64,000 nucleotides of DNA from Chenggangzhangella methanolivorans (GTDB lineage: Bacteria; Pseudomonadota; Alphaproteobacteria; Rhizobiales; Methylopilaceae). The stretch is from positions 5,160,501 through 5,224,500 of the forward strand of contig NZ_CP081869.1 of the NCBI RefSeq assembly GCF_019797865.1, in the 5' to 3' direction. The notes beneath the pieces were generated by a model that saw only the letters and a program-made list of their open reading frames with translations, did not search any database and was not told where the DNA came from. Every line of letters starts with the position of its first letter. Position 1 is the first letter of the stretch. Of this stretch, positions 1 through 64,000 are shown in pieces. Made by a program: the position numbers and the translations under genes.

Positions 1-666
1 GACCTTCTCCTCGACCGCCTCGCCGGCGTGGATCGCGGTCGAGCGCTCGTTCTCGATCATCTCGCGGGCGAGCAGATGCCGGCGGTTCGAGGTGGCGTAG
101 AACAGCACGTTTTCGGGCCGTCCCTCGATGCCGCCCTCCAGAACCGCCTTCAGCGACTTGTAGGAGGCGTCGGCGAGATCGAACGACAGGTCGTCGCAGA
201 ACAGCAGGAACGGGAAGGGCGCGGCCCGCAGCAGCGACATCAGCGTCGGGAGCGTCTCGATGTCCTCGCGATGGATCTCGACGAGCTTCAGCCTCGGCCG
301 GCCTTCGCGCTCCATCGTCTCGACGACCGTCGCGTGAGAAGCCTTCACCAGCGAGCTCTTGCCCATGCCCCGCGCGCCCCAGAGCAGGGCGTTGTTGGCG
401 GGCTTGCCGCGGGCGAATCGCAGCGTGTTGTCGAGGAGGGTGTCGCGGGCGCGGTCGACGCCCTTCAGCAGCCGCATGTCCACGCGGCTGACCTTCGCGA
501 CCGGGATCAGCCGCTTTTCGACCGCCGACCACACGAAGGCGTCGGCGACCTCAAAGTCCGGCGCCTGGACGCGGGGAGGGGCCATGCGCTCGAGCGCCTC
601 GGCGATGCGCGCGAGAAGCTCGTCGCGCGTGTCGGTCGCGGGCATGGAGTAGAACGGATCGGACAC
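1..666 (-). CDS. DUF815-family AAA+ ATPase (3' end outside window)
   Basis: 222 codons are visible; the C-terminus lies beyond the left edge. The best start is a GTG at 664-666 (reads VSDPFYSM), with an in-frame ATG seven codons later. A Walker A motif GARGMGKSS lies at about residues 97-105, a Walker B-like FLLFCDDLS near 153-161, and a sensor-like stretch FYATSNRRHLL near 189-199. These match the DUF815 family of small P-loop ATPases, whose substrate is unknown. The gene is divergent from yajC. The family call is firm; no cellular role is claimed. Confidence 0.85.
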   Translation of the reverse strand, partial: MSDPFYSMPATDTRDELLARIAEALERMAPPRVQAPDFEVADAFVWSAVEKRLIPVAKVSRVDMRLLKGVDRARDTLLDNTLRFARGKPANNALLWGARGMGKSSLVKASHATVVETMEREGRPRLKLVEIHREDIETLPTLMSLLRAAPFPFLLFCDDLSFDLADASYKSLKAVLEGGIEGRPENVLFYATSNRRHLLAREMIENERSTAIHAGEAVEEKV

Positions 667-830
667 GGCGAAAGCCCTCGACGGCGGAAAACGGCGCGCG
701 GCGTCCGGACCCGGCCCGGACGATCCGCGTTCGCGCGAAGCTCTACGCCCGTCATGGGTGGTGCGGTCAAGCCGGGACGGGGCCGCAGGGCGTCGCGACG
801 AGCCGTCGAAGGTCCCATCGGGCGCGTGAT

Positions 831-858
831 TTGATTTCGCGGGGGCCGTGGCTATAGT
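831..858 (+). promoter_or_regulatory. Possible sigma-70-type promoter for yajC-secD-secF
   Basis: TTGATT at 831-836 and TATAGT at 853-858 are separated by 16 bp, about 105 bp upstream of the yajC ATG in the gap between the divergent DUF815 gene and yajC. Apart from this, nothing recognisable was seen in 667-962. Assigned by eye only. Confidence 0.4.
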
Positions 859-962
859 CCGCGCCGCCTCGCCGGGGGCACGACGCCCGGCCGTCATTTT
901 CAAAGGTTCTGCCGCCTCGGGCTCAACGACGTGGCGCGAATCCCACGCCGGAGCTTCCGCAG

Positions 963-1304
963 ATGTTCGTTACGCCCGCCTTCGCCCAGGGCGCCGCTCC
1001 CGCGGGAGGGCTCGATCAGACCCTGATCAGCTTCTTCCCGCTGATCCTGATCTTCGTGATCATGTACTTCCTGATCCTCCGTCCGCAGCAGAAGCGCGTG
1101 AAGGAGCATCGCGAGATGATCAAGAACGTGCGCCGCGGCGACACGATCGTCACCGGCGGCGGCATCATCGCCAAGGTGGTGAAGGTCGTGGACGACGCCG
1201 AGGTCCAGGTCGAGATCGCCGACAACGTCCGCGTCCGTCTCGCCCGCAGCATGATCTCCGAGGTTCGCGCCAAGGGCGAGCCGGTCAAGACCGAAGGCGC
1301 CTGA
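963..1304 (+). CDS. yajC: Preprotein translocase subunit YajC
   Basis: 113 residues, normal for YajC. One N-terminal membrane helix (about residues 22-42, rich in L/I/F) is followed by the family motif LRPQQKRVKEH and the conserved RRGDTIVTGGGI stretch of the cytosolic domain. YajC associates with SecD and SecF in the inner membrane as an accessory to SecYEG. The gene sits 58 bp upstream of secD in the same direction, the classical order. Confidence 0.96.
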   Translation: MFVTPAFAQGAAPAGGLDQTLISFFPLILIFVIMYFLILRPQQKRVKEHREMIKNVRRGDTIVTGGGIIAKVVKVVDDAEVQVEIADNVRVRLARSMISEVRAKGEPVKTEGA

Positions 1305-1362
1305 CGCCCGTCGCGGCCGCGGCGCGGTTCCCCGCGCCGCCGCCTGTTGAAAGCCGCCGATA

Positions 1363-2973
1363 ATGCTTCATTTCTCGCCCTGGAAGATCGCCGGCGTCCT
1401 CGCGCTCTGCGCGCTCGGCGTTCTGCTGCTGATCCCCAATTTCCTGTCGCAGCAGGCCCGCGACGCCTATCCGAGCTGGTTCCCGGCGCGCACGGTCGTG
1501 CTCGGGCTCGATCTCCAGGGCGGCTCGCAGCTGCTGCTCGAGGTCGACGGCCCGGCGCTCCGCCGCACCCGCATCGCCGCCACCCAGGACGACGTCCGCC
1601 GGGTGCTGCGCGAGGCGCGCATCGGCACCACCGCGATCGCGCTCGACGGCCAGACGGTGCGCGCCACGCTGCGCGATCCGAGCCAGATGAGCCTCGCGCT
1701 CGAAAAGCTCCGGACGCTCGCGGTCCCGGCCTCCTCGGGCGTGTTCGGCGGCACGGGCCCGAACGAAGTCGAGGTCGGCCAGCAGGGCGACAACATCGTC
1801 ACCGCCACCGCGACGGAAGCCGGCCTCCAGGCGCGCATCCGCTCCGCGGTCGACCAGTCGATCGAGATCGTGCGTCGCCGCGTCGACGAGCTCGGCACGG
1901 TCGAGCCCTCGATCCAGCGCCAGGGCGCCGACCGCATCCTCGTGCAGGTGCCGGGCCTCCAGGATCCGCAGCGCCTGAAGGACATCCTCGGCAAGACCGC
2001 GGCGCTCTCCTTCCGCCTCGTCGACCGCTCCGTGCCGCCCGAGCAGGCCGCCGCCGGCCGTCCGCCGGAAGGCTCGGAAGTCCTGTTCGAGACGCAAGCC
2101 GGACAGCGCGTGCCCGTGCTCGTCGAGAAGCGCGTGATGGTGTCGGGCGAAGACCTCGTCGACGCTCAGCCGGGCTTCGACCAGCGCACGCGCGAGCCGA
2201 TCGTCCAGTTCCGCTTCAACAATCGCGGCGCCCGCCAGTTCGGCGCGGTGACGCAGGCCAATGTCGGCAATCCCTTCGCCATCATCCTCGACAACGAGGT
2301 GATCTCGGCGCCGCGCATCAACGAACCGATCACCGGCGGCTCGGGCCAGATCTCCGGCAACTTCACGGTCGAGAGCGCCAACGACCTCGCGGTGTTGCTG
2401 CGCGCGGGCGCGCTGCCGGCGCCGCTCACCGTCATCGAGGAGCGCACCGTCGGCCCAGGCCTCGGACAGGACTCGATCGAGGCCGGCACCCGCGCCACCT
2501 GGTACGCGGCCGCCTTCGTCGTGGTCTTCATGTTCGCGACCTACGGCGTGTTCGGCTTCATCGCCAACATCGCGCTGCTGGTCCACGTCGTGTTCATCTT
2601 CGCGCTGATGTCGGTGCTGGGCGCGACGCTCACGCTTCCGGGCATCGCCGGCGTGGTGCTGACCATCGGCACCGCGGTCGACTCCAACGTTCTGATCTAC
2701 GAGCGCATACGCGAAGAGTTCAGGGCGGGACGAAGCATGGTGTCGGCGATCGACGCCGGTTTCCGGCACGCTTTCGCAGTCATCATCGACTCGAACTCCA
2801 CCATGGGCATCGCGGCCGTGATCCTGTTCCTGCTGGGCTCGGGCCCGGTGCGGGGCTTCGCGGTGGTGTTCATCCTCGGCATTCTGACGACCGTGATCAC
2901 GGCCGTGACCATGACGCGCATGATGATCGCGCTCTGGTACCGCCGCTCGCGTCCGCAGACGCTGCCGTTCTGA
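1363..2973 (+). CDS. secD: Protein translocase subunit SecD
   Basis: 536 residues. It has the N-terminal helix, the conserved LGLDLQGGSQLLLEV-type motif after it, a large periplasmic domain, and the C-terminal membrane region from about residue 375 with the SecD signature around GTAVDSNVLIYERIREE. SecD works with SecF to complete export, using the proton motive force. It lies between yajC and secF, with secF starting 13 bp after its stop. It is intact, unlike its neighbour secF. Confidence 0.97.
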   Translation: MLHFSPWKIAGVLALCALGVLLLIPNFLSQQARDAYPSWFPARTVVLGLDLQGGSQLLLEVDGPALRRTRIAATQDDVRRVLREARIGTTAIALDGQTVRATLRDPSQMSLALEKLRTLAVPASSGVFGGTGPNEVEVGQQGDNIVTATATEAGLQARIRSAVDQSIEIVRRRVDELGTVEPSIQRQGADRILVQVPGLQDPQRLKDILGKTAALSFRLVDRSVPPEQAAAGRPPEGSEVLFETQAGQRVPVLVEKRVMVSGEDLVDAQPGFDQRTREPIVQFRFNNRGARQFGAVTQANVGNPFAIILDNEVISAPRINEPITGGSGQISGNFTVESANDLAVLLRAGALPAPLTVIEERTVGPGLGQDSIEAGTRATWYAAAFVVVFMFATYGVFGFIANIALLVHVVFIFALMSVLGATLTLPGIAGVVLTIGTAVDSNVLIYERIREEFRAGRSMVSAIDAGFRHAFAVIIDSNSTMGIAAVILFLLGSGPVRGFAVVFILGILTTVITAVTMTRMMIALWYRRSRPQTLPF

Positions 2974-2986
2974 GGAGGCGGATCCA

Positions 2987-4113
2987 ATGAAGCTTCTCCG
3001 TCTCTTCCCGGACGACTCGAACTTCCGCTTCGTGCGCTGGCGCGTGCTGAGCTTTCCGTTCTCGGCCTTCATCTCGGTCGCGACGCTGATCCTGTTCCTG
3101 ACCGTCGGCCTCAACTACGGCATCGACTTCACCGGCGGCACGCTGATGGAGATGCAGGCGAAGTCCGGCCAGGCCGACCTCGCCAAGGTGCGCGAGACCG
3201 CCACTCGTTCGAAGTGGGCGAGGTCGAGGTGCAGGAGTTCGGCCAGGGCGGCCAGGTCTCGATCCGTTTCCGCATCCAGCCGGGCGGCGAGTCGGCGCAA
3301 TCGAAGCTCGTGGCGGACGCCCGCAAAGCCTATGAGAGCGACTACGAGATCCGCCGCGTCGAGACGGTCGGTCCGCGCGTCTCGGGCGAGCTCGTCCAGG
3401 CCGGCACGCTCGGCGTCGTGCTCTCGATCGTCTCGGTGCTGGTCTATCTCTGGTTCCGCTTCGAGCTGAACCTTGCGATCGGCGCGGTGATCGGCACGCT
3501 CCACGACATCGTGCTGACCGTCGGCTTCTTCCTGATCACGCGGGAAGAGTTCAATATGACCTCGATCGCCGCGATCCTGACCATCGTCGGCTATTCGCTC
3601 AACGAGACCGTCGTGGTGTTCGACCGAACGCGCGAGCTGCTTCGCAAATACAAGAACATCCCGACCGACGAGCTGCTCGACCTCTCGATCAACCACACCA
3701 TGTCGCGCACGGTGATGACCGCCACCACCACGGCGCTGTCGCTGCTCGCGCTTGTGCTGTTCGGCGGCCAGGCGATCCAGGGCTTCGCCAACGTGATGCT
3801 GTTCGGCGTGGTGATCTGCACCTATTCGGCGATCTTCGTGTCGTCGCCGATGTTGATCTATCTCGGCGTAAAGACGTCGGCCCGGGCGGTGGCGGACGAC
3901 AAGGCCGAGGCGCGCTCCGCGAAGCCGGCGCCCGCCGCAAGCCGGCGACAAGCTGAGACGACGGGGCCGGACTGCGTGCTTCGAGACGCCCGCGGGCGCG
4001 GGCTCCTCAGCATGAGAACCGTTGAGGAGGCTCAAACGGTCCTCATGCTGAGGAGCCGCCTGCAAGGCGGCGTCTCGAAGCACGCAGTCCGGTCCCGCCG
4101 CGAGTTTTCATGA
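2987..4113 (+). CDS. secF: Protein translocase subunit SecF (one frameshift; extended C-terminus)
   Basis: The N-terminal part (MKLLRLFPDDSNFRFV, membrane helix, YGIDFTGGTLMEM motif) is in one frame and the rest (from VGEVEVQEFGQGG through five membrane segments with SLNETVVVFDR) in another. One missing base near 3203 joins them. As written, the reading frame runs about 55 residues past the normal SecF end, through a palindromic repeat (3967-4092), and stops at 4113, where it overlaps the next ATG by 4 bp. The true protein may end near 3950 if another indel is present. The function is the same as for SecD, its partner. Confidence 0.9.
3967..4092. repeat. Palindromic repeat with 24-bp perfect inverted arms (copy 1)
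   Basis: The left arm 3967-3990 and right arm 4069-4092 are exact reverse complements. Inside is a second inverted pair built on CTCAGCATGAG and CTCATGCTGAG. The transcript would form a long nested hairpin. A second copy lies at 24566-24691. Elements of this look are common between genes in Hyphomicrobiales. Here it is read as the 3' end of secF. Confidence 0.85.
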
Positions 4114-4483
4114 CCGACGACCGCCACCTGCCGGGCCGCCACCTCATCGACGCCTACGGCTCAGCGGGTTTCGGCTCGCCGACCTCGGCCATCGCGGATC
4201 GCTGCTCGGCCTGCCGTCGGGCATGTGGGCCTGGCCCTACGCCAGACCCGCCGAGCTCGACGAGGCGGCCTTCGCGCGCGTCTTCGCCGAGGCCGACGAG
4301 ATCGACACGCTGCTCATCGGCATGGGGGCCGACATCGCGGGGCTGAAACCGGCGCTGCGCGAGGCGTTCCGGGCGGCCGGCATCGTGGCGGAGCCGATGG
4401 CGACGGGAGCCGCGGCGCGCACCTGGAATATTCTCGTGGGCGAAAGGAGGCGGGTGGCGGCGGCGCTGCTCGCGGTTCCATGA
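4110..4483 (+). CDS. Mth938-like (NDUFAF3-type) domain protein, one frameshift
   Basis: It starts MTDDRHLPGRHLIDAYG in one frame and continues in another as GLPSGMWAWP, then IDTLLIGMGADIAGLKPALREAF and a C-terminal TWNILVGERR. One missing C near 4171 restores about 124 residues of Mth938/DUF498 fold. The mitochondrial relative NDUFAF3 is a complex I assembly factor. The ATG overlaps the secF stop by 4 bp, and the stop overlaps the next ATG by 4 bp, so the three genes are probably translated together. Its bacterial role is not established. Confidence 0.82.
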
Positions 4484-5331
4484 GCGACGACGCGCTCTCC
4501 GATCCGGTCGCGAGCCTCGTCCGCGAGGTCGATTTCGGCCGCTACGCCGCGACGCTGTTCGCGCCGGCGCCGGTCCGCTCGCACCTTTTCGCGCTCTACG
4601 CCTTCGACATCGAGATTTCGCGCGTGCGCGATCTCGTGCGCGAGCCGATGCCTGGGGAACTCCGTCTGCAATGGTGGCGGGACGCGCTCGAGAACCCCGA
4701 GCGCGCCGACGTGCTGTCGCACCCGATCGCGCGCGCGCTCCACGCGGCGATCGTTTTCGGGCGCCTGCCCACCGAGGCGCTTCTTGCGATCGTCGACGCG
4801 CGCGGGGACGATCTCTACGACGATCCGGTGGCGAGCCTCGACGAGCTCGAGGGGCGGCTCGGGACGACCCACGGCGCGGTGCTGCGGCTTGCGAGCCTCA
4901 TCGTCGCCGAAGGGCGCGATCCCGGAGGCGCGGCGGCCTGCGGCCTCGCGGGCGTCGCGCAGGGAATCGCGAGCGTTCTGGGCGGCCTGCCGAAGCTCGC
5001 GGCGCGCGGCCAGGCGTTGATCCCCGCCTACCTGATGGCGCAGACCGGCGCGCAGCGCGACGATCTGCTCTCGGGCCGCGCGACCCCGCAGCTTCGGCTG
5101 GCGGTCGAGCGGCTGGCGGGCCACGGCGTCAGCCGCCTCGGCGAGGCGCGCGCCGCCATGGCCGAGATGGACCGCGGCGCCCATCCGGCGCTTCTGCCCG
5201 TCGCGCTCGCGGCGGCAGCGCTTGCGCGGATCGAACGACGGCCGGACCCGTTCGGGGCCCCACGCGACCCGGCGCGGTGGCGCGAGCTCATCCGCCTCTG
5301 GCGGTTCAGCCGGCGCGACCCGCCGTTTTGA
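4480..5331 (+). CDS. Squalene/phytoene synthase-family protein (NDUFAF6-like)
   Basis: 283 residues with the all-helical isoprenoid synthase fold. It carries LFALYAFDIEISRVRDLV, QWWRDALE, and a degenerate second aspartate region DDLYDDPVAS. This clade, found next to Mth938 and secDF in alphaproteobacteria, resembles the mitochondrial complex I assembly factor NDUFAF6 more than hopanoid or carotenoid synthases, and no terpenoid gene is nearby. The start is the ATG overlapping the preceding stop. A catalytic role cannot be excluded from sequence alone. Confidence 0.85.
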   Translation: MSDDALSDPVASLVREVDFGRYAATLFAPAPVRSHLFALYAFDIEISRVRDLVREPMPGELRLQWWRDALENPERADVLSHPIARALHAAIVFGRLPTEALLAIVDARGDDLYDDPVASLDELEGRLGTTHGAVLRLASLIVAEGRDPGGAAACGLAGVAQGIASVLGGLPKLAARGQALIPAYLMAQTGAQRDDLLSGRATPQLRLAVERLAGHGVSRLGEARAAMAEMDRGAHPALLPVALAAAALARIERRPDPFGAPRDPARWRELIRLWRFSRRDPPF

Positions 5332-5335
5332 CGAA

Positions 5336-5945
5336 TCAGAGCTGGTGGATCGAGGCCACGGGCTCGGCGTCGTCGGCGATGTCGGCGACGATCAGCAGCG
5401 CGCCTTCGAGCGCCGGCAGGATCTCCTCCACCGCGGTGGCGACGATGTAGGGCGCCTCGAGGCCCGGCCGCAGGAAGCCTTCGGCCGACATGTGGTCGAG
5501 CAGCGCCGTCAGCGGCGACCAGAAGCCATGGAGATCGGCGATGAGGATTGGCTTGGCGTGGCGGCCGAGCTGCGCCCAGGTCATCTGCTCGACGAGCTCC
5601 TCGAGCGTGCCGATGCCGCCCGGCAGCGCCACGAAGGCGTCGGAGCGCTCGAACATCAGGCGCTTCCGCTCGTGCATGTCCTCAGTGACGACGAGCTCCT
5701 GAACGTCGGCCAGCATCACCTCGCGCTCGACGAGGAACTTCGGGATGACGCCGGTCACGTGCCCGCCGGCCGCGAGCGTCGCGCGCGCGACCGCGCCCAT
5801 CAGGCCGATGTTGCCGCCGCCATAGACGAGGCCGACCCCGGCTTCGGCGAGAAGACGGCCGAGTTTCTCGGCGTCGGCGATGTGTTCGGGCATCGCGCCG
5901 GGGCTCGAGCCGCAGAAAAACGCAGACGGTGCGGAGTTTTGTCAT
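5336..5945 (-). CDS. LOG-family protein (TIGR00730 type), one frameshift
   Basis: It starts MTKLRTVCVF (ATG at 5943-5945). One extra base in the A5 run at 5916-5920 breaks the frame before the CGSSPG nucleotide-binding loop. The remaining 185 codons contain YGGGNIGLMG and the hallmark PGGIGTLEE with the catalytic-type glutamate. LOG proteins release the base from cytokinin-type nucleoside monophosphates; many bacterial members have other or unknown nucleotide substrates. It is convergent with the squalene-synthase-like gene, 4 bp away. Confidence 0.9.
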
Positions 5946-6101
5946 GTGTCGAGTGAGCCTTTGGCCGGTCCCGGGGTCAAGCGGCGAACGCAAGCCGTGA
6001 ACCGATTCCATCGAAGGTGATGCATGTCGCCCCATCTCCTTGTAAGTCATGGAGATTGATGGAACTGCGACGGCGGCCCGCGGGCCTCGCCGAGGGGCGG
6101 A

Positions 6102-7730
6102 ATGAGAATGTCGGCTTCGGTCAGGATCGGCTTTGCGATCGGCTTCGCGCTCGCCGCGATTTCGGCGGCGCGTGGGCGTGGCGCGAGGGATACTGGCGGC
6201 CGGCCGAGGAGAAGCGCGCGGACACGCAGACGCCGCCCTCCAGATCTTTCACGCCGCAGCCTGACGGCGAGCCTAGCCGTCCCGGCGCCGCGCCCGAACG
6301 GCCAGCGGGCGGCGCCGCGGCGCCGTCCGTCGCGCCGACGACGCCCGCGACCCCGCCTTCGGCGACGCCGACGCCGGGCGCCACGCCGCCCTCCGTCACC
6401 CCGCCCAACATGTCGCCGCCCTCCTCCACGCGGCCGCCCAACGCCGCCGACGCCGGATCGACGCCGGGAAGCGGCGCGGCCGCGGCCGCCGGCCGGGCCG
6501 GCGAGGCCAAGGGCGCCAAGCCCGACGCCGCCAAGCCCGACGCCGCCAAGGGCGCGTTCGACGTCGTCCGCGTCGAGCCCTCGGGCGACGCGGTGGTGGC
6601 TGGCCGCTGCGCCGCCGGCTGCACGGCCGAGCTCACCGCGAACGGCCGCACGATCGACACCGCGAAAGCTGACTCCGGGGGCTCCTTCGCCATGACGCCG
6701 CCGGCGCTGCCGCCCGGGGATCACCAGCTGCGCCTCAAGCTGACGACGCCTGACGGCAAGCAGGAGACCTCCGAGCAGAGCGTCACGGTGTCGGTGCCGA
6801 AGGCGCCGTCGAAGGAGGTGGTCGTGGTGCTGAACGCGCCCGACGCGCCGTCCCAGATCCTGCAGCGGCCGGGCCAGGAGCCTGCGGCCGCCGAAGCGCC
6901 GAAGCCCGCGGCCGGCGACCGCGTCGCCGCGCGGCCCGACGGCGCGGCGCCCGCCCGGGGCGGCGACGGCGCTCTCGCTCGGCGCGATCGACGCCGACCA
7001 GGGCCGGTTCTTCCTTCAGGGCACGGCGCCGGCCGGGTCGAAGCTTCGGATCTATCTCAACAATTCGCTCGTTTCCGAGGCGACCGCCGGCGCCGACGGC
7101 CGCTGGTCGCTGCGCGTCGAGCGGGGGCTGACCGAGGGCAAATACACCGCGCGCGTCGATCACGTCGACGCGGCCGGCAAGGTGGTCAAGCGCGCCGAGA
7201 CCGGCTTCGACTACGAAGGCGAGGTCGCGGCCGCGGCCCCGGGATCGCAGGACAAGACGTCGGGCCGGCAGGCGGCCGGATCGCCGACGTCGGCGCCGTC
7301 CGGGACGAGCGGCGCGGCCGGCCCGCAGGCGGCGGTGGAACAATCGTCCGCGGGCGGCGACGGACTGGCGCGCCGCGATCGCGGAGCTCCCGGCGAAGGC
7401 GAAGGCGCGAGCGGCGAGGCGGCTGCGCCGGCCGCAAACTCCGCGGACGCCGCCGCAGCCGGATCGCCGGCCGAGGGGCCGGGCGGAGCGGGCGCGCCGC
7501 CTGTCGCCGATCCCGCGAACCCGGTCGTCGCCTCGATCGACACCGCCACCGTCAAGCGCGGCGACAGCCTGTGGCGCATCTCGCGCACGGCCTATGGCCA
7601 GGGGCGGCGCTACACCATCATCTTCAGCGCCAACGACAAGCAGATCCGCGATCCGGACCTGATCTATCCCGGCCAGGTGCTGGTGGTGCCGAACCAGGGC
7701 GCGGAAGCCGCTGCGGCCGAGAAGCGCTGA
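6102..7730 (+). CDS. LysM-domain envelope protein with Ala/Pro-rich linker (two frameshifts)
   Basis: The N-terminal signal-anchor (ATG 6102 or 6108, reading MSASVRIGFAIGFALAA) changes frame around 6150-6185. A long Pro/Ala/Thr-rich segment follows, then an Ig-like region (about 6560-6820). A second frame change occurs at the GGGG run 6957-6960, after which comes a second Ig-like unit (FFLQGTAPAGSKLRIYLNN). The C-terminus is a LysM domain, VKRGDSLWRISRTAYGQG to YPGQVLVVP. LysM binds peptidoglycan, so the protein is likely a periplasmic cell-wall binder. The exact start and the first break are uncertain. Confidence 0.75.
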
Positions 7731-7738
7731 CGTCTTGC

Positions 7739-7770
7739 GCCGCAGGCCCGTGAGGCCTACCTGCGGCGGA
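7739..7770. terminator. Hairpin after the LysM gene
   Basis: GCCGCAGG and CCTGCGGC arms flank a 13-nt loop just after the stop at 7730. There is no T-run, so it is only a possible terminator or mRNA-end stabiliser. Confidence 0.3.
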
Positions 7771-7831
7771 TGATCCTTCAAACCGCTCCTTTCGGCGACG
7801 GCCGCCAGCGCAGCCGTCGCGGCGACCTCGC

Positions 7832-9789
7832 ATGGTGAGGCGCCGCCGCGGCGACGGCGGTCCCCAGAGCGAGGTTTCGGCCGGCGGCTTCGCGTTCTTC
7901 CAGACGATGCGCCGGCTCCAGCCCTATATGTGGCCGGGCGAACGGCCGGACCTGAAGCGGCGCATCGCGATCGCGATCGTGTTGCTGGTGGCGACCAAGC
8001 TCGTCACCGTGCTGGTGCCTTACGGCTTCAAATGGGCGACCGACGCGCTGACGTTGATCCAGCAGGGCAGGGCGCCGGACGCCTCCGCCGGCGGTTGGCT
8101 CGACGACTGGCGCGTGCTGGCGCTCGGCGCGCCGGCCGTGATGGTGTTGGCCTACGGTTTCGGCCGCATCGCCATGGTGGCGTTCGCGCAGGCGCGCGAC
8201 GGCGTCACGGCCCCGGTCGTGATGCATGCGGTGCGGCGGCTCTCGCTCATCGTCTTCCGCCACATGCATCGCCTCAGCCTGCGATTTCATCTGGGACGGC
8301 GCACCGGCGCGGTGAGCCGGATCGTCGACCGCGGGCGGCTCGCGATCGAGACGCTGACGCGCACCGCGCTCCTCACCGTCGTGCCCACGATCCTGGAGTT
8401 CGCGCTGGTGCTCGGCGTTCTGGCCTGGCAGTTCGGCTGGCGCTATTCGGCGGTCGTGGCCGGCATGGTCGTGGTCTATCTCGCCTTCACCTATCTCGCG
8501 ACCGAGCGGCGCATCGCGCATCGCCGGGCTTTGAACGAGAACGACACCGAGGCGAGCTCCAAGGCGATCGACAGCCTGCTCAATTACGAGACGGTCAAGT
8601 ACTTCGGCAACGAGGGCCGCGAGGCCGATCGCTACGACCGGTCGATGGCCGGCTATGAAAAAGCGGCGGTGCGCACCTACACCTCGCTCGCCTGGCTCAA
8701 CTTCGGGCAGGCGGCGATCTTCACCGCGGGCCTCACCGCCTGCATGGCCATGGTGGCGGCGGACGTGCGCGCCGGAAACAATACGGTCGGCGACTTCGTG
8801 CTGATCAACGCCATGATGATCCAGCTCTACGTGCCGCTCAATTCATGGGGTTCGTCTACCGCGAGATCAAGCTGGCGGTCGCCGATCTCGAGGCGATGTT
8901 CCGCCTGCTCGAGCAGGATCCGGAGATCGAGGACCGCGAGGGCGCGAAGCCGCTCGAGATCGGCGCGGGCGTCATCCGCTTCGAGGACGTCTCGTTCTCC
9001 TACGACCCCGAGCGGCCGATCCTGAAGAACGTCAGCTTCGAGGCGAAGGCCGGCCAGACCATCGCGATCGTTGGCCCGTCGGGCGCGGGCAAGTCCACGA
9101 TCGCGCGGCTTCTCTATCGGTTCTACGACGTGAGCGGCGGCCGCATCACGATCGACGGGCAGGACCTGCGCGACGTCAGCCAGGCGAGCCTGCGGGAGGC
9201 CATCGGCATGGTCCCGCAGGACACGGTGCTGTTCAACGACACCGTCCGCTACAACATCCGCTACGGCCGCTGGGACGCTTCCGACGCCGACGTCGAGGAG
9301 GCCGCGAGGCTCGCCCAGATCGACGGCTTCATCCGCCTGCTGCCGCTTGGCTACGACACCGAAGTGGGCGAGCGCGGCCTGAAGCTTTCGGGCGGCGAGA
9401 AGCAGCGGGTCGCGATCGCGCGGACGATTCTGAAAGGCCCGCCGCTGCTCATTCTCGACGAGGCCACCTCGGCGCTCGATTCGGCGACCGAGAAGGACAT
9501 CCAGGACTCCCTCGACGGCGTCGCGCGCGGGCGCACGACGCTCGTGATCGCGCATCGCCTGTCGACGATCGTGGCCGCCGACGAGATCATCGTGCTGGAG
9601 GCCGGCCGCATCGCCGAGCGTGGGACGCACGCCGAGCTGCTGGCGCAAGGCGGGCTCTACGCCGGCCTCTGGAACCGCCAGCGCGAGGCCGACGAGGCCC
9701 GCGAGACGCTGGCGCGCATCGGAGAGGACGAACTGCCCGACGAAGGCCGCCCCGAGGACGACGAGGAGCCGAGGGACGCCGCGCAGTAG
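7832..9789 (+). CDS. Atm1/HMT1-type ABC exporter, fused permease-ATPase (one frameshift)
   Basis: About 652 residues when one missing T near 8842 is restored. Six membrane helices precede [11 protein letters not shown], the hallmark of the Atm1/ABCB7/HMT1 branch. The ATPase domain has Walker [10 protein letters not shown], the LSGGEKQR signature and Walker [13 protein letters not shown]. Mitochondrial Atm1 exports a glutathione-linked sulfur species for cytosolic Fe-S proteins; alphaproteobacterial members export glutathione complexes and confer heavy-metal tolerance. It stands alone between a LysM gene and palindromic repeats. The C-terminal tail is strongly acidic. Confidence 0.92.
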
Positions 9790-9796
9790 GTCGGGC

Positions 9797-9914
9797 TCTT
9801 GTCCCGGACTTGATCCGGGACCCAGAACCGACGGCGTTTCAAACCTGAACTCGCCGTCTCGCCCTTGTCCTCGAACGGTCTCGGCTCTGGGTCCCGGATC
9901 AAGTCCGGAATAAG
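9797..9914. repeat. Palindromic repeat family A, copy 1
   Basis: The left arm is built on GTCCCGGACTTGATCCGGGA followed by CCCAGAACC, and the right arm is its reverse complement about 90 bp later. It lies just after the Atm1-type gene. With copy 2 it fills the 335-bp gene-free stretch 9790-10124. Confidence 0.85.
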
Positions 9915-9997
9915 AAAGGGAGACTGGGGCGCGGACGCCTCACGTCCGAACAGGCATGACGAGTTATGCCCAGACCCTCCGGCGACGATCACTACGC

Positions 9998-10116
9998 CTT
10001 GTCCCGGACTTGATCCGGGACCCAGAACCGAACCGGCTTCTTCGATGATCGCGACGGTGGCCGCATCATTCGGAAGCCCCGTCGGTTCTGGGTCCCGGAT
10101 CAAGTCCGGGACAAGG
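9998..10116. repeat. Palindromic repeat family A, copy 2
   Basis: It has the same arms as copy 1, complete on both sides, and ends 9 bp from the stop of the GIY-YIG gene (10125-10409, minus strand). Confidence 0.85.
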
Positions 10117-10124
10117 GCGGGGGC

Positions 10125-10409
10125 TCAGGCCAGCGTCGCGGAGAGATCCGACCAGTCCGGATTGACGCTTTCGATCAGCGTCGTCTTCCAGTCCCGCCGC
10201 CAGCCTTTGAGCGTTCGTTCCCTCGCCCGCGCCTCCAGGATGCTGTCGAAGGCCTCGTAGTAGACGAGCCGGGTGACGCCGTAGGCCTTCGTGAACCCCG
10301 GGACTGCGCCCGACCGATGCTGTTCGATCCGGCGTGAGAGATCCGTCGTGACGCCGACATAGAGCGTCCCGTGCTGGCCGCTCGCCAGAATGTAGACATA
10401 GGCGGCCAA
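10125..10409 (-). CDS. Small GIY-YIG nuclease-domain protein (UPF0213 type)
   Basis: 94 residues. The GIY-YIG fold is shown by AYVYILASG, then LYVGVTTDLSRRIEQHRSG, with LVYYEAFDSILEARARERTLKGWRR carrying the conserved E and the basic tail. Stand-alone proteins of this size are widespread and mostly uncharacterised; several are structure-specific nucleases. It is flanked closely on both sides by family A palindromes (copies 2 and 3), so gene and repeats look like one unit, although this may be coincidence. Confidence 0.9.
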   Translation of the reverse strand: MAAYVYILASGQHGTLYVGVTTDLSRRIEQHRSGAVPGFTKAYGVTRLVYYEAFDSILEARARERTLKGWRRDWKTTLIESVNPDWSDLSATLA

Positions 10410-10416
10410 GACTCCC

Positions 10417-10537
10417 CTTGTCCCGGACTTGATCCGGGACCCAGAACCGACGGCGTTTCAAACCTGAGCGCTCGCCGTCTCGCCCTTGCCTCCGGACGGT
10501 CCCAATTCTGGATCCCGGAGTCAGGGCCGGGACAAGG
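10417..10537. repeat. Palindromic repeat family A, copy 3
   Basis: It begins 8 bp upstream of the GIY-YIG start codon. The left arm matches copies 1 and 2; the right arm is partly diverged (GGATCCCGGAGTCAGGGCC). It separates the GIY-YIG gene from psd. Confidence 0.8.
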
Positions 10538-10597
10538 TTGTGCTTCACCTCTTGGCTCTCTTGGTTTCGCCGCCCTCGATCGCGTAAACAGCCGCCC

Positions 10598-11307
10598 ATG
10601 TCAGCGCTCGACGACGTCAAAGCCTCCATCCGCAAGGTGATGGTGCCGATCCACCCCGAAGGGCGGATCTTCATCGCCGCATTCGCGATCGTGGCCTTTA
10701 TCCTGTTCCTGATCTGGCAGCCGCTGGGGTGGCTCGGCGCGGGTCTGACGATCTGGTGCGCGCTGTTCTTCCGCAATCCGGACCGCGTCACCCCGATGCG
10801 CGACGGCCTCGTGATGAGCGGCGCGGACGGGGTGGTGTGCGACGTGAAGGCCGCCGTGCCGCCGCCGGAGCTCGGCCTCGGGACCGCGCCGCTGCCGCGC
10901 GTCGCGGTGTTCATGAACGTGTTCGACGTCCATGTGAACCGCGCCCCCATCGGCGGGCGGGTGGCGAAGATCGTCTATACGCCCGGCAAGTTCCTCAACG
11001 CCGACCTCGACAAGGCGAGCGAGGACAACGAGCGCAACGCGCTTGTCATCGAAACGCCTACGGAAGGTTCGGCGTGATCCAGATCGCCGGGCTCGTGGCC
11101 CGCCGCATCGTGTGTTTCACGCGCGAGCAGGAGCAGTTGGCCCCGGGCGAGCGCTTCGGGCTGATCCGCTTCGGCAGCCGGGTCGACCACTATCTGCCGG
11201 CCGGCGCCGTGCCGCTCGTCGGCGTCGGACAGCGGACGGTCGCGGGCGAGACGGTGATCTGCGACCTGACGCGGACCGACGACCTCCGCGCGTTCCGGGC
11301 CGGGTGA
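10598..11307 (+). CDS. psd: Phosphatidylserine decarboxylase, short form (one frameshift)
   Basis: It starts [22 protein letters not shown], then a hydrophobic hairpin, then FFRNPDR and [16 protein letters not shown], all typical of the roughly 230-residue alphaproteobacterial enzyme. One missing C near 11058 shifts the frame before [11 protein letters not shown]. The C-terminal part carries [13 protein letters not shown], where the Gly-Ser pair is the self-cleavage site that generates the pyruvoyl group. It makes phosphatidylethanolamine from phosphatidylserine at the inner membrane. pssA follows after 7 bp. Confidence 0.93.
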
Positions 11308-11314
11308 GGGCGAG

Positions 11315-12151
11315 ATGAGCGATCCGCTGATGGAGCCTCCGACCACCGACGGCGAAGCCACGCTGCAGAAGCGCAGCCGCATCCGCCGCGTGCCGTTCCG
11401 CGTGCTGCTGCCAAACTTCGTCACGTTGCTCGCGCTCTGCACAGGCCTCACCGGCGTGCGCATGGCGATCGAGGGGCGGATGGAGATGGCCGTCTATCTC
11501 GTGGTGCTGGCGGCCGTCCTCGACGGCGTCGACGGGCGTTTGGCGCGGCTCGTGAAGGGCACCTCGCGTTTCGGCGCCGAGCTCGACAGCCTGACCGACT
11601 TCGTGAACTTCGGCGTCGCGCCGGCGCTCATCCTCTACATGTGGGGGCTGAACGGCCTCGGCCATGTGGGATGGATCGGCGGCCTCGTGCTCGCGATCGC
11701 CTGCGCGCTGCGGCTCGCGCGCTTCAACGTGGCGCTCGACGATCCGAACAAGCCCGCCTGGGCCGGGGCGTTCTTCACCGGCGTTCCCGCGCCCGCCGGC
11801 GCGATCGGCGCGATGCTGCCGATCTATCTCGATTTCCTCGGCTTTCCGCGCGCGCCGATCGGCGCGCCGCTGATCGTCGCCTATGTGGTGCTGGTCGCGT
11901 TCTTCATGGTGAGCCCGCTGCCGACATGGTCGGGCAAGCAGCTCGGCGCCCGCATCAGCCGCGCCTGGGTGGCGCCCGCGCTGATCGGGGCGGCGTTCTT
12001 CGTCGCGTTGCTGGTGAGCTATCCGTGGGCGGTGCTGGCGCTGGTCGTGCTGGCCTATCTCGCCACCATGCCGTTCGCCTACATGCACCACGCGCGCCTC
12101 AAGGCGCGCGACAAGGCGGCGGCTGCTGCGGCCGCGGCGCCTGAAGCTTAG
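11315..12151 (+). CDS. pssA: CDP-diacylglycerol-serine O-phosphatidyltransferase
   Basis: 278 residues with about eight membrane helices. The CDP-alcohol phosphotransferase motif is complete: DGVDGRLAR, then G, then ELDSLTD with the catalytic aspartates, at about residues 70-94. It makes phosphatidylserine, the substrate of the Psd encoded just upstream; the two genes form the phosphatidylethanolamine branch and are closely spaced. The C-terminus is basic then alanine-rich. It is intact. Confidence 0.95.
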   Translation: MSDPLMEPPTTDGEATLQKRSRIRRVPFRVLLPNFVTLLALCTGLTGVRMAIEGRMEMAVYLVVLAAVLDGVDGRLARLVKGTSRFGAELDSLTDFVNFGVAPALILYMWGLNGLGHVGWIGGLVLAIACALRLARFNVALDDPNKPAWAGAFFTGVPAPAGAIGAMLPIYLDFLGFPRAPIGAPLIVAYVVLVAFFMVSPLPTWSGKQLGARISRAWVAPALIGAAFFVALLVSYPWAVLALVVLAYLATMPFAYMHHARLKARDKAAAAAAAAPEA

Positions 12152-12160
12152 AGCCGAGGA

Positions 12161-12388
12161 TCAGGCCTCGGCGAGACCGCAGGCCGCGACCCGAAGGCTG
12201 AGCGGCGACTCGGGGTAGGCGTTGCGGAGCAGCCTCAGCGCCTCCGACGGGCTCTGCGGCCGCGCGCGGGCGAGGAAGGCGCGCATGTCGCCGAGCGCGC
12301 GCTGCTGGGCCGAGGCGAGCGGCCCGGCTTTCGGCGCGAGGGACTGAGAAGCGAAGACGGAAGCGGTTTGCATCAGCGGAGTTTCCAA
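12161..12388 (-). CDS. Small hypothetical protein
   Basis: 75 residues (or 70 from the second Met, MQTASVFASQ). It is alanine/leucine-rich with likely helices and the repeated idea of SPSEALRLLRNAYPESPLSLR. No family is recognised. Coding potential is supported by third-position GC and by the gene being convergent with pssA with only 9 bp between stops. The upstream strand has an AT-richer stretch near 12389-12440 suitable for a promoter. Confidence 0.55.
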   Translation of the reverse strand: METPLMQTASVFASQSLAPKAGPLASAQQRALGDMRAFLARARPQSPSEALRLLRNAYPESPLSLRVAACGLAEA

Positions 12389-12426
12389 CCCGATCGAACC
12401 CTTAAGAAAGCGTGACCCAAACCACT

Positions 12427-12441
12427 TTAAGAATGGTTAAC
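12427..12441. promoter_or_regulatory. Possible CtrA-like site (TTAA-N6-TTAAC)
   Basis: TTAAGAATGGTTAAC sits between the divergent small gene and the lytic transglycosylase. The reverse complement contains TTAACCAT, the core of CtrA sites in alphaproteobacteria, but the spacing is 6 rather than the usual 7. It is weak evidence on its own. Confidence 0.3.
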
Positions 12442-12539
12442 GCGCCTCGCCGCTCATGAGCGAGCGACGAGAAAGCGTCGGCCACAGGCAAAGGTTCCAC
12501 GAGCTTCAGATGTTTTTTTCACTGCGTCACAGGCGACAC

Positions 12540-13796
12540 ATGCGGATATCCCGAATCGACGTCTCCAATGTGACGGCCGCCGTCGCACTCGCGCTGGTCG
12601 TGGCGGGGTCGGCGCTTCCGGCGTCCGCGGCCGTGGATCGGCCCCGCGTCGAGGCGGATTTTCGCGTCTGGGTCGAGCGGCAGCTGAAGCCCGCGGCCGC
12701 CAAGGCCGGCGTGTCGGCCGCGACCTTCGAGGCCGCGATGTCGGGCGTGACGCTCGACTGGACGCTTCCCGATCTCGCGCCGCCCGGCGCGCCGAAGCTC
12801 GAGGGGCCGCAGCGGCAGGCCGAGTTCAGCGATCCGGCCAAGTACGTGGCCGAGCCGAATTTCGCCGCGCTGACGGCCGAAGGGCAGGCGGAGCTGAAGA
12901 AGCACAGGGCCACCTTCGACGCGGTGGAGAAGCGCTTCGGCGTGCCGCGCGAGATCGTGGCGGCGATCTGGGGCCGCGAGTCGCGCTTCGGTCGGGCCAA
13001 GATCCCCTATGTGGCCGTGCGGGCGCTCGCCACCGAGGCCTTCATCGGCGCGCGCAAGGAGCGCTTCTTCGGCGAGCTCGTCGCGGCCCTGAAGGTTCTG
13101 GACGGCGACCACGTCGCGCTCGGCGACATGAAGAGCTCCTGGGCCGGCGCGATGGGGCAGCCGCAGTTCCTGCCGTCCAAATATCTCGAGAACGCCGTCG
13201 ACATGGACGGCGACGGCAAGCGGGACATCTGGAACTCTGTTCCCGACGTGCTCGGCTCCATCGCCAACTACATGAAGCGGCACGGCTGGGTGTCGGGGCG
13301 GCCGTGGGGGGTGGAGATCGACCTTCCGGCCTCGGTGTCCTGCACCGTCGAGGGGCCGGACCAGGCCAAGGCCGCGGCCGAGTGGCCGAAGCTCGGCGCG
13401 ATGGCCAAGGGCGGAGCGGCGCTGCCGAAGGCCGGCGACTACAATCTCATGGCGCCGGCCGGCCGCACGGGCCCCCAGTTCCTCGTCTCGAAGAACTTCT
13501 ACGTCATCAAGGAATACAACGAGTCCGACCTCTACGCGCTGTTCGTCGGGCATCTGGCCGACCGGATGAGGGGCGGCGGGCCGATCCTCGGCAAATGGTC
13601 GACGCCCAAGGGCATGACCCGGGCCGAAGTGGCGGCGATGCAGGAGCGACTCGAGAAGCAGGGCCACGACGTCGGCTCGGCCGACGGGCTCGTGGGCTTC
13701 CGCACCCGCGTCGCGGTCGGACGGTGGGAGGAGAGCAAGGGCCGCGCGCCCACCTGCTTCCCGGACGCCGGCGACGTGCGCGACGTCGGCCGCTGA
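12540..13796 (+). CDS. Lytic murein transglycosylase, MltB/SLT-2 type with PG-binding domain
   Basis: 418 residues from the ATG at 12540. A signal peptide ending near PASA/AV (residues 1-33) is followed by an SLT-2 domain with the catalytic glutamate in AIWGRESRFG and the conserved WAGAMGQPQFLPS and DMDGDGKRDIWNS motifs. A C-terminal peptidoglycan-binding domain 1 starts around MTRAEVAAMQERLEKQGHDVGSADG. The enzyme cleaves the MurNAc-GlcNAc bond, forming anhydro-MurNAc in the periplasm. The frame is open further upstream (12456), but the signal peptide supports this start. Confidence 0.94.
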   Translation: MRISRIDVSNVTAAVALALVVAGSALPASAAVDRPRVEADFRVWVERQLKPAAAKAGVSAATFEAAMSGVTLDWTLPDLAPPGAPKLEGPQRQAEFSDPAKYVAEPNFAALTAEGQAELKKHRATFDAVEKRFGVPREIVAAIWGRESRFGRAKIPYVAVRALATEAFIGARKERFFGELVAALKVLDGDHVALGDMKSSWAGAMGQPQFLPSKYLENAVDMDGDGKRDIWNSVPDVLGSIANYMKRHGWVSGRPWGVEIDLPASVSCTVEGPDQAKAAAEWPKLGAMAKGGAALPKAGDYNLMAPAGRTGPQFLVSKNFYVIKEYNESDLYALFVGHLADRMRGGGPILGKWSTPKGMTRAEVAAMQERLEKQGHDVGSADGLVGFRTRVAVGRWEESKGRAPTCFPDAGDVRDVGR

Positions 13797-13878
13797 CGAT
13801 TTCGCGATTAAGCGCTTTTGGAAACAAGGGCTTGGGGCGGTCGACGGCGGCGCGGCGGCATGCCACAGTCGCGCCTAG

Positions 13879-13896
13879 CCCGGCCGCTCGGCCGGG
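13879..13896. terminator. GC-rich perfect hairpin
   Basis: CCCGGCCG and CGGCCGGG arms (8 bp) with a 2-nt loop lie between the transglycosylase and the next gene. There is no T-tract, so a termination role is uncertain. Confidence 0.3.
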
Positions 13897-13948
13897 AACA
13901 CGACCGCCCGACGGAAGGGCGGCGCCCGGAGCCGTCTAGGAGCTGAAC

Positions 13949-14931
13949 ATGCGGAAATCCCTGTCACTTGCGGCGCGCCTTGCGGGCGCGGCGGCGATCG
14001 CGCTTGCGGCCTTCGGCGCGCCGGCTTCCGCCGCCGATTATCCGACGCGCCCGATCACGCTGGTGGTGCCGTTCGCGCCCGGCGGCTCGACCGATCTCGT
14101 GGCCCGCATCGTCGCGCAGAAGATGTCGGAGATCCTCAAGCAGCAGGTGGTGGTCGACAACCGCGGCGGCGCCGGCGGCAGCCTCGGCGCGGGCGTCGTG
14201 GCCAAGGCCGAACCGGACGGCTACACGATCCTGATGGCGACGGTCGCGACCCATGCGCTCAACCCCGCGCTCTACAAGAAGATCACCTACAACGCCGAGA
14301 CCGACTTCACGCCGATCACCCTCCTGGTGAACGTGCCCAACGTCCTGACGGTGAACCCGAAGTTCGAGGCGAAGTCGGTCAAGGAGCTGATCGACATGGC
14401 CAAGAAGGACCCGGGCAAATACGCCTACGCCTCGTCGGGCAACGGCTCGCCGCTGCATCTGTCGGGCGTGCTGTTCAACAAGCTCGCGGGCGTCGAGCTC
14501 ACCCACATTCCCTACAAGGGCTCTGGCCCCGCGCTCGTCGACGTGATCGCCGGCCAGGTGCCGATCCAGTTCGACAACCTTCCGTCCTCGATCGAGCACA
14601 TCAAGGCGGGGCGCCTGCGCGCGCTCGGCGTCACCACCGCGCAGCGCGTGCCGAACCTTCCCGACGTGCCGGCGATCGGCGAGGCGCTGCCGGGCTACGA
14701 GACCTATTCGTGGAACGCGCTGTTCGGCCCGAAGGGCATGTCGCCCGAGATCGTCAAGAGCTGAACGAGGCCGGCGTCGAGGCGCTGAAGGATCCGGTCG
14801 TGAAGCAGAAGCTGACCGACGCGACCGCCGTGATCGTCGGCTCGACCCCGGAAGAGCTCGGCGAGCACGTCAAGAAGGAGCTCGCGAAGTGGACGCCGAT
14901 CGTGAAGGAGTCCGGCGCGACGATCGACTGA
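13949..14931 (+). CDS. Tripartite tricarboxylate transporter substrate-binding protein (Bug/TctC), one frameshift
   Basis: A signal peptide ending ASAADYP is followed by the Bug-family start PITLVVPFAPGGSTDLVARI and the DNRGGAGGSLGA loop. A missing base near 14758 creates a premature TGA; the other frame continues LNEAGVEALKDPVVKQKL to KESGATID. The restored length of about 327 residues is normal for TctC-like periplasmic binding proteins that bind carboxylates. No membrane subunits (TctA/TctB) are nearby, which is common for orphan Bug genes. Confidence 0.92.
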
Positions 14932-14951
14932 AGGCGCGAGGAGCCGCATCC

Positions 14952-15550
14952 GGTCATCCCGGCCATGGGGCCGGGATCCAGAACCACGGACGCGGCGTGA
15001 TTTCGGCGCCGGCAGCGTGTCTGGATCCCGGGTCAGGCCCGGGATGACGGGGAGGTTGCGGCGCTCGAAGCGGCGGCCGACCGAGAATGCTGTGGAACCG
15101 TCGCCGGTCATCCCGGCCGGAGAGCCGGGATCCAGAACCGCGGACGCGGCGTGACTTCGGCGCCGGCAGCGCGTCTGGATCCCGGGTCAGGCCCGGGATG
15201 ACGGATGAGGTTGGGCGCTTGACGCAGCGGTCGACCGGAAATGCTGCGGAACCGTCGCCGGTCATCCCGGCCGGAGAGCCGGGATCCAGAACCTCGGGCG
15301 CGGCGTGATTTTGGCGCCGCCAGCTCGTCTGGATCCCGGGTCAGGCCCAGGATGACGGGCGAGGTTGCGGCGCTCGAGGCTGCGGCCGACCGGGACTGCT
15401 GTGGAACCGTCGCCGGTCATCCCGGCCGGAGAGCCGGGATCCAGAACCACGGACGCCGAGTGATTTCGGCGCCGGCAGCGCGTCTGGATCCCGGGTCAGG
15501 CCCGGGATGACGCGGGAGAGGGCGGCGCTCGAGGCTGCGGCCGGCTGTGA
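14952..15550. repeat. Four-copy tandem repeat, unit about 154 bp, with internal palindromes
   Basis: Unit starts, marked by GGTCATCCCGG, fall at 14952, 15106, 15260 and 15415 (spacing 154, 154, 155). Each unit has arms of GGTCATCCCGGCC...GGGATCCAGAACC and TCTGGATCCCGGGTCAGGCCCGGGATGAC that would pair, followed by a spacer ending in GTGGAACCGTCGCC. Copies are about 90% alike. They occupy the 693-bp gene-free stretch after the TctC gene. No spacer diversity of a CRISPR kind is seen. Confidence 0.9.
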
Positions 15551-15568
15551 CGCTGATCCAGGGAACAC

Positions 15569-15602
15569 GAAAAAGGGCGGAGCCGGCGGCTCCGCCCTTT
15601 TG
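15569..15602. terminator. Bidirectional intrinsic terminator
   Basis: GGGCGGAGCC and GGCTCCGCCC arms with a 3-nt loop are preceded by A5 and followed by T4, so it can work on both strands. It lies 23 bp from the stop of the minus-strand DUF883 gene and downstream of the tandem repeats. Confidence 0.85.
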
Positions 15603-15624
15603 TCGTTTCAGCCTCTGTCGAGGA

Positions 15625-16008
15625 TCAGAGCCAACCGCCGCGCGGGCGCTCGTACCAGCGGCGCTCGTCTTCCTGCGAGGCGTAGACGATCGCGGCGATC
15701 ACGCCGATGCCGACCGCGACGCCGAGGAGGGAGAGGCCGGGATTGTTCTTCACCACCGTGCCGGCGCGGCGGCCGTAATAGAGCGCGGCGTCGCTCGCAT
15801 GGCCGAGCGCCTCGGCGCCGTCGTCATACAGGCTGGCGCTCGTCGCGCGGGCCGACTTCGCGGCGCTGCGGGCGCTGCGGCGCGCATCGCGGCCTCGCGC
15901 GGCGGCGATCTCCGCCACGCGCTCGCCGAGATCGGCGATGGTGTCCTTGAGCTCGGCCAGCTGGGCGCCGGCGTCGTTGGCGAGCGAGCTCGCTTTTCTG
16001 TCCGCCAT
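15625..16008 (-). CDS. DUF883 (ElaB/YqjD-like) membrane-anchored protein
   Basis: 127 residues from MADRKASSLANDAG. An amphipathic helical region (residues 10-90, rich in A/R/E/D) is followed by YYGRRAGTVVKNNPGLSLLGVAVGIGVIAAIVYASQ, a single C-terminal membrane helix. E. coli relatives (ElaB, YqjD) bind ribosomes at the membrane in stationary phase; this role is not shown for this clade. The frame is open upstream of this Met, but that part resembles non-coding sequence. Confidence 0.85.
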   Translation of the reverse strand: MADRKASSLANDAGAQLAELKDTIADLGERVAEIAAARGRDARRSARSAAKSARATSASLYDDGAEALGHASDAALYYGRRAGTVVKNNPGLSLLGVAVGIGVIAAIVYASQEDERRWYERPRGGWL

Positions 16009-16192
16009 GATGGAATCCCTCACGTCTTCGATGGGAGGCGGAAAAAATGCCGCCGTCGCAGCGTATAACGTCTCCTCCCGCGCCGGGTTCCTGCGAGCGC
16101 CGCGAGCGTTCCCGGACTCACGCGCGGCGGAAGGTCGCGCCAGACGCCGCCTGCCGCTTGCGTTTGGATCGCCAAGGCGCGACGACGGATTT

Positions 16193-17533
16193 ATGGCGGA
16201 CTGTCCCGGCATCGTTCATCTGGCGCTGATGGCCGACGGCGGCCTCGCGCGGCTGCGCGCGCCCGGCGGTTTGCTGACGGCCGGCGAGCTTGGCGCCGTT
16301 GCGGACGCCGCCGAACGACTGGGATCGGGCGTCGTCGACCTGACGAACCGCGCCAACCTGCAGATCCGCGGCTTGGCCCCGGACGGCGGTCGGGCGCTCG
16401 CGGCCATGCTCGAGGTCGCAGGGTTCCGCTTCCACGGCGAAGCCGACCGGCGGCGCAACATCCTGATCGATCCGTTTTCCGGCCTCGACCCCGCGGAGCG
16501 CCGCGACATGCGCCCGCTCTCCGACGCGCTCGACCGCGCGCTCGTCGCCGCGCCCTGGATCGCCGCCCTGTCGCCGAAGTTCTCTTTCGCGCTGGATGGC
16601 GGCGGGGTCTCGAACGTCTCGGCGATAACGTCGGACGTGACGGCGATCGCCTGCGAAGAGGGGATCGAGATTCTGGTCGGCGGCCGACGGGCGGCGTCGT
16701 TCGAGGAAGAGGCGTCGGCCGTCGATGCGATGATCGGTCTGGCCGAGACGGCCGCGCGGGCCGGCGCGGACATGCGGGGCAAAGATCTCTGGGGCGATGG
16801 GTCGCCGGAGGCCGTGGAACGCGGCCTCTCCGCCTCCCTTTCCCTTGCGGAGAGGGTGACGGTCGGAGCGGCGCGGGTCGGCGTAGAGCAGCGTCAGCCT
16901 CGGCGCCCGATTCTGGCCCACCCCCGACCACTCCCCGCAAAGGGGAGGGTGGACGAACTGTCTCCGCGCTTCGGAACGGTTCTGAGCGCTGACCCGGCCC
17001 GCGTCGCTGTCAGCCTCGCGGCGCCCGTCGGGCGGCTCGACCCGAACATGCTGCGCGTCCTCGCCGACGCTGCGGAGCGAGAGGGCGACGGCGTCGTCCG
17101 CCTCGCGCCATGGTCGGGCGTCGTGCTCGGCGGCGTCGCGGCGGATCGGGCGGGGGCGCTGATCGAGGCCGCGACCTCGGTCGGCTTCGTCCCGCCGGAG
17201 GTGGCCAGGCGGCTTCGCGTCGTCGCCTGCGCCGGCGCGCCGGCTTGCGAGCGCGCGACAGAGCCCGCGAAGGCGCTCGGCGCCGCGGCGCTCGCGCTCG
17301 CCTCCGCAGAACCCGAACGCCTGCCGAAGAGGCCCCGGACCCTTCATCTCTCGGCCTGCGCGAAGGGGTGCGCCGGGTCTGCGCCCGCCGATCTTCTGCT
17401 GCTCGGCGCGAGCGAGCGCGAGGGCTGGACCCTTCACCGCGACGCCGCGCCCCGCCGGCCGGGCCCTGCGCTCGAACGGGACTTCGACGCCAAGCCCGCA
17501 GATCTTCTCGCCCGCCTCGCCGCCGACGATTGA
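16193..17533 (+). CDS. cobG: Precorrin-3B synthase CobG with an in-frame repeat insertion
   Basis: 446 residues from the ATG at 16193. It is related to sulfite/nitrite reductases: LTNRANLQIRGL near the N-terminus and the C-terminal HLSACAKGCAGSAPADLLLLG with cysteines for the 4Fe-4S cluster and sirohaem-type site. It makes precorrin-3B in the aerobic B12 pathway. Residues about 214-254 (16831-16952) are encoded by a palindromic repeat that keeps the frame open. It heads a cobG-cobH-cobI-cobJ run. The start could lie a few codons upstream. Confidence 0.9.
   Translation: MADCPGIVHLALMADGGLARLRAPGGLLTAGELGAVADAAERLGSGVVDLTNRANLQIRGLAPDGGRALAAMLEVAGFRFHGEADRRRNILIDPFSGLDPAERRDMRPLSDALDRALVAAPWIAALSPKFSFALDGGGVSNVSAITSDVTAIACEEGIEILVGGRRAASFEEEASAVDAMIGLAETAARAGADMRGKDLWGDGSPEAVERGLSASLSLAERVTVGAARVGVEQRQPRRPILAHPRPLPAKGRVDELSPRFGTVLSADPARVAVSLAAPVGRLDPNMLRVLADAAEREGDGVVRLAPWSGVVLGGVAADRAGALIEAATSVGFVPPEVARRLRVVACAGAPACERATEPAKALGAAALALASAEPERLPKRPRTLHLSACAKGCAGSAPADLLLLGASEREGWTLHRDAAPRRPGPALERDFDAKPADLLARLAADD
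16831..16952. repeat. Palindromic repeat inside cobG, translated in frame
   Basis: A left half with CTCCCTTTCCCTTGCGGAGA and a right half with CTCCCCGCAAAGGGGAGGGT are about 70 bp apart in inverted orientation. The pattern is that of intergenic repeats in Hyphomicrobiales, yet here it lies in an open reading frame between the two halves of CobG. Confidence 0.65.
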
Positions 17534-17629
17534 CGCGCGATCCGGCCGTCTCGCCGGAAAGAACGCCTTGCGTCCCGGACGCTTGGTCGTCACAAGGCTG
17601 TCGCGGATCACGGGGACGCGAAGACCGGC

Positions 17630-18253
17630 ATGGACTACGTCAGGGACGGCGCGGAAATCTACCGTCGCTCATTCGCGACGATCCGCGCGGAGGCGGACCT
17701 CTCGGGTCTGCCCGACGACGTCGCCCGCGTGGTCGTGCGCATGATCCACGCCTGCGGCATGACCGATCTTCCCAAGGATGTGCGGTTCTCGGCCGACGTG
17801 GTGACGGCCGCGCGTTCGGCCATCAAGGCCGGGGCGCCGATCCTCTGCGACGCCAAGATGGTGGCGTCCGGCGTCACCCGCGCCCGCCTGTCCGCGAACA
17901 ACGACGTGCTCTGCATGCTCGACGCGCCGGAGACGCCCGGCCTCGCCAAGGCGCTCGGCACCACGCGCTCGGCGGCTGCGGTGGAGCTCTGGCGCGAGCG
18001 GATCGAGGGCGCGGTGGTGGCGGTCGGCAACGCGCCCACCACGCTGTTCCACCTGTTCGAGAAGCTCGACGCCGGCTGGCCGAAGCCGGCCGCGATCGTC
18101 GGCCTGCCGGTCGGCTTCATCGGCGCGGCGGAATCGAAGGACGAGCTCGTCCGCGATTCCCGCGGTGTGCCGTATCTCACCTTGCTCGGTCGCCGCGGCG
18201 GCAGCGCCATGGCGGTCGCGGCCCTCAACGCGCTGGCGGACCCGTCCGAATGA
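17630..18253 (+). CDS. cobH: Precorrin-8X methylmutase
   Basis: 207 residues. It contains RMIHACGMTDL with the catalytic histidine, then FSADVVTAARSAIKAGAPILCDAKMV and GNAPTTLFHLFE. It moves a methyl group from C-11 to C-12, turning precorrin-8X into hydrogenobyrinate. It lies 96 bp after cobG, and its stop overlaps the cobI ATG by 4 bp, so translation is probably coupled. Confidence 0.96.
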   Translation: MDYVRDGAEIYRRSFATIRAEADLSGLPDDVARVVVRMIHACGMTDLPKDVRFSADVVTAARSAIKAGAPILCDAKMVASGVTRARLSANNDVLCMLDAPETPGLAKALGTTRSAAAVELWRERIEGAVVAVGNAPTTLFHLFEKLDAGWPKPAAIVGLPVGFIGAAESKDELVRDSRGVPYLTLLGRRGGSAMAVAALNALADPSE

Positions 18254-18975
18254 CGCCCGGCAAGTTCTCAGGCGTCGGCGTCGGCCCGGGCGATCCGGAG
18301 CTCCTGACGCTCAAGGCCGTGCGGCTCATCGGCGAGGCGCAGGTCGTCGCCTATCCGGCCGCGAAGGCGGGAAGGGGCGTCGCGCTCTCCGCCGCGCGCC
18401 CGCACATCCGCGACGACCAGGAGCTGCTGCCGCTCGTCTATCCGATCACCGCGAGCCCGGAGGCCGACCTCCCGACCTATCCGCAGGTGATGCGCGACTT
18501 CTACGACCGCACCGCCGAGGAGATCGCCGGGCATCTCGACCGGGGCCGCAACGTCTGCGTGCTCTGCGAGGGCGACCCGTTCTTCTACGGCTCCTTCATC
18601 TACTGGCATGCGCGCTTGAAGGACCGCTACGACACCACGGTGGCGCCGGGCGTCTCCTCGGTGATGGCGGGACCGGCCGCGCTCGGCCGGCCGCTCGTGT
18701 TGCGCAAGGACACGGTGACGGTCATTCCCGGCACGCTGCCGGAGGGCGAGCTCGTGCGCCGCCTCAAGGCCGCGGACGCCGCCGTCGTGATGAAGCTCGG
18801 GCGCACCTTCGCCAAGGTGCGGGCCGCGCTCGTCGAGGCGGACGCGCTCGACCGCGCCTTCTATGTCGAGCGCGCGAGCCAGCAGGCCGAGCGCGTGATG
18901 CCGGCCGCCGAGGTCGACCCGGCCTCCGCGCCGTATTTTTCGATCATCGTGGTGCCGGGGAGGGAAGTTCCGTGA
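18250..18975 (+). CDS. cobI: Precorrin-2 C20-methyltransferase
   Basis: 241 residues of the uroporphyrinogen-III methyltransferase fold. It has the SAM-binding GVGVGPGDPELLTLKAVR at the N-terminus, LCEGDPFFYGSFIYW, and VAPGVSSVMAGPAALGRPLV. It adds the C-20 methyl to precorrin-2, making precorrin-3A, the substrate of the CobG encoded upstream. It overlaps cobH (4 bp) and the following gene (4 bp, GTGA). Confidence 0.96.
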   Translation: MTPGKFSGVGVGPGDPELLTLKAVRLIGEAQVVAYPAAKAGRGVALSAARPHIRDDQELLPLVYPITASPEADLPTYPQVMRDFYDRTAEEIAGHLDRGRNVCVLCEGDPFFYGSFIYWHARLKDRYDTTVAPGVSSVMAGPAALGRPLVLRKDTVTVIPGTLPEGELVRRLKAADAAVVMKLGRTFAKVRAALVEADALDRAFYVERASQQAERVMPAAEVDPASAPYFSIIVVPGREVP

Positions 18976-20642
18976 ACCGTCCGGCGGTCCTCGCTTTCAA
19001 CATGGCCGGCGCCGCGATCGCCCGACGCGCCGCCGACGCGGTCGGGGGCGACGCGCTCGGGCTTGCGAGCCGCGTCGAGGGGCTCGACGGCTCCTTCGAG
19101 GACGCCGAGGCGCAGGTCCGCGAACTGTTTCGCGCCGGGCGTCCGATCATCGGCGTCTGCGCCTCCGGCATCCTGATCCGCCTGCTCGCGCCGCTGCTGA
19201 AGGACAAGCGCTCCGAGCCGCCGGTGCTCGCGGTGAGCGACGACGGCGAGACCGTGGTGCCGCTGCTCGGCGGGCTGACGGGCGCCGATCCGCTCGCCCG
19301 CAAGCTTGCGGCCGCGCTCGGCGGGGCGGCGGCCCTCACCGGCGCCGGCGCGCGGCGCTTCGGCGTGATCTTCGAGGCGCCGCCGCCCGGCTACGCGCTC
19401 GCCAATCCCGACGACGCCAAGGCCGTGACCTCGACGCTGCTCGGCGGCAAGGAGGCCCGGATCGAGGGCTCGGCGCCCTGGATCGAGAATTCGAACCTGC
19501 CCGTCTCCGGCGACGGCGACATCGTGCTGCGATTCTCGCCCGAGGTCGGCGCGCCGCCGGAAGGCGGACTGCTGTTCCATCCCAAGGTGCTGGTCGCCGA
19601 GTTCGACCGGCCCGACGCCGAGACGCTCGACCGGCTCGACACGGCGATCGCCAGCCTCGGCCTCGCGCCCGCCGCGCTTTCCTTCGCGACCGCGCCCGAA
19701 GGCGCGCCGATCCACCACGTGTTCGTCGAGCGGCTCGACGCCCGCGGCGTTCCGCTGAGGCTGATCGAACAGCGCATCGAGGGCGGCGAGATCGTCCATG
19801 GCGAGCCGGGCTTCAGGCTTCATCGCTTCGCCGAGCCGCAGCCGCCGCATGCGAGCGGCCGCGCCTCCGGCCGCGTCACCGTGGTGGGGCTCGGGCCGGG
19901 CTGGAAGGGCTGGCTCGCGCCCGAAGCCGCCGCCGCGCTCGACCGCGCGCAGGATCTCGTCGGCTATGAGGGCTATCTCGCGATGGTGCCGGAGCGCGCC
20001 GGCCAGCGCCGCCACGGCTCCGACAACCGCGTCGAGCTCGAGCGCGCCCAGGCCGCGATGACGCTCGCGGCGCAGGGGAGGGAGGTCGCGGTGGTGTCGT
20101 CCGGCGACAGCGGGGTGTTCGGCATGGCGGCCGCCGTGATGGAGGCCGCCGCCGCCGAGCCCGCGCGCTGGCCGGGCGTCGCGATTGAGGTCGCGCCCGG
20201 GATCTCGGCCATGCAGGCGGCGGCCTCGCGCCTCGGCGCGCCGCTCGGCCACGACTTCGCGGTGATCTCGCTTTCCGACCAGCTGAAGCCCTGGGAGACG
20301 ATCGCGGCCCGGCTCGACGCCGCGGCGAGCGCGGACTTCGCGCTCGCGCTGTACAATCCCGCCTCGCTTCGTCGCCGCAAACAGCTCGACGACGCGCTCG
20401 AGATCGTCCGCCGCTATCGCACGCGCGAGACGCCGGTCGCGCTCGCCCGCGACATCGGCCGCCCGGCCGAAGGCATGACGCTGACGACGCTCGGAGACCT
20501 CGACCCGGCAGTCGTGGACATGCGCACGCTGCTCGTCGTCGGCTCGTCCAAGACGCGCGTGTTCGCGCGGGCCGACGGGCGGCTCTGGATGTACACGCCG
20601 CGGGTCTACGAGAGCGGTTTTGGCGATCCGGACGAGATGTGA
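18972..20642 (+). CDS. cobJ: Fused CbiG-like / precorrin-3B C17-methyltransferase (CobJ)
   Basis: 556 residues from a GTG overlapping the cobI stop. The N-terminal part (about 1-300) resembles CbiG/CobE: AFNMAGAAIARRAADAVGG, IIGVCASGILIRLLAPLL, then a C-terminal CobE-like region. From about residue 305 it is a CobJ methyltransferase: VTVVGLGPGWKGWLAPEA, VVSSGDSGVFGMAA, VAPGISAMQAAASRLGAPLGHDF. CobJ contracts the corrin ring and methylates C-17. CbiG belongs to the anaerobic route, but its N-terminal domain is often fused to CobJ in alphaproteobacteria. Confidence 0.93.
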   Translation: MNRPAVLAFNMAGAAIARRAADAVGGDALGLASRVEGLDGSFEDAEAQVRELFRAGRPIIGVCASGILIRLLAPLLKDKRSEPPVLAVSDDGETVVPLLGGLTGADPLARKLAAALGGAAALTGAGARRFGVIFEAPPPGYALANPDDAKAVTSTLLGGKEARIEGSAPWIENSNLPVSGDGDIVLRFSPEVGAPPEGGLLFHPKVLVAEFDRPDAETLDRLDTAIASLGLAPAALSFATAPEGAPIHHVFVERLDARGVPLRLIEQRIEGGEIVHGEPGFRLHRFAEPQPPHASGRASGRVTVVGLGPGWKGWLAPEAAAALDRAQDLVGYEGYLAMVPERAGQRRHGSDNRVELERAQAAMTLAAQGREVAVVSSGDSGVFGMAAAVMEAAAAEPARWPGVAIEVAPGISAMQAAASRLGAPLGHDFAVISLSDQLKPWETIAARLDAAASADFALALYNPASLRRRKQLDDALEIVRRYRTRETPVALARDIGRPAEGMTLTTLGDLDPAVVDMRTLLVVGSSKTRVFARADGRLWMYTPRVYESGFGDPDEM

Positions 20643-20742
20643 CCGGCTGGCGGCGGTTTCGTTAAGGATACCGACGGGTAAACGTGCAAGCCGCCTTTGC
20701 GCCCTTGCTCCGCGGCGGCCGCCCATGGGAAATTCCCGTCGC

Positions 20743-20817
20743 GGCCCGGTGGGGGAATGGCTACCCAGGGGGCGGGAACGTCCTCGCATCCTGGTTCAAC
20801 TCCAGGTCGGGCCTCCA
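20743..20817 (+). ncRNA. tRNA-like RNA with GNRA-capped anticodon arm
   Basis: The acceptor stem 20743-20749 pairs fully with 20807-20813 (one G-U). The D arm is GGG 20753-20755 with CCC 20764-20766 and an 8-nt loop containing GG. The T arm is CCTGG 20790-20794 with CCAGG 20802-20806 and loop TTCAACT. Discriminator T and encoded CCA are at 20814-20817. In place of an anticodon loop, 20768-20785 forms a 7-bp stem (two G-U) closed by GGAA. If the top pairs open, the loop still lacks U33. An intrinsic terminator follows at 20823. It is not tRNA-Sec and not a recognisable decoding tRNA. Confidence 0.7.
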
Positions 20818-20822
20818 GATGA

Positions 20823-20863
20823 CGAAACGGCGTCCAGCTTGCGCGGGACGCCGTTTCGCATTT
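20823..20863 (+). terminator. Intrinsic terminator after the tRNA-like RNA
   Basis: A 13-bp perfect stem (20823-20835 with 20846-20858) and 10-nt loop are followed by CATTT. It starts 5 nt after the encoded CCA. The T-tract is short, but the stem is very stable. Confidence 0.75.
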
Positions 20864-21008
20864 GGGGCTTCGCCAGCCGAAGCCTGGGGTCGCCAGTCGA
20901 AACCTTAAGACTGGTCGCCCGGCCGTTCCCCAGACGGCCGGGCGTCCTCGTGCGCTTCCGGTGCGGAGAGGGGCGGGAATCCGTCACCGACGCCTGTCAA
21001 GGCGGGGG

Positions 21009-21185
21009 TCAACGCCCGAGGGGGCTCTGTTCGAGGAAGCCCGCCGCGCCCAGTCGCTCCAACGCCGAACGTCCCCCGCCCGTCGTCGCCGTCGCAAGCG
21101 CAGCGAGAGCGGCGACCGCATAGAGGATCGCGAAGGCGGCGATCGCCGTCTTCAGATGCCCCGTGCGCGTCTCCGTTCCCGTCAT
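21009..21185 (-). CDS. Small single-helix membrane protein
   Basis: 58 residues, MTGTETRTGHLKTAIAAFAI then LYAVAALAALATA as one membrane helix, and a short polar C-terminus ending EQSPLGR. A good ribosome binding site AAGGGAG lies 7 nt upstream of the ATG. No family is recognised. It is divergent from coaD and sits just after the tRNA-like RNA terminator. Confidence 0.55.
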   Translation of the reverse strand: MTGTETRTGHLKTAIAAFAILYAVAALAALATATTGGGRSALERLGAAGFLEQSPLGR

Positions 21186-21409
21186 CGCGTGCTCCCTTGA
21201 TGTTCGTGGGACACCATATCGACCGCGACTGAACGCACTCTGGCGCCCCTGTTCATCGATCGTTCACTGGCGGAGATCGGGCCGCGAGGGTTGCGGAGCC
21301 CGTGCGCGCCGGGGTAAGGGACGGCCGGCCCCGCAAAGGGCCGAGCGCCAAGAACGCCTTGGCGCGCGGCCGGGACCACAGCGCCTCGCCCTCGAAGCTT
21401 CCGGATCTT

Positions 21410-21907
21410 ATGCCGCGCGTCGCCTTCTATCCCGGGTCCTTCGATCCCGTGACGAACGGACATCTCGACCTCGCCGCGCGCGCCTGCCGGCTCGCCGACA
21501 GGCTCGTGGTCGCGATCGGAACCCATCACGGCAAGACGCCGCTGTTCTCCGTCGAGGAGCGCCGGGCGATGCTCGAGGAGACTTGTGGTCCGATCGCGCG
21601 CGAGGCCGGCTGCGCCTTCGAGGTGGCGACCTTCGGCGGGCTCGTCGTCGAAGCCGCCGCCGCCGCCGGCGCCTCGATGCTGATCCGCGGCGTCCGGGAC
21701 GGGGCCGATTTCGACTACGAGATGCAGATGGCCGGCATGAACGCGGCGATGGCGCCCGCCATCCAGACCGTGCTGCTGCCGGCAGGCGCCGCCGTCCGCG
21801 CGGTGAACTCCACCTTCGTCCGCCAGATCGCCGCGATGGGCGGCGACGCCTCCGCCTTCGTGCCGCCTTCCGTCGCCGCGCGCCTCGCCGCGCGCGCCGC
21901 CACCTGA
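21410..21907 (+). CDS. coaD: Pantetheine-phosphate adenylyltransferase
   Basis: 165 residues, normal length. The N-terminus [23 protein letters not shown] carries the nucleotidyltransferase signature TNGH, and there is the family stretch [22 protein letters not shown] and [15 protein letters not shown]. It transfers AMP from ATP to 4'-phosphopantetheine in coenzyme A synthesis. The frame is open from 21302, but homology starts at this Met. The cyclophilin gene follows after 29 bp. Confidence 0.96.
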
Positions 21908-21936
21908 CCGCCGCCTTCTCCCGAGAGGTTCCGCCG

Positions 21937-22473
21937 ATGAAGCTCTGGCTTTCCCTCCTCACGGCCCTTGCGCTGATGACCGCGCCGGCGCTCGCGCAGT
22001 CGAAGCCGCCCGCAGGGCCGACCGTCGTGCTCGACACCTCCAAGGGCGCGGTCACCATCCGCCTGCGCCCGGATCTCGCGCCCAAGCACGTCGAGCGCAT
22101 CACGACGCTGGTGAAGGAGAAGTTCTACGACGGCGTGCCGTTCCACCGCGTGATCTCAGGGTTCATGGCCCAGACGGGCGACCCGACCGGCACCGGCACG
22201 GGCGGCTCCAAATATCCCGACGTCGACGCCGAGTTCTCGCGCGAGAGCTTCAAGCGCGGCACCGTCGGCATGGCGCGCGCGGGCGATCCCAACAGCGCCA
22301 ACAGCCAGTTCTTCATCTGCTTCGCGGCGGCTCCCTGGCTCGACGGCCAGTACACGATCGTGGGCGACGTCGTGAGCGGCATGGACGTCGTCGACCAGCT
22401 CAAGAAGGGCCAGGGCCAGAGCGGCTCCGTCAGCGGCCCGGACATCGTCAAGACCGCCCGTCTCGGCGGCTGA
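21937..22473 (+). CDS. Peptidyl-prolyl cis-trans isomerase, cyclophilin type, exported
   Basis: 178 residues. A signal peptide MKLWLSLLTALALMTAPALA precedes a cyclophilin domain with FYDGVPFHRVISGFMAQTGD, GTVGMARAGDPNSANSQFFICF and the PWLDGQYTIVGDV strand. The catalytic arginine in FHRV is present. It catalyses proline isomerisation in the periplasm. A cytoplasmic paralogue follows directly. Confidence 0.95.
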   Translation: MKLWLSLLTALALMTAPALAQSKPPAGPTVVLDTSKGAVTIRLRPDLAPKHVERITTLVKEKFYDGVPFHRVISGFMAQTGDPTGTGTGGSKYPDVDAEFSRESFKRGTVGMARAGDPNSANSQFFICFAAAPWLDGQYTIVGDVVSGMDVVDQLKKGQGQSGSVSGPDIVKTARLGG

Positions 22474-22493
22474 CCCTCAGGAGACCAGAGACA

Positions 22494-22958
22494 ATGAGCG
22501 ATCCCGAAAACACGCTTCTGATCGAGACCACAAAGGGCCCGATCAAGGTCGAGATGCGGCCCGACCTCGCGCCCGGCCACGTGGCGCGCGTCAAGGAGCT
22601 GGTCCGCGAGGGCTTCTACGACGGCGTCGCGTTCCACCGCGTCATCGACGGCTTCATGGCCCAGACCGGCTGCCCGCACGGCACCGGCACCGGCGGCTCC
22701 GGCAAGAAGCTGAAGGCCGAGTTCTCCAAGGAGAAGCATGTGCGCGGCACCGTTTCGGCGGCGCGCGCCATGGACCCGAACTCGGCCGACAGCCAGTTCT
22801 TCATCTGCTTCGAGGACGCGCCCTGGCTCGACGGCCAGTATTCGGTCTGGGGCAAGGTGACCGAAGGCATGGACAACGTCGACAACATCAAGCGCGGCGA
22901 GCCCGTGCGCGATCCCGACAAGATCCTGTCGATCAAGGTCGCGGCCGACGCTGGCTGA
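22494..22958 (+). CDS. ppiB: Peptidyl-prolyl cis-trans isomerase, cyclophilin type, cytoplasmic
   Basis: 154 residues without a signal peptide. The motifs FYDGVAFHRVIDGFMAQTG and SADSQFFICFEDAPWLDGQYSVWGKV are complete. It is a close paralogue of the preceding gene (20 bp upstream), giving a periplasmic/cytoplasmic cyclophilin pair from a tandem duplication that is common in alphaproteobacteria. Confidence 0.95.
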   Translation: MSDPENTLLIETTKGPIKVEMRPDLAPGHVARVKELVREGFYDGVAFHRVIDGFMAQTGCPHGTGTGGSGKKLKAEFSKEKHVRGTVSAARAMDPNSADSQFFICFEDAPWLDGQYSVWGKVTEGMDNVDNIKRGEPVRDPDKILSIKVAADAG

Positions 22959-22977
22959 GCCAAAGGCTCCCCGGGGG

Positions 22978-23427
22978 ATGGACAAGCTGCTCTACGTCAT
23001 CCCGGTCTTCGCGGCCGGGATGGGCCTGTCGCTGCAGGGCATCGTGAACGGGGGCCTCGCACGGGGCCTCGGCTCCGCGGTGCTCGCGGCGACGGTGTCG
23101 TTCTGGGTCGGCGGGTTCGTCCTCACCATGCTGGCGCTCGCTTCGGGCGGCGTCGGCCAGGCCTTCGCCTCGGCGAAGGCTCTCGGGCCCGGATGGTGGA
23201 TCGGAGGCGGGCTGCTCGGCGCCGCCTTCGTCACGGCCGTGACCTTCGCGGCCCCGCGGGTCGGGATCGCGGCCACGATGGCGTTCGCGATCGCCGGCCA
23301 GCTGATCGCGGCCTCCGCGCTCGATCATTTCGGCGCGCTCGGCACGCCGGTGCATCCGTTCAACTACGTTCGGGCGGCCGGGATCGGCATGCTGATCGGC
23401 GGCGCGCTGCTGGTGCGCTTCTTCTGA
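22978..23427 (+). CDS. DUF606/YdcZ-type DMT-superfamily membrane protein
   Basis: 149 residues with five predicted membrane helices. The N-terminal [33 protein letters not shown] is the typical DUF606 start (Q-x2-N-x-L pattern). The family belongs to the drug/metabolite transporter superfamily, usually as pairs or dimers of five-helix units; the substrate is unknown. It starts 19 bp after ppiB. Confidence 0.87.
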
Positions 23428-23476
23428 GACTTCTCGTGACGCTCCGGCCTCCGGAGCCAAGGCTTCCGGAGCCCCT

Positions 23477-24563
23477 TTGGACGTCTCGCTGTTCGATTTC
23501 GAGCTCCCCGAGGAGCTGATCGCGCTCCGCCCGGCGAGCCCGCGCGACAGCGCGCGGCTGCTCGTGGTGCGGCCGGGAGCCGAGCGCGAACTCGAGGACC
23601 TATCCGTTCGAGACCTCCCGCGCCTGTTCACCGAGCGCGACGCCATGGTGGTGAACGCCACGCGCGTCATCCCGGCGCGGCTCCATGGGCGGCGGTTGCG
23701 CGGAGAGACCTCGGCCAAGGTCGAGATCATGCTGCACCAGCGCCTCGACGGCGCGCGCTGGAAGGCGTTCGCGCGGCCCGCCAAGAAACTTGGCTCCGGC
23801 GACCGGATCGAGATTGGGGAGGGCGGCGAGGCCTGCCTTCTCGGCCGGCTCGACGCGACCGTTGAGGCGAGGGGCGACGAGGGCGAGGTCACGCTCCGCT
23901 TCGATCTCTCGGGGCCCGCCCTCGACGCCGCGATCGCGGCGGCCGGAGAGCTGCCGCTGCCGCCCTACATCGCGGGCAAGCGCGCGACCGACGCGCGCGA
24001 CGCCGACGACTACCAGACCCTGTTCGCGCGCGAGCCGGGCGCGGTCGCGGCCCCGACCGCCGGACTGCACTTCACGCCGGAGCTGATGGAGCGGCTGCGG
24101 GAGCGGGGCGTCGCGCGCCACGAGACGGTGCTCCATGTCGGCGCCGGCACCTTCCTGCCGGTGAAGGCGGAGAACACCGACGACCACCGCATGCATTCGG
24201 AGACCGGCCACCTCGACGCCGGGACCGCCGCGGGGCTCAACGCGGTTCGCGAGCAGGGCGGGCGGGTTCTGGCGATCGGCACCCACGTCGGCGCGGCTGC
24301 TCGAAAGCGCCGCGACGCCGGACGGACTGATCGGTGAGTTTTCGGGCGAGACCGACATCTTCATCACGCCGGGCTACCGCTTCCGCGCGGTCGACGCGCT
24401 GCTCACCAACTTCCACCTGCCGCGCTCGACGCTGATGATGCTGATCTCGGCCTTCGCCGGCCTCGACGTGGTGAAGCGCGTCTACGCCCATGCGGTCGCC
24501 GAGCGCTACCGGTTCTACTCCTATGGCGACGCGTGCCTGTTCCTGCCGGAGGCGAAGCGGTGA
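23477..24563 (+). CDS. queA: S-adenosylmethionine:tRNA ribosyltransferase-isomerase QueA (one frameshift)
   Basis: It begins at a TTG (reads [20 protein letters not shown], the standard QueA N-terminus). Motifs [25 protein letters not shown] and [10 protein letters not shown] follow. An extra base near 24283 breaks the frame before [20 protein letters not shown]; the rest ([32 protein letters not shown]) is in the next frame to the TGA at 24561. It adds the epoxycyclopentanediol part to 7-aminomethyl-7-deazaguanine in tRNA. tgt, the preceding step, follows. Confidence 0.95.
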
Positions 24564-24565
24564 CG

Positions 24566-24691
24566 GAACTGCGTGCTTCGAGACGCCTGCCCGGGCGGGC
24601 TCCTCAGCATGAGGACCGTCGCGGCTCCTCGGAACCTTCAACCGTCCTCATGCTGAGGAGGCCCGCAGGGCCGTCTCGAAGCACGCAGTTC
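24566..24691. repeat. Palindromic repeat (copy 2 of the secF-end element)
   Basis: Arms of 20 bp, 24566-24585 and 24672-24691, are exact reverse complements and share their core with the repeat at 3967-4092. The inner pair CTCAGCATGAG / CTCATGCTGAG is also kept. It lies between the queA stop and the tgt start. Confidence 0.87.
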
Positions 24692-24708
24692 ATTTCCGCA
24701 GGCGCCCG

Positions 24709-25826
24709 ATGAGCCGTATCCCCTTCAACGTCCACGCGACCGACGGCGCGGCGCGCACAGGCGAACTCGTGTTTCCGCGCGGAAGCATCCGCACCCCGCC
24801 TTCATGCCGGTGGGGACGGCCGCGACCGTGAAGGCGCTCTACGCCGACCAGGTGGCCGCGACCGGGGCCGACGTCGTGCTCGGCAACACTTATCACCTGA
24901 TGCTGCGGCCGGGCGCCGAACGCGTCGCGGCGTTCGGCGGGCTCCACGAGTTCATGCGCTGGGACAAGCCGATCCTCACCGATTCCGGCGGCTTCCAGGT
25001 GATGTCGCTCGCCGCGCTGAGGAAGCTCGACAAGGACGGGGTGACGTTCCAGTCGCACATCGACGGCTCGACCCACCGGCTGACGCCCGAGCGTTCCGTC
25101 GAGATCCAGCGGCTGCTCGGCGCCGACGTCACCATGCAGTTCGACGAATGCGTTCGGCTGCCGGCCCCGCGCGACGACGTCGAGCGCGCCATGCGGCTCT
25201 CGCTCGCCTGGGCGGAGCGCTCAAAGGCGGCGTTCGGCAGCCCGCAGGGGCGGGCGCTGTTCGGCATCGTGCAGGGCGGCGACCAGGCGGACCTGCGCAA
25301 GGTCTCGGCGCGCGAGCTCGTCGCCGTCGGCTTCGACGGCTACGCGGTCGGCGGGCTTGCTGTCGGCGAGCCGCAGGACGTCATGCTGGCGATGCTCGGA
25401 GAGACGGTCCCGGAGCTTCCCTCGGACCGGCCGCGCTATCTCATGGGCGTCGGAACGCCCGACGACATCCTGAAGTCGATCGCGCGCGGGGTCGACATGT
25501 TCGACTGCGTGATGCCGACCCGCGCGGGCCGCCACGGCCAGGCCTTCACCCGCTTCGGCAAGATGAACCTGAAGAACGCGCGCTTCGCCGAGGACAAGAG
25601 GCCGCTCGACGAGACGAGCGATTGTCCTGCTGCGCGAGACTATTCGCGCGCTTACCTCCATCATCTCGTGAAGTCGGGCGAGATCCTCGGCATGATGCTG
25701 CTGAGCTGGGCCAACATCGCCTATTACCAGGCGCTCACGGCCGGCGCCCGGTCCGCGATCGCCTCGGGCGCGTTCGCCGACTACGCCGCCGAAACGACCG
25801 CAGGATGGGCGCGCGGCGACGCGTAA
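24709..25826 (+). CDS. tgt: tRNA-guanine transglycosylase (one frameshift near the start)
   Basis: ATG at 24709 ([20 protein letters not shown]), with a missing C near 24795 in [15 protein letters not shown]. After that the enzyme is intact: [23 protein letters not shown] with the catalytic aspartate, GIVQGG, and the second catalytic aspartate in [14 protein letters not shown]. One zinc-binding position reads C in [16 protein letters not shown]. It exchanges guanine-34 for preQ1 in tRNAs with GUN anticodons. It is paired with queA upstream. Confidence 0.96.
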
Positions 25827-26015
25827 AACGGTTGCGCTCGACGGGGCGCTTGCAAATTTCGGTTGTCGCTTCACGAATGGTTGTGATCCGTCGCGCATCC
25901 TGCCGCGCAGCAGCCGTGTTGCAGGAACATAAGAGGCTCCGGCGACGGGACGTGCTAGATAGCTCGCGCGAGCGTCGGCGCGAGACGCGTGGCCGCAGGA
26001 CGGGTTGAGACATCG

Positions 26016-27757
26016 ATGGCGAAGGCCGAGAACGAAGGCGCAGGCGCCAAGATCCTGAAGTCGGTGCGGGTCGAGATGCGCGCCGCCATCGGGCTGCTGG
26101 CGGTGTTCTCGGTCGCGATCAACCTGCTGCTCCTCGTGCCCTCCATCTACATGATGCAGATCTATGACCGCGTGCTGCGCAGCGGCGTGGTCGAGACGCT
26201 GATCTACGTCACGCTGATCGCCGCCGGCGCGATCGCGGTCTACGCGCTGCTGGAGTCGCTGCGCCTGCGCGCGCTCGCCCGCGTCGGCGAGTGGATCGAG
26301 GACACGCTGTTCGAGCCGGTGTTCGCCGCCGCCATGGGAGCCGAGCGCGGCATGGTGAAGTTCGGCGCGCAGGAAGGCGCGCCGTTCCAGGATCTGCGGC
26401 TCGTGCGCACCTTCCTTTCGGGCTCCACGCTGCCCTCGCTCTGCGACGTGCCGTGGATGCCGGTGTTCCTGCTCGGCTGCACGCTGATCCACCCTATCTC
26501 GGTCTGCTGGGCGCGGTCTTCGCGCTCCTCATCGTGATCCTGGCGCTCGTCAACGACCGCCTGACCAAGCCCGCGGCCGAGAAGGTCCAGCAGGGCCATC
26601 AGGAGGCGCAGCGCGTTCTGGCGGAAGCCGCGCGCAACGTCGACACCGTGGCGGCCATGGGTCTGGCCAAGCCGCTCGCCGAAAAGGCGGGTCGCGCCAA
26701 CGCGCTTTCGATGGCGCTGCTCGCCGAGGCCACCAACCGCAGCTCGGCCACGATCGGCTCCGGCAAGTTCCTGCGCGTCGTCGCGCAGATCATGACGCTC
26801 GCGCTCGGCGCCTGGCTTTCGCTCGGCGGCCACATCACGCCGGGCGGCATGATCGCGTCGTCCATCCTGCTGTCGCGCGCGCTCGCGCCGCTCGACCAGT
26901 CGATCGCGGCCTGGCGCGGCTTCCAGCAGTGCCGCCTCGCCTGGAAGCGCATCGAGGCGCTGCTCAACGCCGCCGGAGCGAGCGTCGAGGATCCGATCGC
27001 GCTGCCGAAGCCCGAGGGGCGCCTCACCATCGAGAACGTCACGGTGGTCGCGCCGGGCGGCGACAAGGCGATCATCAACAACGTCTCGATGCAGATCGCG
27101 CCGGGCGACAGCGTGGCCTTCATCGGCCCGTCGGGCTCGGGCAAGTCGACGCTCTGCCGCGCGATCGTGGGATCGCGCGCGCCCCATCGCGGCAAGGTCA
27201 GGCTCGACGGCGGCGACGTCATGCTGTGGCGCGACGACCAGCGGCGCAAATATGTCGGCTATCTCGCGCAGGGCACAGAGCTGTTCACCGGGCGCGTGCG
27301 CGACGTCATCGCCCGCTTCGACGAGCCTGACGACGAGGCCGTGGTCGAGGCCGCCAAGCTCGCGGGCTGCCACGAGCTGATCCTCGGCCTGCCGCAGGGC
27401 TACGACACGCTGCTCGCCAATGGCGGCGGGATGCTCTCCGGCGGCCAGCGCCAGCGCATCGCGCTTGCGCGCGCCGTCTACGGCGAGACCCGCCTCGTGG
27501 TGCTGGACGAGCCCAACGCCAGCCTCGACGGCGAGGGCGAGCGGGCGCTCGTCAACTGCATCTCGACGCTGAAGGAGCGCGGCGTGACGGTGATCATGGT
27601 GACGCACAAGCCAGCGCTCGCCCATCTCGCCTCGAAGGTGGCGGTGATGCAGAACGGCCAGCTCAAGAAGCTCGGGCCCGCGACCGAGGTGCTGCGCGAG
27701 CTCGTGGCGCCGGCGCCGTCCGAAAACGTCCGCTCCATCCCGGGAGGCTCGCGATGA
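26016..27757 (+). CDS. prsD: Type I secretion ABC transporter permease/ATPase (PrsD-like), one frameshift
   Basis: About 580 residues with a missing C restored near 26493. The membrane domain starts with VPSIYMMQIYDRVLRSG, a signature of the PrtD/PrsD branch, and lacks the C39 peptidase domain of HlyB. The ATPase domain has GPSGSGKST, SGGQRQRIALARA and LVVLDEPNASLD. Such proteins export repeats-in-toxin proteins or glycanases together with an adaptor and an outer-membrane TolC. The adaptor gene follows with a 4-bp overlap; no tolC or obvious RTX substrate is in the window. Confidence 0.93.
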
Positions 27758-29122
27758 CCGGACGGCTCTCAGGCCCTGACGACGGAACCGATTTCGAGGC
27801 GCTGCCGGACATGCGTCCGCGGCCCGCGCGGCTCGCCACGCGCCTGCGCGGGGTCGCGCTCGCGGGCGGCGTGGTGATCTTCGGCTTCATGGGGGGCTTT
27901 GCGGTCTGGGCCTCGACCGCTCCTCTCTCGGCCGGCGCGGTGGTCAAGGGCGCGGTCGGCCCCGAGGCGAGCCGCAAGTCGGTCCAGCATCTCGAGGGCG
28001 GCATCGTGAGCGAAATCCTCGCCCGCGACGGCGACCTCGTTCAGAAGGGCCAGCCGCTGATCACGCTCGAGCGCGCGCAGGCGCTCGCCGCGGTCGGGCA
28101 GGTGCGCAACACCATGTCGCGCCGCGAGGCAGAGGCCGCGCGTCTCTTCGCCCAGATCACGAACGCCAAGGAGGTCGATTTCGCGCAGTCGATCACCGAC
28201 GCCGAGGGCGACCCGACGTTCCCGGATTTCGTGAAGGGCCAGCAGGCGCTGTTCGTCTCAAGCGTGCGGGGGCTGAAGGAGAAGCAGGATCTGCTGCGCG
28301 CCCAGATCGACAAGCTCACCGCGCAGATCGAGGGCTCGAAGGGCAAGATCGCCGGCTCGTCCGACCAGAAGCGCCTGATCGACATCCAGCTCGAGGACAT
28401 CAACAGCCTCATGGAGAAGGGGCTGGCGCGAAAGCCCCAGATGCTGGAGCTGCAGCGCCGTCGCTCCGAGCTCGACACCGAGATCGCGTCGCTCAACGCC
28501 CAGATCCGCACCGCGGAGATCGAGAAGGTCGAGAAGCGCATCAGCCTCGAAAACGCCGAGACCACCTTCCTCAACGACGCCTCGACCGAGCTCGCCAAGG
28601 CCCGTTCTGAGATCGCCGGCATGGCCGCCAAGCTCTCCGCGAGCGCCGACATCCTTACGCGCACGCAGGTGATCGCGCCTGCGACCGGCTACGTCATCAA
28701 CAGCCAGGCCAAGACGGTCGGCGGCGTCGTGCGGCCCGGCACTGACCTGATGCAGATCGTGCCGACCGAGGGCGACCTCATCATCGAGGGGCGGGTTTCG
28801 CCGCAGGACATCCGCAACATCGAAACCGGACAGATGGCGCGGGTGTCCTTCACCACCTTCCCGATGCGCGACATGCCGATGATCCCGGGCCGCGTCATCC
28901 CACGTCGCGGCCGACGCGCTGAAGGACGAGCAGACCCACGAGACCTACTATCTCGCCAAGGTCGCGGTCGACCGATCGGCGTTCGCGGCCTACGCCAAGG
29001 TCGAGGACATGAAGCCCGGCTCGCCGGTCGAGGCCTATGTCGAGGCGAGGAAGCGGGTCGCGATGGAGTATTTCCTCGAGCCTGTCATCCACTCGTTCCG
29101 GCGCAGCTTCCGGGAGCAGTGA
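27754..29122 (+). CDS. prsE: Type I secretion membrane-fusion adaptor (PrsE/HlyD family), one frameshift
   Basis: A short cytosolic N-terminus is followed by one membrane helix (GVALAGGVVIFGFMGGFAVWA), a lipoyl-type half motif VQHLEGGIVSEILARDGD, a long coiled coil (about residues 110-290), and IAPATGYVINSQAKTVGGVV. An extra base near 28897 shifts the frame before HVAADALKDEQTHETYYLAK; the true end is FRRSFREQ with a TGA at 29120-29122. Read without correction, the frame runs wrongly into the next gene. It is the partner of the ABC protein encoded upstream. Confidence 0.92.
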
Positions 29123-29190
29123 GCGAGGGCGGCGGGAACCTCCGCCGCCGCGCTTTGTTGGTCTTCCAAAGCCTCTTTGGGAGACCTTCC

Positions 29191-29688
29191 ATGTCCAGCA
29201 CGTCCGACATCGACCGCCTGCACGACCTCGTCGAGGAAATCGCCGTCTGCATGCTGACGTCGAAATCCGGCGCAAGCCTGCGGGCGCGCCCGATGCACGC
29301 CAAACTTGACCGGGCGACGGGCGAGATCTCGTTCCTCACCGACGTCCGCCACCACAAGGACGAGGAGATCGCGGCCGATCCGGAGGTGTGCCTCGCCTTC
29401 GCGAGCCCGAAGGGCCAGGACTACGTCTCGATCTCGGGGAGGGCGCGCGTCTCGAACGACCGCGCCGCCATCAAGGCCCGCTTCAACGAGATGGCCAAGG
29501 TCTGGTTTCCCGGCGGCCCGGAGGACGCGAACGTGCGCCTGCTGGTCGTCGATCCGCATGCCGGGGAGTTCTGGGACGGCAAGAGCAATCCCGTGGCGGT
29601 GGCGTTCGAGATCGCGAAGGCGCGCTTGTCGGAGGAGCGCCCCGATCTCGGCGAGAACCGCAAGGTGGCGATGGGTGGCCGCAGGTGA
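29191..29688 (+). CDS. Pyridoxamine 5'-phosphate oxidase-fold general stress protein
   Basis: 165 residues from MSSTSDIDRLHDLVEE. The split-barrel flavin-binding fold is shown by IAVCMLTSKSGASLRARPMHA, ISFLTDVRHHKDEEIAADPEVCLAF, VSISGRARVSNDRAAIKARF and WFPGG. Members bind FMN or F420 and are often annotated as general stress protein 26; the substrate is unknown. It follows the secretion adaptor by 68 bp but is functionally separate. Confidence 0.9.
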   Translation: MSSTSDIDRLHDLVEEIAVCMLTSKSGASLRARPMHAKLDRATGEISFLTDVRHHKDEEIAADPEVCLAFASPKGQDYVSISGRARVSNDRAAIKARFNEMAKVWFPGGPEDANVRLLVVDPHAGEFWDGKSNPVAVAFEIAKARLSEERPDLGENRKVAMGGRR

Positions 29689-29891
29689 CCGGGGGCCCCA
29701 ACGTCCCGAACCCGTCCGGTCCCGGGCCCGACATCCCGCCGCCTGGAGGGCCGGGCATGCCCCCGCCCGGGCCGGACGGCGTTCCGGTGCAGGATCCCGA
29801 TGTCGTGCCGAATCCCGACCCCGGCGTCGATCCGTCGATCGATGAGCCGGTCCCGCCGGAACAGCCGGTGATCGACCCGCCGCAGCGGTGA
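29685..29891 (+). CDS. Small proline-rich protein
   Basis: 68 residues, starting with a GTG that overlaps the preceding stop (GTGA). About one third is proline, with PGPDIPPPGGPGMPPPG and repeated P-D-P units, no membrane segment and no signal peptide. No function is recognised. The overlap and the open frame support translation, but composition alone could also produce such an ORF. Confidence 0.5.
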   Translation: MTGGPNVPNPSGPGPDIPPPGGPGMPPPGPDGVPVQDPDVVPNPDPGVDPSIDEPVPPEQPVIDPPQR

Positions 29892-29952
29892 GCCTGATCT
29901 GCTTCGAGGATGCCGGACGAAGACTGCGCCGCCTGCCGACAAAGACAGGCGG

Positions 29953-30029
29953 TGGTGAGCGCGCTGGGACTCGAACCCAGGACCTACTGATTAAAAGTCA
30001 GTTGCTCTAACCAGCTGAGCTACGCGCCC
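29953..30029 (-). tRNA. tRNA-Lys (anticodon TTT)
   Basis: A full cloverleaf is seen on the minus strand: acceptor stem GGGCGCG with CGCGCTC, D arm with AGCTGGTTAGAGC, anticodon loop CTTTTAA (anticodon complement at 29993-29995), T loop TTCGAGT in a CTGGG/CCCAG stem, discriminator A and encoded CCA at 29953-29955. Confidence 0.97.
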
Positions 30030-30169
30030 TCCCGCAGCGGCGGGCGCGGCTCCTGTAGCATCGCGCGCGGCTTCGCGCGAGCCTTCTTGGCGAAGATCGG
30101 GCGATCCGTCGCAACGCGGTTGACCGCATATCGCGGTCGCCCGCTTCGGCGCTCGACGCGCCCGCGCGC

Positions 30170-31190
30170 TCAGAAGCAGTCGTAGCTGTAAGAGACGTAG
30201 TGCTTCGCGTTCGTCCACAATCTCGATTCGTTGAACGCGACGCCGAGCAGGACTTGGTCGCCGGCGTTCACGCTGAACGTGGCGCTCCGGTTCGAGGCCG
30301 GCTGCGGCCAGGTGAACGGCGCGGTCGAGGGAGGAAGCGTCGCGTCGCCATAGATGTAGGTCGGAAAACGACGTGGCGTAGGCGTCCGTCTCCCACACGC
30401 CGTTGCGGGTCATCGTCAAATAATAGGTGGTGAGCGAGCGGCCGGAGCGCGGGCTGCTCGGCAGGTCGTAGGCGTCGATCTCCAGCCTGAGATTGACGGA
30501 GGCATTGGGCGGTCCGCGGCGCGGTGAACGTGGATCCAAGGTTCAGGGCAGACAGCGCGGTCGAGCTCTGCGAGACGAATGCGCCGGCGCTGCGCGGGCC
30601 GGTCGGGCCCACCGGCCCTTGCGGACCCGCGGGTCCGGCTGGCCCGGCCGGTCCGGCGTTCCCCTGAGGGCCCGCGGGCCCTTGAGGCCCGGCTGCGCCG
30701 GTCTCGCCCTGGGGGCCTGCGGCTCCTGGGGGCCTGCGGCTCCTTGCGGGCCGGCCGGGCCCGCGGGGCCGGTTTCGCCCTGCGGTCCCGCCTCGCCCGC
30801 CGGGCCCTTCTTGCCGTCCTTGCCGTCGCCGCCCTTCGCCGCAAGCCGGCCCCAGGCCGTCTGGTCGGTCGGCTTCGCCTTGGTCTTCTTCAGCGCGATG
30901 TAGCTCGAGCCCTTGTAAGCGACGGCGTCGTTCGCCCCATAGGACACGCCCGCCGTCCAGTCGCCGCGTCAGGTCAGTCCCCCCGCCGCGAGCTCCGCGC
31001 GGGTCTCCTCGGGGCCGCACCCCGACACGCCGTCCGCGGGCACGAGCCGCACCCGCCCGGACTGCGGCCCCGTCGGCGCGTAGCAGGCGAAGAGCGGCTG
31101 GTCCGAAATCTCCGCCTGGACGGCGGGAGCCAAAAGAAGGGCCGCGGCCGAGCCGGCGACCCACGAGGAGCGTGACAAAGCGCGGCGCAT
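30170..31190 (-). pseudogene. Collagen-like secreted protein, disrupted (in-frame TGA and three frameshifts)
   Basis: A signal peptide [20 protein letters not shown] (start at 31190; in-frame starts exist at 31220 and 31250) is followed by a short domain ending AAGGLT, then an in-frame TGA at 30969-30971. Next comes [20 protein letters not shown], a carbohydrate-binding-like module, then Gly-X-Y collagen repeats ([15 protein letters not shown]). Frame changes occur near 30735, 30510 and 30365. The C-terminus returns as [16 protein letters not shown] and ends VSYSYDCF. The TGA stands where related modules usually have Trp, so it may be an error or a true inactivation. Confidence 0.7.
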
Positions 31191-31358
31191 GGCGGGGGTC
31201 TCGACGAGCGGGAGGTAAGCCATGGTCGACGTCGCGACGCTGCGCGGCAATAGGGAATTCTACGTAGGCGCGCAGACCCGGCGCGGCGTCGGCCACGTCT
31301 TGTTCCCCCGATGACGCCACCGCGTGCGCTCAAGGCTAAGGCGCGCCGCACTGCGGCG

Positions 31359-31640
31359 TCACGCGCTCGATTCGCGCTTGCGGATGCGAAACACACGCGC
31401 CGCGCCTTCGCGCCGGACGTCGACAAGCGCGTCGCCGCTCTCGCGCACGAAGTTTGGAACGTCGACGGCGGCGAGCGGATCGTCGGTCACGGCGACCAGT
31501 TCCAAGCCTGGACCAAGTCCCGCCAACGCCTTGCGAATCTTGAGGACGGGCAGGGGGCAATGGAGCCCCCGGAGGTCGAGCGCGCGCGCGACGGCGCCAC
31601 CAAGGGCTTCAGCCGTAACCACAGTTTTGCGATCAACCAA
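31359..31640 (-). CDS. TusA-family sulfurtransferase
   Basis: 93 residues. ALDLRGLHCPLPVLKIRKAL carries the conserved CPxP cysteine of TusA/SirA/YeeD proteins, and VTDDPLAAVDVPNFVRESG is the usual second half. The cysteine carries sulfane sulfur to partner proteins. It is divergent from the formate dehydrogenase genes and shares their AT-richer intergenic region. Because formate dehydrogenase needs a sulfur ligand on its molybdenum, a role in its maturation is possible but only inferred. Confidence 0.88.
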   Translation of the reverse strand: MVDRKTVVTAEALGGAVARALDLRGLHCPLPVLKIRKALAGLGPGLELVAVTDDPLAAVDVPNFVRESGDALVDVRREGAARVFRIRKRESSA

Positions 31641-31703
31641 TAGAGAACTCCTTAAATCACTCTCAAATCACGGTTTTTGCGTCGCAAAACAGATTAGAGG
31701 CGT

Positions 31704-31732
31704 TTGACATTCGAACGGTTCGAACTCTAAAT
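31704..31732 (+). promoter_or_regulatory. Possible fdoG promoter with TTCGAA-N3-TTCGAA site
   Basis: TTGACA at 31704-31709 is followed directly by TTCGAA (31710-31715), CGG, and TTCGAA (31719-31724). A weak -10 candidate CTAAAT lies at 31727-31732, 17 bp from the -35. The symmetrical repeat inside the spacer is a plausible operator. fdoG starts about 90 bp downstream. Confidence 0.4.
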
Positions 31733-31820
31733 CGGAAGCGATACGTCGGCCGAGGGCCGGCGAGGGATCGGCCGTTTCCGATGGGGGACGGCGGCTTTAG
31801 AGAGGGAGGATGCTTCCCCT

Positions 31821-34800
31821 ATGATCGGCGAACTTTCGCGGCGGCAGTTCCTTCGGGCTGCGGGCGCGGGCGTCGCCGGGACGACGCTCGGAGCGATGGG
31901 CTTCGGCGGCGCAGAACAGGCTCTCGCCCAGACTGTGCGGCCGTTCAAGCTCGCGAAGACGACGGAGACCCGGAACACCTGCCCGTACTGCTCGGTGGCC
32001 TGTGGCGTCCTGATGTATTCCACGGGCGACGGTTCGGCGAACCTGCCCAAGACCGTCATGCACATCGAGGGCGATCCGGACCATCCGGTGAACGCGCGGG
32101 ACGCTCTGCCCCAAGGGCGCGGCCCTGCTCGACTTCGTGCGGTCCGACACTCGCCTGAAGTACCCGATGCACCGCAAGCCGGGCTCGGACAAGTTCGAGC
32201 GGGTCTCCTGGGACGTGGCGCTCGACCGCATCGCGCGCCTGATGAAGGACGACCGCGACGCGAACTTCGTGGCGAAGTCCAAGGACGGCGTGACGGTCAA
32301 CCGCTGGGCGACCACGGGCTTCCTCGCCGCGTCCGCGACGACCAACGAGACGGCCGTGCTGACCTACAAGGTCGTGCGTTCGGCCGGCATGGTGGTGTTC
32401 GACAACCAGGCGCGCGTCTGACACGGACCGACGGTGGCGAGTCTCGCCCCAACATTCGGTCGCGGCGCCATGACGAACTCCTGGGGCGACATCGCCTCGA
32501 CGGATCTCGTCGTCGTCATGGGTGGCAACGCTGCTGAAGCTCACCCTTGCGGGTTCAAATGGGTCGTCAAGGCCAAGGAGAACCGCGGCGCGAAGCTCAT
32601 CGTGGTCGATCCGCGCTACACGCGCACGGCCTCGGTCGCCGACTACTATTGCCCGATCCGTCCCGGAACCGACATCGCGTTCCTCGGCGGCGTCATCAAG
32701 TACTTGCTGGAAAACGATAAAATCCAGCATGAGTACGTCAAGAACTACACCAACGTCGCCTATCTGGTGAATCCGGGCTTCGGCTACGCCGACGGCTTGT
32801 TCACCGGCTACGACGAGGCCAAGCGCGGCTACGACACCTCCACCTGGGACTACCAGATGGGCGAGGACGGCTTCGCCAAGACTGATCCGACGCTGCAGGA
32901 TCCGAACTGCGTCTTCCAGCTGATGAAGAAGCACTTCGCGATCTACACGCCGGAGCTGGTCGAGAAGATCTGCGGCTCGCCCAAGGACAAGTTCCTGAAG
33001 GTCGCCGAGATGATCGCAACGTGCTCGACGCCGACCAAGACCATGACGTCGATGTACGCGCTCGGCTGGACCCAGCATTCGAAGGGCTCGCAGAACATCC
33101 GCTGCATGGCGATGATTCAGCTGCTGCTGGGCAACATCGGCGTGCGCGGCGGCGGCATGAATGCGCTCCGCGGCCACTCGAACATCCAGGGCCTGACCGA
33201 CCTCGGCCTGATGTCCAACCTGATCCCCGGCTATCTCACGATGCCGACGGAGAAGGAGCCGGACTTCAACGCCTACATGTCGACGCGCGGCTTCAAGCCG
33301 TTGCAGCCGGGCCAGATGAGCTTCTGGCAGAACTACAAGAAGTTTCTACGTGTCGTTCGCCAAGTCCATGTGGGGCGCGAGCGCGACGGCCGAGAACAAC
33401 TGGGCCTATGACTACCTGCCCAAGCTCGACGTCACCTACGACGTCCTGCGCGCCTTCGACCTGATGGCGCAGGGCAAGATGACCGGCTACTTCTGCCAGG
33501 GGTTCAACCCGCTGATGACCTTCCCCGACCGGGGCAAGCTCACCAAGGGCCTGTCGAACCTCAAGTTCCTCGTCACGATGGATCCGCTCGAGACCGAGAC
33601 CTCCCGCTTCTGGGAGAATCACGGCGAGTACAACGACGTGAAGAGCGCCGACATCAAGACCGAGGTGTTCCAGCTCCCCACGAGCTGTTTCGCCGAGGAC
33701 GAGGGCTCGCTCGTGAACTCGGGCCGCTGGCTGCAGTGGCACTATCCGGGCCAGGAGCCGATCTACGAGTCCAAGCACGACACGTGGATCATGGCGCAGA
33801 TCCATCTGCGCCTGAAGAAGCTCTACGAGGCGGAAGGGGGCGCGTTCCCCGATCCGATCACCAAGCTGAACTGGCCCTACGCGGATCCCGGCGAGCCGTC
33901 TCCCATGGAGCTCGCCAAGGAGATGAACGGGTCGGCGCTCGGCGACGTGTTCGATCCCAAGGACGCGACCAAGGTCATCGTGGCGAAGGGCAAGCAGCTC
34001 GACGGCTTCGCGCAGCTTCGCGACGACGGCTCCACCACGTCCTTCTGCTGGATCTACGCCGGCTGCTGGACGGAGTCCGGCAACAACATGGCCCGTCGCG
34101 ACAACACCGACCCGGAGGACGCAGGACTTGCGCCCAAATGGGCCTGGGCGTGGCCGGCCAACCGGCGCATCCTCTACAACCGCGCCTCGGCCGACCCTGC
34201 GGGCAAGCCGTGGGACGACACGAGAAAGCTCGTCTACTGGACGGGCGAGAAGTGGGGCGGGATCGACGTGCCGGACTACGGCGCGGCCTTCAAGCCGGAG
34301 CAGAACGTCGGCCCCTTCATCATGAACCCGGAAGGGGTGGCGCGGTTCTTCTCCCGCAAGATGATGCGGGACGGACCGTTCCCGGCCCACTACGAGCCCT
34401 TCGAGTCGCCGGTCGCGAACGCCGTCGCCCCGAAGATCCGCGGCAATCCCGCCGCGCGCATCTTCAAGGCGGACTTCGCGGCGCTCGGCTCGTCGGACAA
34501 GTACCCCTACGTGGCCACCAGCTACCGCCTGACCGAGCACTTCCACCAGTGGACGAAGCACAATCGGGTCAACGCGGCGCTGCAGCCTGAATTCTTCGTC
34601 GAGATCTCCGAAGAGCTCGCGAAGGAGAAGGGCATCACGAAGGGCGGCTGGGTCCGGGTCTGGTCGAACCGCGGTTCGATCAAGGCCAAGGCCGTGGTCA
34701 CCAAGCGCATCAAGCCCATGATGGTCGACGGCAAGCCGACGCACATCGTCGGCATCCCGCAGCATTGGGGCTTCATGGGCGCGGCGAAGAAGGGCCACAA

Positions 34801-34906
34801 CCCGAACTCGCTGACCCCCTTCGTGGGCGACGCGAACATCGAGACGCCGGAATACAAGGCGTTCCTGGTCAACATCGAGGCCGTGGCCTCGGGTCCGATC
34901 GCGTAA
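31821..34906 (+). CDS. fdoG: Formate dehydrogenase-N/O major subunit, selenocysteine-containing (two frameshifts)
   Basis: It starts MIGELSRRQFLRAAGAG, a twin-arginine signal, followed by the 4Fe-4S motif CPYCSVACGV. An extra base near 32095 breaks the frame before LCPKGAALLDF. An in-frame UGA at 32419-32421, in the context QARV-U-HGPTVASLAPTFGRG, encodes selenocysteine at about residue 200, and a SECIS hairpin follows it. A second extra base in the TTT at 33343-33345 separates NYKKF from YVSFAKSMWG. The corrected protein has about 1,027 residues, normal for FdnG/FdoG. It oxidises formate to CO2 in the periplasm using bis-MGD molybdenum. The UGA and breaks make automated calls split this gene into three or four pieces. 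Confidence 0.96.
32419..32461 (+). promoter_or_regulatory. Selenocysteine UGA codon and bacterial SECIS element
   Basis: Counting the U of UGA as 1, the lower stem GACCGA (32426-32431) pairs with TCGGTC (32456-32461). The upper stem GG-bulged U-GGCGA pairs with TCGCCCC, with the bulged U at position 17 (32435). The loop is GUC with G23 and U24 (32441-32442). These are the positions known to contact SelB in the E. coli fdhF element. Confidence 0.93.
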
Positions 34907-34921
34907 GGGAGGGCGAGAGAT

Positions 34922-35863
34922 ATGGCGAACCAATCCCTCAACCTGCTGCGCCGCTCGGCCTCGACCGACGTCCCCGCCGTCGCCGGCGGGGCCCAGATCG
35001 AGGTGGCGAAGCTCATCGACGTCTCGAAGTGCATCGGCTGCAAGGCCTGCCAGGCGGCGTGCCTCGAATGGAACGACCTCCGCGAGGAGGTCGGGGTCAA
35101 TACGGGCGTCTACGACAACCCGCATGACCTCACCCCCCATTCGTGGACGCTGATGCGCTTCGCCGAATGGGACAACCCGGACACGGGGAACATGGAGTGG
35201 CTGATCCGCAAGGACGGCTGCATGCACTGTTCCGACCCGGGCTGCCTCAAGGCGTGTCCGGCCCCGGGCGCGATCGTGCAGTACACCAACGGCATCGTGG
35301 ACTTCATCCACGAGAACTGCATCGGCTGCGGCTACTGTCTGAAGGGCTGCCCCTTCAACATTCCCCGCATCTCGAAGGTGGACCACAAGGCCTACAAGTG
35401 CTCGCTCTGCTCCGACCGCGTCGCGGTCGGCCAGGGGCCGGCATGCGCCAAGGCGTGTCCCACCACCGCGATCATGTTCGGGACCAAGGACGCGATGAAG
35501 GCCCAGGCCGAGAAGCGCATCGTGGACCTGAAGTCGCGCGGCTACGCCAACGCCGGCCTCTACGATCCGGCGGGCGTGGGCGGCACTCACGTGATGTACG
35601 TGCTCCACCACAACGACAAGCCGGAGATCTACGCCGGCCTGCCGCATGAGCCGAAGATCAGCCCGCTGGTCGCGGCGTGGAAGGGCACGGGCAAGGTGCT
35701 GGCGCTCGGCGCTCTCGCCTTCGCGGCGATCGGCGCCTTCGTCCACCACACGGTGGTCGGGGCGAACCGCGTCTCCGAGCATGACGAGGAGAACGCGGCC
35801 GAGCTGATCGAGGCGACCAGGGCGAAGACCTCTGGCGGAGACGGTCCGGAGGCGCGGGTCTGA
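34922..35863 (+). CDS. fdoH: Formate dehydrogenase iron-sulfur subunit
   Basis: 313 residues. Four cysteine clusters are visible: [47 protein letters not shown] and [21 protein letters not shown], giving four 4Fe-4S centres. A C-terminal membrane anchor ([22 protein letters not shown]) follows. It passes electrons from the catalytic subunit to the cytochrome b subunit. A ribosome site GGGAGGGCGAGAG lies before the ATG. It overlaps the next gene by 1 bp. Confidence 0.97.
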
Positions 35864-36537
35864 TGGCGATCGACATCGAACACCGCGCTCCGGCGGCCCG
35901 GGAGCGGACCTACGTCCACCGCTACTCGGCCTTCGCGCGGGTCAACCACTGGATCACGGCGCTCACCTTCGTGGCGCTCGCCCTGAGCGGTCTCGCGCTG
36001 TTCCATCCGAGCCTGTTCTTCCTCACCGGGCTCTTCGGCGGAGGCGCGCTCACGCGCGTCATCCACCCCTGGCTCGGCGTGCTGCTCGTCATTTCGTTCT
36101 TCGGCATGTTCCTGCAGTTCTGGAGGGCCAACCTCTGGAACCAGGACGACACGAAGTGGATCTCCAAGATCGGCGACGTGGTGAAGGGCGACGAGGAGAA
36201 GCTGCCCGAGCTCGAGAAATACAACGCCGGCCAGAAGGGCGTGTTCTGGGGCCAGTCGCTGATGATCCTCGTGCTGTTCTGCTCGGGGCTCATCATCTGG
36301 GACCAGTATTTCGGCGGGTACGTGTCGATCGACACCAACCGGCTGGCGGCGCTCGTCCATGCGGTGATGGCGTTCTTCGCCATCCTGCTGATCGTCGTGC
36401 ACGTCTATGCCGGCATCTGGGTGCGCGGCACGGTGTCGAGCATGACGCAGGGCCGGGTCACCGGCGGCTGGGCCTGGCGGCATCACCGCAAATGGCTGCG
36501 CCGCGAAGCCCGCGGCGGCAAGGAAGCCGGCGAGTGA
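35863..36537 (+). CDS. fdoI: Formate dehydrogenase cytochrome b556 subunit
   Basis: 224 residues with four membrane helices. It starts with HRYSAFARVNHWITALTFVALALSG, containing the first haem-ligand histidine, then FHPSLFFLTGLFGGG and RVIHPWLG. The C-terminal VHAVMAFFAILLIVVHVYAGIWVRG carries further histidines. It takes electrons from FdoH to the quinone pool. The frame is intact, directly after fdoH. Confidence 0.96.
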   Translation: MAIDIEHRAPAARERTYVHRYSAFARVNHWITALTFVALALSGLALFHPSLFFLTGLFGGGALTRVIHPWLGVLLVISFFGMFLQFWRANLWNQDDTKWISKIGDVVKGDEEKLPELEKYNAGQKGVFWGQSLMILVLFCSGLIIWDQYFGGYVSIDTNRLAALVHAVMAFFAILLIVVHVYAGIWVRGTVSSMTQGRVTGGWAWRHHRKWLRREARGGKEAGE

Positions 36538-36591
36538 GCTGATCGGGCTGCGGCGGGATCGGGCCTCACGGTCGGATCCCGCCGCCGACCT

Positions 36592-36709
36592 CTTGTCCCG
36601 GCCTTGAGCCGGGACCCGTATCCACGACATAGTTCAAGAAGTCGCCGGCCGACCCGCGTCGTCCGGAACGGACGACGTTTCTGGGTCCCGGATCAAGTCC
36701 GGGACAAGG
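36592..36709. repeat. Palindromic repeat family A, copy 4
   Basis: The left arm CTTGTCCCGGCCTTGAGCC is diverged, and the right arm CCCGGATCAAGTCCGGGACA is standard. It is placed between fdoI and fdhE, inside the formate island. Confidence 0.8.
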
Positions 36710-36742
36710 GCGGCGCCGGTTATTTCCGAACGGAGCGTAAGC

Positions 36743-37716
36743 ATGGCCGGACCGAGCGTCCTCGAGCCGTCCCCCAACGTCATCGGCGTCACCCGAAGCC
36801 GCCCTTCGCGGTGCTTCCGGCGCCCGAGACCATGTTCGCGGCCCGCGCCGCGCGGTTTCGCGACCTCGCCGAAGATCATCCGCTCGCCGACTACCTGACG
36901 TTCCTCGCCGAGCTCAGCCAGATCCAGCACGACATCCAGCCGAGCCTGCCCGCGCCGCGCCCGCCCTCGACCGAGGCGATGGAGCGCGCGCTCGATTTCT
37001 CCATGCCGCCGCTCGACCGCGCCCGTTTCGAACCCGACGGGGCGGCGCTCACGACGCTTGAGCGGCTGCTCGACAAGGCGGTGGCGGTGAACATGCCGGA
37101 GCCCGCGGCGGCCGCGCGCGCCAAGCTCGCAAACGATGCCGAGGCCCGCCGCACGGCGCTCGTCCAGGCGCTCGAAGGCGCGCCGGGCGTCGAGACGCTC
37201 GCCTCCCACGTCTTCGCCGCGGCGGCGCTTCAGGTGCATTTCGCCCGCGTCGCCGCCGGTCTCGACGCCGAGAGGCTGTCGCCGGTCGGCACGGGCGCGT
37301 GTCCGGCCTGCGGCGGGCCGCCGGTCGCGAGCCTCGTGGTCGGCTGGACCGCCGCCCACGGCGCGCGCTTCGTCTCCTGCGCGCTCTGCGCGACGTTGTG
37401 GAACCATGTCCGGGTCAAGTGCGTCGCCTGCGACTCGACCGCGGGCATCGCCTATCGCGAGCTCGCGCCCGAGGAGGATGGGGCCGAGCCCAAGGCCACG
37501 CGCGGCCTTCGCGCCAAGGAGCAGGCCGAGGCCCGCGCGCCCGTGCGCGCCGAGACCTGCGACAGCTGCAAGACCTACGTGAAGATCATGCACCAGCATG
37601 TCGTGCCGGACGTCGATCCGGTCGCCGACGACGTCGCCACCCTCGGGCTCGACCTGAAGCTGCGCGAGGAGGGCTGGGCGCGCGCGGCTTTCAATCCCTA
37701 TCTTCTGGGCTATTGA
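36743..37716 (+). CDS. fdhE: Formate dehydrogenase accessory protein FdhE (one frameshift)
   Basis: It starts MAGPSVLEPSPNVIGVT, with a missing C near 36793 before PKPPFAVLPAPETMFA. The remaining part has a helical N-domain and the paired zinc-finger-like cysteines: CPACGGPP, CALCATLWNHVRVKCVACDS and CDSCKTYVKI. FdhE is a rubredoxin-like factor needed to assemble or protect respiratory formate dehydrogenase. The longer open frame from 36604 reads through the palindromic repeat and is not the real start. Confidence 0.93.
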
Positions 37717-37774
37717 TGAGCGGGCGGGCGGTTCGGCCCGCCCTCAACGTCCCGACGAGCGACCGCAAGCCGAG

Positions 37775-39211
37775 ATGAGTGACCAGTCGAGCCTCGCTCC
37801 GGCCAACGCCCGTGCGCCGCTGCCCTCCGTCGACCGCGTTCTGGCCGCGGAGGCGGCGCAGATCGCCTCCGAACGCCATGGCCGGACCGCGACCGTCGCG
37901 GCCGTCCGCGCGGCGCTGTCGGAGCTGAGGCCCGCCTGGCTCTCCGGCGTCGAGCTCGACGTCTCGCCCGAGCGGATCGCCGCCGCCGCCTCGCTTCGGC
38001 TCGAGGCCGACGAGCGGCCGAGCCAGCGCCGGGTGCTGAACCTCACCGGCACTGTGCTGCACACCAATCTCGGCCGCGCGCTCCTCGCCGAGGAGGCGAT
38101 CGCGGCCGTGGTGGCGGCCATGCGCAGCCCGACCGCGCTCGAGTTCAACCTCTCGGGCGGCGCCCGCGGCGAGCGCGACGATCATGTCCGCGGCCTCCTG
38201 CGCGAGCTCACCGGCGCGGAGGACGCGGTCGCGGTCAACAACAACGCGGCGGCCGTGCTGCTGACGCTCAATTCGCTGTCGGACGGGCGCGAGACCATCG
38301 TGTCGCGCGGCGAGCTGATCGAGATCGGCGGCGCGTTCCGCATGCCCTCGATCATGAGCCGCGCCGGCGCGCGGCTCGTCGAGGTCGGCACCACCAACCG
38401 CACCCATCTCGCCGATTACGCCGACGCCATCGGGCCCGCGACCGCGCTTCTGATGAAGGTGCATCCGTCGAACTACCGGATCGAGGGCTTCACCAAGGAG
38501 GTGACGGCCCGCGAGCTCGCCCCCGTCGCCCGCGAGCGCGGCGTTCCGCTGGTGGACGATCTCGGCTCGGGCGTGCTGGTCGACCTGACGACATGGGGCC
38601 TCCAGCGCGAGCGCACGGTGCAGGAAGCGGTCGCGGACGGGGCCGACCTCGTCACCTTCTCGGGCGACAAGCTGCTGGGCGGCCCGCAGGCCGGCGTCGT
38701 GGTGGGACGCCGCGATCTCGTGCGGCGGCTCGCCAAGAACCACCTGAAGCGGGCCCTGAGGCTCGACAAGCTTCGGCTCGCCGGCCTCGAAGCGACGCTG
38801 CGGCTCTATCGCGATCCGGACCGCCTCGCCGAGCGGCTGCCGACGCTCGCGTTGCTCACCCGTCCGGCCGAGAAGCTGAAGCGGCTCGCCGAGCGCTTCC
38901 GGCCGAGCCTCGAGGGCGCGATCGGATCGCAGTTCTCTGTCGCGACCGTCGATCTCGAAAGCCAGATCGGCTCCGGCGCGCTGCCGCTCGCCTCCATTCC
39001 AAGCGCGGGCCTTGCGATCGAGGCGCTCTCCGGCGGCGGGGGAGCGCTGACGCGTCTCTCGGCCGCCATGCGCGCGCTTGCGACCCCCATCATCGGCCGC
39101 ATCGCCGACGACAGGCTGCTGCTGGACCTGCGCGGGCTCGACGACGAGGCCGAATTCGGCCGCAGCCTGTTCGAGCTCGGACTCGCCGCGGGCGCGGAGG
39201 GACGGCCATGA
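37775..39211 (+). CDS. selA: L-seryl-tRNA(Sec) selenium transferase
   Basis: 478 residues. It contains GTVLHTNLGRALL, VNNNAAAVLLTL, the region KVHPSNYRIEGF, and SGDKLLGGPQAG with the PLP-binding Lys at residue 299. It converts serine on tRNA-Sec to selenocysteine using selenophosphate. The frame is intact. Its stop overlaps the next ATG by 4 bp, so the Sel1-repeat protein and SelB are probably made with it. Confidence 0.97.
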   Translation: MSDQSSLAPANARAPLPSVDRVLAAEAAQIASERHGRTATVAAVRAALSELRPAWLSGVELDVSPERIAAAASLRLEADERPSQRRVLNLTGTVLHTNLGRALLAEEAIAAVVAAMRSPTALEFNLSGGARGERDDHVRGLLRELTGAEDAVAVNNNAAAVLLTLNSLSDGRETIVSRGELIEIGGAFRMPSIMSRAGARLVEVGTTNRTHLADYADAIGPATALLMKVHPSNYRIEGFTKEVTARELAPVARERGVPLVDDLGSGVLVDLTTWGLQRERTVQEAVADGADLVTFSGDKLLGGPQAGVVVGRRDLVRRLAKNHLKRALRLDKLRLAGLEATLRLYRDPDRLAERLPTLALLTRPAEKLKRLAERFRPSLEGAIGSQFSVATVDLESQIGSGALPLASIPSAGLAIEALSGGGGALTRLSAAMRALATPIIGRIADDRLLLDLRGLDDEAEFGRSLFELGLAAGAEGRP

Positions 39212-40046
39212 CCTGGTTCCAGAAGCTGCTCGGCTCAAGCCTGCTCGTTCCGCGCGACCGCGAGGCGGAGCGGCGGACCGAGGAGGAGCAGGACGTCGCG
39301 GCGCTGATGGAGATGGCCTACGAGGCCGCCGAGCGCGGCGACTACGACATCGCCGTCGGCGTCTGGGGCCCGCTCGCGGCCCAGGGATGGCCGCCCGCGC
39401 GCTCAGCAATCTCGGCGCCTGCTACGTCGAGGGGCTCGGCGTCAGCCGGGATCTCGCCAAGGCCGCGAAGCTGTTCGCGCGCGGCGCGGAGGCCGGCGAC
39501 TCGGTCGCGCAGCGCAATCTCGCGACGCTGCATTTCAAGGGCGAGGGCGGCGTCGAGCAGGACGACGCCGCCGCGCTCGAACTGTTCGAGGCGGCCGCCG
39601 AACAAGGCGACGCCGCCGCGCAGGACATGCTGAGCTGGATGCTGCTCGAAGGGCAGGGCGACGAGCCCGACCCGCAGGGCGCGCGGCGCTGGGCGTTGGC
39701 GGCCGCCGAGCAGGGAGTGGCCTCCTCGATGACCCGGCTCGGGCTCATCGCCCACAATGCGCTCGGCATGGAGCGCGATCCGGAAGAAGCGGCGCGGTGG
39801 TGGTACGAGGCCGCCCGCCGCGGCGACGCCGACGGACAGGCGATGCTCGGCGCCTCGCTCCATCTTGGTTCGGGCGTCGAGAAGGACGACCGCGCGGCGC
39901 TGATCTGGCTCATCCGCGCAGGACAGGGCGGCAGTCCGCTCGCCGCGTCCTTCGTCGCCGCCGTCCGCGCCGCGCTTGGGCCCGAGGACATCTCGGCCGC
40001 CGAAGCCGTGGCGGCCCAGCCGCCGATCCAGGAGGGCGCGGCGTGA
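39208..40046 (+). CDS. Sel1-repeat protein between selA and selB (one frameshift)
   Basis: It starts [21 protein letters not shown]; a missing G near 39385 shifts the frame before [19 protein letters not shown]. Five to six Sel1-type helical repeats follow (for example [21 protein letters not shown], with final [15 protein letters not shown]). Sel1 repeats mediate protein-protein contact. The gene overlaps both selA and selB by 4 bp, suggesting a link with selenoprotein synthesis or formate dehydrogenase assembly, but its function is not known. The name Sel1 is unrelated to selenium. Confidence 0.88.
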
Positions 40047-41990
40047 TCATCGGCACGGCGGGACATGTCGACCACGGCAAGTCCGCGCTCGTGCGCGCGT
40101 TGACCGGCGTGGATCCCGACCGGCTGAAGGAGGAGAAGGCGAGGGGCGTCTCGATCGACCTCGGTTTCGCCTATCTGCCGCGGGACGACGGCTCGGTGCT
40201 CGGCTTCGTGGACGTGCCGGGCCATGAGAAGTTCGTCCGCAACATGCTGGCGGGCGCGAGCGGGATCGATCTCGCCTTGATCGTGATCGCGGCCGACGAC
40301 GGGCCGATGCCGCAGACGCGCGAACATCTCGCGATCGTCGACCTGCTCGGCGTGCGGCGGGGGCTCGTGGCGCTCACCAAATGCGATCTCGCCGACGAGG
40401 GGCGCCGCGGCGAGGCGGTGGCCGAAATCGAGGCGCTGCTCGACGGCTCCTCCTTCGAGGGGGTCGAGGTCGTGCCGGTTTCGGTGGTGACCGGGGAGGG
40501 GCTCGAGGCGCTGCAGGCGCGGCTCGACGGTCTCGCCTCGGAAGTCGCGCGACCGGCCGCCGACGGGCGGTTTCGGCTGTCGGTCGATCGCTGCTTCACG
40601 CTGTCGGGCGCCGGCACGGTGGTGACCGGCTCGGTGCGCGACGGCGTCGTCAGGGTCGGCGATCCTGTCATCGTCTCTCTCGACCGGCGTCGAGGCGCGG
40701 GTGCGCGCCATCCACGCCCAGAACCGGCCTGCCGAGGAGGGGCGCCCCGGCGAGCGCTGCGCCCTCAATCTCGTCGGGCCCCGCGTCTCCAAGGAGGCGA
40801 TCCGCCGCGGCGACGTGGTGGGCGCGCCGGAGCTGCACCGGCCGACGGCGCGCATCGACGTCGAGATGACGGTGCTGGCGGGCGAGCCGAAGCCGTTCGG
40901 TCCGTGGACGCCGCTGCGCCTGCACCATGGCGCGGCCGACGTCGCGGCCCGGCTCGTGCCGCTCGAGGGCGAGGCGATCCGGCCCGGCGAGACCGCGCGG
41001 GTCCAGCTCGTGCTCGACCATCCGATCGCCGCGGTGGCGCTCGACCGGTTCGTCGCCCGCGACACCAGCGGCGCGCGCACCGTGGCGGGCGGGCGGATCC
41101 TCGACCTGCGCGCGCCCGAGCGCCGGCGACGCTCGCCCGAGCGCCGCGCCCAGCTCGCCGCGCTCTCGCATGAAGATCACGCCGAGGCGCTCGGCGCTCT
41201 GCTCGCCGCGCCGCCTCACGCGGTCGACGTCGACGGCTTCATGCGGGACCGCAACATCGGCCCGCAACAATCTGAAAAGATTATAAGAGACGCAGGCCTT
41301 GTGCGTCTCGGATCGAAGGGCGTGGCGCTCTCAGCCCGCGATTTCGCGGCCTTTTCGGCGAGCGTCGACGAGGCGCTCGCCCGCTATCACGCCGAGCACC
41401 CGGACCTTCAGGGCGTCGGCGCTGAGCGGCTGCGACTGTCGGTCGAGCCGAGGCTGCCGGCCCCGTCTTTCCTCGCCGCCGTCGCGACGCTTCAGCGTCA
41501 GGGCGCGGTGGCGGCGGAGGGGGCGTGGATCCGCCTCCCCGGCCATGCCGTGCGCCTCGCCCCCGCCGACGAGGCGCTCTGGGAGGAGGCTGCGCCGCTG
41601 CTTGGCGGCGAGGCGCGGTTCCGGCCGCCGCGGGTCCGCGACATCGCCGGCGAGATCGGCGCCGAGGAGGCGGAGGTGCGGCGCACGCTCAAGCTCGTCG
41701 GTCGGCTCGGCCAGGTCGACGAGGTCGCGCACGACCACTTCTTCCTGCGCGAGACCATCGCCGAACTCGTCGACATCGCCGCAGACGTCGCGCGCGAGGA
41801 CGAGGTGGTGACGGCGGCGCGGTTTCGCGACAGGCTCGAAAACGGGCGGAAGGTCGCGATCCAGATCCTCGAATTTCTCGACCGCCACGGCGTCACGATC
41901 CGCCGCGGCGACGACCGGCGGATGAACCGCCACCGCATCGACCTGTTCCGTCGCCGCGACGTGACAGGCGGCGAAGGAGCCGAACCATGA
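40043..41990 (+). CDS. selB: Selenocysteine-specific elongation factor SelB (one frameshift)
   Basis: A GTG start overlaps the preceding stop. The GTPase motifs are [28 protein letters not shown] and TKCDLAD, then the EF-Tu-like domains. An extra base near 40678 (in TCTCTC) breaks the frame before the conserved [15 protein letters not shown]. The C-terminal winged-helix repeats (from about residue 390) bind SECIS RNA; they end with [19 protein letters not shown]. It delivers Sec-tRNA to the UGA in fdoG. Total about 649 residues. Confidence 0.96.
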
Positions 41991-42463
41991 CGTTTCGTCC
42001 TGCAGCGCTCGACGTGCTAGAGATGACGGCGCGCGAGGCCGGCGCCGCCGAAACGCGGTTCCGCGAGGAGTTCGCGCGCGAGATCCTGCGCCTCGAGACC
42101 GAGCGCCGACGCGCCTATCGGCGCATGAATTTTCTGGCGGCCCTGGTGGCGGCGGACGCCCGGTCCTCGAGCCGCGAGGAGTCGCGGGGCGCGCAGCGCC
42201 GCGCCGCCGCTGCGGAGTTCGACTGGGAGGAGCTCGACCAACCCCGCGCCGCAGCTCTCGACGAGCTGGAGCCGCTCTCCGACGCCGTCCATGACGAGCG
42301 TCTGCTCGAGGAGACCGAGGACGCCGCGGAGGGCCACGACCGCGCCGCCGCGCTCCTGATGGCGCTCGCGGACTTCGAGGCCCGTTTCGAGACCGCCCGC
42401 GGCCAGTCCTTCGTGGTGGCGTTCGACCGCTACATGCCGGAGACGCCGCTTGTCGATTTCTGA
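41987..42463 (+). CDS. Unknown protein following selB
   Basis: 158 residues, starting at an ATG that overlaps the selB stop. It is mostly helical and strongly charged, with REEFAREILRLETERRRAYRR in the N-terminal third and an acidic middle (ELDQPRAAALDELEPLSD, EETEDAAEG). No signal peptide, membrane helix or known motif is seen. Its position between selB and moeA suggests a role in formate dehydrogenase maturation, but there is no sequence evidence for a mechanism. Confidence 0.78.
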   Translation: MTFRPAALDVLEMTAREAGAAETRFREEFAREILRLETERRRAYRRMNFLAALVAADARSSSREESRGAQRRAAAAEFDWEELDQPRAAALDELEPLSDAVHDERLLEETEDAAEGHDRAAALLMALADFEARFETARGQSFVVAFDRYMPETPLVDF

Positions 42464-42866
42464 TCAGGACGTTGCGGACGCCAACCCGCCGATGCTGGAC
42501 TTCGACGACTGGCTGAAGGCCGCCTTCGCCGAGACGGAAGGCTTCACGGCGCTCGTCGTGCTGGTCGAGATCACCGAGACCGACGCCAAGCCGGTCGCCT
42601 CGACGTTCTTCCACGTGATCGGCGACGAGGCGACGTGGAAGGACGTGCGGAAGATGTTCGCCTCCGCGCCCGGCGGCTGGGACGGCGCGGTGTTCTTCAC
42701 CGCGACCTCGCGCGACGGCGGGCCGATCGAGGAGCCGCTCGCGCGGGTCGAATTGCGCCGCGTTGAGGCCGAGATCGGCGACGACCGGTTGCGCATCAAC
42801 GACGGCGCGTTTTTCGACCGCAAGGGACGGCGGATGCGCATCGACGAGGACGAGGCCGCCGCATGA
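42450..42866 (+). CDS. Unknown protein upstream of moeA
   Basis: 138 residues from a TTG overlapping the previous gene by 14 bp; an ATG fourteen codons on (MLDFDDWLKAAF) is an alternative start. It looks like a small alpha/beta protein: TALVVLVEITETDAKPVAS, then GGWDGAVFFTATSRDGGPIEEP. The C-terminus overlaps the moeA ATG by 4 bp. No family is recognised. Position suggests it belongs to the formate/molybdenum unit. Confidence 0.75.
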   Translation: MSISDQDVADANPPMLDFDDWLKAAFAETEGFTALVVLVEITETDAKPVASTFFHVIGDEATWKDVRKMFASAPGGWDGAVFFTATSRDGGPIEEPLARVELRRVEAEIGDDRLRINDGAFFDRKGRRMRIDEDEAAA

Positions 42867-44137
42867 GCGCCGCGCCCCCGGCGCTTGCGGCCGACCCCTG
42901 CGACGCCCCCCGAAAGGGCCGCGGGCTGCTGACGGTCGAGCAGGCGCAGGGGCTCGCGGCGGGTCTTGCGGACGGACCGGTGGGCGTCGAGACGCTCCCG
43001 ATCGCCCGGATCGCGGGCCGGGTGTCGGCCGAGCCCGTGACGAGCCCGACCCCGCTGCCGCCCTTCGATCATTCGGCGATGGACGGCTACGCGCTCGCCT
43101 CGCTTGGACCCGACCATGTGGTGAGGGGCCGCTTCGCCGCGGGCTCGCGCGGCGCGCGCGAACCGCTCGCGCCCGGGGAGGCCGCGCGGATCATGACCGG
43201 CGCGCCGATGCCGCCCGGCGCGGTCGCTGTCGCGATGCAGGAGCGGGTCGAGGCGTCCGGCGACCGCATCGCGCTTCGCGGGCCGCTGGAGGCCGGCGCC
43301 AACATCCGCCGCCGCGGCGAGGACGTCGGCGTCGGCGACGTGATCGTGCCGGCGGGGGTGCGGCTCGACGCCCGCCATGTCGCGATTCTCGCCGCCGCGG
43401 GCGTCTCCGAAATCGCTGTGCGGCGGCGCGTCGTCGTGGGGCTGATGTCGACGGGCGACGAGCTGGTGCGCCCCGGCCGGCCGCTCGCGCCCGGCATGAT
43501 CCACGACGCCAACCGCCCGATGCTGGCGGCGCTGCTCGGCGCCCAGCCCGCGCTCGAGATCGTCGATCTCGGCGTCGCGCCCGACGATCGCGAGGAACTC
43601 GCCCGCCTCGTCGCCGACGCCGCGCGCCGCTGCGACGCGCTGGTGACGAGCGGCGCGACCTCGGTCGGCGAGGAGGATCATCTGGCCGCCGCCGTGACGG
43701 CCGCGGGCGGGCGGCTGCGGCTCGCAAGCGTCGCCATCAAGCCGGGAAAACCCGTGGTGGCGGGCCGTCTCGGAGGCGCGACGCTGATCGGGCTGCCCGG
43801 CAACCCCTTCGCGGCGCTGGTCGCATGGCTCCTGGTCGGGCGCGTCGCGCTCGAGCGGCTGGCGGGCCTTCCGCCGCGTCCGCTCACGCCGCTTGCGGCG
43901 GTCGCAGGCTTCTCGCAGAAGGGGCCGGGCGGCCGCACTGAGTTCGCGCCGGCCAAGCTCATGGGAACGGCCGAGAACGGCCTGCCGGTGGTCGAGAAGC
44001 TCGGGCGCGGCGGCTCCGCCCGCCTTGCGCCGCTGATCGCCGCCGATGGGCTCGCGGTGATCGCCGCAGGCGTCGACGAGGTTCGGGAGGGAGATCCGGT
44101 CGGTTTCCTGCCGTTCGAGGCCGCGGCGGAGCTTTAG
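42863..44137 (+). CDS. moeA: Molybdopterin molybdenumtransferase MoeA
   Basis: 424 residues. Signature motifs: PFDHSAMDGYAL, RIMTGAPMPPGAVAV, RRRGEDVGVGDV, VVVGLMSTGDELV, TSGATSVGEEDH and IGLPGNPFAALV. MoeA inserts molybdate into adenylated molybdopterin. Placed last in the formate dehydrogenase/selenium run with a 4-bp overlap, it may be dedicated to the molybdenum cofactor of this enzyme; a second moeA elsewhere is likely in such genomes. Confidence 0.96.
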   Translation: MSAAPPALAADPCDAPRKGRGLLTVEQAQGLAAGLADGPVGVETLPIARIAGRVSAEPVTSPTPLPPFDHSAMDGYALASLGPDHVVRGRFAAGSRGAREPLAPGEAARIMTGAPMPPGAVAVAMQERVEASGDRIALRGPLEAGANIRRRGEDVGVGDVIVPAGVRLDARHVAILAAAGVSEIAVRRRVVVGLMSTGDELVRPGRPLAPGMIHDANRPMLAALLGAQPALEIVDLGVAPDDREELARLVADAARRCDALVTSGATSVGEEDHLAAAVTAAGGRLRLASVAIKPGKPVVAGRLGGATLIGLPGNPFAALVAWLLVGRVALERLAGLPPRPLTPLAAVAGFSQKGPGGRTEFAPAKLMGTAENGLPVVEKLGRGGSARLAPLIAADGLAVIAAGVDEVREGDPVGFLPFEAAAEL

Positions 44138-44244
44138 TCCGCCGCTCCGTGCGCGGACGCCCTGCGGTTGAGCTCTCGCGCACGCGGAGATTGACGCGGT
44201 TCGCCCGCGCGAGCACTCTCGGCTAAATAAGCCGGGGGGCGGAC

Positions 44245-44867
44245 ATGAAGATTTTGGCGGGTGCGCTTGCGCTTTGCTTCGTGACGTGCGCGGCCGACGT
44301 CGCCGTCGCCGATACGTACAAGTACGTCTTCACCAAAAGCAGCAAAGCGAAAGATTTCAAGACGATCCGGACCAAGTGGGTGGTCCGGGCTCGGGCCTAC
44401 AGGCCGTTGTCGAGCCCGACGGGATATTCGGCGACGCTGTTGAGAAACAAGAAGTTTTCCAACGTGTCGGTCGCGACCATGATCGTGTCGGATCCGTACC
44501 ACTATGAAGGCGGTCCGATCCTGCGCGTGAAACGTTCAGGAGACGCGATTTCCGGCTATGGCGGCCTGGTGCTCGGAAACAACGGCATCTTTTCCGTCTA
44601 CATCAATCGATACGACAGATACTCGCTCGATACGATCGGCGGGAGACTGACGAACCTCTGTTTTGCGTATTTCACGGCGACAAGGCCAGGACGATCGAGT
44701 TCGTCGCCGAGAAGAAGTCGCTGAAGCTGTATTACGACGGCAAGATGGTGTGTTCGACTGAGGACAGCACCTACACGAGCGGCGACGCCGGGCTCATGAC
44801 GACGACGACGCCGACCGTCGACGACCCGAAGGTGGCGGACTTCAGCCGGGTGAGCTTCAGCGACTGA
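44245..44867 (+). CDS. Secreted jelly-roll-like protein of lower GC (one frameshift)
   Basis: A signal peptide MKILAGALALCFVTCAADVAVA is followed by a beta-rich domain. A missing base near 44671 shifts the frame; the corrected C-terminus includes KARTIEFVAEKKSLKLYYDG then STYTSGDAGLMTTTT and ends SRVSFSD (TGA 44865-44867). The pattern LKLYYDGKMV...TSGDAGL is typical of LamG/concanavalin-like folds. AT content and codon choice (AAA, AAT, TTT) differ clearly from neighbours, suggesting recent transfer. The ribosome site GGGGGGCGGAC is strong. No exact function. Confidence 0.75.
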
Positions 44868-44919
44868 ACGGCCGGGGGATCGGCGTCGACAGGCAAGCCT
44901 TCGCGAGGTCGGAGCGCGC

Positions 44920-47055
44920 TCAGGCCTTGCCGAGCTTCACCGCCATGGCGAGCAGCGCGCGGTCCTGGAACACGACGGTCTTTTCCTTCGCGCTCAGCCA
45001 GCCGATCGCCTCGCCGAGCGTCTCGGCCTCGCTGAGCTTGGCCGCGGCCATCACGCGGTCGGGCTCGATCTGGCCGCGCGGACGAGGCGGGGCGGCCGGC
45101 AGCATCTTCTCGTGGGCGCGGTAGAGGTCGGGGTCGCGCGCGATCGCCTCCAGGCCGTCGCCCTCGTCGACGCCGAGCGCGGCGAGCCGCCGCCCGTTCT
45201 CGCGCGCCGAGACCGCGATCGCGGGTGGTTCGGTCTCTTCCGGGATCATCATGAGGCCGAGGCGCTTCAGGAAAAGGCCGGAGGCGAGGTGGCCCGAGAG
45301 CCAGGAGAGCGGGATCGCGAGCAGGAGTCCGGCGATCGTCGGCGACATCCAGCCGGCGAGCGAGGGCGCGATCATGAGCGCCGAGACGAGCGTCACCGCT
45401 CCGAGCGCGGTGTGCCACTGGTGGCGGCGGCGGATGTCGCTGAACGGGATCGAGCCGTCGTCGCGCCGCTGCGGGTTCCAGCCGGTGGCCTTGCCCGCGA
45501 GGATCTGGAACACCGAGCCGGACTGCACCAGCATCATGATCGGCGCGAACAGCGACGACAGGATGATTTCGAGGAAGGCCGAGACGAGGATCCGGAACGC
45601 GCCCCCGCTGCCGCGCCGCGAGCGGCCGTTCAGGATGTGGACGATCAGTCCGAAGATCTTCGGCGCGATGAGGATCGCCATGGTGATCCCGAACAGCGCG
45701 AGCGCGCGTTCGGCGTCGAAGCGCGGCCAGGCCGGGAAGAGCGAGAACTCGTCGGTGAAATATTCCGGCCGGATGAAGCGGGCCTGCAGCGCGAGCGCGA
45801 TGCCGCAGAGCAGCATGAACATCCACAGCGGCGAGGCGAGATAGGAGAAGATGCCATTGAGGAAATGCTGGCGGCTCAGCGGATAGAGCCCCTTGGTTCC
45901 AAGCAGCGCCGTGTGCTGCAGGTTGCCCTGGCACCAGCGGCGGTCGCGCTGGCTGAGGTCGATCAGCGACGGGGGGCTTTCTTCGTAGGAGCCCTCGATC
46001 CGCGGCAGCATGTAGACCGCCCAGCCCTTGCGGCGCACGAGCGCGGCCTCGACGAAGTCGTGGGACATGATGAGGCCGCCGAAGGGCGGGCGGCCCTTGA
46101 GGTCCGGCAGGCCCGCGCCTTCCGCGAAGGCCTGCATGCGGATGATGGCGTTGTGGCCCCAATAGTTGCCGTCGCGCCCGTACCAGACCGCGATGCCGGC
46201 TGCGATGACGGGGCCGTAGACGCGGCTCGCGAACTGCTGCACGCGGGCGAACAGCGTGTTGCGGTTGATGATCAGCGGCAGCGTCTGGATGATGCCGGCG
46301 TCCGGGTCGGCCTCCATCGCGGCGGCGAGCGCCACGACGGCGTGGCCGGTCATCAGGCTGTCGGCGTCGAAGATGACCATGTGGTCGTAGGCGCCGCCCC
46401 AGCGGGTGACGAAATCCTCGATGTTGCCGGCCTTGCGGCGGTGGTTTTTGGCGCGGTGGCGGTAATAGACCCGCGCGTCGGGCCCGAGCGCCTCGCGCAG
46501 CGCCACGAAGGCGCGCTCCTCGGCGATCCAGACGTCCGGATCGGTGGTGTCGGAGACGAGGAAACAGTCGAAGTGCTCGCCGAAGCCGAGCGCCTGGATC
46601 TCGTCATAGATCGCCTGGATGCCGCCGAACACGCGGCTCGGCTGCTCGTTGTAGATCGGCATCACGAGCGCGTTGCGCGACGAGAGCCTCTCGGGCGGGG
46701 CCGGCGTCTCGATCGCGGGGCGGCCGAGAAGCGCGAAGAAGCCCACGATCGAGCTCGCGAAGGCGAGCGCGATCCAGGAGAAGTTGATCAGGAACAGGCC
46801 GAGCAGCGCCCATTCCAGCACCGTGACGCCGCCGACCTCGACGACGCCGTACATCTCGCGCCCGCCGAGCGCGATCGCGACGGCGAGCCCGGAAAACACG
46901 AAGATCCGGCTGAGCCAGGGGGTCTTCCAGAGCTTCGGCGCCTCGAGCGGGCGCACGTGCTTCTTCGACCAGCGCGACAGCGGCTGCGCCGGCATGGCGA
47001 GCGGCGTCTCCGGCGGCATTGCGGGGCGCTCGTTCACAGGCGTCGGATCGGTCAC
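44920..47055 (-). CDS. mdoH: Glucans biosynthesis glucosyltransferase H
   Basis: 711 residues from a GTG (reads VTDPTPVNE) that overlaps the mdoG stop by 4 bp. It has an N-terminal membrane pair, then a GT2 domain with ALVMPIYNEQPSRVFGG, VIFDADSLMTG and LIDLSQRDRRWCQGNLQH (QxxRW type), then several C-terminal membrane helices. It makes the beta-1,2-glucan backbone of osmoregulated periplasmic glucans across the inner membrane. It forms an operon with mdoG. Confidence 0.95.
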   Translation of the reverse strand: MTDPTPVNERPAMPPETPLAMPAQPLSRWSKKHVRPLEAPKLWKTPWLSRIFVFSGLAVAIALGGREMYGVVEVGGVTVLEWALLGLFLINFSWIALAFASSIVGFFALLGRPAIETPAPPERLSSRNALVMPIYNEQPSRVFGGIQAIYDEIQALGFGEHFDCFLVSDTTDPDVWIAEERAFVALREALGPDARVYYRHRAKNHRRKAGNIEDFVTRWGGAYDHMVIFDADSLMTGHAVVALAAAMEADPDAGIIQTLPLIINRNTLFARVQQFASRVYGPVIAAGIAVWYGRDGNYWGHNAIIRMQAFAEGAGLPDLKGRPPFGGLIMSHDFVEAALVRRKGWAVYMLPRIEGSYEESPPSLIDLSQRDRRWCQGNLQHTALLGTKGLYPLSRQHFLNGIFSYLASPLWMFMLLCGIALALQARFIRPEYFTDEFSLFPAWPRFDAERALALFGITMAILIAPKIFGLIVHILNGRSRRGSGGAFRILVSAFLEIILSSLFAPIMMLVQSGSVFQILAGKATGWNPQRRDDGSIPFSDIRRRHQWHTALGAVTLVSALMIAPSLAGWMSPTIAGLLLAIPLSWLSGHLASGLFLKRLGLMMIPEETEPPAIAVSARENGRRLAALGVDEGDGLEAIARDPDLYRAHEKMLPAAPPRPRGQIEPDRVMAAAKLSEAETLGEAIGWLSAKEKTVVFQDRALLAMAVKLGKA

Positions 47056-48608
47056 TCGGTCCACCGGTAGAGCCAGGTCTCGCCGATGCGGCCGGCGTCG
47101 CTTTCAAGAACGAGGCGGAGCTCGCAAAGATCCTCGTTGGCCGGATCGAGCGTGAAGGCGACGCGGTAGCCCTTGAGCTCCGGATTCGCGAGGCCGACCA
47201 CGTCCCGGATCCCGCCGGCCGAGGTCGAGACGTTGGGACGGATCGACGCCGCGCGGGCCGGGTCGGCGACCGCGTCCCCGGCGAAGTCGACCACGAAGCG
47301 ACGACGGCGGTCTCCGGCCGAACCGGACGAGGTGCTCACCACCGAAGCGCCGCCGGCCCGGTCTGGCGGCGACCAGCACCAGTGCATCCGATAGGCCATC
47401 GAGAACGGCTGGCCCGGCTCGATCGCGCGCTTGGGGCGCCAATAGGCCACCACGTTCTCGTTGATGTCGGTGTCGGTCGGAATCTCGAGCAACTGGAACT
47501 GGCCCTCGCCCCAGTCGCCGATCGGCTGGATCCAGACGCTCGGCATGCGATCGTAGCGGCGGCCGAGATCGTTGTAGGGCTGGAAGCCGCGCTGGCGCTG
47601 CAGCAGCCCGAACCCCTTCGGATTGACGTCCCCGAACACGCTGATCTGGAGATCGCTCGGGTTCGACAGCGGCCGCCACACCCATTCGTCGTTGCCGGTC
47701 CACATCTGCAGGCCGTCGGCCCGGTGCACCTGCCCGCGGACGTCGTCGACCCCCACGCGGTCGTTCGGGCCGAACAGGAACATCGACGTCATGGGTCCGA
47801 CGCCGACATGCCTCAGCGGTTCGCGGGCGAACAGCGTCAGCTCGACGTCCACCACCGTGATCTCGCCCGGGCGGACGGTGAAGCGGTAGGCGCCGGCGAC
47901 GCGTCGGCTGTCGAGCAACGCATGGACGACGATCGCGTTGGCGCCGGCGTTCGGGCGCTCGATCCAGAACGTGCGGAACAGCGGAAACTCTTCGCCGTTC
48001 GCTTCGCCGACGTCGAGCGCGAGGCCGCGCGCCGAGGCGCCGAAGATCTGGCCGCGGGCGATGGCGCGGAAGATCGTCGCGCCCTGGAAGGTCAGGAAGT
48101 CACGGAGCTCGTCGGGCCGGTCGAGCGCCGTGCGGCCGGTGAAGCCCGACAGCGGGAACGGACGGTCGGCCGGAGGCTTGGGCGCGCGGCCGAAGTCGAA
48201 CCAGTCCTGGGACTCCGGAAGCATCTTCACGCGGCCGTCCTCGACCTGCGCGATCCGCACCGGCGAGCGGTAGATGAAGCCGCCCGGAAGCACGTCGAGC
48301 GCGAAGCCGCGGTTCTCGCCGTTCCAGACGGCGCGCTCGGGCTTCATGCGGATCGAGCGGAAGACGTCCTGCGGCAGCTCCGCGAAGCCGTTCGGCAGAA
48401 AACCCTTCGGCGCTTCGTAGCCGCGGCCGGCGAGCGAGCGCGCGGTCTCGAGCAGCGCGTCGGTCGAGAACGGCGTTCCGTCGGCGTGGATGTCGGGCGG
48501 CGGGGGCGGCGGGGTCTGAGCCTGAGGCTGCGGCGCCTGGGCGCGCGCCGTCCCGCTCGCGAGCGCGGTCGCCGCGACGGCGCCGGAGACGAACTCTCTG
48601 CGGTTCAT
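47052..48608 (-). CDS. mdoG: Glucans biosynthesis protein G
   Basis: 518 residues, starting MNRREFVSGAVAATALASG, a twin-arginine signal. A proline-rich linker (QTPPPPPPDIH) precedes the MdoG domain with YEAPKGFLPNGFAELPQDVF, GRAPKPPADRPFPLSGFT, and the C-terminal Ig-like part ending TWLYRWTE. MdoG acts in the periplasm on nascent glucans, probably in branching or release. It is followed by mdoH. Confidence 0.95.
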   Translation of the reverse strand: MNRREFVSGAVAATALASGTARAQAPQPQAQTPPPPPPDIHADGTPFSTDALLETARSLAGRGYEAPKGFLPNGFAELPQDVFRSIRMKPERAVWNGENRGFALDVLPGGFIYRSPVRIAQVEDGRVKMLPESQDWFDFGRAPKPPADRPFPLSGFTGRTALDRPDELRDFLTFQGATIFRAIARGQIFGASARGLALDVGEANGEEFPLFRTFWIERPNAGANAIVVHALLDSRRVAGAYRFTVRPGEITVVDVELTLFAREPLRHVGVGPMTSMFLFGPNDRVGVDDVRGQVHRADGLQMWTGNDEWVWRPLSNPSDLQISVFGDVNPKGFGLLQRQRGFQPYNDLGRRYDRMPSVWIQPIGDWGEGQFQLLEIPTDTDINENVVAYWRPKRAIEPGQPFSMAYRMHWCWSPPDRAGGASVVSTSSGSAGDRRRRFVVDFAGDAVADPARAASIRPNVSTSAGGIRDVVGLANPELKGYRVAFTLDPANEDLCELRLVLESDAGRIGETWLYRWTE

Positions 48609-48733
48609 GAGCCCTGCGGCCGCCGGACGAAACCGGCGTGGTCCCGGAGGAGGGCGCAGGGACGATGTCGCGGCGAATGCGGCAAAATCATAGGTCCGGA
48701 GCAGCGAACGGAGGGCGTGCGACGCAAGGCCTG

Positions 48734-49387
48734 TCAGGGCCGTCCGATCGGGTCGCCCGCATATCCCGTGGTATCGCAGGCGAGGCCGGCGTCCGCAAGG
48801 GTCGTGCAGGCCCGGTCGGCGTCTGCGCGGCTCGCGAAGGGCCCGGCCACGAGGCTGACGAGCCCGGTGCCGCCGCCCGTGCGCTGGATCCGCGGCGACA
48901 GTTTGCCGAGCTGCTGGGGATAGCGCGAAGCAAGCGACGACCATCGGCGGCGGATCTCGTCGGTCGTGCCGTCGTGGCCGATCAGGACGCCGATCGGACC
49001 GCCGGCGTCGGCGGGATCGACCACCACATAAGGAACGGTGCCGGGCGTGGTCGCCGCCGCGGACTGCTGCGGCCGGGCGATGGAGCCCGTGGTCTCCGGC
49101 GCGCCGGCCGCGCGCGAGGCGAGCCGGAATTGGCCGAAGCTGCGCTCGAGCGATGCGAGGCGGCCGGCGAGCTCGTCGCGTTCGGTCGAGAGCTTGGCGA
49201 CCTCGCTCTGCAACGAACGGTCGTCGGAGGCGACGAGGCGCTCCTGACGGTCCTGTCCGGAGGAACGCATCACGGTCGCCGCGGCGCCGACGAGCGCGAC
49301 CGCCATCAGCGCGCCCCAGACGATCGCGGGCGCCGCAGGCTGGAGATTGTAGGTCTCGACCTCCTCGTCATAAGGACTGCGGTTCAC
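48734..49387 (-). CDS. SPOR-like membrane protein
   Basis: 217 residues from a GTG (reads [16 protein letters not shown]). One membrane helix ([20 protein letters not shown]) is followed by a coiled coil ([20 protein letters not shown]) and a C-terminal SPOR-like domain with [24 protein letters not shown] domains bind denuded peptidoglycan at division sites. The frame is open to 49843, but the upstream part overlaps glmU. It is divergent from glmU. Confidence 0.78.
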
Positions 49388-49573
49388 GCGGCTCTCCAAA
49401 AACCCTCTATTGCGAGGACGATAGCTGAGTCGCGGCGGCCGCGCGCGGCCGTCCCTCCTTCGTCGAGCCGGATGGCGGTTGCGGCCGGAGGCGCGACGCG
49501 CCACTGTCGCGCCGCCTCGTCGGCCCTGTCCTGTCCCCGCGGCTTCCCGCGCCGCCTCGTTCGAGCCCCTGCG

Positions 49574-50934
49574 ATGTCCGATCCCGCCGCGTCCCGCAGT
49601 TGCCTCACCGTCGTGCTCGCCGCGGGCGAGGGCACGCGCATGCGCTCGGCCCTGCCGAAGGTGTTGCACCGCGCGGCGGGCCGTACGCTGCTCGGCCATG
49701 TCCTGGCCGCCGCGCGCGAGGCCGGCTCCTGTTCGCTCGCCGTGGTCGTCGGGCCCAACCGCGAGGATGTCGCGGCGGAGGCAGAGCGGCTCGCGCCCGG
49801 CGCGCCGGTGTTCGTGCAGGCCGAGCGGCTTGGGACCGCGCACGCCGTGCTCGCGGCCGCGAGGCGATCGGATCGGACTACGACGACGTGCTGATCGTCT
49901 ACGGCGACACGCCGCTGGTGCGGCCCGAGACGCTGAAGCGTCTGCGCGCGCCGCTCGCGCACGGCGCCTCGGTGGCGGTGCTCGGCTTCGAGGCGCAGGA
50001 TCCGACCGGCTACGGCCGGCTGATTTCCGAAGGCGAAAGCCTCGTGGCGATTCGCGAGGAGAAGGACGCCAGCGAGGAAGAACGCGCCATCCGCCTCTCG
50101 AACGGCGGGCTGATGGCGGTCGCCGGCCGCCACGCGGTCGGGCTGCTCGAGAAGATCGGCAACCGCAACGCCAAGGGCGAGTTCTATCTGACCGACGTCG
50201 TGGAGGTCGCGGTCATGAGCGGGCTCGCGGTCGCGATCGAGCAGGCGGCGGAGGCCGAGGTGCAGGGGGTGAACACCCGCGCCCAGCTTTCGGTGGTCGA
50301 GGCCGAGTTCCAGCGCCGGCTGCGCGCCGCCGCGATGGAGAACGGCGCGACGCTGATCGCGCCAGAGACCGTGTTCTTCAGCCATGACACCAAGATCGGA
50401 CGCGACGTCCTGATCGAGCCGAACGTCTTCTTCGGCGAGGGCGTGAGCGTGGCGGACGGCGCGGTGATCCACGCCTTCAGCCACCTTGAAGGCGCTCATG
50501 TCGGCGAGGGCGTCTCAGTCGGCCCCTTCGCGCGGCTGCGGCCGGGCACGCGGATGGCGGCGGGCTCCAAGATCGGCAATTTCTGCGAGGCCAAGAACGC
50601 CGAGATCGGCGAGGGGGCCAAGCTCAACCATCTCACTTATGTGGGCGACGCCACCGTCGGCCCGCGCGCCAATCTCGGGGCCGGCACCGTCACCTGCAAT
50701 TACGACGGCGTTCTCAAGCACCGGACCACGATCGGAGCGGACGCGTTCGTGGGCGTCCATTCGGCGCTCGTCGCGCCGGTGAGCGTGGGCGAGGGCGCCT
50801 ATGTCGGCACGGGCTCGGTCATCATCGAGAGCGTGCCCGACGGCGCGCTCGCCATCGCCCGCGCGCGGCAGGTGACGAAAGAGGGTCGCGGCGCGGAGCT
50901 CAAGGCGCGGCTGAAAGCCGAGAAGGGCGGGTGA
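49574..50934 (+). CDS. glmU: Bifunctional GlcNAc-1-P uridyltransferase / glucosamine-1-P acetyltransferase (one frameshift)
   Basis: It starts [20 protein letters not shown], with the pyrophosphorylase motif [19 protein letters not shown] missing base near 49858 shifts the frame before [20 protein letters not shown]. The rest is normal: [20 protein letters not shown], then left-handed beta-helix hexapeptides ([20 protein letters not shown]). It makes UDP-GlcNAc for peptidoglycan and LPS. Total about 453 residues. glmS follows. Confidence 0.96.
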
Positions 50935-51027
50935 GAGGGGCGCTCGAAGTCGAGCTTTCCTTTCAACTCCCGCTAAGCCTTCCCGTGCTATGAGCCTCCA
51001 GCGGGACCAACCGGAGAGCGCCAACGC

Positions 51028-52851
51028 ATGTGCGGAATTGTCGGCATCCTGGCCAAGGACGCGGCCGCGCCGCAGCTCGTCGACGGGCTGAAGCGGCTCG
51101 AATATCGCGGCTATGACTCCGCCGGCGTCGCGACGCTCGAAGGCGGGCGCATCGTGCGCCGCCGCGCCGAGGGCAAGCTCCGCAATCTCGAGGCGCGGCT
51201 GAAGGGCGAGCCCCTTGCCGGCCACGCCGGCATCGGCCACACCCGCTGGGCCACGCACGGCGCGCCGACCGAGGCCAACGCGCACCCGCACGCCTCCGGC
51301 CCGGTCGCGGTCGTGCACAACGGTATCATCGAGAACTTTCGCGAACTGCGAGCCGAGCTCGAGGCCGAAGGCGCCGTTTTCGAAAGCCAGACCGACACCG
51401 AGGTCGTGGCGCATCTCGCAGCCCATGCGCTCAAGGGCGGCGCGAGCCCGCGCGAGGCGGTCGCCGCGACGCTGAAGCGCCTACGCGGCGCCTTCGCGCT
51501 CGCCTTCCTGTTCGAGGGCGAGGAGAACCTCCTCATCGGCGCGCGCCGCGGCTCGCCGCTCGCGATCGGCCATGGCGAGGGCGAGGTCTTCCTCGGCTCC
51601 GACGCCGTGGCGCTCGCCCCTTTCACCGACGCCGTGACCTATCTCGAGGACGGCGACTGGGCGGTTCTGACTCGCTCCTCGATCGAGATCCTGGACGAGG
51701 CGGGAGATAAGGCCGAGCGCGAGACGGTGCGCGCCTCGGTCGCTTCCGTCATCGTCGACAAGGGCTCCTACCGGCACTTCATGGCGAAAGAAATCGCCGA
51801 GCAGCCGGAGGTCGTGGGCCATACGCTCGCCCGCTATATCGACATGGCGGCCGGGCGCATCCGCCTGCCGCATGGGTCGGACTTCGACTTCTCGAAGCTC
51901 GACCGTCTCGCGATCTCGGCCTGCGGCACCGCCTATTACGCCGGCCTCGTCGCGCGCTACTGGTTCGAGAAGTTCGCGCGCCTGCCGGTCGACATCGATA
52001 TCGCGTCGGAGTTCCGCTACCGCGAGCCGCCGCTCGTCCCCGGCTCGCTCGCGATCCTGATTTCGCAGTCGGGCGAGACCGCCGACACGCTCGCGACGTT
52101 GCGCCACTGCAAGGCGCAGGGCATGAAGATCGGCGCCGTGGTCAACGTGCCGACCTCGACGATCGCGCGCGAGGCCGACGTCGTGTTCCCGACGGTCGCG
52201 GGCGTCGAGGTGGGCGTGGCCTCCACCAAGGCCTTCACCTGCCAGCTCGCGACGCTCGCGGCCCTCGCCATCAAGGCCGGCCGCGACCGTAAGGTGCTGT
52301 CGGAGACCGACGAGGCCAAGCTCGTCTCGTCGCTGATCGAACTGCCGCGGCTGATGGTCGAGGCGCTCCACCTCGAAAGCGAGATCGAGCGGCTCGCGCC
52401 GGTCTTCGCAAAGGCCGACGACGTGCTTTATCTCGGCCGCGGCACCAGCTTCCCGATCGCGCTCGAGGGCGCGCTGAAGCTGAAGGAAATCTCCTACATC
52501 CACGCCGAGGGCTACGCCGCGGGCGAGCTCAAGCACGGGCCGATCGCGCTCGTCGACGAGAACGTGCCCGTCGTCGTGCTCGCGCCGTTCGATCCGCTGT
52601 TCGAGAAGACCGCCTCCAACATGCAGGAGGTCGCCGCGCGCGGCGGCAAGATCGTGCTGCTGACGGACGAGGAGGGCGCGGCGCACGCCGGCGAAACGCT
52701 CGCCACCATCGTCCTGCCCAAGGCCTTCGCCTTCGTGAGCCCGCTGCTCTACGCCGTTCCGATCCAGCTCCTCGCCTATCACACGGCGGTGTTCATGGGC
52801 ACGGACGTCGACCAGCCGCGCAACCTCGCGAAATCGGTCACGGTGGAGTGA
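51028..52851 (+). CDS. glmS: Glucosamine-fructose-6-phosphate aminotransferase
   Basis: 607 residues. It begins MCGIVGILAKDAAAPQLVDG with the Cys2 nucleophile of the glutaminase domain, followed by GYDSAGVA, HTRWATHGAPTEANAHPH and the SIS domains (ISACGTAYYAG, SQSGETADTLATLRH, STKAFTCQLATL). It makes glucosamine-6-phosphate, the first step towards the GlmU substrate. The frame is intact, 93 bp after glmU. Confidence 0.97.
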   Translation: MCGIVGILAKDAAAPQLVDGLKRLEYRGYDSAGVATLEGGRIVRRRAEGKLRNLEARLKGEPLAGHAGIGHTRWATHGAPTEANAHPHASGPVAVVHNGIIENFRELRAELEAEGAVFESQTDTEVVAHLAAHALKGGASPREAVAATLKRLRGAFALAFLFEGEENLLIGARRGSPLAIGHGEGEVFLGSDAVALAPFTDAVTYLEDGDWAVLTRSSIEILDEAGDKAERETVRASVASVIVDKGSYRHFMAKEIAEQPEVVGHTLARYIDMAAGRIRLPHGSDFDFSKLDRLAISACGTAYYAGLVARYWFEKFARLPVDIDIASEFRYREPPLVPGSLAILISQSGETADTLATLRHCKAQGMKIGAVVNVPTSTIAREADVVFPTVAGVEVGVASTKAFTCQLATLAALAIKAGRDRKVLSETDEAKLVSSLIELPRLMVEALHLESEIERLAPVFAKADDVLYLGRGTSFPIALEGALKLKEISYIHAEGYAAGELKHGPIALVDENVPVVVLAPFDPLFEKTASNMQEVAARGGKIVLLTDEEGAAHAGETLATIVLPKAFAFVSPLLYAVPIQLLAYHTAVFMGTDVDQPRNLAKSVTVE

Positions 52852-52936
52852 CGGGAACGTCCGCCGAAGCCTCCTGACAGGACGCCTCCTCCAAAGGCCG
52901 CGCCCCTCCAAGAGCTCCGCCTTCAGGGGCGAGACC

Positions 52937-53185
52937 ATGGACAAGACGCGCGGCGCCGGGGTGAAGACTGGCGACTTCGTCTATCTGCCCGACATGCCTC
53001 ATTCGCTCTGGAACGGCGACGAGATCACCGTGCTGCCGGTGAACGGCGCGGGTCCGTTCATGCCCAAATACGTCAACCCGAATGGCGACCCGAGCGGCCA
53101 GTCAATGCAGCTTTCGCATCTCATTCGCAACTGCATCCGGGGCGATCAGTTGCGAATGAATTGCATAATTATTACAAATACTTAG
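52937..53185 (+). pseudogene. Possible cupin C-terminal remnant upstream of mntP
   Basis: VKTGDFVYLPDMPHSLWNGD followed by ITVLPVNGAGPFMPKYVNP resembles the second half of a cupin barrel, without the first metal-binding half. It opens after an ATG at 52937, and its last 25 codons run through the AT-rich palindromic region, so it is probably not a functional protein. Lies between glmS and mntP. It could also be a short real gene. Confidence 0.35.
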
Positions 53186-53190
53186 TATTT
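53123..53190. promoter_or_regulatory. Two palindromes in the AT-rich region upstream of mntP
   Basis: ATTCGCAACTG (53123-53133) and CAGTTGCGAAT (53147-53157) are exact inverted repeats with a 13-nt spacer. AAATACTTAGTATTT at 53176-53190 is a second perfect palindrome. Between them, TGCGAATGAATTGCA resembles Fur/Mur-type operators. mntP starts 87 bp after the second palindrome. Candidates for manganese- or iron-responsive control. Confidence 0.5.
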
Positions 53191-53276
53191 GACATGGCGG
53201 CCGCCGGGAGATACTTGCCGCGGGCGGACGGGCCATGGCGCGGGCCGCTCCCCGACTCTGTTTCGAGGCCGCGCCC

Positions 53277-53843
53277 ATGTCGCCTTTCGCGATCGCCCTG
53301 CTCGCCGTGGGCATGTCTGTCGACGCGTTGATCGCATCCGTCAGTCGGGGCGCGGCGATGGGGCGGCCGAGCTTCGCGGAGGCTGCGCGCACCGGCGTGG
53401 TGTTCGGCGTGGTCGAGGCGCTCACGCCGCTCATCGGCTGGGGCGCGGGCGTCGTCGCGAGCCAATATGTCCAGGCGGTCGACCATTGGGTCGCGTTCGC
53501 CCTGTTGGGCGCGGTGGGCGGCCGCATGTTCTTCCACGCGTTGAAGCGGAGCGGGGACGCCGCGCCCTCGGCGCCGTCGCAGTCCTTCGGCGTCCTGCTC
53601 GCGACGGCGGTCGGGACGAGCCTCGACGCCATGGCGGTGGGCGTCTCGCTCGCGTTCCTGCAGGCCAACATCGTGGTGATCGCGCTTTCGATCGGCCTCG
53701 CCACCGCGCTGATGTCGACCGGCGGCATGCTGGCCGGGCGTCTCATCGGCGCGCGCTTCGGGCGCTACGCCGAATTGGCCGGCGGCCTGATGCTGGTGGG
53801 ACTGGGGGCCTCGATTCTGTTCGAGCACCTCAATGCGGCCTGA
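53277..53843 (+). CDS. mntP: Manganese efflux pump MntP
   Basis: 188 residues from [21 protein letters not shown], with six membrane helices. The two conserved aspartate motifs are [11 protein letters not shown] and [14 protein letters not shown], typical of the MntP/YebN family, which exports Mn(II). The frame is open from 53235, but the conserved start is at 53277. The cytochrome b561 gene overlaps its end by 11 bp. Confidence 0.94.
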
Positions 53844-54408
53844 ACGGACGTTCCGCGACACGCCGGCGGCCTATGGCCGGGCGACGCGCGCTCTTCATGC
53901 GGTCACAGCCGCGCTGGTGCTGTGGCAGTTCTCGATCGTGGCGCTCTACAAGATCTTCGGCGAATCTCCCGGGCTCAACGCGGTCGCGAGCTTCGGGCCG
54001 CACGGCTATGTCGGCCTCGTCATTCCGGCCTTCGCGCTTGCGCGCATCCTTTGGGCGCTCGGCAACGCCGGGCGTCGGCCGGCCCTTCGGCCCGGCGTCG
54101 CCGGCGCGCTTGCGGGCGCGGCGCACAAGACGATGTACGCGCTGATGCTGATCGTTCCGACGCTCGCGGTCGCGCGGGTCTGGGCGAAGGGCGAGGGCTG
54201 GACCATCGGCGGCGTCGAGATCTTCGCCGTGACCGGAACGACGGTCCCGTTCGTGGTCGCGCTCGCCGACGCGCTCCACGGACCGTTGTCGTGGGTCTTG
54301 CTCGCGATCGTCGGCGGCCACGCCGCTGCGGCGCTGGCGCATTCCCTCGTGTGGCGCGACGACCTTGCGGGCCGCATGTTCGGAACGCCCGCCGCGAGCG
54401 GGCGCTGA
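53833..54408 (+). CDS. Cytochrome b561-family protein
   Basis: 191 residues with four membrane helices. [25 protein letters not shown] has the first haem-ligand histidine, and [22 protein letters not shown] and [16 protein letters not shown] carry the others. These small di-haem proteins pass electrons from quinol or superoxide in the membrane; the physiological partner is unclear. The frame is intact. Confidence 0.88.
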
Positions 54409-54423
54409 AAGGAGAGGGGTGCG

Positions 54424-54741
54424 TCAGGCCTTCGCCGGCTCTCCGCCCTTCTCCAGCATGATCCGGGAGCTCTTCTCGACGAAGTCGCGGATCGCGCCCG
54501 ACATCATCGAGAGCATCATCGGCACGTCGATGTCTCCGCGCACGACCGCGTCCTCCACCTCGATCGCCACGTCGATCGACTGGCCCATGGCCGAGATCGT
54601 AAGCGACAGGCGATCTTCCGCCGTCCATGTCGAGGCGACAGTTCCTCCGCCCGGTATATGCTTCTCGAGCGCGGGGAGGCCGTTTTCGATGCGGCGCCGC
54701 GCCTCCGACTTGCCGAGGCTGTGAGGAACTTCGAACTGCAT
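54424..54741 (-). CDS. Polyhydroxyalkanoic-acid-system family protein
   Basis: 105 residues from MQFEVPHSLGKSEARRRIENG. It has the pattern of the short PHA-granule-region family (TIGR02610): the N-terminal strand and basic helix, WTAEDRLSLTISAMGQSIDVAIEV, and VEKSSRIMLEKGG. The function is unknown. It is convergent with the cytochrome b561 gene, 15 bp apart. Confidence 0.82.
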   Translation of the reverse strand: MQFEVPHSLGKSEARRRIENGLPALEKHIPGGGTVASTWTAEDRLSLTISAMGQSIDVAIEVEDAVVRGDIDVPMMLSMMSGAIRDFVEKSSRIMLEKGGEPAKA

Positions 54742-54821
54742 GGGCGTGGGCTCCCTGGGCCAACTGTGTAGCGACACATAACACGACGCCGCGCTGGCGG
54801 CGACGAGGTTCGGAGGCGTGA

Positions 54822-55463
54822 ATGGACGCGGAGTTCTGGCGCGAGAAATGGCGGGAGGAGCGGCAGGGATGGCGGCAGGCGGCGCCCAATCCGCTGCTCG
54901 TCCGCAACCTGGACGCCCTGGATCTCGCAAAGGGCGCGCGGATCCTCGTCCCGCTCTGCGGCGACAGCGTCGACGTCGGCTGGCTGCTTTCGAGAGGTCA
55001 TCGAGTCGTCGGCGTCGAACTGGTGGCTTCCGCGGTCGAGCGCCTGTTCGCCTCTGCGGGCGTCGCGCCCGAGCTGTCCGACATCGGCTCTCTCAGAAAA
55101 TTTGCCGGCGAAGGACTTGAGGTTTTCGTCGGCGATCTCTTCGATCTCGACGCAGGGACGCTCGGGCCGGTCGAGGCTGTCTACGACCGCGCCGCGCTCG
55201 TCGCGCTGCCGCCTGAGACGCGCCGCGCCTACGCCGCTCATCTCGTCGCGATCACGGCTTGCGCGCCGCAGCTCGCCATCACTTTCGACTACGAGCAGAG
55301 CGCGATGGCGGGCCCGCCCTTCGCCGTGCCGGAACGGGAGGTGCGGGCGCTTTACGGCGGCGTTTACGCCGTCACGCCGCTTGAGAGCGTCGCCGTCGAT
55401 GGCGGCCTGAAGGGCTTTTGTCCGGCGCTCGAGCAGGCGTGGCGGCTGACGCCTGCTGCGTGA
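54822..55463 (+). CDS. tpm: Thiopurine S-methyltransferase
   Basis: 213 residues. It starts MDAEFWREKWREERQGWRQ, the typical TPMT N-terminus, with LVPLCGDSVDVGWLLSRGH as the SAM site, then VYDRAALVALPPETRRAYAAHL and a FDYEQSAMAGPPFAVP segment. Bacterial members methylate thiols and also selenium and tellurium oxyanion products. Divergent from the upstream PHA-family gene by 80 bp. Confidence 0.93.
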   Translation: MDAEFWREKWREERQGWRQAAPNPLLVRNLDALDLAKGARILVPLCGDSVDVGWLLSRGHRVVGVELVASAVERLFASAGVAPELSDIGSLRKFAGEGLEVFVGDLFDLDAGTLGPVEAVYDRAALVALPPETRRAYAAHLVAITACAPQLAITFDYEQSAMAGPPFAVPEREVRALYGGVYAVTPLESVAVDGGLKGFCPALEQAWRLTPAA

Positions 55464-55476
55464 TCGAACCGTCGTT

Positions 55477-56322
55477 TCAGGCGTCTGCGCGCGCCGCGTT
55501 CCTGGCGTCGACGAGCCGTTTGATCCGCTCGGCCGTGTCTTCGGTCGCGGCGGCGTAGACGATCATTCCGAGGTCGCTGCGTCCCTCGACCGCGAAGGAC
55601 GAGAAATCGAGCTCGAGCAGGCCGAGCTCCGGATGGCGCAGCCGCTTCGTGCCCTCGCCCTGGGCCACGATCGCGTTGTCGCGCCAGAGCGCTGCGAATT
55701 CGGGGCTGCTGTTCGTGAGTTCCTCGACGAGATCCGCGATCTCGCCTCCAACCCCTGCGCGCGCGGCGTCGGCGCGAAACGATCCCACGACGAAGCGCGC
55801 GACGCTCCGCCAATCCTCCTGCGCCGCCTTGACGCGAGAATCCCGGAAGACCAGCCGCAGGATGTTGCGCTCCCTGCGCGGCAGTTCGGCGTAATCGGTG
55901 AGGATCGCGGCCGCGGCCCTGTTCCACGCCACGACGTCCCAGGTCGCGGTCTTCACGATCGCGGGGCTGTAGGGCATCGCCTCGAGCAGCCGCTGCAGCC
56001 GCGGCGTCACGCCCTCGACCTTCCGGAACCGCGGCTCGGGCAGGTGCCCGAGGCCGAGCATGAAGAGATGCTCGCGCTCCGGCTCCGTCAGCATCATGCC
56101 GGCGGCGAGACGGTCGAGGACGTCGGCCGACGGCGCGCCGCCGCGGCCCTGCTCGAGCCACGTGTACCAGGTCGGGCTGATGTTCGCCCTCTGGGCGATC
56201 TCCTCGCGACGCAGCCCCGGCGTGCGGCGGCGGCCGGCCGGAAAGCCGAAGGCCGCGGGATCGAGCTTCGCGCGGCGGTCGCGGAGGAACGCGCCGAGCG
56301 CGCCGGAGCCTTCGAGCGGCAT
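55477..56322 (-). CDS. XRE-family transcriptional regulator with MmyB-like ligand domain
   Basis: 281 residues. The HTH (residues about 30-62) contains RRTPGLRREEIAQRANISPTW and the LEQGRG cap; the C-terminal MmyB-type PAS-like domain has AIVKTATWDVVAWNRAAAA and LRHPELGLLELDFSSFAVEG. Members of this group commonly repress a divergent short-chain dehydrogenase or reductase, as arranged here. Confidence 0.93.
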   Translation of the reverse strand: MPLEGSGALGAFLRDRRAKLDPAAFGFPAGRRRTPGLRREEIAQRANISPTWYTWLEQGRGGAPSADVLDRLAAGMMLTEPEREHLFMLGLGHLPEPRFRKVEGVTPRLQRLLEAMPYSPAIVKTATWDVVAWNRAAAAILTDYAELPRRERNILRLVFRDSRVKAAQEDWRSVARFVVGSFRADAARAGVGGEIADLVEELTNSSPEFAALWRDNAIVAQGEGTKRLRHPELGLLELDFSSFAVEGRSDLGMIVYAAATEDTAERIKRLVDARNAARADA

Positions 56323-56329
56323 AGGCGAT

Positions 56330-56372
56330 CCTGTCAGTGATTATACCAGGATAAGATCACTACTTTTACAGG
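56330..56372. promoter_or_regulatory. Nested inverted repeat between the MmyB-type regulator and the SDR gene
   Basis: The outer arms CCTGT (56330-56334) and ACAGG (56368-56372) surround AGTGAT (56336-56341) and ATCACT (56356-56361). It lies in the AT-richer divergent promoter region. Likely operator of the divergent regulator. Confidence 0.55.
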
Positions 56373-56415
56373 ATGGAGTTTGGGCCGATGTCTCGCCGCG
56401 GGCAACCACGGAGAC

Positions 56416-57324
56416 ATGTCCATGCGCATCTTTCTCACCGGCGCGACCGGCTTCATCGGGTCGCGCGTCACAAGCGAACTCCTGAAGGCCGGCCACGAGG
56501 TTCTGGGGCTCACCCGGTCGGACGCTGGGGCGAGAACGCTCGAAGCCGCCGGCGCAAGCGTCCATCGCGGAGAACTGACCGATCTCGACGGCCTGACCCG
56601 CGGCGCGGCCGCAGCCGACGCCGTCATCCACCTCGCCTTCGACCATGATTTCTCGAACTTCGCGGCCAACTGCGAGAAGGACGCCCGCGCCGTCGGCGCG
56701 CTGTCGTCGGGGCTCAAGGGGTCGGACCGGCCTCTCGTCGTGACCTCGGGAGTGGGCATGGGTTCTGACGGCTCGGGGCGGCCGGCGACCGAGGACGTGT
56801 TCGACGCCGCCAATCCGCATCCCCGGGCGGCCAGCGAACGGGCGTGCGAGGCCGCGCTTCAGGCGGGCGCGAACGTTTCCGTCGTGCGGCTCCCTCAGGT
56901 CCACGACACGCGCAGGCAGGGACTGATCACGCCTTATGTGGAGCTGTCGCGCGACAAGGGCCTAACCGCCTATGTGGGCGAGGGCGGCAATCGCTGGTCG
57001 GCCGCCCATGTCGACGACGTCGCCCGCCTTTATGTGCTCGCGGTCGAGCGCGCGGGGCCGGGCGTCCGCCACAACGCCGTCGACGAGGAGGGCGTGCCGA
57101 TGCGCGACATCGCCGAAGTCGTGGCCGAAGGGCTCGGCGTTCCCGCGATCTCGCTGTCGGCGGAAGACGCCGGGGCGCATTTCGGCTGGCTCTCGATTTT
57201 CGCCGGCCTCGACATGAGCGCCACAAGCGCGATCACGCGCGCAAGGCTCGGCTGGAGCCCGACGGGCCCCGGCCTGATCTCGGACCTCCGGAGGATGGAT
57301 TATTCGCGCCCGCTCGCCGCGTGA
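56416..57324 (+). CDS. NAD(P)-dependent epimerase/dehydratase-like SDR
   Basis: 302 residues from MSMRIFLTGATGFIGSRVTS with GGAG upstream. It has the TGATGFIG nucleotide motif and DAVIHLAFDHDFSNF. The usual extended-SDR YxxxK is not clearly present; TSGVGMGSDG and PHPRAASERACEAAL occupy the region. Rossmann fold is clear, substrate unknown. It pairs with the divergent MmyB-type regulator; such regulators often control an SDR gene of this kind. Confidence 0.87.
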   Translation: MSMRIFLTGATGFIGSRVTSELLKAGHEVLGLTRSDAGARTLEAAGASVHRGELTDLDGLTRGAAAADAVIHLAFDHDFSNFAANCEKDARAVGALSSGLKGSDRPLVVTSGVGMGSDGSGRPATEDVFDAANPHPRAASERACEAALQAGANVSVVRLPQVHDTRRQGLITPYVELSRDKGLTAYVGEGGNRWSAAHVDDVARLYVLAVERAGPGVRHNAVDEEGVPMRDIAEVVAEGLGVPAISLSAEDAGAHFGWLSIFAGLDMSATSAITRARLGWSPTGPGLISDLRRMDYSRPLAA

Positions 57325-57334
57325 GCTCCCGGGT

Positions 57335-58507
57335 TCAGTCGAACCGGGAGACCGAGAACGGGCCGAGCGGCTTCCAGTCTCCGCCCGCGACCGCCGTGGC
57401 GACGGCCTCCCCGATGCCGGCGGAGTGCTTGAAGCCGTGGCCCGAGCAGGCGGAGATGGCGACCACTCGGTCCATGCGCGGGTGGCGGTCGATGATGAAG
57501 CCGTTGTCGGGCGTCACCGTGTAGAGGCAGGCCGCGGCCTTGGCGACGCGCGCCGAGGCCGCGGCGAGGCGCCCGTCGACATGCGTTCGATGCATCCAGG
57601 CGGATTCTTCGGCCGAGACGTCGCGCGACATCGCGTCGGGCGTGGTGGCGGCGGCGTATTGCTCGGTCGCGACCTTGATCCGCGGATCGCCGGGCAGGGG
57701 AGGGAAACCGTAGAGATAGTCGACGTCGGTCGGGCCGTGCATCCAGATGAAGACCGGCGCGTCCGGGCCGTAGGGCGCCATGTCGTCAAGCTCGAACCAG
57801 TGCAGCACCTGGCGGTGGCGGTTGACCGTCAGGAGACGGTCGAACGGCGCGCCGAGAAGTTCGCTCGCCCATCCGCCGGCGGAGACGATCGCCTGGCCGG
57901 CGACGATCCGTCCGCCGGCGGTCTCGACGACGACCTGATCGCCGTCCTGCGCGATCGAGAGAACCTCGACGCCGGTCCGGATTTCGGCGCCCAGCTCCGC
58001 GGCGCGCGACAGCTGCGCCTCGATGCACCGCTCGGGAAACACATAGCCGCCGCCGGGCTCGTAATAGACCTTCTCGTCGCCCGCCAGATTGGCGAACTGC
58101 GGAAACCGCCGGGCGGCCTCCGCTCCGGTCATGATCTCGTGCGGGATGGCGTAGTCGACCGCGACCTCGCTCGAACGCGCCACGAAATCGGGCTTGCCGT
58201 GGTGCGAGCTTTCGCCCGAGCCCGGCGCGATGACGATCGCGCCGCAGGCCTCGAACAGTTTCTGGCCTGTCTCGGCCTCGAGCTCGCGCCAGATCCGATG
58301 CGAGGCGGTGACGAGCGGCACATAGGCCGCGCCTTCGCCGACAGCCTGACGGGTGATGCGGGTTTCGCCGTGACTGGAGCCGACGGCGTGAGGCGGCGCG
58401 AAGCGATCGAGCCCCAGCACTTTCAGGCCGCGTTTGGCGAGCTGATAGGCGCAGGCCGCGCCCATGGCGCCCAATCCGACGACGACGACGTCCGCATCCC
58501 GGGTCAT
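57335..58507 (-). CDS. solA: N-methyl-L-tryptophan oxidase-like flavoenzyme
   Basis: 390 residues from MTRDADVVVVGLGAMGAACA with the FAD-binding GLGAMGAA motif. GSSHGETRITRQA matches monomeric sarcosine oxidase/SolA, and ISACSGHGFKHSAGIG has the cysteine that binds FAD covalently. It oxidises N-methylated amino acids to formaldehyde and the free amino acid. The substrate cannot be fixed from sequence. It is convergent with the SDR gene, 10 bp apart. The upstream in-frame Met at 58564 is less likely. Confidence 0.88.
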   Translation of the reverse strand: MTRDADVVVVGLGAMGAACAYQLAKRGLKVLGLDRFAPPHAVGSSHGETRITRQAVGEGAAYVPLVTASHRIWRELEAETGQKLFEACGAIVIAPGSGESSHHGKPDFVARSSEVAVDYAIPHEIMTGAEAARRFPQFANLAGDEKVYYEPGGGYVFPERCIEAQLSRAAELGAEIRTGVEVLSIAQDGDQVVVETAGGRIVAGQAIVSAGGWASELLGAPFDRLLTVNRHRQVLHWFELDDMAPYGPDAPVFIWMHGPTDVDYLYGFPPLPGDPRIKVATEQYAAATTPDAMSRDVSAEESAWMHRTHVDGRLAAASARVAKAAACLYTVTPDNGFIIDRHPRMDRVVAISACSGHGFKHSAGIGEAVATAVAGGDWKPLGPFSVSRFD

Positions 58508-58721
58508 GACGGCTCTGCCCTTTCTGGAGCGCTCTGGAATATGCGTTACGCATACGATCCGCAAAATCGGCGGTATCTATAAAAGAAAGTTATTCTCAAG
58601 CGGCGCTGCGTCGCCGCTGGCGGGACCGCGGACAGAATCTGTGAACGCCGGGCAGACCGCCCTAGCGGCTTGTCATGCGACTCGGGCAGCATCGCGTCGT
58701 CCAGAGTAAGGGAGCGTCGCC

Positions 58722-58919
58722 ATGGCGGAAGCTGCACTGAACATTCACGCCGACGAACTGGAAGCCGCCACCGACGAGGCGATCGCCGCCTTCGACGGCG
58801 ACGTGCGAGCCGCCGTCACGGCGCTGCTGGCCGCCAACGCCGAACTCGAGGCGCAGGTCACGCGGCTCTCATCGCGCGTGTCGACGGGCTACGCCCGCGG
58901 GCGCACGATCGGGCGCTGA
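58722..58919 (+). CDS. Small conserved-type hypothetical protein
   Basis: 65 residues, mostly helical, MAEAALNIHADELEAATDEA then FDGDVRAAVTALLAANAELE, with a basic C-terminus RVSTGYARGRTIGR. No known motif, but similar short proteins are frequent in Hyphomicrobiales. A GGGAGCGTCGCC site lies upstream of the ATG. It is convergent with the TetR gene. Confidence 0.62.
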   Translation: MAEAALNIHADELEAATDEAIAAFDGDVRAAVTALLAANAELEAQVTRLSSRVSTGYARGRTIGR

Positions 58920-58932
58920 CCCGCGTCCGCTG

Positions 58933-59553
58933 TCAGCCTCGACCGCCGGTTTCTGTCCTGCGCGCCGCCGCGAGGATGACGCGGGACAGTTCCTCCCGCG
59001 CATCCTCCGCGTCCGCGTCGCCGGCGGCGGCGGCGTGCGAGAGCGCGTCGGCTGCGCCGAGCGCGCCGATGAGAGCGATGCGCGAGATCCCGGCTTCCAC
59101 GAACGGCGCGAGCGCCGCTTCGCACTGATCGAGGAACGCGGCGTCGCACTGGCGCCTCACCGCGCCGAGTTCAGCCGATCCCTCGAGCGCGGCCGCGACG
59201 CCGAACAGCTCGCGGCCCTGCTTCAGCACGCAGTCCACATAGGCGTCGGCGATCACGCGCGCCTTGTCCTCGAGCGTGTCGGGACTGGCTGACAGCGCCG
59301 CCGCCATGGCCGCGCCCACGCGCTCGTCATAGTCGCGATAAAGCTCCGCCAGCAGGCCGTTGCGCGTGCCGAAATGGTCGTAGACGACAGGCTTGGCGAC
59401 CTCGGCCTGCTCGGCGAGGCGGCCAAGCGTCAGCGCGTCGGCGCCTTCCGCCTGCGCGATTCTCCACGAAACCTCGATGAGCTGCCGTCTCCGATCGTCC
59501 CGCGTGAGGCGGCGACGAGGGGCCTTGCGATCGACGGCGTCGGCTGTTGACAT
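58933..59553 (-). CDS. TetR-family transcriptional regulator
   Basis: 206 residues from MSTADAVDRKAPRRRLTRDD. The TetR HTH is clear: RRRQLIEVSWRIAQAEGADA, then LTLGRLAEQAEVAKPVVYDHFG. The C-terminal part is an alanine-rich helical ligand-binding domain. It is divergent from the quinone oxidoreductase gene and probably its regulator, as an inverted repeat lies between them. Confidence 0.93.
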   Translation of the reverse strand: MSTADAVDRKAPRRRLTRDDRRRQLIEVSWRIAQAEGADALTLGRLAEQAEVAKPVVYDHFGTRNGLLAELYRDYDERVGAAMAAALSASPDTLEDKARVIADAYVDCVLKQGRELFGVAAALEGSAELGAVRRQCDAAFLDQCEAALAPFVEAGISRIALIGALGAADALSHAAAAGDADAEDAREELSRVILAAARRTETGGRG

Positions 59554-59556
59554 CGC

Positions 59557-59589
59557 TATATACCAAAAGTAACTTACGAAAAGTATATA
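59557..59589. promoter_or_regulatory. Inverted repeat, likely TetR operator
   Basis: TATATAC (59557-59563) and GTATATA (59583-59589) are exact inverted arms, with AAGTAACTT (59567-59575), a small palindrome, between them. It lies 4 bp upstream of the tetR start and 42 bp upstream of the oxidoreductase start. Confidence 0.6.
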
Positions 59590-59630
59590 ACGATCGATCC
59601 CTGACGCCAAGCCTTCGCTGGAGTTCGGCC

Positions 59631-60233
59631 ATGCGCACGCTGATCGTGCTGTCTCATCCCGACAAGACCTCGCTCACCCACGCGGTCGCGCGCCGGATCG
59701 CGGAAGCAGTCCGCTCGCAAGATCCGGCCCCCGAGGTCGAGGTCGCGGACCTTGCGGCCGAGGGCTTCGACCCACGCTGGAGCGAGGCCGACATCGCGGC
59801 CTATCGCAAGCAGGCGCCCGCGCCCGACGACGTGGCGGCCGAGCAGGCGCGTCTCGACGAAGTCGACGCGCTGGTGCTGGTCTATCCGGTCTACTGGTGG
59901 TCGATGCCGGGACTGTTGAAGGGGTGGATCGACCGCGTTTTCAACAATGGCTGGGCGTATGACGAGCGTCCCGACGGGTCGGTCGCGAAGCTTCTGGGGC
60001 GGTTGAAGATCCATCTCGTCGCGATCGGCGGCGCGGACGAGGGCGTCTACCAACGCCACGGCTACGCCGAGGCGATGCGCGCCCAGATCGACCACGGCAT
60101 GTTCGATTATTGCGGCGCGCCGGTGCTGAGCTCGAGCCGGCTTGTGCCTGGCGATGACGCGTTCCCGGCTTCCGCGCTCGAGCGAGCCGATAAGATCGGC
60201 AAGACGATCGCGGGCGCGGCCGTCGCGGCTTGA
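59631..60233 (+). CDS. Flavodoxin-fold NAD(P)H:quinone oxidoreductase
   Basis: 200 residues from MRTLIVLSHPDKTSLTHAVA. It belongs to the MdaB/NQO-like group: VDALVLVYPVYWWSMPGLLKG and WIDRVFNNGWAYDERPDG, with FMN/FAD-binding fold. It reduces quinones by two electrons, usually as protection against redox-active compounds. The divergent TetR gene suggests it is induced by such compounds. Confidence 0.92.
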   Translation: MRTLIVLSHPDKTSLTHAVARRIAEAVRSQDPAPEVEVADLAAEGFDPRWSEADIAAYRKQAPAPDDVAAEQARLDEVDALVLVYPVYWWSMPGLLKGWIDRVFNNGWAYDERPDGSVAKLLGRLKIHLVAIGGADEGVYQRHGYAEAMRAQIDHGMFDYCGAPVLSSSRLVPGDDAFPASALERADKIGKTIAGAAVAA

Positions 60234-60243
60234 ACTCGCCTAA

Positions 60244-61596
<1,353 letters not shown>

Positions 61597-61820
61597 GGGC
61601 TCGACGGGCGGAGATGACGAAATCTGTTCGCTTGATAGTAATCGATCGAACAGGCGTCAGGAAGCCGGCTTCTACACGGCGTATCGCGAGGTCGTCGAGA
61701 GACGAGCGGAGACGTCGACTTGCCGCGACATGTTCCGTGACTTAAGCCCTGCGGCGCAGGCGCCGCGCCGCCCGATCATCCGGCGGCCCGCCTGACGAAC
61801 TCGGGGGAGTTCAAAGAACC

Positions 61821-63015
61821 ATGACGCGCCTGCGCCTCGCCGTGACGATGCTGTTGTGCTCCGCCGGCGCCGCCGCCGCGCAGTCGGGCGACGCGGCGTT
61901 CTGCCGGTCCTACGCCGCGACCACCGCGGTCGTCGCGGAGGACGCGATCCGCATCGACGGCGCCTGCCAGGACTTCAGCAAGGGCGTCCACGGGATCGAG
62001 AAGATGCACCGCGACTGGTGCATGCGGACCGCGCAGAGCGAGGTGGAGGGCGCCGCGACCTATATCCGCCGGCTCGCCAGCCAGTGCGTCAAAGGCCGGC
62101 TCGCGCGGCCGACCGACTATGGCGGCTACGACATCGCCGGGAATGAGGCGTTCGAGCGCAGCTATGGAGAGGCGCGCGGCTGGCAGGTGACGTCGGCCTT
62201 CAGCGGCCGGACCTTCATGTATTGCGCCGCGACCAAGGATGTCGGCCGCGGCGACGTGCGGCTGGGTCGCGACCTCGTCGAACCGGGCGCGTCCGGGCAG
62301 TGGCGGCTTGCTGTTCCGGTGGCGTCGAAGCCCGACTGGCGGGGCGCGCTCGAGATCGACGGCCGAGGCTCGGGCCATGGCGGCGGCGAGAGCGTCGGCG
62401 GCGCGGCGCGCGACGGCTGGACGATCGCCTGGCTGTCGATGAGCGACGTCGAGGCCCTGCGGCAGGGCAAGGCGGCGAGGCTGAACGCCGGCGCGGCCGG
62501 TTTCGAGTTCGCGCTCGACGGCGCGGCGGCCGCGCTCCTCAAGGTCGAGGAATGCGTCGCGCGCAAAGGCGGCGCTCCGGTCGCCTCGCCGACGCAGGCG
62601 TCCGGCGCGAGCGTCGGGCCGGAAATCGCCGCCAAGGGCGCAGTCGCGCATTCGTTCGAGGCGCAGATCTTCATGTCGGCCAAGGCGCAGGCGCGGCTGA
62701 AGAAGATCGGCGAGAAGGTGAAGGTCGCGGCTTATTACTCCGGCGAGCCCGTCCCTTCGAAGCGCAAGCTCGCCAACGAGGTCGGCGAGATTTCGCTCGG
62801 CGACGAGGAGGTCGTGCTGCCTCCGGAAGGCGGAGCCGCGCGGATGAAGGGCGAGATGCCCGCAAAGAAGATCGGCTGGGTGAAGGAGCTGGTTTTTCTC
62901 GGCCCGCCTCGCCCACCAGGACAACCTGCTGAACTGCGGCATCTTCCAGGACTCGATCAAGCGGGCGCAGACGCAGCCGATCGTGATCACCTGCAAGCTG
63001 ATCGACGAGGGGTGA
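61821..63015 (+). CDS. Exported hypothetical protein (one frameshift)
   Basis: It starts MTRLRLAVTMLLCSAGAAAA, a signal peptide. Cysteines recur in pairs (FCRSYA, ACQDF, WCMRT, QCVKG), and later GRTFMYCAATKDVG and KVEECVARKGG. An extra C near 62903 shifts the frame; the corrected end is HQDNLLNCGIFQDSI to ITCKLIDEG (TGA 63013-63015). Length about 397 residues. No family is recognised with certainty. It lies alone after a 224-bp gap with nothing recognisable. Confidence 0.7.
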
Positions 63016-63021
63016 CCGCAC

Positions 63022-63148
63022 CCTCGTCCCGGATCGAGTCAGGGACTCAGAGCCGAAACCGTTTCCGATGGAAATTCCGAGAGGCCGATCTCTCTCTGTC
63101 TCTGAAGCCGCATCGGTTCTAGGTCCCGGATCAAGTCCGGGACAAGAG
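63022..63148. repeat. Palindromic repeat family A, copy 5
   Basis: The left arm is diverged (CTCGTCCCGGATCGAGTCAG) and the right arm standard (GGTCCCGGATCAAGTCCGGG). It begins 7 bp after the stop of the hypothetical gene. Confidence 0.75.
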
Positions 63149-63234
63149 GGGTCTGCTTCCGGTCTCGCCGCCGCCCGGTTATCGTCTGATCAGAAGTTTC
63201 CGCCGGCCATGCCCGGCCGATCGGCGAGACGACG

Positions 63235-63959
63235 ATGGACGCCATTTTCGCCGCGCTGCAATGGCTCGCGACCGCCGGCCTGCTCGCCTGCGGGTTGCGC
63301 TTCTGGTCTGGGCGTCGCTCCACGCCATGCTCGCAGCGCACGAGGCCGGCCATGCGGCGGCCGCCTGGCTGACGGGCTATCCGGTGCGGCTGGTCGAGGT
63401 CGGAAGCGGCTACGTGCTGTTCCAGGCCGTCGTGGGCCTCACGCTGATCCGCTGGCGTCTGCTTCCGGGCCGCGGGGCGACGTTCCTGTATCGACCGTTC
63501 CTACTAAGGCGGCGAGCGCGCATCGCCTTCTTGATCGGCGGCTGTGCCGCCAACGTCCTCGCGATCGTCGGCCTGTTCGTCGCGATGGACGGCGCGTCCG
63601 AGCAGGTGCGGGGCTATCTGCTGTTCTTCGTCGTCGGGCAGTTTCTCGGACTGTTCGAACTCCTGTCCGTCCGCCCCTCGCGGCTGACGGGCCTGACCCC
63701 CGACGGCGGTGCGCTTCTGGCTGCGTTCCGCGCGCGCCCGGGCTGGGATCGGGCGTTGATCAGGGACTATTTCGCCGGAATCCGCCGCGGCTATCGCGGC
63801 GCGGGGCCCGAGCGCGCCACGAGGCTGTCGGCCGTCGCGCTGCACGCGGTCCATGTCGGCGGCCCCGACCGCGACCCGGACGCGACTGAGCCGCAGGAGC
63901 CCGGCGACCGGTATCTTTCCCGGGCCTGCACGCCGCATTGCTGCGGCGAAGGGCGCTGA
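63235..63959 (+). CDS. M50-like membrane metalloprotease (one frameshift)
   Basis: It starts MDAIFAALQWLATAGLLACG; a missing base near 63300 shifts the frame before LLVWASLHAMLAAHEAGHAA. The zinc motif HEAGHA (HExxH) lies in a membrane helix, and IAFLIGGCAANVLAIVGLFV resembles the second M50 region with an N-containing helix. Members cleave within or near membranes. The substrate is unknown. The frame ends at 63959, but another frame stays open beyond, so the end may be altered by a further indel. Confidence 0.75.
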
Positions 63960-64000
63960 CGCCGGCCGAACGCGCGACGCTGCTGGACTCGCTCGTCACC
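63905..64000 (+). other. Possible continuing coding sequence at the right edge
   Basis: One frame reads PGLHAALLRRRALTPAERATLLDSLVT to the last base without a stop. It may be the true continuation of the M50-like protein after another single-base deletion, or a new gene running out of the window. It is too short to assign. Confidence 0.3.

What the first reader, a model, noticed from the sequence alone, without database searches (positions are those of the whole stretch)
20743..20863. tRNA-like RNA whose anticodon arm is capped by a GNRA tetraloop
All parts needed for a tRNA body are present: a 7-bp acceptor stem, D arm with GG in its loop, a perfect 5-bp T arm with TTCAACT, encoded CCA, and its own terminator 5 nt later. 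In place of a decoding loop, 20768-20785 forms a 7-bp stem closed by GGAA. Such an RNA could be aminoacylated or CCA-processed but not decode. Known roles for non-decoding tRNAs include amino-acid donation to cell-wall or lipid enzymes and regulation; which one, if any, applies here is inference. The locus is between cobJ and coaD. It could also be a decayed class II tRNA.
Basis: partly seen in the sequence, partly recalled or inferred. Interest (0 to 1): 0.78.

Follow-up and report, generated by a model that had tools for sequence, protein, structure and literature searches.

The report
Non-decoding relative of cysteine tRNA
The window holds a small RNA built like a cysteine tRNA but with its codon-reading loop replaced by a tight hairpin; related RNAs are kept across the window's genus and in Bradyrhizobium and its relatives, so it probably does a job outside ordinary protein synthesis that has not been identified.

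Summary
Window 20743-20817 is a 75-nt class I tRNA body with encoded CCA and no normal decoding loop. It occurs in 13 of 13 genomes held of the window's genus, 4 of 4 of a sister genus and 16 of 18 of a second family that named loci place at Bradyrhizobium/Tardiphaga/Afipia; a strict pattern found it nowhere else in 397 order and 289 class genomes. It is kin to tRNA-Cys (72.6 bits with the family model; best other own tRNA searched 35.5), and without the anticodon arm 14 members form one group (98/99). In 55 of 61 distinct members the arm is a 6-7 bp stem with a 6-nt loop, with many compensatory changes. The GGAA cap is genus-specific: 49 of 61 keep GCA in the short loop, while the window's genus has GGGAAC. 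U73 and CCA are kept; 18 of 18 RNA+ genomes searched have one CysRS, and 12 of 12 checked also have a normal tRNA-Cys. Most likely it is a cysteine-charged RNA excluded from decoding; charging and use are inferred. No general partner gene was found. A decayed class II tRNA is ruled out.

The parts
20743..20817 (+). non-decoding tRNA-Cys-like RNA, 75 nt with encoded CCA
20743..20749 (+). acceptor stem 5' strand GGCCCGG; C5 and G6 differ from the 16 tRNA-Cys compared (A/G/T5, C/T6)
20752..20766 (+). D arm: 3-bp stem 20752-20754/20764-20766, layout as in the own tRNA-Cys
20768..20785 (+). anticodon arm replaced by a 6-7 bp stem; hexaloop GGGAAC at 20774-20779, or GGAA tetraloop at 20775-20778 if G-C closes
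20790..20806 (+). T arm, 5 bp, loop TTCAACT
20814..20817 (+). discriminator U73 and encoded CCA, in 61 of 61 distinct aligned members
20823..20858 (+). terminator-like hairpin, 13 bp, weak T tail
   Evidence: not called by the consensus scan
20705..20708 (+). TTGC about 38 bases upstream of the RNA; TTG nearly invariant in 13 genus sequences: possible -35 element
   Evidence: no sigma-70 match

Best explanation
Shown: a chromosomal family of tRNA-Cys paralogues, of one apparent origin, in which the anticodon arm became a longer stem (mostly 6-7 bp) with a shortened loop (6 nt, or a tetraloop), beside an intact tRNA-Cys gene. Inferred: the RNA is transcribed from its own gene, processed as a tRNA and charged with cysteine by the single housekeeping CysRS through U73, the end of the acceptor stem and, where kept, the GCA triplet; the reshaped arm keeps it out of codon reading, so that it serves as a separate Cys-tRNA for a non-ribosomal use (cysteine transfer, or signalling of cysteine or CysRS status). 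In the window's genus GCA is lost, so charging there would rest on U73 and the body alone and may be weaker. Confidence is about 0.9 for the identity part; the score given is for the charged, non-ribosomal role.
For: tRNA-Cys is the nearest own tRNA by a wide margin (pairwise score 44.5 against 27.5 for the next; 72.6 against 35.5 bits among the tRNA loci searched). One origin: 14 non-decoding rows against 16 tRNA-Cys rows, 98/99. U73 and CCA in 61 of 61 distinct members. GCA kept in the shortened loop in 49 of 61; in the 118 named loci that hold a full RNA all 54 distinct forms keep UGCA in the arm, which the search pattern left free. Stem pairing 325 of 343 cells against a mean of 257 and a maximum of 281 when 3' arms are swapped. 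Exactly one PF01406 match in 96 of 101 relatives, including 18 of 18 RNA+ genomes in that set. A normal tRNA-Cys in 11 of 11 RNA+ genomes plus the own genome. U73 and GCA are the main cysteine identity elements in E. coli and yeast, and U73 alone suffices for minihelices (passages of PMC9976931).
Against: No transcript, charging or phenotype data. The window's genus (11 of 11 distinct forms) and G015 have lost GCA, a major CysRS determinant. No general partner found: the methyltransferase beside the RNA in the second family is present in 5 of 5 RNA+ genomes of that family but in 0 of 8 RNA+ genomes of the window's family; PF14028 in 0 of 26, with no control genome ringing; FemAB-like families in 26 of 26, so not discriminating. 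The second family lacks G19 in the D loop by my reading, so its elbow is altered.
Confidence: 0.42

Rival explanations
1. A regulatory or decoy RNA: it binds CysRS or another tRNA-handling protein (or pairs with mRNAs) without donating cysteine.
For: GCA lost in the window's genus while the arm stays structured; acceptor pairs 5-68 and 6-67 constant in the family but unlike the tRNA-Cys compared, as if another protein reads the stem; B. cereus tRNA-Other is a poorly charged pseudo-tRNA with regulatory effects (passages of PMC3399842).
Against: CCA and U73 in 61 of 61, more than a mere decoy should need; no pairing target was looked for.
Confidence: 0.3
2. An unusual decoding tRNA (for Cys codons or a frameshift or quadruplet event).
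For: GCA triplet kept in 49 of 61 forms.
Against: Shortened loop on a 6-7 bp stem in 55 of 61; no GCA in the window's genus; a normal tRNA-Cys in 12 of 12 RNA+ genomes checked; sister genus g3 has a 6-bp T stem (4 of 4); the second family lacks G19.
Confidence: 0.1
3. A decayed tRNA gene or chance fold.
For: Rfam does not recognise it; no sigma-70 promoter or terminator match.
Against: Found in 13 of 13, 4 of 4 and 16 of 18 genomes with compensatory changes.
Confidence: 0.03
4. A tRNA of the selenocysteine machinery (tRNA-Sec or selC*-like).
For: The window has a SECIS_3 match and its genome a tRNA-Sec match. RF01852 scores of 65 bits or more (my threshold) occur in 6 of 13 RNA+ genomes (G000, G001, G003, G012, G017, G245) but only 1 of 13 RNA-negative ones (G092): a mild excess. 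g3 members have 13 bp in acceptor plus T stem.
Against: 7 of 13 RNA+ genomes show no such match and one RNA-negative genome does; 7-bp acceptor and short variable loop.
Confidence: 0.02

Closest known systems
tRNA-Cys(GCA) of the same genomes
   Same: D-arm layout in the window's form, G1 G2 C3 C4, U73, CCA, small variable loop
   Different: anticodon arm mostly 6-7 bp with 6-nt loop; acceptor pairs 5-68 and 6-67; second family lacks G19; g3 has a 6-bp T stem
B. cereus tRNA-Other (pseudo-tRNA; PMC3399842, passages seen)
   Same: tRNA-like RNA thought to act outside translation
   Different: has a Trp anticodon and lies by a pathogenicity island; no sequence relation tested
selC* tRNA-Cys (Mukai et al. 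2017, as described in PMC7609411, passages seen; the original is not held)
   Same: cysteine identity elements on a deviant tRNA body
   Different: 8-bp acceptor and 4-bp T stem with A51a bulge, long variable arm, selB*/cysS* neighbours in some groups; none of the structural features here
Cell-wall tRNA-Gly isoacceptors of Staphylococcus (recalled; cited in PMC3399842)
   Same: the functional idea: a tRNA kept out of the ribosome as amino-acid donor
   Different: glycine, normal loop (recalled), different bacteria
tRNA-OTHER of Rhodopseudomonas palustris CGA009 (PMC6109142, one passage seen)
   Same: a lone unassigned tRNA call in a relative of Bradyrhizobium (relationship recalled), called a possible artifact there
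   Different: whether it is this RNA was not checked

Membership tests
functional (decoding) tRNA-Cys | 7-nt anticodon loop with U33 and GCA | tested here: not met
   hexaloop GGGAAC or tetraloop GGAA in the window; GCA absent in the window's genus
functional (decoding) tRNA-Cys | discriminator U73 and CCA | tested here: met
   61 of 61 distinct members, 54 of 54 distinct named forms end in TCCA, which the pattern did not fix
functional (decoding) tRNA-Cys | closest relationship to tRNA-Cys | tested here: met
functional (decoding) tRNA-Cys | charged with Cys and used by ribosomes | not testable with these tools
   needs bench work
Rfam RF00005 tRNA | covariance-model score at or above gathering | tested here: not met
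   ten family loci without any Rfam match at E<=0.1
selC* tRNA-Cys | 8/4 acceptor/T stems and long variable arm | tested here: not met
   7/5 stems and short variable loop in the window
selC* tRNA-Cys | linked selB* or a cysS* paralogue (some groups) | tested here: inconclusive
   no CysRS paralogue in 18 of 18 RNA+ genomes; selB* was not searched
tRNA-Sec | long variable arm and RF01852 score | tested here: not met
   short variable loop; the RNA is not among the listed RF01852 matches, a list that is truncated
non-translating (pseudo-) tRNAs | tRNA-like RNA shown not to act in translation | not testable with these tools
   inferred from the arm only

The most novel reading that the evidence does not exclude
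A dedicated, non-ribosomal cysteinyl-tRNA family in Bradyrhizobium and relatives: charged by the ordinary CysRS, barred from decoding by a capped anticodon arm, and read through its constant acceptor stem by an unknown enzyme that spends the cysteine on a lipid, cell-wall, peptide or sulfur product.
Probability: 0.3. Interest if true: 0.88.

Novelty: new variant of a known kind. Interest (0 to 1): 0.66.

Why it matters
If it is charged, this would be a long-conserved cysteine tRNA that cannot decode, in some of the best-studied soil and symbiotic bacteria, and it would point to an unknown tRNA-dependent use of cysteine. Its natural loop states (GCA kept in a short loop, GAA, or a GGAA cap) are also a ready test of how much CysRS needs the anticodon. 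In the searches I saw no description of it in the listings; most subscription papers are not held, and one genome paper calls a lone tRNA-OTHER in a relative a possible artifact.

Tried and rejected
Decayed class II tRNA: rejected (class I, tRNA-Cys kin, conserved). Dedicated CysRS paralogue: one PF01406 match in each of 96 of 101 relatives, none at the threshold in the other 5. The methyltransferase upstream of the RNA: present in 5 of 5 RNA+ genomes of the second family, 0 of 8 RNA+ genomes of the window's family and 1 of 13 RNA-negative genomes, so not a general partner. PF14028 (peptide aminoacyl-tRNA ligase kin): 0 of 26, but no control genome rang, so absence is not proven. PF04339 and PF13480 (FemAB-like): in 26 of 26, no discrimination. 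Selenocysteine link: unlikely, though clear tRNA-Sec matches are in 6 of 13 RNA+ and 1 of 13 RNA-negative genomes. Cis-regulator of one gene: unlikely, since the neighbours differ between the three groups. Mobile origin: no match to the own RNA in phages or plasmids, nor to the Bradyrhizobium form in plasmids. A second, decoding-type tRNA-Cys in another family (G159, G185, G206, G318) is nearest to the family in the tree but lies in another neighbourhood in the three loci read; not pursued.

Limits of the counts: the strict pattern fixes parts of the acceptor and T arm and missed one true member (G016, found by the model). The 61 distinct members come from those 80 and from 23 other loci; the 39 unlisted loci were read only (12 further distinct forms, all with UGCA; one of the 119 holds no full RNA) and are not in the stem statistics. 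Constancy of the acceptor and T arm is partly by construction for these named loci. In one search the statistics use 49 distinct arms, near relatives included. For the tree I chose 14 members and 16 tRNA-Cys by hand; the bootstrap had not fully settled. Searches used 49 and 42 of the own genome's tRNA loci or weak matches (52). Gene names carB, greA, gyrA, the AMP-ligase and the glycosyltransferase were recognised by eye (recalled), not by a family search.

Full report
What is there. Window 20743-20817 reads as a 75-nt class I tRNA body: 7-bp acceptor, 3-bp D stem with GG in the loop, an 18-nt arm where the anticodon arm should be, a 5-bp T arm with TTCAACT, then U73 and an encoded CCA. ARAGORN reports it as 'tRNA-???'; Rfam's tRNA family does not report it and ten family loci give no Rfam match at E<=0.1. 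A 13-bp hairpin starts 5 nt downstream.

It is conserved. BLAST of the region over 101 genomes finds it in the own genome and in 12 of 12 other genomes of the genus, in two of sister genus g3 and in one genome of another family (one further genome matched 21 bases only and is not a member). A strict pattern finds it in 32 of 397 genomes of the order: 13 of 13 in the genus, 3 of 4 in g3, 0 of 1 in g2, 16 of 18 in family f35, and nowhere else; the model search adds the fourth g3 genome. In 289 genomes of the class, own included, the pattern finds the own genome only. Some of their RNAs are identical to f35 ones, so f35 is that family.

What it derives from. Of 49 tRNA calls made from the own genome's tRNA loci, tRNA-Cys(GCA) is the best match by far, and the family model scores it 72.6 bits and no other own tRNA locus searched above 35.5. 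With the anticodon arm removed, 14 members and 16 tRNA-Cys separate on one branch, support 98/99. So the loss of the decoding loop appears to have happened once. In 11 of 11 RNA+ genomes there is one ordinary tRNA-Cys and one family member; 3 RNA-negative genomes have the tRNA-Cys only.

The arm. Over 61 distinct members the central six bases are GTGCAT 24, GTGCAA 15, GGGAAC 11, ATGCAT 4, ATGCAA 2, CAGCAA 2, and CGGCAG, CTGCAA and ATGAAA once each. The uninterrupted stem below is 7 bp in 45, 6 bp in 10, 5 bp in 1, and 0 by this count in 5: one (L168) has a shifted register and can be drawn with a 5-nt loop or a 7-nt loop without U33, and four have an A-C mismatch next to the loop. GCA is kept in 49 of 61; the window's genus (11 of 11 distinct) and one g3 genome have lost it. 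All 54 distinct named forms, including 12 not in the 61, keep UGCA, in a region the search pattern left free. Stem cells pair in 325 of 343 (49 distinct arms), against a mean of 257 and a maximum of 281 in 2000 swaps of 3' arms. RNAalifold, without guidance, returned the cloverleaf I had drawn.

Other deviations. All four g3 members have a 6-bp T stem with a covarying sixth pair (C-G in three, U-A in one), so 13 bp in acceptor plus T stem. The second family has a D loop one base longer in which, by my reading, G19 is replaced by T or A. Acceptor pairs 5-68 (C-G) and 6-67 (G-C or G-U) are constant in 61 of 61 and differ from all 16 tRNA-Cys compared; part of this constancy is by construction for loci found by pattern, but the members found by BLAST and by the model share it.

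Gene-like setting. In the genus a TTG about 38 bases upstream is nearly invariant (13 sequences) and a hairpin follows the RNA in 11 of 11 distinct loci, though the consensus scan calls neither a promoter nor a terminator in the window. In the second family parts of the upstream region look conserved and palindromic repeats follow the CCA in many loci. Neighbours change: cobJ and coaD in the window, a gyrA-like end upstream in L002, carB and greA upstream in g3 loci. In the second family a methyltransferase signature lies within 900 bases upstream in 99 of 101 loci that reach so far, and a carB-like start downstream in 77 of 77 loci with over 2500 bases there. The carB-greA neighbourhood shared by g3 and the second family supports common descent. 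The phage and plasmid collections gave no match.

How it may work. Charging by CysRS is plausible: U73 and GCA are the main cysteine identity elements in E. coli and yeast, and U73 alone suffices for minihelices (PMC9976931, passages seen). There is no second CysRS in 18 of 18 RNA+ genomes searched. The kept GCA in most members suggests that something, probably CysRS, still reads it, while the short loop and longer stem should prevent codon reading (inference). What the cysteine would be used for is unknown: the families tested did not track the RNA. Clear tRNA-Sec matches are in 6 of 13 RNA+ and 1 of 13 RNA-negative genomes, a mild excess that I do not think explains the RNA. A regulatory or decoy role is the main rival, above all in the window's genus, where GCA is gone.

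Known or new. The nearest published things are B. cereus tRNA-Other (PMC3399842, passages) and selC* tRNA-Cys (PMC7609411, passages); the RNA does not share the structure of selC*, and no sequence relation to tRNA-Other was tested. A 2018 paper on R. palustris dismisses a lone tRNA-OTHER in CGA009 as a possible artifact (PMC6109142, one passage); it may or may not be this RNA. A 2026 survey of bacterial tRNAs with 4-bp anticodon stems does not hold the words Hyphomicrobiales, Rhizobiales, Bradyrhizobium or Nitrobacter in its main text (PMC13092985, word search). A Bradyrhizobium icense genome note mentions three tRNA pseudogenes in a symbiosis island (PMC5843721, one passage); no link was tested. 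I rate the finding a new variant of a known kind, the non-decoding tRNA-like RNAs.

Noticed in passing
window 32416-32474 (+): Rfam SECIS_3 match (82.9 bits); the own genome also has a tRNA-Sec match of 67.1 bits, so a selenoprotein gene is likely here.
   Followed up: partly
L098-L177, directly 3' of the RNA: In many Bradyrhizobium loci one of two palindromic repeats (CGCTTCGCCC... or GCCTTCGCTGGC...) begins right after the CCA.
   Followed up: no
L082-L085: In one genus of another family (f41, g91) a second, decoding-type tRNA-Cys with the same T stem as the family is the nearest tRNA-Cys in the tree; it sits beside an AMP-ligase-like gene in the three loci read (gene recognised by eye).
   Followed up: partly
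L011, L012, L013: A 26-base stretch roughly 70-75 bases downstream of the RNA matches RNA positions 18-45 at 86%: possible partial duplicate.
   Followed up: no
own genome C1:4974012-4975129: The FemAB-like gene (PF04339) matches in two overlapping pieces in the window's genome but in one piece in the other 25 genomes searched: frameshift or assembly error.
   Followed up: no
window 14704-15510: ORF translations repeat a VIPGLTRDPD...RVRGSGSR motif, suggesting a dispersed repeat.
   Followed up: no
L296-L300 and named loci: A SAM methyltransferase of unknown role (PF08241) ends 59-100 bases upstream of the RNA in second-family loci measured; its signature is upstream in 99 of 101 loci. A homologue (43% identity) is in one RNA-negative genome.
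   Followed up: partly
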